Source of the DNA: Planctomycetota bacterium
GTDB taxonomy: Bacteria > Planctomycetota > Planctomycetia > Planctomycetales > Planctomycetaceae
Assembly (NCBI GenBank): GCA_003671275.1
Contig: QWPB01000169.1
Location: 1 to 41,213, forward strand
Reading direction: 5' to 3'
Length of the DNA: 41,213 nt
This document shows, piece by piece, positions 1 to 41,213 of this stretch (position 1 is the stretch's first letter; every line of letters begins with the position of its first letter). The notes beneath the pieces are model-generated. The model did no database searches and was not told the origin of the DNA. It worked only from the letters and a program-made list of their open reading frames with translations. Position numbers and translations under genes: made by a program.

Positions 1-15
1 ACGGTGACAATTCGC

Positions 16-53
16 GAAACTCGTGACCAAGCTCCAGCTTGGTCACGAGTTTC
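16..53. repeat. Perfect 18-bp inverted repeat (REP-like hairpin)
   Basis: Positions 16-33 are exactly complementary to 36-53, leaving a 2-base loop (cc). The arms read gaaactcgtgaccaagct and its reverse complement. There is no T-tract on either side, so it is not a classical terminator. It lies just outside the 3' end of the broken Abi-like gene and next to a second inverted pair. A repetitive extragenic palindrome or transcript-end stabiliser is the likeliest reading; whether it is repeated in the genome cannot be seen here. Confidence 0.8.
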
Positions 54-56
54 AAA

Positions 57-141
57 TCAGCCGCCACGCGCTAGCGTCCGGTTTCCAGATGACAACGAAT
101 TCCAGTCCGTAGAGATCCGGGGGCTAGCACCCGGCGGCTGA
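57..141. repeat. Inverted pair of ~27-nt REP-like units
   Basis: A unit at 57-83 (tcagccgcc, then gctagc, then ccgg) is matched in reverse complement by 115-141, with 21 of 27 positions identical. Each unit has its own short dyad around a central CTAG. Two head-to-head copies separated by about 30 bases is the arrangement of a BIME-type (paired REP) element. The right-hand copy ends 13 bases before the stop codon of the Abi-like pseudogene at 155. I recall similar ccgg-ggctag-ccggctga elements as common between planctomycete genes, but that is memory, not a search. Confidence 0.6.
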
Positions 142-154
142 TGAGGAACAAGTT

Positions 155-850
155 TCAACTCCAGTTCTGATCGACTTTCGCGGTCCAAGGTGTAGATCCC
201 TGTTGCCAGACAGACGGGAATCGATCTGCGAGCAATGCCAATTGGTGTAACTCCGGGGATAACCACAGAGTGACTTCCAGCAAACGAAGGTGCTGGATGT
301 CGAGGTCATTCCCATCCAGGTCATGCCAATGGATGATCCGTTCGTGATGAAACACTCGGTTTCTCAAATCACGAACCGCTTTCCACCTCGCCCCCAATTG
401 CTTGATGTTTTTTTCGGCGGATGGAGCACTGGCAAACGCGTGTTTTGCCAAGTAGGGAGCCAGTCCCGTTGAACTGTGCTTGTTGCTGAAAAAATCAGTC
501 CAGAACCCGAACTCCAGCTCAGCAACGACCCGCCCCGGTGTGACAGTCTTGCCGGATATTGTGAGCTTCTGTTTGGCACTTGTGATTTTTGCATTCTGCC
601 AAGGCTGCAACGGACACTTCGAGTTGTCGTACCAGCCTGGATCGGAATAGCGCAACGTCAGGCATTCGTGTAGACGATTTCGAAGAGCGACTTCTGCTAA
701 CTAGAGAACGGGGTATAGTGACTCTGAGACGGGGACATTCCACAAATAAAGCCCCAGTGAGACATTAGGGGCGGCACCATCTTGGCGATAGGCATCAAGT
801 CGCTCCTCGGCCAATCGTCTCTCGATAGCCGTCAAAATTGTTGGATTCAA
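155..850 (-). pseudogene. Abi-like (Abi_2/HEPN) protein, interrupted by one in-frame TAG
   Basis: Read from a TTG at 850 with a good ribosome site (caggag, 7 bases upstream), one continuous frame runs to a TGA at 155-157. It would encode 231 codons but for an amber codon at 701-703 (codon 50). Around the stop the reading is LYPVL-stop-LAEVALRNRLHE, which matches the conserved N-terminal helix of Abi-family proteins, where a Gln or similar residue would stand at the stop. The second half keeps the HEPN-type RNase motif RNRVFHH (R-x4-H). Family members act in abortive infection or as toxin-like RNases. The rest of the frame is intact, so the loss looks recent; readthrough, a restart at the TTG at 655, or a base-call error are alternatives. 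The next gene is more than 240 bases upstream. Confidence 0.75.
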
Positions 851-891
851 TGTTGTCTCCTGAATGACTTGACGATAAGATTTTCACGTAA

Positions 892-948
892 ACCTCGGAA
901 ACCCTTCCTTCACCGTTCGCGGTGGACAGGGGCCGAGGTCTTTTTTTT
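892..948 (+). terminator. Orphan terminator-like hairpin with T8 tract
   Basis: On the plus strand, acctcgg (892-898) pairs with ccgaggt (933-939). This encloses a smaller stem caccg/cggtg closed by a ttcg tetraloop (911-924). Eight T residues follow at 941-948. The shape is that of a rho-independent terminator, but no plus-strand gene lies upstream; both neighbours are on the minus strand. It could end a short unannotated plus-strand RNA, or be chance structure in the 244-base gap between the Abi-like pseudogene and the oxidoreductase. Confidence 0.35.
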
Positions 949-1043
949 ACCCTCAGGGTGAGGGATCAGACACTGACCAGCCCTGCATGCACTGGAGTTT
1001 TGGGTTTACCACATACCCACTCTTCAGCACCGAAAGCCTGCGG

Positions 1044-1074
<31 letters not shown>

Positions 1075-1094
1075 ACTTGGACGACATTTCACGG

Positions 1095-2213
1095 TTACTT
1101 CAGCGTGAACTCCGGCAGGTGGACAATCTGTCCGCCCTTGAGGGCCGACTCGTGGGCGAGGATGCCGACGCAGGTCCAGTTGGCGGATAGGGTGGCGTTC
1201 GGCCACGGGTCGCGGTCCTGGGCCAGGGCATTGAGCATCTCGTTCACCAGGTGCGGGTGCGAGCCGCCGTGGCCGCCGCCTTGCAGGAAGCTGAGGTGCT
1301 CGGCGTCGTGGATTTCGCTGGGCTTGGTGAACCGGCGGATTGGCTCCGGCAGCAGGTGAGCGTAATCGGGCACTTCGACCTTCGAGGGGATCTCGGGCTC
1401 GGGCTTCTTGGCGGTGTGAATGACGTGCGGTTCGTGCTCCACCAGCGTCCACTCGAAGCTCTTCTTCGTGCCGTACACGTCGAAGCTCTCGCGGTACTGG
1501 CGGGCCACATCGTACAGGCAGCGCCACACGTGAGCGGTCAGGTCACTGTCCTTCAGCTTGATATGGCAGCTCTCGACGGCGAACTTATTGCCCGACTTCT
1601 TCTGGATATCCTCACGAACTGTTCCCGAGCCGAAGCAGCTGACGTACTCAGCCCGCTTGTTCATCAGGCCGAGAACCGGGCTCACGACGTGCGTGGCGTA
1701 GTGCATGGGGATCATGCGTTCCCAGTAGTCCGGCCAGCCGTCCATGTCCTGGGGGTGAGAAGCTGCCAGGTGCTGAATCTGGCCGAGTTCGCCCTTCTCG
1801 TACATCTCCTTAATGAACAGAAACTCGCGGGAGTAGACGACCGTTTCGGCCATCATGTACTTCTTGCCGGTGCTGGCGACGAGATCGCAGATCTTTTCGC
1901 AGTCGGCGACGTTGGTCGCCATCGGGACGGTACACATCACGTGCTTGCCGGCCTTGAGGGCTTCCATGCTCATCCAGGCATGGTCCGGGATCGGCGAGTT
2001 GATGTGCACGAAGTCGACCTTGGGGTCGGCCAGCACATCTTCATACTTGGTATAGCGGGTGCCGACGCCGAACTGGTCGCCGACCTTGTTCAGCTTCTCT
2101 TCATTACGCTGGCAGAGGGCCTGCACATTGGCCAGCGGATGGGCCTTGTAAATGGGGAGAAACTCAGCCCCGAACCCGAGACCGACCATGGCAACATTGA
2201 ACTTCTGGCTCAT
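1095..2213 (-). CDS. Gfo/Idh/MocA-family NAD(P)-dependent oxidoreductase
   Basis: This 372-residue protein begins with a Rossmann nucleotide-binding stretch (VAMVGLGFGAEF, about residues 6-17) and continues with a dehydrogenase C-terminal domain. The family oxidises or reduces sugar and inositol derivatives with NAD(P). The loop that normally reads GKHV-x-EKP reads GKHVMCTVPMAT here, so the usual Glu-Lys pair is replaced. An HYATHVVSP stretch may supply catalytic histidines. There is no signal peptide, so it is cytoplasmic. The ATG at 2213 is preferred to a TTG one codon earlier. The gene follows the secreted SMP-30 lactonase on the same strand with about 100 bases between, so joint sugar or lactone metabolism is possible. 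The substrate is unknown. Confidence 0.9.
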   Translation of the reverse strand: MSQKFNVAMVGLGFGAEFLPIYKAHPLANVQALCQRNEEKLNKVGDQFGVGTRYTKYEDVLADPKVDFVHINSPIPDHAWMSMEALKAGKHVMCTVPMATNVADCEKICDLVASTGKKYMMAETVVYSREFLFIKEMYEKGELGQIQHLAASHPQDMDGWPDYWERMIPMHYATHVVSPVLGLMNKRAEYVSCFGSGTVREDIQKKSGNKFAVESCHIKLKDSDLTAHVWRCLYDVARQYRESFDVYGTKKSFEWTLVEHEPHVIHTAKKPEPEIPSKVEVPDYAHLLPEPIRRFTKPSEIHDAEHLSFLQGGGHGGSHPHLVNEMLNALAQDRDPWPNATLSANWTCVGILAHESALKGGQIVHLPEFTLK

Positions 2214-2312
2214 CAAAGCGACCCAATGAAATGAGTGAACGAATGGACCCTGCCGACTGACCGCAGAGTCTACCGAGACACACCGGCACGAGCCAGCGGA
2301 CGAACCGGGAAC

Positions 2313-3257
2313 CTACCACTTGGCTCCGCGCGGTTTCATGCCGGGCTGGGTCAATCGAATGCTGTAGAGCGATGTCCGGGCTGTAATGAACAGCGTTTTG
2401 AGGTCCTCGCCGCCGAACGTACAGTTGGCTGGTCCTTCCGGAACCGCTATCCGCTGAAGCAGTTGGCCGTCCGCGTTGTAGACGTTGATGCCACCGTGAG
2501 TGGTGTACAAGTTTCCCTGAACATCGAGAGCCATCCCGTCGCTGCCTTCGGGGATCGTGAATAATTTTTTGCCGAGTTTTCCCTGAAGATCGACCGCGTA
2601 GCAGTGGACCCCAGCGGGCAGCTTGTGAAACGCCGGATCGGGATGCCGGGCATGCCCCCCCGTGTCGGCCACATACAGCCGCGTCTCGTCCGGTGAGAAC
2701 AGAATTCCGTTGGGCATGGCCAGATCTTTGACGACCGGTTCGACCTGGCCCGTCTTTGGATCGAGCCGAAAAACCCAGTGTCCGGGAATTTCAGCGTCAC
2801 CCATCAACCCCCACGGCGGATCGGTGAACCAGAGCGAACCATCCGATCGCACAGTCACATCGTTTGGCGAATTGAACCGCTTACCATCCCACTTGTCGGC
2901 CAGCACGGTCGTCGTACCGTCGGATTCGATCCGGATCAGGTTTCTCGCGGCATGCTGGCAGGAGATGATCCGCCCCTCGAGGTCAAGAATATTGCCATTC
3001 GCCTGCTCGCTGGCCCGGTAGACCGACAGCCCGTCCTTTTCCGACCACTGCATCAGCTGGCTGTTGGGGATGTCCGAGAAGACCAGCTTTTTCGCGGAGG
3101 GGATCCAGACGGGGCCCTCCGTGAACTTCATCTCCCCGGCGAGCTTCGTGACCTGGGCTCCCGGAGCCACCAGCGAGGCGGGCGAATCCGCCGCGCGAGC
3201 TGTGGTTCCCACCACCCCCATCAGAATCAGTGCCGCCCACATTCTGAGCTGTAACAT
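2313..3257 (-). CDS. Secreted SMP-30/gluconolactonase-family protein
   Basis: The 314-residue protein starts with a cleavable signal peptide (hydrophobic core AALILMGVVGTT, cleavage near ARA-AD, residue 23). The remainder is a six-bladed propeller of the SMP-30/gluconolactonase/LRE type. Metal-site elements are present in order: FTEGPVW near the start of the mature protein, NSPNDV in the middle, and GSDGMALD towards the end. The family hydrolyses sugar lactones with a divalent metal. Export suggests action in the periplasm. It sits 208 bases downstream of hflX and about 100 bases upstream of the oxidoreductase, all on the minus strand. The true substrate cannot be told from sequence. Confidence 0.9.
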   Translation of the reverse strand: MLQLRMWAALILMGVVGTTARAADSPASLVAPGAQVTKLAGEMKFTEGPVWIPSAKKLVFSDIPNSQLMQWSEKDGLSVYRASEQANGNILDLEGRIISCQHAARNLIRIESDGTTTVLADKWDGKRFNSPNDVTVRSDGSLWFTDPPWGLMGDAEIPGHWVFRLDPKTGQVEPVVKDLAMPNGILFSPDETRLYVADTGGHARHPDPAFHKLPAGVHCYAVDLQGKLGKKLFTIPEGSDGMALDVQGNLYTTHGGINVYNADGQLLQRIAVPEGPANCTFGGEDLKTLFITARTSLYSIRLTQPGMKPRGAKW

Positions 3258-3465
3258 CGCCCGTGTCTTTCGTCAGAGTTGAAACTGTGGAACCCCGGGA
3301 GGCTGCTGGCCTCGGTGGAAAGGCCAGTGTATCCAATCGTCGAGCGGGAAGAATGCTCGGAGGCACGCCGGGTGGGGAGAGAGGGCGTAGCCGCTGTCGG
3401 GTTGCTGGCCCACCGACGATGCGGATGAACGCAGTAAGAACTCCGGGCGACACGCCTCAGGGACT

Positions 3466-4755
3466 TCAGGACAGATTCGTCGTAACCCCTTCCAGCTTCT
3501 CCAGCATCCATCGAAACCGCTTCGGGAATCGGCAGCGGATCACGTGGCGCTCGTCCGGGTACTCTTCCGAGAGGATTTCCGCACGCTCTTTCAGGATGAT
3601 CAGCAACTTGCCGTTACCAGGGTAGCTGTCGATCGTGACTTCTTCATAGCCGCCGCCGAGGCGTTCGGCAATCGCACGGGCCAGGGCATCGAAACCGGTC
3701 CGGTCGAGGGCGCTGACGGCCACCGCGCTGGGGTAGCGGGCATGCAGCACATCCAGAAACGATCGGTCTTCGACCGCATCGACCTTGTTCAGGACCAGCA
3801 GCGGGTTCTCGCTGTCGACGCCGATCTCGCCCAGAACTTCCATCACGGTCGTGAGCTGGCGCTGGGCTTCGGGGTGGCTGGCATCGACGACATGCAGCAA
3901 GAGGTCGGCATGCCGGGCCTCCTCCAGAGTCGAGCGGAACGAGGCGACCAGATGGTGCGGCAGATTGCGAATGAATCCGACCGTGTCGCTGAGCAGTACA
4001 TCACCAAACGCAGGGAGCGACCACTTGCGGGTCCGCGTGTCGAGCGTGGCGAACAACTTGTCGGCCACGTAGACATCGGCCCCCGTCAGAGCCCGCATCA
4101 GCGTACTCTTACCCGCGTTGGTGTACCCGACCAGCGAGACCGTCAGCATGTCGCGGCGGCCCGAGACCTCGCGCTCACGGCGTTTTTCGACCTCGCGGAG
4201 CTTACGTTTCAACTCCGAGATCCGCGTATCGATCAGGCGGCGGTCGGTTTCGAGTTGCTTCTCGCCAGGCCCCTTGCCGCTGCCAATCCCTCCCTCGATA
4301 CGTTCAAGGTGGGTCCACATTCGAGTCAGCCGAGGCCGCATATAGAGCAGTTGGGCCAGTTCAACCTGCAGCTTCGACTCATAGGTTCGGGCATGGGTGG
4401 CGAAGATATCGAGGATGACTTCGCTGCGGTCAACGACTTGCGTCGCTGTTTCCTGTTCGACAGCTTTGCCCTGAGAAGGAGACAGGTGGTTATCAAAGAC
4501 GATGAGGTTGGCCTCGGTGTCGATAACTGCCTGTTTCAACTCCGCGAGCTTGCCACTGCCCAGGCAGGTGGCCGGGTCCGGATTATCACGAACCTGGACC
4601 ATCTCCCCGACGACCTCAGCCCCGGCGGTTTCGATCAGGCCCTTGATTTCGTCGAGAGCCCGTTCTTTGCCGCGCTGATCCTTGGAGTCGAGGACGGCGA
4701 CCAGAAAGGCCCGCTGCTCGCGGACCTTCAGTTTTTCACGTTTGGGTTCAGACAA
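3466..4755 (-). CDS. hflX: GTPase HflX
   Basis: This 429-residue protein has the full HflX layout. An N-terminal domain precedes the conserved ERIEGGIGSGKGPGEKQLE segment (about 151-169), then a coiled helix rich in Lys/Arg/Glu (180-200). The GTPase domain follows: G1 GYTNAGKST (210-218), G2 region FATLD, G3 DTVGF (257-261) and G4 NKVD (323-326). A short C-terminal domain ends the protein. HflX binds ribosomes and helps split or rescue stalled 70S particles after stress, in the cytoplasm. All GTP-binding motifs are intact. It lies between two exported enzymes on the same strand and need not share a function with them. Confidence 0.95.
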   Translation of the reverse strand: MSEPKREKLKVREQRAFLVAVLDSKDQRGKERALDEIKGLIETAGAEVVGEMVQVRDNPDPATCLGSGKLAELKQAVIDTEANLIVFDNHLSPSQGKAVEQETATQVVDRSEVILDIFATHARTYESKLQVELAQLLYMRPRLTRMWTHLERIEGGIGSGKGPGEKQLETDRRLIDTRISELKRKLREVEKRREREVSGRRDMLTVSLVGYTNAGKSTLMRALTGADVYVADKLFATLDTRTRKWSLPAFGDVLLSDTVGFIRNLPHHLVASFRSTLEEARHADLLLHVVDASHPEAQRQLTTVMEVLGEIGVDSENPLLVLNKVDAVEDRSFLDVLHARYPSAVAVSALDRTGFDALARAIAERLGGGYEEVTIDSYPGNGKLLIILKERAEILSEEYPDERHVIRCRFPKRFRWMLEKLEGVTTNLS

Positions 4756-4917
4756 GTCGGGGGATGACCTTCAGGAGGACAGAAGTGGGCGAGGGCTCTC
4801 GTGCCAGTGGACACCCGGCGGATGGAAAAGTTCACAAGGGAATGGAAACCGCGTCCGACGCAGGAAGCCCGCTCCGGGACAGTGTAACTGAGGAACTCAT
4901 TGCGAGTCTCCTCCGGA

Positions 4918-7026
4918 CTACTTGAGCAGCTGATCCGTAACACGAGTGGCGTCCAGTAACTCGGAATGGAGGGCCTCAGGAGCAAGAGTTCGCCACAGCG
5001 TCATCTCGGCGGAATTCGCATCGGTGCAGCCGTACAATTCAGTCACACCGCTGGCGGCGGTGATGGTCAGACCGCTGACACCACCATACTTCAGGGCTCC
5101 GGGCAGCATGCGTGGATCGCTGGGAGTGGGGATGCTGCCAAAAGCGAAGCCGCCCAGATCCGCCACCGTGCGCCGCACACCATCATCAAACGTCGACCGG
5201 GCCAGCAGCACGACCAGCCCGGCGTCTCCCGTACCAATGAGATCGATCGACTTCACATCGGGATTAGCCGTGGCCGCCCGCACCAGCGTCAACACGTCCC
5301 GCACGCGATGCGACAACAAGGGGCGGTTGTAGCCGAAGGTGTAGCCATCGTATTTCTCGCTGACAGGGTAGCTGGCAGTTTCCCCCGTCTTCAGAAACTC
5401 GCCCGTCAGGAACAGGTCTGCGGAAGCCACTCCATAGCCCGCCGCAGTCAGTCGACGCACGGATTCGGTCGGCTGGCCATCTGCCCCAAACAGGATGTTC
5501 TTCCCAGCCCCATCGAACCAGAAAGCAATCCGCCCATCAAACCTGTCCGGATGGTAGACAGCTGTGACTGGTAACTGTGACCCCTCAGACAGACGCCCCA
5601 CGGTGACAGACAGCAGTTTCAGATCTCCGGCGTCGACCGTGCGAAGTTCACCGATGGCCAGGTCCGCCACTTCCGGCAAACCGCGATCAAGTGCGAGTCC
5701 CAAAAAAGGCCGAATCTCCGCCCGGTAGGTTGCCAGATCCACCTTGGTCTTGGGAAGGCGAGCTGTCCAGTCACTGTCCGACTCCGCCGACAGTCTTTTT
5801 CGCAGGTCGACGGGGTTCAAGGCATCAGCGGGCACGGGGTACTTCTCATGAAAGACCGCCAGCTGTTCCTTGGTCAGCGGCCAGAAGTCGCTCTGATGAA
5901 CCGAAGCCTCGGAGCCCAGCTTGAGGTGTGTAGCGAACCACTGGTACATCAACTCGCGGGACCGCTGGTTGTAGTTGTGGGGGAACTGCTTGTAGGTCTT
6001 GGCGGCGACCAGATCACTGGCTCCATAGAAGCCATAGACTTGTTTGAGTTCCGGCAGACCACTGGTCTCGATGTCGATCGTCCAGTCATCCGCTCCGACC
6101 ATGCCCAGGGGACGCGGAGCCGTCAGGGCCGCGATGGCCACATTGTTGATCCCCAGCCTCAGATACTCCGCATTTTCACAGACACAGCCCCCCTGCATGT
6201 TGGAAGAGACCATCACCGCTGGAAAGGCGACCGCGGGGCGGGGATCGACCGCACACAGCATAAACGTCTGTGTCCCCCCACCGCTGGCTCCCGTCACCCC
6301 AATCCGGTCAGCATCGACATCAGGCAGCGACAAGATGTAGTCCAGCGACCGAATGGAGTTCCATGTCTGCAGGCCCATCTTGTTCTGCAGACGCAAGCTG
6401 GCTTCCGCATCATTGAACCCCTCGGAATGCGGGATCGCCTGGCTGTCGGCGTAACCGACCATGTCGTAATGGAACACGATGCAGCCCATCCGTGCGAGTT
6501 GGACGAACCGGGCTTGCAGTGGAGAGTGCGCCCCGGACAGGAAATCTTCCGCCGAAGTCGCGAGCTGATCCGTCGCCCCCTTGTCTCCAGCGTCATAGAA
6601 CCGTCCATTCGGCCAGTGTCCGTGCGGACACAAGACACCGGGGGCCTTGCCGGAGAGCTTCTTGGGCCGATAGAGCGACCCCGTGACGTAGTGGCCCGGA
6701 CGACTTGCGAAGTAGACGTTTTCGACCGTGTAGTCTCCCCGGTCATACTTCTTGGTCACGACGGGGGTGATCGGCGTCTTCTCCGGCATCGGATAGAGAC
6801 CATTGGCGATCAACAGCTGCTCGCGAAGGCGTTTCGCCTCGGCTTCCCAGGCCACTTTGGTGGCGGGTGGTGACCAGGGATGGAGCTTCTCATTCAGATT
6901 GCGCTGCGGCTTGAGCCGGAGATCGTCGGGGCGCGCCCCCTCCGGTAACACACGCGGTGCTGCCGCCTGAACCCAGCTTGCCCCGCACAACATTCCCACC
7001 AGACCGAGCTGCCACCATGAACGCAT
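4918..7026 (-). CDS. Secreted alpha/beta hydrolase, acetyl-xylan-esterase-like, two-domain
   Basis: The 702-residue protein starts at the ATG at 7026, which has an aggag site 7 bases upstream and opens a signal peptide (cleavage near residue 22, VQA-AA). The first domain is an alpha/beta hydrolase with the nucleophile elbow GASGGG (Ser248), an acidic residue near GADDW (313-314) and a His in FPHNYN (350). A second domain of about 270 residues has some hydrolase-like strands but no clear catalytic set. Such proteins act as esterases on acylated polysaccharides or glucuronoyl esters; the exact substrate is unclear. The frame stays open upstream to 7416, but the signal peptide decides the start. 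It is divergent from the creatininase-family gene. Confidence 0.85.
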   Translation of the reverse strand: MRSWWQLGLVGMLCGASWVQAAAPRVLPEGARPDDLRLKPQRNLNEKLHPWSPPATKVAWEAEAKRLREQLLIANGLYPMPEKTPITPVVTKKYDRGDYTVENVYFASRPGHYVTGSLYRPKKLSGKAPGVLCPHGHWPNGRFYDAGDKGATDQLATSAEDFLSGAHSPLQARFVQLARMGCIVFHYDMVGYADSQAIPHSEGFNDAEASLRLQNKMGLQTWNSIRSLDYILSLPDVDADRIGVTGASGGGTQTFMLCAVDPRPAVAFPAVMVSSNMQGGCVCENAEYLRLGINNVAIAALTAPRPLGMVGADDWTIDIETSGLPELKQVYGFYGASDLVAAKTYKQFPHNYNQRSRELMYQWFATHLKLGSEASVHQSDFWPLTKEQLAVFHEKYPVPADALNPVDLRKRLSAESDSDWTARLPKTKVDLATYRAEIRPFLGLALDRGLPEVADLAIGELRTVDAGDLKLLSVTVGRLSEGSQLPVTAVYHPDRFDGRIAFWFDGAGKNILFGADGQPTESVRRLTAAGYGVASADLFLTGEFLKTGETASYPVSEKYDGYTFGYNRPLLSHRVRDVLTLVRAATANPDVKSIDLIGTGDAGLVVLLARSTFDDGVRRTVADLGGFAFGSIPTPSDPRMLPGALKYGGVSGLTITAASGVTELYGCTDANSAEMTLWRTLAPEALHSELLDATRVTDQLLK

Positions 7027-7200
7027 TCGAAGGCTCCTGACGATGAATGGATTTCTTGAGACAGGGCTATCGTCGAAAGTTTGCCCCCAAGAATCAACGA
7101 TGGCTGATTCGACCCGGCGATTGATGGGCGAGAATCGGCCTGATAAGTTCACAATCGAGGCTGCCGGGACGACTGAACCAACCATCACGGGACTGCATCG

Positions 7201-7959
7201 ATGCAACTGACCGAAATGAACTGGCCCGCCATTGACCGGCTGTGCCGCGAGACTCCCGTGGTGTTTCCCGTGGCGGCACTGGAGCAGCATGGGCATCACC
7301 TGCCCGTCTTTACGGACAGTATGTTGCTGGGGGAAGTGGTCCGCCGAGTAGATGCCCGCATCGGGGAGCGAGTGCTGTTTGCTCCACTCCAGTGGCTGGG
7401 GAACTCGGATCATCACCTGGATTTTCCCGGAACGTTGTCCAGTTCACCCCGGGTTTATCTGGACCTGCTCAAGGGGTTGGCGGACAACTTCATTCGCCAT
7501 GGATTCCGGCGGCTGGTCTTCATCAATGGACATGGCGGGAACGACATCCCCGGTCGACAGGCCGTGTTTGAACTGCGACAGCAGTACCGCGATCGTGACG
7601 ACCTGCTGCTGCTGTTTGCGACCTATTGGGATTTCGGGACGCCCCGGACCTGTCGCGAAGATTTGGTGCAGCGAGAGATGGGGCATGCCTGCGAATGGGA
7701 AACTTCGATGATCCTGCGGATCGCCCCGCATCTGGTGCAGCCGCATACGGCGATTGAGGAAGTTCCGTTTGGCTTCGGGTTCGGCAAAGCGTATCGCGGA
7801 TGGACTATGAAAGATCGGTCCATGCCCGGTCATGTGGGGAATCCGGCACATGCCTCCGCGGAAAAGGGGGAGTCCCTGTTTGAAACATTCGCGCAGGGCG
7901 TGACAGGTTTTCTCGGTGAGATTACCGACTGGGATCGGCGTGCCTGGAACGCGAAATAA
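7201..7959 (+). CDS. Creatininase-family metal-dependent amidohydrolase
   Basis: This 252-residue protein keeps the creatininase fold signature. Metal-ligand positions are visible at Glu28 and His30 in LEQHGHH, Asp39 in FTDS, His111 in NGHGGN, and a late Glu in GHACEWET (165-167). The family opens small cyclic amides or formamides, such as creatinine or the formamide of riboflavin and F420 metabolites, using two metal ions in the cytoplasm. Length is normal. It stands alone on the plus strand between divergent and convergent neighbours, so the substrate cannot be guessed from context. The ATG at 7201 is the first one and gives the usual N-terminus. Confidence 0.9.
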   Translation: MQLTEMNWPAIDRLCRETPVVFPVAALEQHGHHLPVFTDSMLLGEVVRRVDARIGERVLFAPLQWLGNSDHHLDFPGTLSSSPRVYLDLLKGLADNFIRHGFRRLVFINGHGGNDIPGRQAVFELRQQYRDRDDLLLLFATYWDFGTPRTCREDLVQREMGHACEWETSMILRIAPHLVQPHTAIEEVPFGFGFGKAYRGWTMKDRSMPGHVGNPAHASAEKGESLFETFAQGVTGFLGEITDWDRRAWNAK

Positions 7960-7970
7960 CTCCGTGTTCT

Positions 7971-8372
7971 TCATTCCGCAGGCGGTGCCGCCTTCCAGGG
8001 AACTCCCAGGGCCTGGGTGAAGATCCCGGACTGCCGCAGCCCGAGTGCCACCCAAACGACAACTCCGATCACGATCGGTGTGGCAAAATTATCCCCCACG
8101 CGGACATGCGTGACGGTGGCTCCGCCCAGATACCCGGTGAGCAGGATCGCCCCGAGAAACGCGGTTCGCGGGATCAGGAACAGGAGGGTGATGACGACCT
8201 CCACAATCCCGATCTGGGTCATGACCTCGGTCGTGAAACCCATTTTCTCGAACTGCACGGCCTTGCCTTCCCACTCGGTCAGCTTGGCTTTGGCGCTGGC
8301 TCCGATCAGCAGAGCCGCCAGCAAGGCGGTTAGTGCCCATCCCGCCACCTGAGACGTTTTCGAAGGTTTCAC
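7971..8372 (-). CDS. DoxX-like small membrane protein
   Basis: The 133-residue protein is almost wholly membrane-embedded, with four hydrophobic helices at about residues 10-27, 52-68, 72-90 and 98-112. The first is followed by a polar loop ending in FEKMGF, typical of the DoxX/DUF4870-like group. Members are linked to respiration or thiol oxidation but most have no defined function. The start is GTG at 8372, supported by an AGGA site 7 bases upstream; no in-frame ATG is close. It follows the SDR gene by 36 bases on the same strand, so the two are probably co-transcribed. Confidence 0.75.
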   Translation of the reverse strand: MKPSKTSQVAGWALTALLAALLIGASAKAKLTEWEGKAVQFEKMGFTTEVMTQIGIVEVVITLLFLIPRTAFLGAILLTGYLGGATVTHVRVGDNFATPIVIGVVVWVALGLRQSGIFTQALGVPWKAAPPAE

Positions 8373-8408
8373 GAAAGAATCCTGAGCGAGGGGACAGTGA
8401 AGTGATCG

Positions 8409-9140
8409 TTAGATGAACTCTTGTGTCGTTGGTTTGATGACCAGTTCAGCCACGTGAGCCCGTGGCGGCAACTGAGCGATGGCCACGAGTACCGACGCAA
8501 TATCTTCCGGCTGGAGAATTTTGGCCCGATGTTCCGCACTGACCGGAACGGGGCGGGCGTCGAGGATGGGTGTTTCGACCTCGCCGGGATAGACATTGGT
8601 GATGCGGATGCCGCTATTCTTTTCTTCCACCGCGACGGTTGTTCCGAGGGCAGTCATCGCGAACTTGGAAGCACTGTAGGCCACGCCACCCAGCACGCTG
8701 GCCCGCACACCTGCCACGGAGGAGACGTTAATAATCAGGCCGTCCTGCCGCTCCCGCATCTGCGGCATGACATAATGCATGGCGTTGAACGCACCCGTGG
8801 CATTCACCAGCAGCAGTTTGTCCCAGTCGGCAGGATCGAGGTCGCGCATCGTTCGTTTGGGGATATTGATCCCCGCGCAGTTGATCATGATGTCAATTCG
8901 ACCGAGCGTGCGGGTTGCCCAGTCGATCAGTTCACGAGCCTGCTCGCGGACGGAAACATCTCCCGCATGGCATTGAATCCCCGGATTTCCCGTGAATTTC
9001 GCGGCAGTAGCCTGCAACTTGTCGAGCCGCCGCCCCGAGATAGCCACGGTGGCCCCGGCCTCCGCAAACGCCAGGGCACATCCCGCCCCGATGCCTGTTC
9101 CACCCCCGATAATCAGGGTTGTCTTGCCTGCCAGTCCCAT
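8409..9140 (-). CDS. Short-chain dehydrogenase/reductase (SDR)
   Basis: This 243-residue protein is a classical SDR. It has a nucleotide-binding GGGTGIGAG near residues 9-17, an NCAG motif, the catalytic Ser in NVSSVAG, and the Tyr-x3-Lys pair in AYSASK. It should be an NAD(P)-dependent oxidoreductase of the cytoplasm, substrate unknown. The ATG at 9140 is chosen because the Rossmann strand begins five residues later and a ggag site stands about 8 bases upstream; the frame stays open to 9236. It is followed closely by the DoxX-like gene. Confidence 0.9.
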   Translation of the reverse strand: MGLAGKTTLIIGGGTGIGAGCALAFAEAGATVAISGRRLDKLQATAAKFTGNPGIQCHAGDVSVREQARELIDWATRTLGRIDIMINCAGINIPKRTMRDLDPADWDKLLLVNATGAFNAMHYVMPQMRERQDGLIINVSSVAGVRASVLGGVAYSASKFAMTALGTTVAVEEKNSGIRITNVYPGEVETPILDARPVPVSAEHRAKILQPEDIASVLVAIAQLPPRAHVAELVIKPTTQEFI

Positions 9141-9251
9141 GCTGTCGTCTCCGAGTACCAATCGCGGTTTCCCCGGTGTGTCGATCCGGAAACCCAGTCG
9201 CACGCAGTCTAAAGGCCGGGAGTATCCCCTTGGCAAGTCAGTCTACCCATG

Positions 9252-9285
9252 AAAAAAACCGACTCCCCCCTTCAGGGAAGTCGGT
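9252..9285 (-). terminator. Intrinsic terminator of the Flp-pilin-like gene
   Basis: Read on the minus strand, an 11-bp stem (accgacttccc with its partner, one G-U pair; plus-strand arms 9275-9285 and 9258-9268) closes a 6-base loop. It runs into seven U residues (plus-strand A-run 9252-9258). It lies 61 bases after the stop of the pilin-like gene at 9346 and just before the start of the SDR gene, so it isolates the pilin-like gene as a single-gene transcript. Confidence 0.85.
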
Positions 9286-9345
9286 CTTCGCGTCGCTGGT
9301 GCTCACACACCATGCTTTCTTCGTGCAGAAGAGCCTGCCAGGGCC

Positions 9346-9672
9346 TTACCACTTGGGGGCTTCATTGGTCGGGCCGTCGCACGCAATGTCGCACTGGTTG
9401 TTGTCACAGTCGTCACTCGTATCGAGAAAATCTGATCCGAAGGTGTCTGCGGCCACACCGCCCTGGAACGACTTCTTCTTGCTGAAGCCGCTGAAGCTGT
9501 AGCACTGGTTCAGTTCTCCAATCGCATCGCCAACGTCGTTGAGTTCGCTGACGACAGCATGCTGGACCTCACTGAGGCCGACAATCAGTCCGATCACGAG
9601 GATCGTTGCAATCAGGACCAACTCGGCCGAGACCACGAAACCGCAATCGTCATTCCAAAGAGCTTTCACCAT
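9346..9672 (-). CDS. Flp-pilin-like small membrane or secreted protein
   Basis: The 108-residue protein begins with a charged leader (MVKALWNDDCG), then one long hydrophobic helix FVVSAELVLIATILVIGLIVGL (about 12-33) with a Glu near its start, as in type IVb (Flp) pilins. A soluble tail with six cysteines follows (Cys10 in the leader, others at about 57-100). The tail ends in an acidic Cys-rich segment DTSDDCDNNQCDIACDG. It probably sits in the inner membrane or is assembled into a surface filament. The ATG at 9672 has gggag 8 bases upstream. No other pilus genes are adjacent, so it may be an orphan pilin. Confidence 0.7.
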   Translation of the reverse strand: MVKALWNDDCGFVVSAELVLIATILVIGLIVGLSEVQHAVVSELNDVGDAIGELNQCYSFSGFSKKKSFQGGVAADTFGSDFLDTSDDCDNNQCDIACDGPTNEAPKW

Positions 9673-10217
9673 TTTTTCATCTCCCTGCGCAGTGCAACAC
9701 ACATTGTCAGCTGGGTGGGACGTCATTGAGCGTGACGCTGGAACCTGGGGGGGTTCCGCCGAAGCCGACATACATCCGGAAGCCAATCTCGCGGGGTAGA
9801 CATTGCTGGGGAGATGAGGGGCCCCGCGTGGCTGCCGGGACTGTTTCGCATTCACCGTGCCGCAGACTTAAAAATCGCCGATCTGTGCGGTTTGGCTGGA
9901 TTTTGTCGGCCCCCCTCTATCACAGGGACCGTTTCCGCCTGGAATTCTTGGCGCGACTTAACATCAACTTGTTCACGCTTCTTGTCACTGCTTGCAGCGG
10001 TGCGATTAGTCGGCCTGTGATTGCTGTAGGAATTCCCTGATCCGAAAACTAAGGATAATCACCCAGATCATCGGGACCGAATACGTCCTCCTGACCGGCT
10101 AAGTCGAACATTGGCTTGACAGTGGTTATCCGTGGTTCAATCATGGACGTAGCTCATTACGCCCATTGCTGTGCCTTGGGAACGTTACTCGGTGGTTTTG
10201 TTGTTGGATCTCCCGTC
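9673..10217. other. Divergent intergenic region
   Basis: About 540 bases separate the minus-strand pilin-like gene from the plus-strand repeat/cyclophilin gene. Apart from the weak sigma54-like motif at 9848-9861, I see no RNA gene, repeat or convincing sigma70 promoter. The right-hand part is open in the frame of the downstream gene from 10116, which is why that gene's start is uncertain. Confidence 0.5.
9848..9861 (-). promoter_or_regulatory. Possible sigma54 -24/-12 promoter
   Basis: On the minus strand the sequence ggcacggtgaatgc has GG and GC exactly 10 bases apart and the core GGCACG. It departs from consensus at the T before GG and at one base of TTGC. It would start a transcript near 9836, about 160 bases ahead of the pilin-like gene. 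The long leader and two mismatches make this only a candidate. Confidence 0.25.
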
Positions 10218-12275
10218 ATGCTCCCAGCGTTTCTCGACCGGTTCTTTTTCGGTGGTTCCGTGCGTCGGCAACCCAGGTCGCGATTCCGGCACGCCGTCAT
10301 TGCGATGGAATCCCGGACACTGCTGGCGGGTAACGTCACGGCGGAAGTGGTGGATGGGGTATTGAATATCCAGGGTGACGACGACGCGAATGAGATTCAG
10401 GTTCGCGAGACGGTCGATGGTGTGATCGTCCTAGGGCTGAACGGGACCACGATCAACGGCGAGTCCGATCCGTTCATCGCATTCGAATCCGATCTGGAAG
10501 CCCATGGCTCAATCAACATCGAGCTGAACGCCGGAGATGACAATGTGCAGGTCGAAGGGTTCGATCTCCACGGCTCGCTGATTGTCCGGGGCGGGCGCGG
10601 CGATGATCGACTGGGGATCACCGCCATGACGATCGATCAGCGAGTCACGTTCATCGGAGGGGCTGGCGATGACATCCTCTACGCGGAAGGTTCCGAGTTC
10701 ACCCACCTGGGAGCCTGGATGGGTGAGGGGGACGACCTGGTCGCTCTCGTCGATAGCGAGATCACGGGAAGTTTGCTGATGACGGCACGTCGCGGCGACG
10801 ATCGACTGTCACTGGATAACACGATCGTCGAGCGGCGGATGACAGCCCTGATGAATCGCGGAAATGATGATGTCCTGTTGACGAATGGAACCGAGACCCG
10901 ACACGTCTTCATCTGGGGTGGATGGGGCGATGATGTGGTCCAGGTCGAGGACTCCAGCACCTCGCGATCATTCGTTGCTCGTATGTGGTATGGGGATGAT
11001 GCCATCGCCTTCGTCGGAGAGGTGGATGTCGAGAATCGGCTTGTGGTTCGGGGACGTGGCCGGAACGACAGCTTTGAAGAGGGTACCGGGTCACTGCCTG
11101 AAAACTCCCGAACCATCGGAATGGAAGACGATACCGTCCCCGAGGTTGTAGCGGACCGCATCACGGCACTGGAAGAAGCTGTCAACGATGCCCAGTCTGA
11201 AATATTGCCCCTGGTGCTGACGATCACGGGAACCGGGTTGGTTGAATCCAGCGGAGTTCAGATTTCGCCTGAAGTGAATGTCACCGTCCATGTGACAGGT
11301 CTGGCGGGGACCACGGTCCTGCTCGATATTGATGGCGACGGATTCGACGATGGCACCGCCGTGGTCGGGACGAACGGAACGGTGACTCTTCCGGCAACGC
11401 TGACACATACCACCAGCAATCGAGGACTGAATACCCTTCGGGTCCAGCAGAGTCAAGGGGGCACCCCCGTCGGAGCAATTGAATCGGCCCGGGTTCATTT
11501 TGCCATTGGGCAGGTGGTGCGGATGGCCACCACCCAGGGGAATGTGGATATCGAACTGCTCGAAACCGATGCCCCCAATACAGTGGCGAACTTCCTGGAT
11601 TACCTGGCTCGCTACGAGGGGTCAATTATTCATCGCTCGATCGACAACTTTGTGATTCAGGGCGGTGGCTACGATCTGGTCCCGCCGCTGGAAACGATCG
11701 TCAAGAACGTCACGACACTTAATACGGAGTTTCTGGCCAGCAATTCCAACCTGCGGGGAACCTTGTCGATGGCTTTGCCCGCGGGGAACCCCAACGGCGG
11801 AACCAGCGAATGGTTCATCAACACAGTCGATAATTCCAATCTGGATGCTGCCCAGCACATGGTGTTTGGCCGCGTGATCGGCGACGGCATGACCGTGGTC
11901 GATGCCATCAACGATCTGTCGTCGTTCAATATCGTGGCCGCATCGGAGATCACCGCCCTCACCGATGTTCCGCTCGCCGGCGGATACACGGCGTTTACAC
12001 AGACACTGACCGGAACGGTCAATGCGACCCTGGGGAACGCCACGATCACCGGAACTGGAACACAGTTCCTGACGGAACTAACCCCGGGAGCCAACTTCCG
12101 TGTCGGAGGCGTGACCTACACGATCGGTAGCATCGAGTCGGACACGTCACTCACCCTCACCTTCGGGAACACAGCCACCGCCACCGTTGCCGGTCAGAGC
12201 GTGCAGGTCAATGCCGCTCCGACGGAAGCCCAGTATGTCCGGGTCAATTCCGTAACGACCATTGTGAATGGCTGA
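10218..12275 (+). CDS. Surface protein: LEPR-XLL-like N-terminus, 22-residue GDD repeats, cyclophilin domain
   Basis: This 685-residue protein is a mosaic. Residues 1-38 form a basic leader ending in MESRTLLAG, a LEPR-XLL-like motif of planctomycete surface proteins. Residues about 106-285 hold nine units of 22 residues, most with GDD (RGGRGDDRL, GGAGDDILY, GGWGDDVVQ), which suggests a beta-roll or beta-helix that may bind calcium. Residues about 433-566 are a cyclophilin-type peptidyl-prolyl isomerase: HRSIDNFVIQGG carries the catalytic Arg, then GTLSMAL and EWFINT. The last 75 residues resemble a TGTGTQFLTEL beta-module seen in secreted proteins. It probably acts outside the cell as a folding factor or adhesin. 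The start at 10218 puts the LEPR-like motif at its usual distance; 10143 (ATG) and 10116 (TTG) are alternatives. No clear ribosome site is seen. Confidence 0.8.
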   Translation: MLPAFLDRFFFGGSVRRQPRSRFRHAVIAMESRTLLAGNVTAEVVDGVLNIQGDDDANEIQVRETVDGVIVLGLNGTTINGESDPFIAFESDLEAHGSINIELNAGDDNVQVEGFDLHGSLIVRGGRGDDRLGITAMTIDQRVTFIGGAGDDILYAEGSEFTHLGAWMGEGDDLVALVDSEITGSLLMTARRGDDRLSLDNTIVERRMTALMNRGNDDVLLTNGTETRHVFIWGGWGDDVVQVEDSSTSRSFVARMWYGDDAIAFVGEVDVENRLVVRGRGRNDSFEEGTGSLPENSRTIGMEDDTVPEVVADRITALEEAVNDAQSEILPLVLTITGTGLVESSGVQISPEVNVTVHVTGLAGTTVLLDIDGDGFDDGTAVVGTNGTVTLPATLTHTTSNRGLNTLRVQQSQGGTPVGAIESARVHFAIGQVVRMATTQGNVDIELLETDAPNTVANFLDYLARYEGSIIHRSIDNFVIQGGGYDLVPPLETIVKNVTTLNTEFLASNSNLRGTLSMALPAGNPNGGTSEWFINTVDNSNLDAAQHMVFGRVIGDGMTVVDAINDLSSFNIVAASEITALTDVPLAGGYTAFTQTLTGTVNATLGNATITGTGTQFLTELTPGANFRVGGVTYTIGSIESDTSLTLTFGNTATATVAGQSVQVNAAPTEAQYVRVNSVTTIVNG

Positions 12276-12287
12276 TCCCCATTCGCG

Positions 12288-13007
12288 TTACATCCCCAGC
12301 AGATCGCGAACGACTGGGGGATGGTGACCAATCAACAGTTCCCCCGCCTCAATCCCCGTTAGTCCGCCCAGCAGGCGAGCCTGGGACTCGACCATGCGGA
12401 AGACGCGTTCCTTCCCCGGCGGAAATTGCGTCTGGTACGCTCGAATGGAAGCCAGCTTGGTCTCCAGCTGGCCGCTGATATCGGAAATGAAGCTGCCGGG
12501 AGCGTCGGGAGTGGCGGACGCCCAGCCCAGCGGATACCAGATCAGTCGCGGGATGGTATGCACGGGAAGTCCGTCAAACTCGGCGTCCCATTTTGAAAGC
12601 CGGGAATAGAACACGGCGGCATCCGTGAGCTGCATGGCCTGCCAATGATCGGGCGAGGCCATCGGCGTTTTGCCGTAGATTCCGAGGACCAGTTGTGGTC
12701 GGTACCTCCGAAAGACTTTGGCTAAGGCCACGCGGGCTTCGTACCCGTCAAATAGTCGTCGATTGGGCAGATCGAGCGTAACCCGCACGGTGGCCCCCAG
12801 AATTTTTGCGGCGGCCTGAGCTTCGGCCAGCCGCGTCTCGGGACCGGGACTGCCAGGCGTCGGCTCCCCATCGGTCAGGTCAACGATCCCCACCCGCTTA
12901 CCCTGAGAGGCCAGCTGTGCCAGTGTCCCACCGATGGCGATCTCGACATCGTCGGGATGGGCTCCGACGGCAATCACATCCAGCGGTTCGGCGGTGGGGA
13001 CAATCAT
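12288..13007 (-). CDS. PIG-L family N-acetyl-sugar deacetylase (BshB1-like)
   Basis: The 239-residue protein has the PIG-L zinc motif AHPDD (residues 16-20) and a later His in PDHW. It also has the [11 protein letters not shown] and LGIYGKTP stretches found in the BshB1/GlcNAc-PI deacetylase group. The family removes acetyl groups from GlcNAc linked to malate, inositol or lipids. A bacillithiol role would need BshA and BshC, which are not in this window. The ATG at 13007 gives the family's short N-terminus. An ATG at 13046, two bases after the sulfatase stop, is the alternative and would add 13 residues. It is the last gene of the minus-strand run beginning at 16293. Confidence 0.8.
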
Positions 13008-13048
13008 CAGGCAGTCTCTGCGTTGAAGGGGGCAGCCAATGGCCATGA

Positions 13049-14524
13049 CTATCTCTGAGGCTTTGCCTCAGGCGCTAGCTCCAGCACAGCTCGCAATTCC
13101 TGGACGACCTCGGGCTGTTCCGAGGCCAGGTTTCTGGTCTCAGCGGGATCGGTTTCGTAGTCATACAACTCGATCTGGGCAGTTGCAGGGGCGGCCCCGG
13201 GCTTCTTCCATTCGATCAACCGGTGGCGAGCCGTTCGCACCACCCGCCCGAGAATTGGCCCCCGCGGGTACACGTGCCGCACGTGATCCTTGATTGACGT
13301 GGAGGGTCGCTTGAGAACAGGTACCTGACTGCGACCATCCAGACCTGCCGGGGTGGGCAGATGGGCCAGTTCACAGAGCGTTGGATAGAGATCCACGCTT
13401 TCAATCAGGGCCGTGGATGATGTCTGCGCGGTCGTGACTCCGGGAGCCACGATGATCAGGGGAATGCGGGTGGCCTGTTCGTAGTTGGAATGCTTGCACC
13501 ACTGACCGTGGTCTCCCAGATGCCAACCGTGGTCTCCCCACAGCACGATGATGGTGTTCTGCGCCACCCCCGCCTCATCGAGGGCATCCAGCAGACGCCC
13601 GACCTGGGCGTCCATATAGCTGACAGCGGCGTAGTAACCGTGAATGAGGGTTCGCTGCAGATCGTCGGGCAGGGCCCCCTTTTCAGGAATTCCCTTGTAT
13701 TGCCGCAATTCCCCCCACTGCGTTGGAGCGAGCGCCGGAGCCCCGAGGGGGGCGTCGCGGAGTATTGCCAGGAGGAATGACTGACGGTCGTGCAGATCCC
13801 AATACTTCTTGGGAGCACAGAACGGAAGATGCGGTTTCACAAAGCCCACCCCAAGAAAGAAGGGCTGCTCGGGAAGCAGAGCCGCAGCCCGCACCCGACG
13901 AACGGCTTCATCGACCAGGGCTCCGTCGTAGTACTCATTGTCGGCGACATCCGCAGCTTCGAAGGCCGCCCCGCGCGGCAGTCCCTGAGCGGGCTTGTTG
14001 TCGAAAAGCGCTTCTTCCTTCGTGAGTCCCGTCAGCGCCTTGCTCTCCGGCAGGGCATAGCCCACAACCTTCGCCTTCCAATGCGGTACGCTCCACGAGG
14101 GAGGGTCTTCGTGGTTTCCGTGTCCCACATGAAACAGCTTGCCGAGTCCTTCCGTCCGATACCCGTGAGCCTTGAAATGCTGCGGGAGAGTGACCGCATC
14201 CGGTCGGGATTTGCGGAAGTTGGTGGCCAGGTCGTAGATCCCGAGGGTCTCGGATCGCAGGCTGGTCAGCAGAGCGTTTCGTGAGGGGGCACAAACCGCC
14301 TGATTGCAATAGGCTCGGTCAAAGCGAACCCCCCGAGCGGCCAGCCGATCCAGATTCGGCGTCTTCGCCAGGAGATCGCCATAACAGCCAAGCACTGGCT
14401 TCAGATCATCCACACAGATCAACAGGACATTGGGAGGCGTGGGTTCAGCGGCCTCGACCGGGCTCGCATACTGCGTTCCGGTTGCCATCCACAGAATCAA
14501 CAGCATCCAACCACGACATCGCAT
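13049..14524 (-). CDS. Secreted type I sulfatase, iduronate-2-sulfatase-like
   Basis: This 491-residue protein has a signal peptide (cleavage near residue 26, VEA-AE). It has the sulfatase signature CAPSR, in which Cys78 would be converted to formylglycine. Metal residues are visible in ICVDDLKP (Asp39, Asp40) and [13 protein letters not shown]. The middle [19 protein letters not shown] stretch is typical of iduronate-2-sulfatase-like enzymes. It should cleave sulfate esters from polysaccharides outside the cytoplasm; large sulfatase sets are a planctomycete trait. A maturation enzyme must be encoded elsewhere. It is 46 bases downstream of the rRNA methyltransferase and is followed at once by the PIG-L gene. 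Confidence 0.92.
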
Positions 14525-14570
14525 GAAATTCTCCCGGACGGAACGTCCGCTGGAACACGACGCGGCACTG

Positions 14571-15782
14571 TCAGGCCAGCGTCAGCACGCACTTCAGATA
14601 GGCTGATTCCGGACAGTGGACCGAAACCGGATGATCGGGAGCTGCCCCCCGGGAATCGATGATCCGCAGTCGCCGATTGGCGGACAGGGCCGCCTCAGCC
14701 AGCACGGATTCGAATTGCCCACGATCGATCAGACCGGAGCAGCTGCAGGTGGCCAGAACTCCCCCCTCGGCCAACACGCGAAGGGCCAGCGTGTTGAGGC
14801 CGTGGTAGCCCCGTAAGGCGGAGTCAATCTGCTCGCGGGCCTTGGCCATTTTGGGGGGGTCGAGAACGATCACATCGTATCGCTCCCCACGCTGAATGGC
14901 CTGTTCGAGAAAGCGGTACGCATCGGCTTTTTCGAAAGTCACCCGGTCCGCCAATCCATTCCGGGCGGCATTCCCTGTCGCCCGTTCGATCGCCGGAGCG
15001 GAACCATCGATACCATGCACTGATGCGGCCTGTCCCACAGCCGCCGCCGTCAAGGCAAAGCCCCCGGTGTAGGAGCAGACATCCAGCACCCGGCGGCCCT
15101 GACAGAGCTGGGCGACGGCCATTCGATTGTCTCGTTGATCGAAATAGAAGCCGGTTTTTTGACCTTCCACGATGTCGACCTGGTACTGAATGCCATGTTC
15201 CACAACAGTTAGATCGGACGGAGGGGCATGCCCCATCACCAGCCCGTCGTTTCGCGGCAGCCCTTCCTTTGACACGACACCCGTATCCGTTCGACGCCAG
15301 ATTCCGGCAGAGGCCAGTTCGGAATTCAGAGCCTCCACGATGACCGCTTCACGGAGCGACAGAGCCAGACTGGTCCACTGAATCAGGAGATGGTCTGCAT
15401 AACAGTCCACCGTCAGCCCTGACAGGCTGTCGCCCTCGCTGGAAACCATGCGGCCCGCCCGCCACGCGGGACCATCTCCAAAGAGCCGCCGTCGGGCGGC
15501 CACCGCTTCCCGGACTCGCTGAAACCAGAAGGCTTCATCCAACCGCTGGTCTTCGTCCCAGGAGTACAGTCGCACGCGAATGGCACTGGCCGGGTTCCAT
15601 AGGCCCCATGCCACGAACTCACCCTCTGCGGTGGCCAGGCGCACCACCGCTCCGGGGACGGGCGTTTCTTCAATACGACCAATGGCCCCAGCAAAAACCC
15701 AGGGGTGACGGCTGAAGAACGGCAAGGCTCGCCGGGGACGAAGCCAGACAGTGGGGACAGCCGCAGACACAATGATCCCCAC
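14571..15782 (-). CDS. rlmI: RlmI-type 23S rRNA (cytosine-5) methyltransferase
   Basis: The 403-residue protein combines an N-terminal PUA-like RNA-binding domain (about 12-90) with a Rossmann methyltransferase. Diagnostic segments are EGQKTGFYFDQRDNR, the SAM-binding VLDVCSYTGGF, VLDPPKMAK and the catalytic CSCSG. E. coli RlmI methylates C1962 of 23S rRNA, and length and order match that family. The start is a GTG at 15782; no ATG lies near the N-terminus, so the exact start is less sure. It follows the response regulator by 46 bases. Confidence 0.85.
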   Translation of the reverse strand: MGIIVSAAVPTVWLRPRRALPFFSRHPWVFAGAIGRIEETPVPGAVVRLATAEGEFVAWGLWNPASAIRVRLYSWDEDQRLDEAFWFQRVREAVAARRRLFGDGPAWRAGRMVSSEGDSLSGLTVDCYADHLLIQWTSLALSLREAVIVEALNSELASAGIWRRTDTGVVSKEGLPRNDGLVMGHAPPSDLTVVEHGIQYQVDIVEGQKTGFYFDQRDNRMAVAQLCQGRRVLDVCSYTGGFALTAAAVGQAASVHGIDGSAPAIERATGNAARNGLADRVTFEKADAYRFLEQAIQRGERYDVIVLDPPKMAKAREQIDSALRGYHGLNTLALRVLAEGGVLATCSCSGLIDRGQFESVLAEAALSANRRLRIIDSRGAAPDHPVSVHCPESAYLKCVLTLA

Positions 15783-15828
15783 TCGGACTCGAAACCAGAC
15801 GTGATGCCGATGGCCTGTACCGCTTCAC

Positions 15829-16293
15829 TCACTTCTGAGCGGGGCGGGCCGTGTCAACCTCTTGCAGGTAAGCCAGCAGGCGGTCCCGCTCTCTGGTCAG
15901 ATGCTTCACTCGCAGCTGAGCCCACACGCGGGTTCGCAATTCCAAGCGGTGAATCGGCTTCGTCAGGAAATCATCAGCCCCGGCTGTCAACGCCCGTTCG
16001 ATATCGCCCATCTCTTTGAGAGCGGTGACCATCAGGATGGGAATCGACCGGGTCTGGGGATCGGACTTCAGCTGAGAGCAGACTTCATAGCCACTGAGCT
16101 TGGGCATCATGATGTCGAGGAGGATCAGATCCGGCATCTGCGTCGTGGCGATCTGCAGAGCCTCCTTTCCGTCGACAGCCATCAGAATTTCATGGCCATC
16201 ATCGGCGAGGAACGCCTCCAGCAGATCGCGATTCTGCTGATTGTCGTCCGCAACAAGAATCCGGCCGATCGGCGGGGCTTCGCTCATGGTCAT
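15829..16293 (-). CDS. Single-domain response regulator
   Basis: This 154-residue protein is a receiver domain followed by a short coiled C-terminal helix (RVKHLTRERDRLLAYLQEVD). The phosphorylation site and its partners are visible: Asp16 and Asp17 (VADDN), the phospho-acceptor Asp60 (LLLDIMMP), Thr90 (MVTAL) and Lys112 (TKPIH). There is no DNA-binding or enzyme domain, so it likely passes a signal by protein contact. No histidine kinase is adjacent. The ATG at 16293 has gagg 5 bases upstream; the ATG at 16287 is too far from it. It heads a minus-strand run of four genes. Confidence 0.88.
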   Translation of the reverse strand: MTMSEAPPIGRILVADDNQQNRDLLEAFLADDGHEILMAVDGKEALQIATTQMPDLILLDIMMPKLSGYEVCSQLKSDPQTRSIPILMVTALKEMGDIERALTAGADDFLTKPIHRLELRTRVWAQLRVKHLTRERDRLLAYLQEVDTARPAQK

Positions 16294-16550
16294 TCGATCC
16301 TCTGTCCGGGCAGCGCGGGCGCCGCTGTCTGTCTCTGCCCGTGTCAGGGAAAGTATACTCAGGCGGCTCACGGGAGGAAAACCTGTTCCAACCCCCTCCC
16401 TCGGAGCCGGGCGGTCGTTGACGTGCCATCTGGAAGATCGGCGGGATTCCTTGCTGCCGCTCCCCCGGACCACTAGTCTGCGAATGCGGGGAGTGCTGGT
16501 CGGTTCGTCCGCCAGTGCTGCTCTCCCGAGAACGGTCCCTGACAGCATCT

Positions 16551-17903
16551 ATGACATCCACATCGCCGAGTACGACCGGGGCAGACGGTTTGCCTCGATT
16601 GGGAGCCGGAATCGAGTACGAAAAGTACCTCGATTGCGTCCATTGCGGGCTCTGTACCTCGGCTTGTCCGACCTATCTGGAAACCGGCAACGAAAACGAC
16701 AGCCCGCGCGGCCGAATCTACCTGATGCGGGCCGTCACGGACGGACGACTCGAAATGTCGCCCACCATCGGTCGGCATCTGGAACTCTGTCTGGATTGCC
16801 GCAGCTGCGAAACGGCCTGTCCTTCGGGGGTACAATACGGCCGGTTGATTGAACCGTTCCGAGTCGAGATGCAGCAGCGGGCCATGGGCAGCCAGCCCTC
16901 GGGCTGGTTCCAGGAGTTGATTCTGTACGGTTTGTTTCCGTATCCGAAGCGGTTGGCCTGGGCGCTGCTTCCCGCACGGATCATGCAGAAGCTCAAACTC
17001 GACTGGCTGATGGAAAAGACCGGGTTGATCCGTCTGCTGCCCCAGAAACTGCAACGCATGCAGCGGCTGCTGCCGAAGCTCCAGTCGCCGTTACCCGCAC
17101 TGCCGAAGGTATTGCCCGCAATCGGTCCGCGGCGGGCCAAAGTGGCGATGTTCACCGGGTGTGTGGCCGAGGCGCTGTTCGATCGCGTGAACTGGGCGAC
17201 CGCCCGCGTACTACAGGCCAATGGCTGTGATGTCATCGTACCGCAAGGGCAAGGCTGCTGCGGGGCGATTCATTACCATAGTGGAGCGGCCCATCCCGCC
17301 CTGCAACTGGCGGAAGCCAATACGGACGCATTCGAAGTGGATGATGTCGATGCGATCATCATCAATGTGGCGGGATGCGGGTCCATGCTGAAGGACTACG
17401 GGCACATGGCCCACGAGCTCCGCCCGCAGGATGACGCACTCCGCTCTCGATTCGAGCGTTTCGCCAGCAAGGTCAAGGACTTCTCCGAGTTTCTGGCCAG
17501 CCTGGGTGTCGTGTCGCCACTGACTCCCGTGCCAATCCAGGTGGCTTATCATGATGCCTGTCACTTGTGCCATGCGCAGAAGATCCGTCAACAGCCGCGG
17601 GATCTGCTGAAGGCCATTCCCGGATTGAAACTGGTGCCGCTGGCCGAGTCGGAAATCTGCTGTGGAGCTGCAGGAAGCTATAACCTGACGGAACCCGAGA
17701 TGGCCGATCGGCTGGGCCACCGCAAAGCGGAAAACATACTCGCCAGCGGAGCCGAGGCTCTCGTCTCCGCGAATGCCGGATGTACACTCCAGATTCAGGC
17801 CATGCTCAAGGCTGCCGGTCGTCCACTGCCGGTCTACCACCCGGCGGAACTGCTGGAGATGGCCTATGCCCAGCAGCTGGGGGCATCTCTTGCCGAGGCT
17901 TGA
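16551..17903 (+). CDS. glcF: Glycolate oxidase iron-sulfur subunit (GlcF-like)
   Basis: The 450-residue protein has two ferredoxin-type [4Fe-4S] motifs (Cys29, 32, 35, 39 and Cys80, 83, 86, 90). Two CCG domains follow, with GQGCCGAIHYHSG and EICCGAAGSYNL, the layout of GlcF and related heterodisulfide-reductase-like subunits. GlcF passes electrons from the FAD subunit GlcD during glycolate or lactate oxidation at the membrane. GlcD and GlcE genes are not in this window, so a related dehydrogenase partner is possible. The ATG at 16551 is chosen because the first motif lies at the usual distance. No clear ribosome site is seen. Confidence 0.88.
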   Translation: MTSTSPSTTGADGLPRLGAGIEYEKYLDCVHCGLCTSACPTYLETGNENDSPRGRIYLMRAVTDGRLEMSPTIGRHLELCLDCRSCETACPSGVQYGRLIEPFRVEMQQRAMGSQPSGWFQELILYGLFPYPKRLAWALLPARIMQKLKLDWLMEKTGLIRLLPQKLQRMQRLLPKLQSPLPALPKVLPAIGPRRAKVAMFTGCVAEALFDRVNWATARVLQANGCDVIVPQGQGCCGAIHYHSGAAHPALQLAEANTDAFEVDDVDAIIINVAGCGSMLKDYGHMAHELRPQDDALRSRFERFASKVKDFSEFLASLGVVSPLTPVPIQVAYHDACHLCHAQKIRQQPRDLLKAIPGLKLVPLAESEICCGAAGSYNLTEPEMADRLGHRKAENILASGAEALVSANAGCTLQIQAMLKAAGRPLPVYHPAELLEMAYAQQLGASLAEA

Positions 17904-17924
17904 TCGTCGTTGCCAGCCCTGGCA

Positions 17925-20519
17925 ATGACGCGAACCGCGATTCCCACCACTGCTGAATCCCCCTCCTCATCATCCGCCATGCAAACACGACGACTGCTCT
18001 TTCATGGCCTGGAATCGTATGGATGGATTGCCGCACTCGTGGTGGCGCTGGGGGTAGCCATCACCTGTGTGGTGCTGCTGTTCCGATATGAGCAGAAACT
18101 GATCGAGCGCAAGCTGGGGTATACCTTGCTGGCGCTGCGGTTGTCCGTACTGACGGTACTGGGAGTTCTGCTGCTGGAGCCCGTGCTGGCCTGGACTCTC
18201 GACTTGGAGCGGTCGGGACGCATCGTGGTGGCCATCGATGTTTCACAGAGCATGGAGGCCATCGATGAGCAGGCCTCAGCGACAGAGAAACTCCGTGCCG
18301 CACAAGCGCTTGGCTTGCTGCCCCGTGAAGCCCCGGTGGATGAATGGGGGCCATTACTAGATCAAAAGAAAGACCCGGTCTGGGCCAACGCTGCGGACGA
18401 ACCCGATGCCACCCGGCGGCAGGCACTGATCGATTCTCGCCGGGAAACTGCGGTGACCGCCATGGCCGAGATCGACAAGCTCGAACGGCTGGAGATCGCC
18501 CGCCGCCTGCTCAAAACCGGGGAATCGCCCTTGATCAAGGAGCTGTCCAAACTCGGACAGCTGGAGCTGTGTCTGTTCGCGGGGCAAGCCTCGATCCTGG
18601 ATGAAGAGACACTGGATCGCCCGCTGGAGCCGTCCGGGGATGCGTTCAAGTGGTCCCGGACTGACCTGATGCAGGTGCTGTCAGCCGCTCCGGCGGAGCG
18701 AGGTGGACTGAAGCTGGCGGGGGTGGTGTTGCTGACGGATGGACGGGACAACGCCCATTCAAATGACGCCGAGTACGTCAAGCGGTTTGCGGGCGGGGCT
18801 CCAATTTATCCGGTCCTGATTGGATCAGAACGGCGTCCCAAAGATCTGGCGATTGGTCATGTCGATGCCCCTCCGACGGTGTTCCAGAATGACAAACCGG
18901 TCATCAAGGCAGCTATCCGGTCCACCGGATTTGATGGTCAGGAAATCACGGTCTTCCTCGACCAGATCGATGCGGACGGGCAGGTGATCGGCGAGCCCCA
19001 GACCCGAACCATCACGGCCAAGGGGCCCTCACAGGAGGTCCAGTTCGAACTGACAGCCGACAAGGAGGGCCGTCAACGGTACCGCCTGCGAACGGATATT
19101 CAGGATCAGGAAACCCGCGAAGACAACAATATGCGGGAAATTGCAATGCAAGTCGTCGACGACCGATCGGACATTCTGCTCATTGAAGGGGAGGGACGCT
19201 GGGAGTTCCGCTACCTGCAGGCCGCTCTGTCCCGAGACGAACGGGTGCAGCTGGATGCGGTGGTCTTCAATCAGCCATTCCTGGGGTTGCTGCCTGACAC
19301 GTTTTTTCCGCGAGAGCTGTCGACGAAAGGACTCAATGCCCAGTCCAAATCCACGCCCTTTGAAAACTACGACATGGTCGTCGTCGGCGATGTCTCCCCG
19401 AGTGACATGCCGAATGCCCTCTGGAATCAGCTCAGCCGATATGTACACGAAGAAGGGGGAACACTGATCCTGACGGCCGGACGAAACTACTTCCCCATGG
19501 CGTACAACGACATCACCGTCGATGAGTTGTTGCCGGTGACCGGGTTTCGACAGTCGGAGTTGATCGATGCCACCCAGCGGCGGCGTCCGCAGGAGCGTGG
19601 ACACCGCTTGGCCCTGACTCCGGATGGCGAGCGACAGACGATGCTGCAGTTCAGTGCCAATGAGGAAGAGAACCGCAAGATCTGGAACGAACTTCCCGGC
19701 CATCCGTGGGCATTGATCGGCGAAGCCAAACCCGGAGCAAGCGTGTGGGCCTCACTCAAAAGCCAGCAGGCCGATCCGGGGCTGGCCTGGGAGCGGCAGA
19801 ATGCACTGCTGGTTCAGCAGTATCTGGGCACCGGGCAGGTGGTCTGGATCGGCATCGACAGTACCTGGCGTTTCCGCTTTCGCGTGGGGGATACCTATCA
19901 CCACCGGTTCTGGGGGCAGATGTCCCGCTGGGCTGCTGAACTGAAGGCTGCTGCGGGCAACGAATTCGTCCGCGTCAGTCTGGAACGTCCGATCATCACC
20001 GAAGGGGAAGACGCTGTCGTCACCGCCCGATGGGATGCGGGAGCCCTGGAAAAATTCCCGAATATGAAAGCCCGCGCAGTTCTCAAGCTGGGAGGGCTCG
20101 ACAGCAAGCATCCGGGCGTGACCGTGGAACTCAAGCCCGATCTGGATCGTCCGCTAATTCAGATTGGGCGAGCGGTCGGCCTGCGTCCCGGGGACTACTC
20201 CGTGAAGCTGGAGGTGGAGAATGGGGACATTGGTCCGAACCCGATCTTGGCCGAATTGACCGTGCTCGAGAATCTGTCCGCCGAACTCGCCGATGTCAGT
20301 GGCAATCGTCCGCTTCTGGAACAGTTGGCCAAGACCACCGGCGGCCAATATTTTCCGATCCATGAAGCGGCGAACGTCGTGAAACAGTTTCAGGACGTGA
20401 AAGAAAACCTGACCCAACGTCATGAAGTTCCGCTCTGGAACAACTGGCTGGTATTTCTGGTGTTCTGTGGCCTGCTGATGACCGAGTGGGTTCTGCGCAA
20501 GATCAACGGGCTGCCCTGA
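17925..20519 (+). CDS. Membrane-anchored von Willebrand factor A domain protein
   Basis: This 864-residue protein has two N-terminal membrane helices (about 33-54 and 67-90). A VWA domain follows with the MIDAS motif DVSQS (about 105-109) and VVLLTDGRDN, split by an insertion of roughly 100 residues. Beyond it lies a glutamine-amidotransferase-like domain starting at ILLIEGEGRWEFRYLQ. A C-terminal helix (NWLVFLVFCGLLMTEWVL) anchors the end. The domain order resembles planctomycete relatives of the Bat/aerotolerance proteins, but no DUF58 or MoxR partner is adjacent. It probably works in the cytoplasmic membrane on metal-dependent protein contacts. An ATG at 17979 is an equally good start; neither has a clear ribosome site. 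Confidence 0.8.
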   Translation: MTRTAIPTTAESPSSSSAMQTRRLLFHGLESYGWIAALVVALGVAITCVVLLFRYEQKLIERKLGYTLLALRLSVLTVLGVLLLEPVLAWTLDLERSGRIVVAIDVSQSMEAIDEQASATEKLRAAQALGLLPREAPVDEWGPLLDQKKDPVWANAADEPDATRRQALIDSRRETAVTAMAEIDKLERLEIARRLLKTGESPLIKELSKLGQLELCLFAGQASILDEETLDRPLEPSGDAFKWSRTDLMQVLSAAPAERGGLKLAGVVLLTDGRDNAHSNDAEYVKRFAGGAPIYPVLIGSERRPKDLAIGHVDAPPTVFQNDKPVIKAAIRSTGFDGQEITVFLDQIDADGQVIGEPQTRTITAKGPSQEVQFELTADKEGRQRYRLRTDIQDQETREDNNMREIAMQVVDDRSDILLIEGEGRWEFRYLQAALSRDERVQLDAVVFNQPFLGLLPDTFFPRELSTKGLNAQSKSTPFENYDMVVVGDVSPSDMPNALWNQLSRYVHEEGGTLILTAGRNYFPMAYNDITVDELLPVTGFRQSELIDATQRRRPQERGHRLALTPDGERQTMLQFSANEEENRKIWNELPGHPWALIGEAKPGASVWASLKSQQADPGLAWERQNALLVQQYLGTGQVVWIGIDSTWRFRFRVGDTYHHRFWGQMSRWAAELKAAAGNEFVRVSLERPIITEGEDAVVTARWDAGALEKFPNMKARAVLKLGGLDSKHPGVTVELKPDLDRPLIQIGRAVGLRPGDYSVKLEVENGDIGPNPILAELTVLENLSAELADVSGNRPLLEQLAKTTGGQYFPIHEAANVVKQFQDVKENLTQRHEVPLWNNWLVFLVFCGLLMTEWVLRKINGLP

Positions 20520-20534
20520 TCCTCGGCGATCCGA

Positions 20535-20948
20535 TCAGTCGGCGACGCGTTCCAGCTTGACGACCTGGTCCAGGTTGAACGGTCCCCGGTCGACCGCCTG
20601 TTCATTCACGGTCGCTGTCAGTCGCAACTGGGAACGCGAGCTGCGGCGGCTGTCCGGATAGCCGGTATGTTCGGACCCGTCACGGAGCGTCAACCGCACG
20701 GGCCAGGTCTCGTCCAATCCGCGCAGTCCTTCGACGTAAAGTCCCGGAAACCGGCTCCACGCCCACAGCCAGAGCGAGAACTGCGGATCGATCCGCCCGG
20801 CGATGTCACCCCATTCCATCTCTGCCTTAAACAGCGACGGCAGATTGGCCTGACGACACCAGGGGATCAGTACCTCCTGAATCCACGCCCGGCGGGAGGC
20901 GGATAACTGGAGGAACGCGGACAGATCCGGGGCAACGGGCTCGGTCAT
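20535..20948 (-). CDS. Conserved-looking protein of unknown function
   Basis: I do not recognise this 137-residue protein. It is soluble, with no signal peptide or membrane helix. The N-terminal half is helical and tryptophan-rich (WIQEVLIPWC, SLWLWAWSRFPGLY). The C-terminal half looks like a small beta domain (VRLTLRDGSEHTGY, LRLTATVNEQA, GPFNLDQVVKLERV). It ends 15 bases from the VWA gene, facing it, and starts about 180 bases from the divergent propeller gene. Codon use looks like its neighbours, and the balanced amino-acid make-up supports a real gene. The ATG at 20948 is preferred; the frame is open to 21020. Confidence 0.6.
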   Translation of the reverse strand: MTEPVAPDLSAFLQLSASRRAWIQEVLIPWCRQANLPSLFKAEMEWGDIAGRIDPQFSLWLWAWSRFPGLYVEGLRGLDETWPVRLTLRDGSEHTGYPDSRRSSRSQLRLTATVNEQAVDRGPFNLDQVVKLERVAD

Positions 20949-21125
20949 GGCACGGCTCTTGGGGAGGCGAAAGGAAGCCAGATCGTAGTCGACCTCTGCT
21001 GACCGTCCACCGTCCACCACGACGGGCCTCGAAGATTCCCTTGACGAAGCGTTGTGGAAGAGCGAGAACGTCCTTCATGGCCCCCGGATCCATGGGGCTG
21101 GCCCGGCGTGATCCAGAGGTTTTCG

Positions 21126-22382
21126 ATGATTCGTTCTCTTTCGCTCGTCGGTTGGATTGGTCTATGGATGAACCTGGCTAGACCATTGGTGGCCGGGGAT
21201 TGGCCCCAGATTCTGGGACCAACCCGCAGTGGTGTTGCGGCATCGGATGAACGGATTGCCACGCAGTGGGGCGGTGTTTTGCCAACGGTCTGGTCCCGGC
21301 GTGTGGGAGCGGGGTACGCGGGCATCGTTGTCAGCGAAGGCCGGGCGGTTCTGTTTCACCGCCTGAATGAGGAGGAAGTGGTCGAGTGCCTGGAAGCTGC
21401 GACCGGAAAACCACTCTGGAGAGCGGCTCATCCGATCACCTTTCAGCCACAGGTCGGCAATGACAACGGCCCGCGGGCAACTCCTGCCATCGCGGGAAAC
21501 AAAGTCGTGACCTATGGGGCAGCGGGGGCTCTGACCTGTTACGAACTGGCCACGGGACGCGAACTGTGGCGGAAGAGTACCCACAAGGATTTCCAGGCGA
21601 CGGAAGGATACTTCGGTGCGGGAAGTTCTCCGCTCATCCTGGGTGATCGCGTCATCGTGAACGTCGGCGGCAAGAAGCAGGCTGCCGGGGTCGTGGCCTT
21701 TTCCCTGACGAGTGGCGAAACACTTTGGCAACGTGTGGCTGACGATGCCAGTTACTCATCACCGGTCGTCATGACCTCCAACGAACAGACCATCGCCATC
21801 GTTATCACACGGCTCAAATGCGTGGGATTGATGGTGGAAGATGGAACCGAAGTTTTCAATGTCCCCTTCGGAGCACGCGGCCCGACCGTCAATGGAGCGG
21901 CTCCCGTGGTACTGGGGGATCGAATCTTCCTCACGAGCAGCTATGGTGTCGGCTCGTTGTCGGGACAGCTGACGTTCCCGACGTTTCAGACGGATTACTC
22001 CAGTGGCGAGTTCTTTGCTTCGCAATATGCGACGCCGGTGCCCTATGAGGGGATGCTGCTGGGACTCGATGGTCGCGACGATATTCCGCCTGCGGACCTC
22101 AAGTGCATTGACCCGGTGAAAAAGCGGGTCTTATGGAGCGAACAAAGTTTTGGCTATGGGACACAGATACTGGTAGATGGCAAACTGGTGCTGCTGAAAA
22201 CCAACGGGGAGCTGGTGCTGGTGCAGCCCGATCTGACCGCGTACGACGAGCGCGGTCGCGTGACCGTGCTGTCGGGAGAAACACGGGCGTTACCCGCGTT
22301 GTCGAACGGTCTGCTTTATGTTCGAGACGATCAGGAATTGAAGTGTGTCGACCTGCGGGCTCCTCGGAAGGCAGCCCGCTGA
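21126..22382 (+). CDS. Secreted PQQ-like beta-propeller repeat protein
   Basis: The 418-residue protein has a signal peptide (cleavage near residue 23, VAG-DW) and then repeated propeller blades with pairs like CLEAATGKPLWR, CYELATGRELWR and AFSLTSGETLWQ. These are PQQ/BamB-type repeats. No cofactor or dehydrogenase residues stand out, so it may be a binding or scaffold protein in the periplasm. Planctomycetes have many such proteins beginning DWPQILGP. The ATG at 21126 has agagg 6 bases upstream. It ends 13 bases before the stop of the convergent 99-residue gene. Confidence 0.85.
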   Translation: MIRSLSLVGWIGLWMNLARPLVAGDWPQILGPTRSGVAASDERIATQWGGVLPTVWSRRVGAGYAGIVVSEGRAVLFHRLNEEEVVECLEAATGKPLWRAAHPITFQPQVGNDNGPRATPAIAGNKVVTYGAAGALTCYELATGRELWRKSTHKDFQATEGYFGAGSSPLILGDRVIVNVGGKKQAAGVVAFSLTSGETLWQRVADDASYSSPVVMTSNEQTIAIVITRLKCVGLMVEDGTEVFNVPFGARGPTVNGAAPVVLGDRIFLTSSYGVGSLSGQLTFPTFQTDYSSGEFFASQYATPVPYEGMLLGLDGRDDIPPADLKCIDPVKKRVLWSEQSFGYGTQILVDGKLVLLKTNGELVLVQPDLTAYDERGRVTVLSGETRALPALSNGLLYVRDDQELKCVDLRAPRKAAR

Positions 22383-22395
22383 CCGCGAGGTTTTC

Positions 22396-22695
22396 TCAGC
22401 TCGGTTTTTTGACCGGCTTGGTGATCTTGCCCGCCTGAACGTCTTTAACAACCTCGGCCAGAATCGCGGGATCCTTCTTGTCGAGAATATGCTGAATGCG
22501 ACTAGCGGGAACGCCCAGCCGTTCCATGATTCCTTCGACCGTGCCCCACAGCTTGGCCTTCTGTTTTTCCGAGGTGGCCAGGTACAGGTTGGTCACGTTC
22601 TCCGCCAGACTCTGCTCGTCCAGTTGGTCGCGGTTATCGTAAAACCGCTTGATGATCTTTTGCTGACCTGGAGTGAAATTGCGGGGTTCGGCCAT
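22396..22695 (-). CDS. Small soluble protein of unknown function
   Basis: This 99-residue protein is charged and helical, with no membrane segment. It opens MAEPRNFTPGQQKIIKRFYDN and ends in a basic tail (GKITKPVKKPS). Two helix-turn-like stretches (QKIIKRFYDNRDQLDEQSL and VEGIMERLGVPASRIQHIL) could bind nucleic acid or a protein, but I see no known domain. I believe similar small proteins occur in other planctomycetes; this is from memory. It lies 90 bases downstream of nadD on the same strand. The ATG at 22695 is preferred to an earlier one at 22734 because it begins the compact domain. Confidence 0.65.
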   Translation of the reverse strand: MAEPRNFTPGQQKIIKRFYDNRDQLDEQSLAENVTNLYLATSEKQKAKLWGTVEGIMERLGVPASRIQHILDKKDPAILAEVVKDVQAGKITKPVKKPS

Positions 22696-22785
22696 GACGA
22701 ATGCTTGCAAGGGAATCTGGTCGCCCGGACCCATTGCCCCGGCGGCGGCGAACTGTAGAACGATCAGCGGACCGCGTCCATCCCA

Positions 22786-23397
22786 TCAGGCGGCACCCGG
22801 CCCAGGCTGGTAAAGCCCCTTCTGGCGGATGTACATCTCGACGGGACGGGGGGTCAGAAAGCGAATGCTTTGCCCCGTCGCCACCCGTTGCCGAATTTCG
22901 CTGGCCGAGTATGGCACAGCGGGCATTTCGACGGTCTGGATCGTTCTTCGCGTCTGCTGTAACAGCCCTTGCAGACTCGTCAGGTTGGGGGACTCTCCCG
23001 CCCGGTTGACCGCAACGACCTGACTGAGTTGCAGAATCCGCTCCGGCTCTCGCCAGCTTCCAAGATCAGCGACCGCGTCGGCCCCCATCAGGAGAAACAA
23101 CTCGCGGGTCGGATCGGCCTGTTGAATTTGCTCCAGAGTTTGTACGGTAAAACTAGGACCGGGGCGGCTGGTTTCCAGCCGAGACACCTTGAACTCCGGA
23201 AAGCCCGCTAACGCAAACTCCAGCATCTCGACCCGAGCCCGCCCCGGTGTGACCACTCGATCGATCTTATGGGGCGAGACTGCCGCCGGGACAAACCAGA
23301 CCTCGTCCAGCTGAAGGATCTCACGACAGCGTTCGGCCAGCAGCAAGTGACCGAAATGAATCGGGTCGAATGTTCCGCCGTAAATCCCCAGTCGCAT
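22786..23397 (-). CDS. nadD: Nicotinate-nucleotide adenylyltransferase
   Basis: The 203-residue enzyme has the nucleotidyltransferase motif GGTFDPIHFGH (residues 7-17) and a C-terminal SASEIR, the ISxxxIR-type motif of NadD. It joins nicotinate mononucleotide and ATP to give deamido-NAD, an essential late step of NAD synthesis in the cytoplasm. Length is normal. The ATG at 23397 stands 5 bases after aggagg; a GTG one codon earlier would be too close. It follows tatA by 56 bases, so the two may share a transcript. Confidence 0.95.
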   Translation of the reverse strand: MRLGIYGGTFDPIHFGHLLLAERCREILQLDEVWFVPAAVSPHKIDRVVTPGRARVEMLEFALAGFPEFKVSRLETSRPGPSFTVQTLEQIQQADPTRELFLLMGADAVADLGSWREPERILQLSQVVAVNRAGESPNLTSLQGLLQQTRRTIQTVEMPAVPYSASEIRQRVATGQSIRFLTPRPVEMYIRQKGLYQPGPGAA

Positions 23398-23453
23398 CAC
23401 GCCCTCCTGCGGGGGATCGTCGCGGGCCGCAGGTCATGATTCAAGTCGGTCGC

Positions 23454-23744
23454 TCACGCCTCAATTTCGGTCGGAGCGGACTTGGGGGGCTCAAACTTGG
23501 GGGCCGACAACCGATCTTCATCGAGATTGGCTAGTGGTTCCGGGCGGCGGGCAGACGGTTTTGGCGTGTAGGCCGACGGGGAAGGAGTCGGACGGGTGAG
23601 TTCGTCCTGGAACCCACTGATTCCCTTCTTGAACTCGGCAAACCCTTTGCCCAGATTCTTGGCGACATCCGGCAGTTTGCTGCCAAACAGCAAAAGCCCG
23701 ATCATTCCCAGAACGAACAGTTCACCGACATTCGCACCAAACAT
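23454..23744 (-). CDS. tatA: Sec-independent protein translocase TatA/TatE
   Basis: This 96-residue protein has a short N-terminal membrane helix (ELFVLGMIGLLLF, about 8-20), the hinge FGSKLPD and an amphipathic helix (VAKNLGKGFAEFKKGISGF). A Pro-rich acidic tail ends it. This is the TatA family plan. TatA oligomers form the pore that lets folded proteins with twin-arginine signals cross the cytoplasmic membrane. TatB and TatC are not nearby. The ATG at 23744 has aggagag about 5 bases upstream; the frame is open to 23795. It lies 165 bases downstream of the SecA-like gene, so two export genes are neighbours. Confidence 0.9.
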   Translation of the reverse strand: MFGANVGELFVLGMIGLLLFGSKLPDVAKNLGKGFAEFKKGISGFQDELTRPTPSPSAYTPKPSARRPEPLANLDEDRLSAPKFEPPKSAPTEIEA

Positions 23745-23909
23745 AACTCTCTCCTGCCCCCGGCACACCCCAGTGCCTGATTCCATCCTATCCATCCGGG
23801 GAAAAGTGTCAATTCGCGTCGACGGCGCCGCATCCGAGTCCGGGCCCCGATCGACGGGGATTTACGGATAATCCGTACGACGTGACTTTCCAGCGGAATT
23901 TGTTTTCCG

Positions 23910-25826
23910 TCAGTCCGTCAATTCAATAAACGGGTCCAGACGTAGCTTGTGGTATCGAAGGGTACGCTGTTTTTCGTGTTCCAGCTGCTGTCGTCGCTGG
24001 CGTGTGTGCATGCGTTCGATCGCCACCTGGGTCTTCAGGAATAATTTCTGCCACTGGGCGGTGACTTCACCATTGGGGCTGGGGCGGGCTTGAGTGCGAA
24101 TCGCCTGGCGTTTTTCCTCCGGAAGGGCCCGCAGCAGTTCGTCCTCCAGTGACAGGAAGAACTGAAATGTCCCCTGATCCCCCTGCCGGGCAGCGCGTCC
24201 GACCAACTGGCGATCAATCCGGGCCGAGGTGTGCATTTCCGTGGCAATCACATGCAGCCCCCCCGCATTGCGGACAGCAGGCTCCAATAGGATGTCCGTA
24301 CCGCGACCGGCCATATTGGTTGAGACCGTCACACGTCCCGCCAATCCGGCCTGGGCCACGATCTCGGCTTCTTCCGCATGGCGGTAGGCATTCAGCACTC
24401 GATGGACGACTCCCGCCCTGTCCAGAATCCGGCTGAGTCCCTGCGATGCCTCCACGGAGGGCGTGCCAATCAGCACCGACCGTCCCGCGGCAACCATCTC
24501 CTGAGCGGACAAGGCCACGGCCACCCACTTCGATTCCAAATCGGCAAAGACCCGCGTGGACAGTCCCTGGCGCAGGCAAGGGCGATTCGTCGGAATAATG
24601 ACCACCGGCAAGCGGTAGACTCGTTTTAATTCATGACGGGCAGCCCATCCGGTGCCGGTCATCCCCGCCAGATGTTCGTACCGGCGGAAGAACGACTGAA
24701 TCGTAATCCGGGCTGCCGAACCAGTCTGAGCGGATAGCGGAGCCCCTTCTTTGGTCTCGATCGCCTGGTGCAGGCCGTCCTGCCACTTTCGGCCTTCCAT
24801 CACGCGCCCCGTTCCCTCGTCGACAATGGCGATCTCGTCTTTATTCTCTTTCTCGGACTTGCGAACCACATAGTCGCGGTCCCGCTCGAAGAGATAGCGG
24901 GCCATCAGTGCCCGTTCGACATGTTCGTAAATCGTCTCGGTATCAATCCGATCCAGCACAATGGGCTTCGAGATCAACACGACCTTACGGCATCCGACAT
25001 CGGTCAAATCCAGCAGCCGCTTGCGAGTGTCGATCTCAAAATCACTTCCCACAATCAGCTGCCGGGCGGCCTGATCGGCCCAGCGGTACAGGCTTTCAAT
25101 TTCCGCCCGGTCTTTGGTCTCCAATCCGATTATCAGTGGCGTTTTGCCTTCGTCGATTAGGATACTGTCGGCTTCGTCAATCAGAGCAAAGTACAACTCG
25201 CGCTGGACCACGCCAGCCGCAGCCCCCAGCCGCTCGGAAGCCACCGTCACTCCCCCGCCAGGGTCGGCCCCGCGTTTGAGCCGATCGCGGAGAAAATCGA
25301 AACCAAACTGCGCTGCCGTGCCGTAGGTGATGTCCTTGGCATATTCGAGACCGCGTTCACTGTCTTCCATCTCTTCCAGAATACAGCCCGTCGACAGTCC
25401 CAGCTCACGAAACACCGGCCCCATCTCCTCCGCATCGCGCGAGGCCAAGTACTCGTTAGCCGTGAGCACATGACATCCCAGTCCTGGCAAGGCCCGCAGC
25501 GCGGCCGGCAAGACTGCGGTCAGCGTCTTTCCTTCACCGGTCTGCATCTCGGCAATATGTCCGTGAAAGAGTGAAATCCCCCCCATCACCTGCACTTCGA
25601 AATGCGTTTTCCCTAGAATCCGCTGCGATGCGGCCACCGCCACCGCATAAGTTTCTGGCAACAGCCGCTCGAGGCTTTCGCCGCCTTTGGCTCGCCAGCG
25701 CAGCTGGATGATCCGTTCCCGCAAGGTGGGGCCGCCCCGCCCCAGTTCCCCGCCGAGTTCCTTGACTCGGGTCAGAATTGAGCGGGCCTGTTGCCGCCAA
25801 CGCAAGAGTTGCCACAGAGACCACAT
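23910..25826 (-). CDS. SecA-like translocase ATPase lacking the SecA C-terminus
   Basis: This 638-residue protein has the SecA motor: MQTGEGKT (Walker A, 94-101), DEADSILIDE (217-226), MTGTG, and TNMAGRGTDI followed by QLVGRAARQGDQG. The peptide-binding domain is shortened. The protein ends soon after the second motor domain, at about the place where the helical wing, linker and Cys-rich zinc tail of housekeeping SecA (about 850-900 residues) would follow. That points to an accessory SecA paralogue with special cargo rather than the housekeeping enzyme. The ATG at 25826 places Walker A where E. coli SecA has it; the frame runs open to 25988. The tail after the motor is basic and helical (RMHTRQRRQQLEHEKQRTL). 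Confidence 0.85.
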   Translation of the reverse strand: MWSLWQLLRWRQQARSILTRVKELGGELGRGGPTLRERIIQLRWRAKGGESLERLLPETYAVAVAASQRILGKTHFEVQVMGGISLFHGHIAEMQTGEGKTLTAVLPAALRALPGLGCHVLTANEYLASRDAEEMGPVFRELGLSTGCILEEMEDSERGLEYAKDITYGTAAQFGFDFLRDRLKRGADPGGGVTVASERLGAAAGVVQRELYFALIDEADSILIDEGKTPLIIGLETKDRAEIESLYRWADQAARQLIVGSDFEIDTRKRLLDLTDVGCRKVVLISKPIVLDRIDTETIYEHVERALMARYLFERDRDYVVRKSEKENKDEIAIVDEGTGRVMEGRKWQDGLHQAIETKEGAPLSAQTGSAARITIQSFFRRYEHLAGMTGTGWAARHELKRVYRLPVVIIPTNRPCLRQGLSTRVFADLESKWVAVALSAQEMVAAGRSVLIGTPSVEASQGLSRILDRAGVVHRVLNAYRHAEEAEIVAQAGLAGRVTVSTNMAGRGTDILLEPAVRNAGGLHVIATEMHTSARIDRQLVGRAARQGDQGTFQFFLSLEDELLRALPEEKRQAIRTQARPSPNGEVTAQWQKLFLKTQVAIERMHTRQRRQQLEHEKQRTLRYHKLRLDPFIELTD

Positions 25827-26201
25827 CGTGGAAGATTCCCGTGTGGGCTGGGTTTGTGTCAATGCGGGAAAGTCGCCGATCGAAACCGAGAGCCAGGTTG
25901 TGGAACCGTTGGTTCTTTGCAGCTGAGTGGCTTGAGCCGCACATCGCGGCCCGGACATCACTTGGGATGCCGGGTAGCAGAGTAACAAGAGGCGACGGAG
26001 GAGTGGCCGAGGAGGCCGTCCCGTCCGTTACAACGGGTTTCGTCGTTACCTTCCAATTCATTCCAAAGGCCCACTTCGCGGGCCAACAGGGGGAGGCTCT
26101 CATCAGTCCGTTGAAAAACTTGGAATAGGCTTCCAGCCTGTCGATATTCTGAAGGGAGTGACAGACTGGAAGCCTATCCCACGGCGTTCTTCAGCTGGCT
26201 G
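25827..26201. other. Intergenic region with a palindromic repeat
   Basis: Apart from a possible N-terminal extension of the SecA-like frame up to 25988, this stretch holds only the hairpin repeat at 26122-26180. I see no small gene or RNA gene. Confidence 0.5.
26122..26180. repeat. 21-bp imperfect inverted repeat (REP-like, possible terminator)
   Basis: Positions 26122-26142 pair with 26160-26180 (19 of 21 bases) around a 17-base loop. The arm core is ataggcttccagcctgtc. On the minus strand the hairpin is followed by aaguuuuuc, so it could also end the transcript of the DUF1573 gene 22 bases upstream. The arm sequence and the adjoining gtccgttgaaaaac resemble, from memory, dispersed planctomycete intergenic repeats. 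Confidence 0.65.
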
Positions 26202-26693
26202 TCATACCACAAGGACAAGGTTTTGGAAGACGGCCACTACATGACCAAATCGCACGGGAATAATGAGTTTAGCGTTCATTGGTTCCGTCTCGATAGTCAA
26301 TATCGCGTCGGAGCCTTGCGAGTTGTCGGCCGTTTCAATTTCTATTCGGACACTCTGGCCGGGGTTAAGCAGAATATCTTTGACGTTACTAACGACCGTA
26401 CAATCACACGAGGAGCGTATCTGCTTGACCATCACGGGTTGCCGTCCGGAGTTCTTAACCCAGACCGCTCCGCGAACGCGACTTCGGGGGGCCAATGCAA
26501 GACCATCACTGGTAGCGACAATCGTTGTTCGCGCCGACAATCGATGGGCGGGCAGATCGATTCGGCAGAGATGAGTGACCACTGCGATGACCGCGATAAT
26601 GAATCCCGAAAGACCACACAGGATGAGCATCGCTGGAGATGCGTGAGTGGGGTCTCGCGGTTGTTTAAAAGTCGCTGACAATTTCGGCTCCAT
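26202..26693 (-). CDS. Membrane-anchored DUF1573-domain protein
   Basis: The 163-residue protein has one N-terminal membrane helix (AMLILCGLSGFIIAVIAVVTHL, about 21-42). An Ig-like DUF1573 domain follows, with the conserved block VKNSGRQPVMVKQIRSSCDCTVV. The SCDC pair (Cys96, Cys98) replaces the more usual SCGC. DUF1573 proteins are extracytoplasmic and common in Planctomycetes and Bacteroidetes; their role is unknown. The ATG at 26693 lies inside the end of the DUF1559 gene (29-base overlap) with agga 7 bases upstream, so it is translationally linked to that gene. It is the last gene of the cluster starting at 29245. Confidence 0.8.
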   Translation of the reverse strand: MEPKLSATFKQPRDPTHASPAMLILCGLSGFIIAVIAVVTHLCRIDLPAHRLSARTTIVATSDGLALAPRSRVRGAVWVKNSGRQPVMVKQIRSSCDCTVVSNVKDILLNPGQSVRIEIETADNSQGSDAILTIETEPMNAKLIIPVRFGHVVAVFQNLVLVV

Positions 26694-27675
26694 AACTGGT
26701 TCCTATGGCCCGCCACACATGCAGATCGATTTCGTCATGAACTTTGCGAACGGCTCCATCGCCCATGACACACGTCACGCTCCCGCGATGCCAACTTCGA
26801 GCGGAAATGGCTCCTTGTCCCAAACTGTGGTCGGCCCAATGATCTACGCAATCAGGAATTCGCGAGTTGGGGGCGAAGATATGATTATAGGAAGTCATTG
26901 ATTTGTCATTGGGCAACCACGAATACCCCAATATTGATGAATGGGATTCCTGCCCCGTCGCCAGTAAACAAGCAGAAATTGTTTCCGCGATAGTCTGCAG
27001 GTGACCATTCACGGCGAGTAAATCACGCGCGGGAGTGTAAATCTCGGGGTGACCATCGCCTATCAGCCGTTCACTGGCCAATACCGTTTGCGACATTCCA
27101 TCGGAGATGCTGGCCGGACCATCAATTGTCCACGGAGCCCAATAACCGTAGAGCTCGGCTTCCCCCGGTGGAGTTGGTCGTGGGCTCTGACCGTTCCGCC
27201 ACGAGGGGGAGCCGACGCTGGTTCCCTCATTCACTCGATAATTCGTACTACCCAAAGGACCATCGTCTGAAGGACAGCGGAAAATGGGGATATGAGTCCG
27301 CAATGCCTCTGGGTTTCGGGGAGACACGGGAGGCATCGGGTAAACTCGCTCCCATTCCAGTGAAAAGAATAGAGTTGACTGACCGAGTTGAGGAAGTATC
27401 TGAGTAATAAACGAGAATTCAGGTGGACCCGAGTTGTTTACTGGATTCCTGATGTACGGGGGAAACTTCCCCCGGGCAGTAGTATAGTCGTGAGTCGCAA
27501 GGCCGATTTGCCGCAAATGTGAGGCACATTGCTGCTGTCGAGCGGTCTCTCGCACTCCTTGGACTGCCGGGAGCAGCAATGCTCCCAGCAGCGAAACGAT
27601 GCCAATCGCCACAATGGACTCAACGAGGGTGAAACCGCTCACTTTCGTTCTCGGTTGTGTCCGGTGTTGCTTCAC
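26665..27675 (-). CDS. DUF1559 pseudopilin-like protein
   Basis: This 336-residue protein starts with a short basic leader and the type IV/type II pseudopilin signal GFTLVESIVAIGIVSLLGALLLPAVQGVRETARQ-like (prepilin cleavage before Phe, Glu at +5). The DUF1559 body follows and ends with the H-x9-DG motif HRGSVTCVMGDGAVRKV. Such proteins are very numerous in planctomycetes and are probably processed by prepilin peptidase and assembled or secreted at the membrane. The GTG at 27675 is chosen because ggagg stands 5 bases upstream and it leaves a 12-residue leader; an ATG at 27720 would lengthen the leader to 27. It follows the Cys-rich peptide gene by 49 bases. Confidence 0.88.
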   Translation of the reverse strand: MKQHRTQPRTKVSGFTLVESIVAIGIVSLLGALLLPAVQGVRETARQQQCASHLRQIGLATHDYTTARGKFPPYIRNPVNNSGPPEFSFITQILPQLGQSTLFFSLEWERVYPMPPVSPRNPEALRTHIPIFRCPSDDGPLGSTNYRVNEGTSVGSPSWRNGQSPRPTPPGEAELYGYWAPWTIDGPASISDGMSQTVLASERLIGDGHPEIYTPARDLLAVNGHLQTIAETISACLLATGQESHSSILGYSWLPNDKSMTSYNHIFAPNSRIPDCVDHWADHSLGQGAISARSWHRGSVTCVMGDGAVRKVHDEIDLHVWRAIGTSYGAEIVSDF

Positions 27676-27724
27676 ATCCCCCTCCCGTTCAGAGGCATAA
27701 GCACGATCAGCCGTGGGCATATCA

Positions 27725-28138
27725 TTACTCTGGTGCCCCACCGCCACCGCCTCCAGTCACAGTGGTGTAAGTGTAAAGCACCTGGCCAGCGTTATTTGAA
27801 CACCAGTTGGTAAAATCAACGGCTCCGGTGCCATTGAGACAATCCTGTTCCGAGTTGTACCGTTTGAGGTTCCCGCCGCAGTCGCCAAAGTTCTCTTCGC
27901 AGTCGAATCCCGATGCGGGATCGTCGCACTTCTGAGTAAACGGGCTAGGGGATTCGAAGCACTTTCCATAATACACCGTGTTATTCATGGTGATCTCCTG
28001 GCATGACTTACAGGGAGTCGTGCTGGGATAGTCCGTTGACTTTGTGTCTTGGAACATATCCCCGGCCCAGCCGAATTGGTAGATTGCCAAAGAGGTCAAC
28101 CCCATTGTGGCCCGGATTATCGTGGATCGTTTCAACAT
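27725..28138 (-). CDS. Small secreted cysteine-rich protein, Gly-rich tail
   Basis: I do not recognise a family for this 137-residue protein. It has a signal peptide (basic start MLKRSTIIRATMG, hydrophobic stretch, cleavage near residue 26, GWA-GD). The mature part has eight cysteines (PCKSC, GKC, QKC, FDC, GDC, QDC, NWC), an even number that suggests disulfide bonds after export. It ends in TVTGGGGGGAPE. The mature chain has few basic residues. The ATG at 28138 is preferred to the one at 28141 because gggagg then stands 6 bases upstream. It lies between the LolA-like and DUF1559 genes and may be a partner or cargo of either. Confidence 0.75.
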   Translation of the reverse strand: MLKRSTIIRATMGLTSLAIYQFGWAGDMFQDTKSTDYPSTTPCKSCQEITMNNTVYYGKCFESPSPFTQKCDDPASGFDCEENFGDCGGNLKRYNSEQDCLNGTGAVDFTNWCSNNAGQVLYTYTTVTGGGGGGAPE

Positions 28139-28159
28139 CATCTGCCTCCCGATGAGAGT

Positions 28160-29245
28160 TCACGACTGACGCAGTTTCCAGAGTGAGTAGGCACTCATGA
28201 AAAACAACCCCAGTCCGCCCAAGGTCAGCCCAATCATGATTGGGCTGGGAAATCGCGGACGAGCATCGACCACGCTGATCGTACCCGGAGCCATTGTTTT
28301 GACGGACAGAGACCCCTTTTGGGCGCGGACCGTTTTGCGAGCGGCGTCACGCTGTGCGGCATCACGCTTGCGAACGGCCCTCATGGCAGCTTCATTGTCG
28401 AGGTCGATCAACTCGTACCCCTGCGGTAAAGCCGGACGGAACACGGTAGACGCGATGGGCTTGTTGATCGCGACCGATTGAACCCGCAATATCTGAAGTT
28501 CTTGGTTAACCTTGAATTGAATTTCCCAAGGAAACCAGGCCCCTTCTGCTTCGACTCGCTGAAACTTCAGCACTTCCGTTTGTCGATATGAAAAATCCTT
28601 GAGCCGTCGAGGAAGATGACCGTGTTGCGGATCCAGCCAGACCGTCATCGGTAAATCGTTCTGAGCCGCGATTCCAGGGTAGGGAAAGTCGATTCGCCAA
28701 CAAGCGTGTTCGCCGACTTGATCCGGGCCGACGAGCCGCGCGCGGTCCGTCGACAAGAGTGTGACCAGATTGAGGTGCGGCAGCTGTAATCGCCCAGCTG
28801 TGAAGTAATGCCCAAGAATTTGGCCTGGAGTGAAACAGGATTTTAAATTGTCGGCATACTCCGCAGGATCATCTTGAAAGAATAAGCGTCGCTTGCGGTG
28901 ATCCAGATTCCAGACATGTGCTCCATCATAAGACTCCACGGAGCCTGGAAATTGATTCCCGCTCGGAAAGATGGCGGAAAAATGCTCGATGCCAGATTTC
29001 CGACCTTCAACGGCCCAGTGGGATGTTGTGAGGCGGGGATAGCTCCGCCCCGGTTCTAATTCCGGGGGAAGTGGGTATTCGATCTCATACCGACAGTCGA
29101 TCGACTGTATCGCCTCGAACGACTGCTTGTATTGAGTAACGATCTGCTCCAGAGACTCTTCGACTGCCCACGAAGAGGATGCTCCAGAGCATGTCAGAAA
29201 CAGGATAACACCTGCCATAACTACACTTCGGGAAGATCGCAACAC
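28160..29245 (-). CDS. Secreted LolA/MucB-like protein with C-terminal membrane anchor
   Basis: This 361-residue protein has a signal peptide (cleavage near residue 27, SWA-VE). A domain follows of the kind seen in outer-membrane lipoprotein carrier-like (LolA/RseB fold) proteins: YKQSFEAIQSIDCRYEIEY, ESYDGAHVWNLD, CWRIDFPYPG, and TVWLDPQHGHLPRRLKDF. A basic linker and a C-terminal membrane helix (about 335-356) end it. It may bind lipid or lipoprotein at the outer face of the membrane, but the assignment rests on fold-like features. The GTG at 29245 has ggagg 9 bases upstream and a promoter at 29283-29311; an upstream TTG at 29269 would fall almost at the transcript start. First gene of a four-gene unit. 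Confidence 0.7.
   Translation of the reverse strand: MLRSSRSVVMAGVILFLTCSGASSSWAVEESLEQIVTQYKQSFEAIQSIDCRYEIEYPLPPELEPGRSYPRLTTSHWAVEGRKSGIEHFSAIFPSGNQFPGSVESYDGAHVWNLDHRKRRLFFQDDPAEYADNLKSCFTPGQILGHYFTAGRLQLPHLNLVTLLSTDRARLVGPDQVGEHACWRIDFPYPGIAAQNDLPMTVWLDPQHGHLPRRLKDFSYRQTEVLKFQRVEAEGAWFPWEIQFKVNQELQILRVQSVAINKPIASTVFRPALPQGYELIDLDNEAAMRAVRKRDAAQRDAARKTVRAQKGSLSVKTMAPGTISVVDARPRFPSPIMIGLTLGGLGLFFMSAYSLWKLRQS
28226..28247. repeat. 22-bp perfect palindrome inside a coding region
   Basis: Both strands read identically over 22 bases centred on catg, with arms cagcccaatca. It lies in the codons for SPIMIGL near the membrane anchor of the LolA-like protein. No function is assigned. A perfect half-site of 11 bases is unlikely by chance in a window this size. 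Confidence 0.7.
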
Positions 29246-29282
29246 GATGCGGCACCTCCAAATCAACAATCAATATTTCCGC

Positions 29283-29311
29283 ATCTTACATACACACACA
29301 CGGTATGTCAA
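29283..29311 (-). promoter_or_regulatory. Sigma70-type promoter of the LolA-like/DUF1559 unit
   Basis: On the minus strand TTGACA (29306-29311, perfect) and TAAGAT (29283-29288, 4 of 6) are 17 bases apart. The spacer contains a GTGTGTGTGT run. Transcription would begin near 29276, about 30 bases before the GTG start at 29245. No other strong promoter is seen before the later genes of the unit. Confidence 0.7.
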
Positions 29312-29435
29312 TCGATTCGATTGAAAGGCCACGGCGGACCAGTTTGTGAAACTGCCAGTTCGAGAGGGCGAAACTCCTGCCGCGCGGTAGGTCACAACTC
29401 CAATTCTTGGACTGGGCGCACACTCGAGGGCCACC

Positions 29436-31439
29436 CTAAGCGGCGTCTTTGGCCGGAGCCGCGGGTCGGATCGACTTGTTCCCCTTCGGCGTCCGGGCCT
29501 TCATGTTAAACAGACCGAAGATCTCCCCGGCGTTCAGGCTCAGCGAGGCGTTCGTGTTGTCCCCTTCACCCAGGACGCGGTGGAACATGTCGCGTTTCTC
29601 GTTCAGCACCTTGTCGATCCGCTCCTCGATCGTGTCCTTGCAGATGAACTTGCTCACGATCACCTGACTCTTACAGCCGATGCGATGGGCGCGGTTGATC
29701 GCCTGGTCCTCAACCGCCGGGTTCCACCAGCGGTCGTATAGGAATACATACCCCGCGAATTGCAGATTGAGCCCCACAGCCCCGGTGCCATAGCTCATCA
29801 GGATGATGTGCGAATCGGGATCGTTCTTGAACTTGGTCAGGATCGGCTCGCGCTTCGGCGTCGGAATGCCGCCGTGGTACACGAGACAGCCATACGGCCG
29901 CATTCGCTCTTCGAGCCAGTCGATCGTCTTCGTCCACTGGCTGAACAGGATCGCCTTGCCGCCGGACGCTGCGATTTCTTCCATGTCAGCTTGCAGGCGT
30001 TCGAGCTTCGATGACTCTTGCGTGAGCGGGTCGTAGTTGGAGATTTGCTTGAGCCGCAGCACCAGTTCGAACACGTTCTGGATCGAGACCTCATCGCCCA
30101 TGTCATTGAGCCGCATGATCCCCTCCTTCTCGGCCGCGTCGTAGGCGATGCGCTGGGCCGGGGAGAGTTCGATGATCTCATCGCGGTCGAGACGCGGCGG
30201 CATGTCCTTCATCACGAGGTCTTTGGTCCGCCGCAGGATAAACTCGCGGCTGAGCTGGGAGAGCTGGCGGATGTCGGGATTGGCCCCCGGCGGAATGACC
30301 CCCATGAACTCGAACAGCGACGACATCTCCTCGGGGCGATTCTCGATCGGCGTCCCGGTGAGGCAGACGCTGCGGCCACGCGGGATTGAGCGGATCGTTT
30401 TGGAGGTGAGTGAATCGCGATTCTTGGTGCGTTGGGCCTCGTCGAGGACCACGAGGTCGAACCGTGGCAACGGGCAGGGGGCTTCCGGTTGGGCGAGGCC
30501 CGTGGTCGAAGCCGGTTCGCCATCGATGAACGTCTGGCACTCAACCTCGGTCCGCCGTCCGAGCCCATCACGGAGGTCATGGCCGTTCTTGACGGCCTCG
30601 GCAATCATCGCCTGATAGTCGCGGACGACGACCTCATAGTTGGCCAGCAGCACATGTGCCCCCGGCATCCGCCACGTCAGGTTGCGGCGAAACCCGTCAC
30701 CCTCGACGGTCGTGACCGGGATCTCTTCCGCCCAGGTTTTGAACTCGCGCTGCCAGTTCGGAATCAGCGGCTTGGGGCAGACGAGCAGCACCCGCCGTAC
30801 CTGCCCCGCTCGCAACAGGAGCCGCAAAGCCGTGATCATCTGCATCGTCTTACCGAGACCCATTTCATCGGCCAGCAGCGCTGCTTTGTTAGCGAACAGC
30901 CACGCGATTCCTTCGTATTGATATTGGAAGGGCTCGAACGGCATGATAAGTTCCTGCCCCTTGAGCCAGTTTTCAAGTGGGGGCTGGAGCAGAAAGAACA
31001 ACCGATCCTGAACCGAGAGGGCATCCTGCGGCGGGCGGATCTTGGTTCGTTTTGTTGGTAGTGTCGGTGGGCCTCCCGCCATTTCTTCCACGGGAGTTTC
31101 TGGACCAATTTCCTTGAGTTCCGTGGCCCCTTCAGCCACGGGAATCGCGGGGGCCACCGGGATGAATTCGATCCCGGCAGGAAATGTCAGACCAAACGTT
31201 CGCACCTTGCCCCACGACGGGCGCCAGGTCGGGACGAATCCGGCGGTATTGAGCAGCGTCTTCGCCTCAGCCGACACGACCGGTGGCCGCTGCAGAGCGC
31301 TGTTCATTCCGGTGATGTGGATGCCGGGAGCAGCGAGGGCAAGGGAGGTCTTCATGACCTGAATCGGTGAATCTGCGGAGGATTCGTTCAACAACAGGAA
31401 GCCCTCCTGGAGATGACTGGCCAATTGGTGGTCCCCCAT
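29436..31439 (-). CDS. SNF2-family (DEAD/DEAH) helicase-like ATPase
   Basis: The 667-residue protein has all SNF2 motor motifs: Walker A DEMGLGKT (191-198), [38 protein letters not shown], and the last motif [17 protein letters not shown]. About 160 residues before the motor carry no domain I know, and the C-terminus is basic ([15 protein letters not shown]). SNF2 proteins move along double-stranded DNA or remodel protein-DNA complexes. There is no SWIM zinc finger and no restriction or methylase gene beside it. The gene upstream (31540-32052) is on the same strand, about 100 bases away, and is likely its partner. Confidence 0.92.
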
Positions 31440-31539
31440 CCCGGAGGGATGCCAGACGGTTGGAGGCGATCTGCCATCCCTCCGGGGTCGCTCTCTGGCT
31501 GACCGCGAACGACTGATCGCTGAGAGCTTTTCCTCCCAC

Positions 31540-32052
31540 TCATGCCGCCGCCCCCGCGCGGAGCGTCTCTTGCAGCGCTTCCCGCACGCGCTCCAGCGGC
31601 TCGGTCAGGTCCGCATCCCCCGGAAACGATTTCGCAATCTCCGTGACCAATTCCAGGTCGCTTCCGAAATCCCCCGGCAGCCGTAACTGGTGGGCTCCCG
31701 CTCGGATCGTTCCCTCTTCGGTCCGGGGCGACTTCGGCAGAATCAGTGCCACGGGCAACGCGATCACCGACCGCAACACCAGCATCTCTGGCTGGTCACA
31801 TACGATCAATTGCGGCTTGACCTGCAACCGTTCGTACAGCGTCTTCCCGATCAACTCGGCACACACGAACGAGGTCAACGTTGGGCCATAAAGAATCTCT
31901 TGCGTCCGATTGGGTCGGACCGGAGTGGTACATTGAAACTCGAGCGGTCGCCCCAGCTGGTTCGTCACGAGCAGGCCACCGACAAAGCCGGTTCCCGCCA
32001 CGTTGACCACCCCCAGGAATCCCAACTGCGCTTTGGGAGCCGCCTGTGCCAT
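31540..32052 (-). CDS. Small protein upstream of the SNF2 helicase, function unknown
   Basis: This 170-residue protein is soluble. It opens [20 protein letters not shown] and contains [34 protein letters not shown], then a region rich in hydrophobic strands ([24 protein letters not shown]) and an acidic helical C-terminus. I do not know a named domain, but from memory proteins with this opening occur in other planctomycetes, so a conserved lineage-specific role is likely. The start could also be the ATG at 32064 or a codon at 32091; 32052 is closest to a G-rich ribosome site. It precedes the SNF2 gene by about 100 bases. Confidence 0.7.
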
Positions 32053-32481
32053 CAAACACCCCATCCGTAGGTCCACATTGCTTTGCAGCAACGTGAGTTG
32101 ATCCGTATTGACCTCTCCCCGGTCTGCACGACTTTCAGGAGATCACCGGGAGCATCGGTTAAGCGGGGGCGAAGACTTGAAGAGACCCGCTCGGTTCAGG
32201 TCTTGCCAATCACGCGGCCGAGTGGACTTAACTACTTTTCACAAAGGCAGTTACAAACAGTGAGGCCGCAACCGTCCAGTGTTTCGCGGAAATCTTGGCC
32301 CCGTCGTAGTGGCTGTGGGAGTCGTGGGGAGAATACCGGTCCGGCAAGATGTGGGGAGTTTGCTGCTGGCGTCGTCGGAGTACGGCACGCCAGTGCCAAA
32401 GACATGTTCAATGCCGAACGGACTCCAGACACGGGGCTTTATAGCCCTTGGAAACCTCGGTGAACCACTTCACGAAGGGGC
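32053..32481. other. Intergenic region, nothing recognised
   Basis: About 430 bases lie between the Rrf2 gene (downstream side) and the small helicase-partner gene; both are on the minus strand. I find no convincing gene, no long inverted repeat and no T-tract hairpin, only a 5-bp stem around gggctttatagccc. A promoter for the helicase pair should be here, but I cannot point to it with confidence. Confidence 0.5.
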
Positions 32482-32907
32482 CTACCGCGACTCGCACAAG
32501 GGCGTCAGTCCCCCAGAATCAGCCAACAACTCATCCACCGTGGTCTCGCGAAACAATTTCTCCGTCGCCGCCAGGGCATTATCAAGCCGTCGATGCAGCG
32601 GGCAGAGCGACGTACCATGGGAGCGAATTTTCAATGGACAATGCTCAATCCGCTGGAGCGGGTCGACGACGGACACAATGTCCCAGATGGTCAGCACTTC
32701 CGGGGGGATCGCCAGAACAAATCCGCCATGTGGTCCCCGCTGCGACTGAACGATCTGGGCCTTAACCAACCCTTGCATCAGCTTGGAGAGGTAGGGCAGC
32801 GGAATTTCGGACATGTCCGAAATCTGTCGGGCAGTGCATGGCTGACCATCGCGTTGTGCAATCAACACAATCGCTCGCAGGGCGTACTCCAGCGTTTGGG
32901 AGATCAT
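32482..32907 (-). CDS. Rrf2-family transcriptional regulator
   Basis: The 141-residue protein has the Rrf2 plan: an N-terminal winged helix (MISQTLEYALRAIVLIA, then the recognition helix IPLPYLSKLMQGLVKA and wing GPHGGFVLA) and the cluster region. Aligned to IscR (Cys92, Cys98, Cys104, His107), the equivalent positions here are Cys90, Ser96, Cys102 and His105, so only the middle cysteine is replaced. It may still bind a [2Fe-2S] cluster with altered stability, or sense by another route. Targets are unknown. Two repeat sites in its promoter suggest self-regulation. The ATG at 32907 is the natural start. Confidence 0.9.
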   Translation of the reverse strand: MISQTLEYALRAIVLIAQRDGQPCTARQISDMSEIPLPYLSKLMQGLVKAQIVQSQRGPHGGFVLAIPPEVLTIWDIVSVVDPLQRIEHCPLKIRSHGTSLCPLHRRLDNALAATEKLFRETTVDELLADSGGLTPLCESR

Positions 32908-32939
32908 GATTTCGGTGATTGCCCCTGTTCGTAATTATG

Positions 32940-32981
32940 GACCTGAAGGTCAACATAGGCCGCCATCGACTCAAGGTCAAC
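32940..32981 (-). promoter_or_regulatory. Rrf2 gene promoter with two repeated operator-like sites
   Basis: On the minus strand TTGACC (32975-32980) and TATGTT (32952-32957) are 17 bases apart and would start RNA near 32945, 38 bases ahead of the ATG. The 12-mers at 32943-32954 and 32970-32981 (plus strand ctgaaggtcaac and ctcaaggtcaac) are identical but for one base and lie 27 bases apart. The nearer one extends into a perfect dyad gacct-ga-aggtc (32940-32951) over the -10 and start site. This is where a repressor such as the Rrf2 product itself could act. Confidence 0.5.
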
Positions 32982-32999
32982 AACGCGACGCACACACAT

Positions 33000-34328
33000 T
33001 CAAGGAAGGTGGTTCTGGCCACGGGGTGATTTCGAAATCGCCCGCAGGAGTTCCATGGTGCGGATGGTGGCGCCCTGTTGCCGCAGGACGAGCCCCTGGG
33101 CCAGCTGACCCACCCGACGAGCCTCGTCCGGGAAGGTGAGCAGACGCGTCACCGTCTGAGTCAGTTCCTCGGGAGAATGGACCACGATCGCCGCGTGGGC
33201 ACCTCGGAGTAGTTCCACGACCTGTCGAAAGTTGGCGGTATGGGGGCCAAACAGCACAGCGGCTCCATAGGCGGCGGGCTCGATCATGTTCTGGCCGCCT
33301 CGGTTCGTCAGACTGCCGCCGACAAATGCGATATCCGCCAGCCCCCAGCAAGCGGCCAGTTCCCCGAGTGTATTCAGCAGCAGTACCGGTGGCTGAGCGT
33401 CACTGGTCGGGGTTGATCGCGCGTGATTCGGGCACGTCCCATCGGTTCGGCACCACAGGGGCAGGTCCCGGGATCGCACCAGCTCCGCCACCTCCTGGAA
33501 CCGTTCCTGATGACGGGGAACCAGCACAAGGCGGAGCTGCGGAAACGTGGGCCGCAACGCTTCGTAGGTGTCGAGCGCATAGGCTTCCTCGGGAGCCTGC
33601 GTACTGCCCGCGATGAACACTGTTTCATTCGCTGCGATTCCGAAGGCGGTTCGAATCTCTTGGGATCGCGGATTTTGGCGGTCGGAGATCAGCCCGTCAT
33701 ATTTTGTCGAGCCAGTGACGATGACTCGATCTGCCGGGGCGCCCAGAGCCATCAATCGCTGGCCGTACTCTTCGGTCTGTACCGCGATGATCGTCAATTG
33801 CCGCAACAGCCCGCGCATCATCCAGGCGATGCGGCGGTAACCCCGAAAGCTGCGTTCACTCATTCGTCCATTGATCAGGATAACGGGGATTCGCTGGTCC
33901 GTTGCCTGACGGATGAAGTTGGGCCACAACTCGAGTTCAACAAGCACGATCATTGTAGGGCGGACGCGATCGAGGGTTCGCCGTACCGACCAGGTCAAGT
34001 CGAATGGAAAATAGATCACCTGACAGTCGGGATACTTCTCGCGAGCCACCGCGTGTCCCGTGTGGGTAGTCGTCGAGATCCAGATCTCCGCCTCAGGGTG
34101 GACTGTCCGGTACGCGGGCAGGATCGTTCGCAGGAGCAGAACTTCACCCACGCTCACCGCGTGGAACCAGATGGCGGGGCCTGTCGAGGTCCGGGTGATC
34201 CCTCGCCCCAGCAGTTTTTCGCCCCAATCGGAGCGGTTCTTATTCAGAACCAGCATCCGATAGACCAGCCAGGGACTGCACAGTCCCAGCAGCCCAAGAT
34301 ACACCAGATTGAGCAGCCAACCGATCAC
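33000..34328 (-). CDS. waaA: 3-deoxy-D-manno-octulosonic acid (Kdo) transferase
   Basis: The 442-residue glycosyltransferase has an N-terminal membrane helix (WLLNLVYLGLLGLCSPWLVY). The Kdo-transferase features follow: WFHAVSVGEV, ISTTTHTGHAVA, the segment LVELELWPNFI, INGRMSERSFRGYRR, GSTKYDG and, in the C-terminal domain, FVGGSLTNRGGQNMIEPAAYG. It adds Kdo to the lipid A precursor at the inner face of the membrane, so the organism should make LPS. The GTG at 34328 overlaps the stop of rodA by 4 bases (gtga), which fits coupled translation and gives the normal length; the frame stays open upstream to 34655 but runs through rodA. Confidence 0.92.
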   Translation of the reverse strand: MIGWLLNLVYLGLLGLCSPWLVYRMLVLNKNRSDWGEKLLGRGITRTSTGPAIWFHAVSVGEVLLLRTILPAYRTVHPEAEIWISTTTHTGHAVAREKYPDCQVIYFPFDLTWSVRRTLDRVRPTMIVLVELELWPNFIRQATDQRIPVILINGRMSERSFRGYRRIAWMMRGLLRQLTIIAVQTEEYGQRLMALGAPADRVIVTGSTKYDGLISDRQNPRSQEIRTAFGIAANETVFIAGSTQAPEEAYALDTYEALRPTFPQLRLVLVPRHQERFQEVAELVRSRDLPLWCRTDGTCPNHARSTPTSDAQPPVLLLNTLGELAACWGLADIAFVGGSLTNRGGQNMIEPAAYGAAVLFGPHTANFRQVVELLRGAHAAIVVHSPEELTQTVTRLLTFPDEARRVGQLAQGLVLRQQGATIRTMELLRAISKSPRGQNHLP

Positions 34329-35461
34329 GCGACGGCGGGCTCCTGAAAGCGGAACGGATCCCCCGCCAGTTCGTAGTCGGGCCGCAACCCGATACTGCCG
34401 AGGAGTCCCAGTGAGATCGCAACCGTTAACAGGCTCGACCCCCCGGCACTCATCAGAGGCAGCGTAATCCCCGTGATGGGCATCAGCCCGACGGTCACTC
34501 CGGTATTCACGACGACCTGTGTTCCCAACAGGACGGTCACACCGGTGGCGACCAGCCGACCAAAGGGCTCTTCGGTACGGGCCGCGATCATGAAACCCGT
34601 GGCAATCAGTGTCATGTAGACCCCCAGCACGGCCAAGCAGCCACGGAGTCCCCACCGCTCTCCCACCAGACAGAAAACGAAGTCACTTCGTGACGCAGGC
34701 AAGTGATAAGCCCGGGGGTCATTGACCGAGACACCGTTGACATCACTGCCCCACAGCCCCCCCAGGGCCAGCATCTGTTTGGCCTGATGCAGCTGGTAAT
34801 CGTCCGCACTGAGCGAGACCCCGTCGGCCTGCTGAAACAGGACCGTCACGCGCGAGCGCTGCTCGGCATTCATGCAGAGCCAGATGACGGGGAGACAGAC
34901 CACCCCCATGGCCAGGACCGCTGCCAACGACTTCCAGCGGGCCCCTGCGGCGAACAGCATCCCAAACAGCACAGGAAAGAACAGCAGGGCGGTTCCCAGA
35001 TCGGGCTCGCGCAAGATCAGCACAACGGGCACAAACGTGAGCCCGAACGGCGTGACCAGCCCCCACCAGGTCCGATGATTCCGGCTGTACATCAGGTAAT
35101 GCGCCAATGTCAGGATCAGCGACAACTTCATGAGTTCGGATGGCTGGAAATCGGCAAACCCCAGCGGAATCCAGCCGCGGGCGCCGTTCCGGGGCGGGCA
35201 GAAAAAGACCACGCACAACAGTCCCAGTGAGACTGCATATAAGCCATAACTCCAACGACGCAGCGGACGGTAATGCACACACAACGGTACTAGAAACGCG
35301 GGAGTTGCCAGGGCAATCCAGAGCAACTGCCTGGGCAACATTCCCGTTCCCGATGCCAGGGCATCACCCCGCGAAATTCCTGCCAGTCCAGCGCACAGCA
35401 ACAGAGCGGCACACAGTGCCACCATGGCGGTCCAGAACTTGGATGGCCAGCCCCCGGTCAC
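34325..35461 (-). CDS. rodA: FtsW/RodA/SpoVE-family peptidoglycan polymerase
   Basis: This 378-residue protein has about ten membrane helices and the SEDS-family landmarks: NGARGWIPLGFADFQPSELMK, REPDLGTALLF, an extracellular loop with GLWGSDVNG, HLPASRSDFVFCLVGE, and NTGVTVGLMPITGITLPLMSAGGSS. These polymerise glycan strands of peptidoglycan, with a partner class B PBP, in the cytoplasmic membrane. The PITGITLPLMS form suits RodA better than FtsW. The start is GTG at 35461, with aggaagga about 6 bases upstream. It lies 13 bases after the FkbM gene and overlaps waaA by 4 bases. The mreB/C/D and PBP2 genes are not in view. Confidence 0.9.
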   Translation of the reverse strand: MTGGWPSKFWTAMVALCAALLLCAGLAGISRGDALASGTGMLPRQLLWIALATPAFLVPLCVHYRPLRRWSYGLYAVSLGLLCVVFFCPPRNGARGWIPLGFADFQPSELMKLSLILTLAHYLMYSRNHRTWWGLVTPFGLTFVPVVLILREPDLGTALLFFPVLFGMLFAAGARWKSLAAVLAMGVVCLPVIWLCMNAEQRSRVTVLFQQADGVSLSADDYQLHQAKQMLALGGLWGSDVNGVSVNDPRAYHLPASRSDFVFCLVGERWGLRGCLAVLGVYMTLIATGFMIAARTEEPFGRLVATGVTVLLGTQVVVNTGVTVGLMPITGITLPLMSAGGSSLLTVAISLGLLGSIGLRPDYELAGDPFRFQEPAVA

Positions 35462-35474
35462 GGATAGTCCTTCC

Positions 35475-36404
35475 TCAAGCGGCGCGGCGTTGTGTGGTCC
35501 ATGGTTCCATCAGGGACGCCATGACATCTCTCGATACGTGACGGGCCAAGACCAGGTCCGTGTGCAAGTTCTTCCGTCCGAAATGTGCTGCAGCCTGCTG
35601 CAGGTTCTCTCTATTCACCCGCATCGCACCACGCGGCCCCGTGAACATCCAGACCTCGAATTGCCCCTGCAGCTGATCCCAGAACTCGCTGGCATCCACC
35701 CCAGCTTCGATCAGCAGGGCCACATCGAACTCGATGAAGCCGAGGACCGAGGCTGCGGTTCGGAGAGTCTGCCCCATGCCGGAGAAGACCAATGGTTCAT
35801 ACCCTTCGACATCGATTTTGAACAGCACGCGCTGTCCGGAGATGGATTCCTGGCGGGCCACCAGATCGTCGATGGAAACGGTCGCCACCATTTCAGTCCG
35901 CAGGTGTTCCCCGCGCCGGGCCGTGACTCCCGCCGCCGCAGTCGAACCACCGCTCCAGTCCTGGTCCACATGAAAGGGGATGGCGGGCCCCGACTCGCCC
36001 GCGGCAATGGCTTGGTACAACTCGATCCGGTCCCCACCGGGGTGATGCTGACGGGACTGCTCCAGATAGTTGTGCAAGATCGGATTGGCTTCGACCCCGA
36101 TGATCCGCGTCCGCTGGCCATACTGGGGCAGGAACAGCACCTCCCCAAAATTGACACCGACATCAATCGCCAGGTCCGGGGCAAAACGCTCTGTGGCTCG
36201 TAACCAGAAATCACGATTACGACGGTATTTGCCACGGATCGTGTCCGCCAGCAGCATCTTCCGAGCCCGGCGATCACGTGGGTCCACGAAGACGCGATGC
36301 CCGTAGGGAGGCAGGGTGACACTGGCCGGATTCAGCTCCCGAAAATGCCACAGAATCCGGGCATCGAGGTACAGCTGCTTCAGGGGATCAAACACGTGAC
36401 GCAT
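35475..36404 (-). CDS. FkbM-family SAM-dependent methyltransferase
   Basis: The 309-residue protein has the FkbM fold: AIDVGVNFGEVLFLP (SAM-binding, from about residue 79), RIIGVEANPILHNYL, VSIDDLVAR and VLFKIDVEGYEPLVFSGM. The family O-methylates sugars, often in surface polysaccharides or lipids. Being first in an operon with rodA and waaA, it probably modifies an envelope glycan, though this is inference. The ATG at 36404 has aagga 6 bases upstream; the frame runs open past it but would collide with the thioredoxin promoter. Length is normal for the family. Confidence 0.87.
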   Translation of the reverse strand: MRHVFDPLKQLYLDARILWHFRELNPASVTLPPYGHRVFVDPRDRRARKMLLADTIRGKYRRNRDFWLRATERFAPDLAIDVGVNFGEVLFLPQYGQRTRIIGVEANPILHNYLEQSRQHHPGGDRIELYQAIAAGESGPAIPFHVDQDWSGGSTAAAGVTARRGEHLRTEMVATVSIDDLVARQESISGQRVLFKIDVEGYEPLVFSGMGQTLRTAASVLGFIEFDVALLIEAGVDASEFWDQLQGQFEVWMFTGPRGAMRVNRENLQQAAAHFGRKNLHTDLVLARHVSRDVMASLMEPWTTQRRAA

Positions 36405-36548
36405 CGGACATCCTTGTCTGGCGTGAGAACGCACGCCCCGTGGCGCGAAGTGTCGTCCGCAAAGCTGTTTATGGCAAGATGAGTCCCGCACTGGCCGTCC
36501 CGGTCGACCGCTTCGACAGGGCTGTCGACCGATTTGTGGGTATTGCTG

Positions 36549-36583
36549 CAAGTGAATGCAAATTCCTGTCTGCCATTCACTTG
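36549..36583. repeat. 10-bp perfect inverted repeat, operator-like
   Basis: The arms caagtgaatg (36549-36558) and cattcacttg (36574-36583) flank a 15-base spacer; their centres are about 2.4 helical turns apart. It lies 28 bases upstream of the thioredoxin -35 box, with no T-tract, so it suits a regulator site better than a terminator. Confidence 0.45.
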
Positions 36584-36610
36584 TGACACGGAACGGCAAC
36601 TTCGCTCTCG

Positions 36611-36638
36611 TTGACGTGACTCCTGCGCCGCCTATAAT
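36611..36638 (+). promoter_or_regulatory. Sigma70-type promoter of the thioredoxin gene
   Basis: TTGACG (36611-36616, 5 of 6) and TATAAT (36633-36638, perfect) are 16 bases apart. RNA would start near 36645 and give a leader of about 95 bases before the ATG at 36741. It is the clearest promoter in the window. Confidence 0.85.
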
Positions 36639-36740
36639 CCGGGCGTGAACCATTGGCCCTCGCCGCCTGTCCGGCAGGGACGAGGCTCGGAATCGGTGTG
36701 ATTCGGAGTGCTCAGAGCAAAGCAGACACGGAGTCGGGTT

Positions 36741-37070
36741 ATGGCCGCTGCAAACGTTGTTGAAATCACCGATGCAAATTTCGAATCCGAAGTCACAAAC
36801 AGTGAGACGCCTGTTCTCGTGGACTTCTGGGCCACTTGGTGCCAGCCGTGCCTGATGCTCAGTCCGACGATTGATGCTTTGGCGACTGAGTTTGCCGGCA
36901 AGGTGAAAATCGGCAAGGTAAATATCGATCAGAACCGTCAGCTGCCCGTCAAGTATCGCGTGGGAGCCATTCCCACGTTGATGATCTTCAAGGGAGGCCA
37001 ACTGGTCGATACCGTGCAGGGAGCCCAGTCCAAGGACCGTCTGACCGCACTCTTGAACAAACACCTGTAA
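36741..37070 (+). CDS. trxA: Thioredoxin with CQPC active site
   Basis: This 109-residue protein is a full-length thioredoxin: VLVDFWATWC, the active site WCQPC in place of WCGPC, a DQNRQLPVKYRVGAIPTL segment with the cis-Pro, and KGGQLVDTVQG near the end. Thioredoxins reduce protein disulfides in the cytoplasm. A Gln for the Gly between the cysteines should shift redox potential or partner choice. There is no signal peptide. The ATG at 36741 has ggag about 8 bases upstream. The gene is a single-gene unit with its own promoter and a strong terminator. Confidence 0.93.
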   Translation: MAAANVVEITDANFESEVTNSETPVLVDFWATWCQPCLMLSPTIDALATEFAGKVKIGKVNIDQNRQLPVKYRVGAIPTLMIFKGGQLVDTVQGAQSKDRLTALLNKHL

Positions 37071-37128
37071 TCGACAGGGTGGTTAAGATCACGCGGAACC
37101 AGAACGACACAGCCAGTAGTGCATGCCA

Positions 37129-37161
37129 GCCAGCCGGAATCGTCCCGGCTGGCTTTTTTTT
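37129..37161 (+). terminator. Intrinsic terminator of the thioredoxin gene
   Basis: A perfect 9-bp stem gccagccgg/ccggctggc (37129-37137 and 37145-37153) closes a 7-base loop and is followed by eight T residues (37154-37161). It lies about 60 bases after the stop codon and works only on the plus strand. The convergent DinG-like gene ends 17 bases beyond. Confidence 0.93.
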
Positions 37162-37177
37162 GGCAGGGACGAACGCA

Positions 37178-39172
37178 TCACTCGTCGCCGCGATCGATCA
37201 CCACGCGGCACGGCGGCAGGCTATCCAGGAACAGTTTCCCGTAACGCTTCGTACGGATTCGCGGGTCGAGGATCACCACCTGGCCATGATCGGTCGCGGT
37301 CCGGATTAACCGACCAAACCCCTGCCGCAGCTTGATGGCGGCTTCGGGGACCTGGTACTCCATGAATGGGTTGCCGCCATTCTCCTTGATCCGCTCGACA
37401 CGCGCCTCGATCAGTGGCTCGTCCGGCACGCTGAATGGCAGCTTCGTGATAATCACATTCTGCAGGGCATCGCCCGGCACATCGACGCCCTGCCAAAAGC
37501 TTTCTGTTCCGAACAGGACGGCCCGCTCTTCCTGCTTAAAACGATCAAGCAGTAGAGACCGGTTCGTGCCATCACCCTGGCAAAGCAGAGTCATGTTCTG
37601 CTGCACAAACCAGCGGGTCAGCCGATCGGCACACTGCTTCAGGGAGCGATAACTCGTGAACAGTACGAACGCCCGCCCCTGAGTTTCGAGAACATGCTTC
37701 TGAATCCGGGGGATGATCGCTTCGTCATATTTGAAGGCCTCTGTCGACGGGTCCGGCATCCGGTCGGCCAAGACCAGACGCACTTGCTCACGGAAGTTAA
37801 AGGGGCTGCCCTGTTGCAGTTCATCGGCCTGCGTCAGGCCAATCCGGCCGCGAAAGAAGCTGAAGTCCTTCTGCCCGACGGAAAGCGTGGCGCTTGTGAG
37901 AATCACGGTCGGCACCTCGGCGAACAGTTGATCGCGGAGGACCGGCCCCACGTCGATTGGCGCACTTGTCAGCTTCAGACTCTTATCGCGGCCCGTCGAT
38001 TCGATCCAGTAGACCGCGTCTTCCATATCCTGCTGGAACCATGTTTTGAGGGCCACGGCCAGCCCGAGGAGGCGGTCCGCCGCTGCCTTCAGTTCGATCT
38101 TCTCTTCATCTCGCTGCAATGTTTCGGAGTAGTTTCGGATGATGCGTGACAGTTCAACGAGTTCCGGTGAAACATTGTTTTCAATCGGCAGTGGCTGACG
38201 GACTCGTCCATTCGAGCGGGCAAACTGTTCTCTCCAGTGATGGATCGAGTCAAACAGATCGCTGGTCAGGTATCGCAACCGCAGAACCAGCTCCTGGGCC
38301 TGCTTGAGCTGATACTGAAGTAGCAGCCCGCGCTGCGTGCGATCATTGTAAAGCTTGTTGAAGTTGTAGTTCAGCTGGGCATGCGTAACCGAGACCCCCA
38401 AGTGGTTTCCGGCCACGGCTTCCACCGTGTGCGCTTCATCAAAGATCGCCACATCATAATCGGGCAAAACGCTGGCCCCTTCCCGGCGCAGGGCCAGGTC
38501 CGAGAAAAACATCGCATGATTGACCACAAGGATGTCGGCGTTCCAGACCCGCCGGCGAGCTCTGTAGTACAGACAATCCGCGTGTGTCGGACACTTCTTT
38601 CCCAGACAGTTTCCGTGTTCGCTTTGGACTTCGTCCCAGACCTCGGTCAGGGGACGAAAATCGAGATCCGCCAGACTTCCATCACCGGTCTTATCGGCCC
38701 AACGGCGAATGCGGGTCAGCTGATCAAGTGGTTCGTTGTCGAACAGGGAACGGGCTTTTTCCCACGCCCCATGCATCCGCCGCAGACTGATGTAGTTCGA
38801 GCGGCCCTTGACCAGTACCGCCGAGAATTCCACGGGAAGGATCGCATTCAGGAACGGAATGTCCTTGGTGATCAACTGCTCCTGCAGAGCAATGGTATGC
38901 GTGCTGATCACGATGCGGCGGCGTTCGCCATCGGGACGCCGCGACTGCGTGGCCGCCAGAATTGCGGGGACCAGATAGGCAAAGCTCTTCCCCACACCCG
39001 TCCCGGCTTCCACGACCAGATGCTGCTGCCCGGCGATGGCCCGGGCCACACTGCGGGCCATTGCCAACTGTTGTGGCCGACTTTCGTAGTGTGGCATCCG
39101 CCGCGCGATCAGTCCTTCGTCTCCCAGAACATCTTCCGGGGTCAGTAGAGGGGTCTCAGGAGAATTACTCAC
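37178..39172 (-). CDS. DinG-like (XPD-type) ATP-dependent DNA helicase
   Basis: The 664-residue helicase has EAGTGVGKS (Walker A, 55-63), VVNHAMFF, FDEAHTVE (DEAH at 245-248), LTSATLS, and FGTESFWQGVDVPG with KLRQGFGRLIR at the end. The Fe-S domain has Cys189, Cys194 and Cys200, with the same spacing as E. coli DinG Cys194, Cys199 and Cys205. The fourth position (E. coli Cys120, in a KGRSNY-x-C motif) is Ser129 here (KGRSNYISLRR). DinG unwinds DNA, R-loops and forks with 5'-3' polarity. The start is GTG at 39172, 8 bases inside the upstream phosphatase gene, matching a family-like LLTPEDVLG beginning; ATG at 39202 is the alternative. Confidence 0.9.
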   Translation of the reverse strand: MSNSPETPLLTPEDVLGDEGLIARRMPHYESRPQQLAMARSVARAIAGQQHLVVEAGTGVGKSFAYLVPAILAATQSRRPDGERRRIVISTHTIALQEQLITKDIPFLNAILPVEFSAVLVKGRSNYISLRRMHGAWEKARSLFDNEPLDQLTRIRRWADKTGDGSLADLDFRPLTEVWDEVQSEHGNCLGKKCPTHADCLYYRARRRVWNADILVVNHAMFFSDLALRREGASVLPDYDVAIFDEAHTVEAVAGNHLGVSVTHAQLNYNFNKLYNDRTQRGLLLQYQLKQAQELVLRLRYLTSDLFDSIHHWREQFARSNGRVRQPLPIENNVSPELVELSRIIRNYSETLQRDEEKIELKAAADRLLGLAVALKTWFQQDMEDAVYWIESTGRDKSLKLTSAPIDVGPVLRDQLFAEVPTVILTSATLSVGQKDFSFFRGRIGLTQADELQQGSPFNFREQVRLVLADRMPDPSTEAFKYDEAIIPRIQKHVLETQGRAFVLFTSYRSLKQCADRLTRWFVQQNMTLLCQGDGTNRSLLLDRFKQEERAVLFGTESFWQGVDVPGDALQNVIITKLPFSVPDEPLIEARVERIKENGGNPFMEYQVPEAAIKLRQGFGRLIRTATDHGQVVILDPRIRTKRYGKLFLDSLPPCRVVIDRGDE

Positions 39173-40904
39173 TCCGGCGAATCCCAATGAGACAAAGATC
39201 ATCCCGCGTGGCCGGATCGGTCGCGAACGCGGTGACCTCCAGCGTGATCTTCTGCAAGATCTCATCCAGGGGACCCGTGGCATCGGACATCAGGTTTTCC
39301 AATCGGGTTCGTCCGAAGATGCTCTTGTCCAGGCTCATGGCCTCCGTGGCCCCATCCGTAAAGGCGATGATCGTGTCGCCCGCGGTGATCGTCAGGCTCA
39401 TCTCTTCATAGGTCATGTCCGGGACAATTCCCAGCGGCAGACTGGCGTGCTCCTTGCCAAATGTCCGCACCGTTCCATCGGCGGAACGCAGAATGGGTGT
39501 GAGATGCCCCGCATTCACCACACGCAATTCGTGCGTCTTCGGATTCAGTACCATACATAGAAAAGTGATGAATCGATGTCCCAGTCCGCTACTGGCAATC
39601 TCCGAATTCAACCGGCTGATCGCCTGAGCCGGTGAATCAGAGGTCAGCAATTGCAGGCGGGTTGAAGAGTACAGCCGGGCCATCAGCAACGCGGCGGGCA
39701 TCCCCTTACCGGCGACATCGCCAATGGTGATCGCCAACCGACCATCTGGCAGAGGGACGTAGTCGAAGTAATCGCCGCCGACACTCAGCGCCGCTTCGTA
39801 GTAATCACCGAACAAGTAGCCCGGAATCTTCGGGCGAGACTTGGGAAGGAAACCCAACTGAACCTGGGTGGCAAAGGCCAGATCGCGTTCCAGTTCACGC
39901 CGCTGCAGCGCCTCTTCGTGTAGACGGGCATTTTGAATCGTCAAGGAGGCCTGCATCGCCAGGCTTTCGAGCAGATCGAGGTCATCCTCGTCGAAAGCCA
40001 TTGTTTCGTTGCGGCTGACGATCTGGATCACACCCAGTGGTTCATCCTCTTCATCCAGCAGTGGGACACACATCATCGACCGCACGCCCATCCGGGTCAG
40101 GCTGGTCCCCTGTTTGAACCGCGTGTCATCCCCAATATTGGCACTCAGAATCGAATCACCGGACTTCATGACATACCGCACGACGGTCATACTGACCGCC
40201 ACAGCTTCGGATTCACTGCCGCTGCGCGCCTGGGTCGCCTTGACTTTCAACTTGTCGGAGTCCGTGTCCTTTAACAGAACAAATCCCTGATCCGCGAGGG
40301 GGAAGATGTTGAACAGTGTCGACACGAGCTTGGGCAGGACCGCATCGACTTTCAGCTGACCTCCCAACGCCCGGGTGATCTCCAGTATGCCTCGTAGTTT
40401 AACCTCAGGCTGAGCGATGGCCCGATTGTCGTTGGGCTTGGGCAACTGGGCCCGCCGCCGCAGCGTCGAGGAGGACTCTGAAAACTCCGGCTCGGGGAAG
40501 GAATCAGGCAGGATGAAAATGCGACTCTCGTCAATCGCATCAAACTCAATTCCGGTCTGTCCATCAATTCCGTTAGGGGCGATGGCGGAGGCGATGGCGA
40601 TATTCGCGGCCGAGGCGTTCAGATCAAACCGCATCGTGACATCACAGATTCGCAACTGGTCACCATCGGCGAGTTCTTGACGCCCTTCGATCAGTTTTTC
40701 ATTCAGGTAGGTCCCATTGCGACTTCGCATATCCTCCACGAAGTAAGAACCGTGACTCTCCAAAACCTGCGCATGCTGGCGGCTGATCGCCGCGTTATCC
40801 AGCACCAGATCACAGTCGGGATGCCGACCCATGATCGTGCATGCCTTCAGAATCGGGTATGCCAGGACATCCACCTGACCTCGAAGGATTTGCAATACAG
40901 CCAC
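39165..40904 (-). CDS. FHA-GAF-PP2C (SpoIIE/RsbU-type) protein phosphatase
   Basis: This 579-residue signalling protein has an FHA domain (about 1-95: IMGRHPDCDLVLD, AISRQHAQV, RSRNGTYLN), a linker, a GAF domain (about 175-330: VRSMMCVPLLDEEDEPLGVIQIVSR) and a PPM/SpoIIE-type phosphatase (about 345-575). The phosphatase keeps the metal residues of VGGDYFDY, GDVAGKGMPAALLMA and FTDGATEA. FHA binds phospho-threonine and GAF senses a small ligand or redox state; the phosphatase often acts on anti-sigma factor antagonists. The GTG at 40904 is chosen because a gggga site is about 9 bases upstream and the FHA strand begins at once; a TTG at 40931 is the alternative. It overlaps the DinG-like gene by 8 bases. 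Confidence 0.92.
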   Translation of the reverse strand: MAVLQILRGQVDVLAYPILKACTIMGRHPDCDLVLDNAAISRQHAQVLESHGSYFVEDMRSRNGTYLNEKLIEGRQELADGDQLRICDVTMRFDLNASAANIAIASAIAPNGIDGQTGIEFDAIDESRIFILPDSFPEPEFSESSSTLRRRAQLPKPNDNRAIAQPEVKLRGILEITRALGGQLKVDAVLPKLVSTLFNIFPLADQGFVLLKDTDSDKLKVKATQARSGSESEAVAVSMTVVRYVMKSGDSILSANIGDDTRFKQGTSLTRMGVRSMMCVPLLDEEDEPLGVIQIVSRNETMAFDEDDLDLLESLAMQASLTIQNARLHEEALQRRELERDLAFATQVQLGFLPKSRPKIPGYLFGDYYEAALSVGGDYFDYVPLPDGRLAITIGDVAGKGMPAALLMARLYSSTRLQLLTSDSPAQAISRLNSEIASSGLGHRFITFLCMVLNPKTHELRVVNAGHLTPILRSADGTVRTFGKEHASLPLGIVPDMTYEEMSLTITAGDTIIAFTDGATEAMSLDKSIFGRTRLENLMSDATGPLDEILQKITLEVTAFATDPATRDDLCLIGIRRSE

Positions 40905-41093
40905 GAGATCTTGTCCCCCGGAGACCTGCAAGTCTCACCGCCGACTTGTGCCCGCAGTCTATCCCCCGCCCTCCGCAGGGCCAAGGGTGTTGCCCGTCCC
41001 GAACCGTTTTCGCAAGGAGGCTGAGGCGATCGTCTGGGGGAAGGCTGACGCCCGACGAAACAATGCGCTGCCGCATCCCGCCCCGACCGGGGC

Positions 41094-41122
41094 TTGCATT
41101 CATGGTCACCAGCGAGTGAAAT
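41094..41122 (+). promoter_or_regulatory. Weak promoter candidate for tRNA-Arg
   Basis: TTGCAT (41094-41099) and TGAAAT (41117-41122) are 17 bases apart and would start RNA about 4 bases before the tRNA. Both boxes are poor matches, so only the position supports it. Confidence 0.3.
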
Positions 41123-41132
41123 GTCACCCCTC

Positions 41133-41206
41133 GTGCCCGTAGCTCAGCTGGATAGAGCAACGGATTTCTAATCCGTCGGTCGGTGGTTCGAATCCACCCG
41201 GGCGCA
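41133..41206 (+). tRNA. tRNA-Arg (anticodon UCU)
   Basis: A complete 74-base cloverleaf is visible. The acceptor stem gtgcccg pairs with cgggcgc (one G-U), the D arm is gctc/gagc, the anticodon stem acgga/tccgt encloses loop tttctaa with anticodon TCT at 41167-41169, the variable loop is 5 bases, and the T arm is ggtgg-ttcgaat-ccacc. The discriminator base is A (41206) and CCA is not encoded, so it must be added after transcription. It reads AGA codons. Confidence 0.97.
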
Positions 41207-41213
41207 CTCGACT

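Follow-up and report, generated by a model that had tools for sequence, protein, structure and literature searches.

A recurrent planctomycete gene cassette that appears to be built around a cysteine-rich exported peptide

Do four neighbouring minus-strand genes in a planctomycete contig form one undescribed unit, and if so, what is the unit built around? The question is raised by a locus in the window, i.e., the whole analysed stretch of 41,213 nt, for which the original prediction had proposed such a unit behind a good promoter. All four open reading frames were found, spanning 29269-26202 (Table 1), and the proposed overlap of 29 bases between the DUF1559 and DUF1573 genes is exact. The LolA-like gene and the gene encoding the cysteine-rich peptide are separated by 18 bases, and the latter overlaps the DUF1559 gene by 23 bases, provided that DUF1559 starts with the GTG at 27747. 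In case of the LolA-like gene, the likely start is the GTG at 29245, situated nine bases after a GGAGG, and not the TTG at 29269. The promoter stood only in part: its hexamers are near consensus, but as many sites occur in shuffled sequence (2 such sites in the scanned region versus 1.9 expected). Since the site count equals the shuffled mean, the promoter is only plausible.

Table 1. Positions of the cassette features in the window.
Feature	Position	Strand	Remarks
Sigma-70-like promoter TTGACA-17-TAAGAT	29283..29311	-	Upstream of LolA-like gene; 10/12 matches
LolA-like gene	28160..29269	-	Signal peptide, LolA-fold domain and C-terminal transmembrane helix
LolA/LolB-fold domain, residues 37-291	28397..29161	-	Predicted; AlphaFold2, Foldseek, VIA-align
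C-terminal transmembrane anchor, residues 343-368, with basic tail	28166..28243	-	In nearly all cassette LolA-like proteins
Cys-rich exported peptide precursor gene	27725..28141	-	138 aa, 8 Cys, no GG leader
DUF1559 pseudopilin gene	26665..27747	-	PF07596 with prepilin motif
Prepilin cleavage/methylation motif GFTLVE	27619..27636	-	Pfam, NCBIfam
DUF1573 gene	26202..26693	-	163 aa, N-terminal transmembrane segment
CxC motif (SSCDCT) of DUF1573	26400..26408	-	C96 and C98 invariant
Dispersed palindromic repeat	26122..26204	.	DUF1573 stop codon inside

The proposed search for the same gene order in other planctomycetes succeeded, as about ten loci, distributed over nine genomes, show the arrangement LolA>Cys>DUF1559>DUF1573. 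This arrangement was observed exactly in L022, L058, L067, L068, L073, L080, L098, L105, and L107, with a weak and partial LolA match in case of L105. The order LolA>Cys>DUF1573>DUF1559 occurs in L059, L070, and L075, and other orders are found in L018, L065, L066, L093, L094, L095, L116, L126, and L132, of which L018 is a second, reordered cassette of the source genome. Including reordered copies, cassettes were detected at more than 30 loci in three planctomycete families, namely the Planctomycetaceae, the Isosphaeraceae (Singulisphaera), and the Pirellulaceae. Among the carriers is Singulisphaera sp. GP187, a culturable planctomycete. One metagenome-assembled genome (G023) carries about 15 cassettes with a different peptide in each. 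One cassette-bearing metagenome-assembled genome bears the title Candidatus Kuenenia, possibly by mislabelling. The analysis also looked for a loss of the neighbourhood in relatives, with a negative outcome.

The LolA-like profile matched in 53 of the 170 genomes of the same family. For 40 LolA-like loci outside the seed set, a DUF1559 gene of the cassette kind, a DUF1573 gene, and a Cys-rich peptide gene are located on the same strand within 3 kb in 15, 11, and 15 cases, respectively, compared to 1, 0, and 1 on the opposite strand; all three occur together at nine loci. Of the 15 peptide genes, those at L061 and L085 appear to be spurious calls. The probability by chance is about 1e-13 for DUF1559 and, at a DUF1573 density of about 0.9 per Mb, about 1e-18 for DUF1573, values that are indicative only, because some loci derive from one genome and are thus not fully independent. 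About 23 of the 40 LolA-like matches stand without other cassette parts. As a control, 20 DUF1573 loci from 20 other genomes were taken irrespective of their neighbours, and 19 of them lack a Cys-rich peptide, which rules out a general link between DUF1573 and the peptide; the single remaining locus is itself a true cassette that contains C39 and part of a pseudopilin. The recurrence of the order in relatives and the 40-locus test support the view that the four genes belong to one undescribed unit, and establish at the sequence level that the four families are co-inherited.

Several observations mark the cassette as accessory. The GC content of the locus is 54-55% compared to about 60% in the surroundings, none of the four genes is called by a codon model that had been trained on this genome, and the flanking genes, encoding an SNF2 helicase and a SecA-like protein, are present in a same-genus genome next to other neighbours. 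Due to their location on separate contigs in that genome, no clean ancestral empty site could be drawn.

The peptide is the likely centre of the unit and its likely cargo, as judged from sequence, with C39 peptide-processing domains added in relatives. An alignment of the window peptide with 11 peptides of other cassettes revealed seven invariant Cys columns, around which the cassette peptides are hypervariable. Considering its cysteine content alone, the peptide is probably disulfide-rich; its structure model was too weak for use (pLDDT 58.7). Neither Pfam nor NCBIfam gave a match for the window peptide, and a search with ten peptides likewise yielded no family. The peptide gene almost always adjoins a gene whose LolA-fold product is anchored by its C-terminal helix, and peptide similarity tracks LolA-like similarity (Mantel r 0.75; partial r 0.51 given DUF1573).

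The label LolA-like had been assigned without a database match, and the protein indeed matches neither Pfam, including its LolA family, nor NCBIfam. Nevertheless, the label is upheld by the predicted structure, which adopts the half-barrel fold of LolA/LolB/RseB. An AlphaFold2 model built from 30 relatives (pLDDT 79.6) found LolA3, LolA, LolB, and DUF1329 as best Foldseek matches (1e-11 to 1e-8), and VIA-align superimposed it on the LolA3 and LolB structures over about 200 residues with a Z of about 15 and an rmsd of about 4 A. RseB and MucB are structural neighbours with lower scores (Z 9.2 and 7.7). A function as LolA-type lipoprotein carrier is opposed by the C-terminal membrane anchor and the absent Pfam LolA match. 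LolA is a soluble periplasmic carrier that works with LolCDE and LolB, whereas the cassette protein is predicted from sequence and model to be membrane-anchored, is multi-copy and cassette-specific, and shows about 10% sequence identity to proteins of the LolA/LolB/RseB fold; no LolCDE genes were recognised near the cassette LolA-like gene. The protein looks like the partner of the peptide rather than a general lipid carrier. Two further genes, an additional one of the Singulisphaera cassettes (L114:2079-3074) and the one at L147:5861-6898, were considered as LolA-like homologues, but profile comparison gave no support for either.

The third gene encodes a DUF1559 protein (PF07596, 2.6e-30, 106.8 bits versus a cut-off of 23.3). 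Its prepilin motif is identified by TIGR01710, which matches the N-terminus, and by PF07963 slightly below the cut-off (2.8e-4, 20.8 versus 21.2 bits). Planctomycetes possess a large family of DUF1559 proteins with prepilin motifs, whose genes frequently lie beside those of exported proteins (PMC8567305; PMC10632474); the family ranks among the largest paralogous families of planctomycetes, with 68 copies in Planctopirus limnophila (PMC10632474). The window protein belongs to a cassette subfamily and is 32-41% identical to its cassette homologues. Like the pseudopilins of type II secretion and type IV pili (GspG and relatives, and the DUF1559/SBP_bac_10 expansion of planctomycetes), it carries GFTLVE followed, in its case, by the DUF1559 domain, but it is much larger than GspG and represents one particular DUF1559 subfamily paired with a peptide. 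The cassettes contain no recognised ATPase, platform protein, or secretin; elsewhere in the same genome, genes for pilus ATPase as well as for PilT-like and platform-like proteins are present, and at L020 the LolA-like and DUF1573 genes adjoin a prepilin-peptidase-like gene. A DUF1559 gene is absent from several cassettes (L066, L093, L094, and most of the loci L156-L175), so that a cassette can dispense with the pseudopilin, at least in cis.

The fourth protein matches DUF1573 (PF07610, 7e-8, 32.8 bits versus a cut-off of 26.1), and its CxC motif is present in every cassette DUF1573 but one. At this position, selenoproteins of the family contain Sec-Gly-Cys (PMC9312934; PMC13188914), which suggests thiol-redox chemistry for DUF1573. 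Compared to DUF1573 proteins in general, Sec-containing forms included, the window copy shares domain and motif but is short and has an N-terminal membrane segment, and some relatives are fused to C39. The stop codon of the window DUF1573 is situated within the terminal part of a dispersed palindromic repeat, for which the genome yields 54 matches (single palindromes counted in both orientations). Due to this location and to a length of 163 aa, versus 266-382 aa in most cassette relatives, we presume that the protein was probably truncated by the repeat. Considering also the absence of C39 and of a GG leader, the window copy of the cassette may be decaying.

A C39 domain is found beside 15 of the 45 peptides compared. 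In L068, L073, L098, and L107, Peptidase_C39 comes first in a DUF1559 ORF of 525-554 aa; fusions to DUF1573 occur in L112, L114, and L127 and, according to a local model, in L066, L160, L162, L168, L170, and L192; free C39 is present in L059, L147, and L156. Pfam PF03412 scores above its cut-off in five of these proteins (L112, L127, L147, L098, and L107). The fusions consist of a signal peptide, C39, a membrane helix, and then a prepilin or lipoprotein-like start. Since the signal peptide precedes and the membrane helix trails C39, the domain is predicted to be periplasmic. No C39 was detected in the window with the local C39 model.

The occurrence of C39 is correlated with double-glycine leaders in the peptide sequences: a strict GG leader is present in 7 of the 15 peptides with C39 and in none of the 30 without (Fisher P 1.4e-4), and among 5600 shuffled peptides the strict pattern matched 9. 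A loose pattern was discarded because it gave false matches within signal peptides. Examples of textbook leaders are LSELEQKSLYGG (L114), LSQSEKAKLLGG (L127), and LTNTEMQRVLGG (L156). Known C39 substrates follow the rule L-12, E-8, and V/L/I-4 before GG (PMC6363468), and seven cassette precursors obey it (L-12/E-8/hydrophobic-4/GG). Other peptides with C39 contain GA, or GG with a weaker match. In case of L059 and L147, the catalytic Cys of C39 is lost and the peptides lack GG, and L066 has C39 without a recognisable GG. The window peptide has no GG leader. In PCAT/AMS systems (e.g., LahT, ComA), C39 likewise occurs with a precursor, as in 15 cassettes. In contrast to these systems, the cassette C39 is predicted to be periplasmic and is fused to a pseudopilin or DUF1573 instead of an ABC transporter, the cassette precursor additionally has an N-terminal export signal, and the window copy contains neither GG nor C39. 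No ABC transporter was noticed on reading the genes of the listed neighbourhoods, which cover about 4-20 kb each.

On these grounds, we regard the four genes as a representative of a cassette that recurs in planctomycetes as an accessory element, with the Cys-rich peptide as cargo, a reading to which, including the following stepwise mechanism, we assign about even chances. The precursor would cross the inner membrane by Sec. Its leader would be cut off by signal peptidase in the window type, and by signal peptidase plus periplasmic C39 in the GG type. The CxC of DUF1573 would help to form or sort the peptide disulfides. The dedicated, membrane-anchored LolA-fold partner would hold the peptide in its groove and pass it on, and the DUF1559 pseudopilin, after processing by a prepilin peptidase that the cell itself provides, would present or push the peptide to the surface. 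It is tempting to speculate further, though we doubt this more than we believe it, that the cassettes represent a new export route, i.e., a pseudopilin-coupled secretion of polymorphic disulfide-rich peptides with one LolA-fold carrier per peptide, in which a tethered periplasmic C39 trims GG precursors without an ABC transporter and of which the window holds a stripped, signal-peptidase-only form.

Other readings deserve attention. That the exported genes lie together by accident might be imagined from the abundance of DUF1559 (33-79 genes per genome) and its frequent location beside exported genes (PMC8567305), but the same four families recur strand-specifically in many genera with a very low co-location probability; the 40-locus test with its opposite-strand control rules out chance adjacency, and we give this reading practically no credence. 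A role in antagonism is unlikely, even though a small, exported, hypervariable peptide with up to about 15 different copies per genome, a patchy accessory distribution, and, in a subset, the GG leader and C39 typical of bacteriocins would suit a secreted bacteriocin-like antimicrobial or toxin. The tight pairing and co-divergence of peptide and LolA-like protein would then reflect an immunity or holding function of the latter. However, no ABC exporter was recognised in the cassette neighbourhoods read, the conserved partners, pseudopilin and DUF1573, are no known bacteriocin parts, and toxin families remained unmatched in Pfam, NCBIfam, and PADLOC. PADLOC also gave no match to anti-phage defence.

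The peptides could instead be structural, disulfide-cross-linked pieces of the protein-rich planctomycete surface that are laid down by the pseudopilin. Planctomycetes possess YTV-type wall proteins that, like the cassette peptides, are exported, Cys-rich, and planctomycete-specific, and DUF1559 proteins were contained in Tuwongella membrane fractions (PMC8567305). Yet the YTV proteins are described as large wall proteins (PMC8567305) and apparently form a different family, and such variability, patchiness, and cleavable GG leaders are unexpected for structural proteins, so that we regard envelope building as distinctly improbable. Sensing, with the LolA-fold protein acting like the same-fold regulator RseB and the peptide or pseudopilin serving as surface signal, appears very improbable. 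RseB and MucB are indeed among the structural neighbours, and in L112 a sigma-factor-like gene is located directly upstream of the peptide gene; RseB, however, scores below LolA and LolB, the cassettes contain no recognised anti-sigma factor, and the L112 protein has relatives in one other locus only (L111), which rules out a common sigma factor regulator.

Returning to the peptide-centred cassette, the originally proposed surface assembly or secretion device is plausible, and the cassette has the appearance of a so far undescribed system in which Cys-rich peptides are matured and presented. No described family covers the cassette as far as searched, and no publication on the cassette, on C39-pseudopilin fusions, or on the peptides was found in the literature on DUF1559, DUF1573, C39/double-glycine, and planctomycete peptides, a search in which subscription journals and preprints could be missed. 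With the cassette, DUF1559 and DUF1573, both of unknown function, gain a defined set of partners, and due to these partners and to a C39 with a predictable GG-leader substrate in relatives their function becomes directly testable. If our reading is true, planctomycetes would mature and export peptides by a system that works without a dedicated ABC transporter, and would harbour a large, so far hidden stock of Cys-rich peptides.

The genome that carries the window cassette also holds a second one, in which the first LolA-like gene is interrupted by contig boundaries, one part lying at an end of C123 and the other at an end of C48. In the window cassette, the stop codon of the DUF1573 gene falls within a palindromic repeat with 54 BLAST matches genome-wide (single palindromes counted on both strands), and this DUF1573 was probably truncated by the repeat.

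Coordinates of the features described in the window and at loci around LolA-like/DUF1573 matches (L-numbers)
Feature	Position	Details
Second cassette, window's own genome	L018:9780-14014 + L064:5216-5715	order LolA>Cys>LolA>DUF1573>DUF1559
Palindromic repeat	window 26122-26204	~80 bases
SecA-like ATPase gene	window 23910-25988	product <700 aa
TatA-like gene	window 23454-23795	
Small protein	window 9346-9855	one hydrophobic segment, terminal tail containing Cys
Secreted repeat protein	window 10116-12275	large
Prepilin-peptidase-like gene, directly followed by LolA-like and DUF1573 genes	L020:8189-11746	same strand
LolA-like genes	L085:3914-7311	three in tandem, without other cassette parts

The cassette is adjoined by a SecA-like ATPase gene, a paralogue of the full-length SecA of relatives (~1200 aa), whose product may represent an accessory SecA2-like protein and a second unusual export gene. 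Elsewhere in the window, the small protein looks like a Flp/TadE-type pilin, and the C-terminal end of the secreted repeat protein seems to be a cyclophilin-type peptidyl-prolyl isomerase domain.

At L085, one of the LolA-like matches was reported to contain two in-frame TGA codons. In case of the cassettes of L162, L168, and L170, the Peptidase_C39 domain is fused to DUF1573, and in their peptides GA replaces the double glycine (GG) ahead of the first cysteine, possibly as a second type of cleavage site. The arrangement of L020 hints that the cassette works together with pilin processing.
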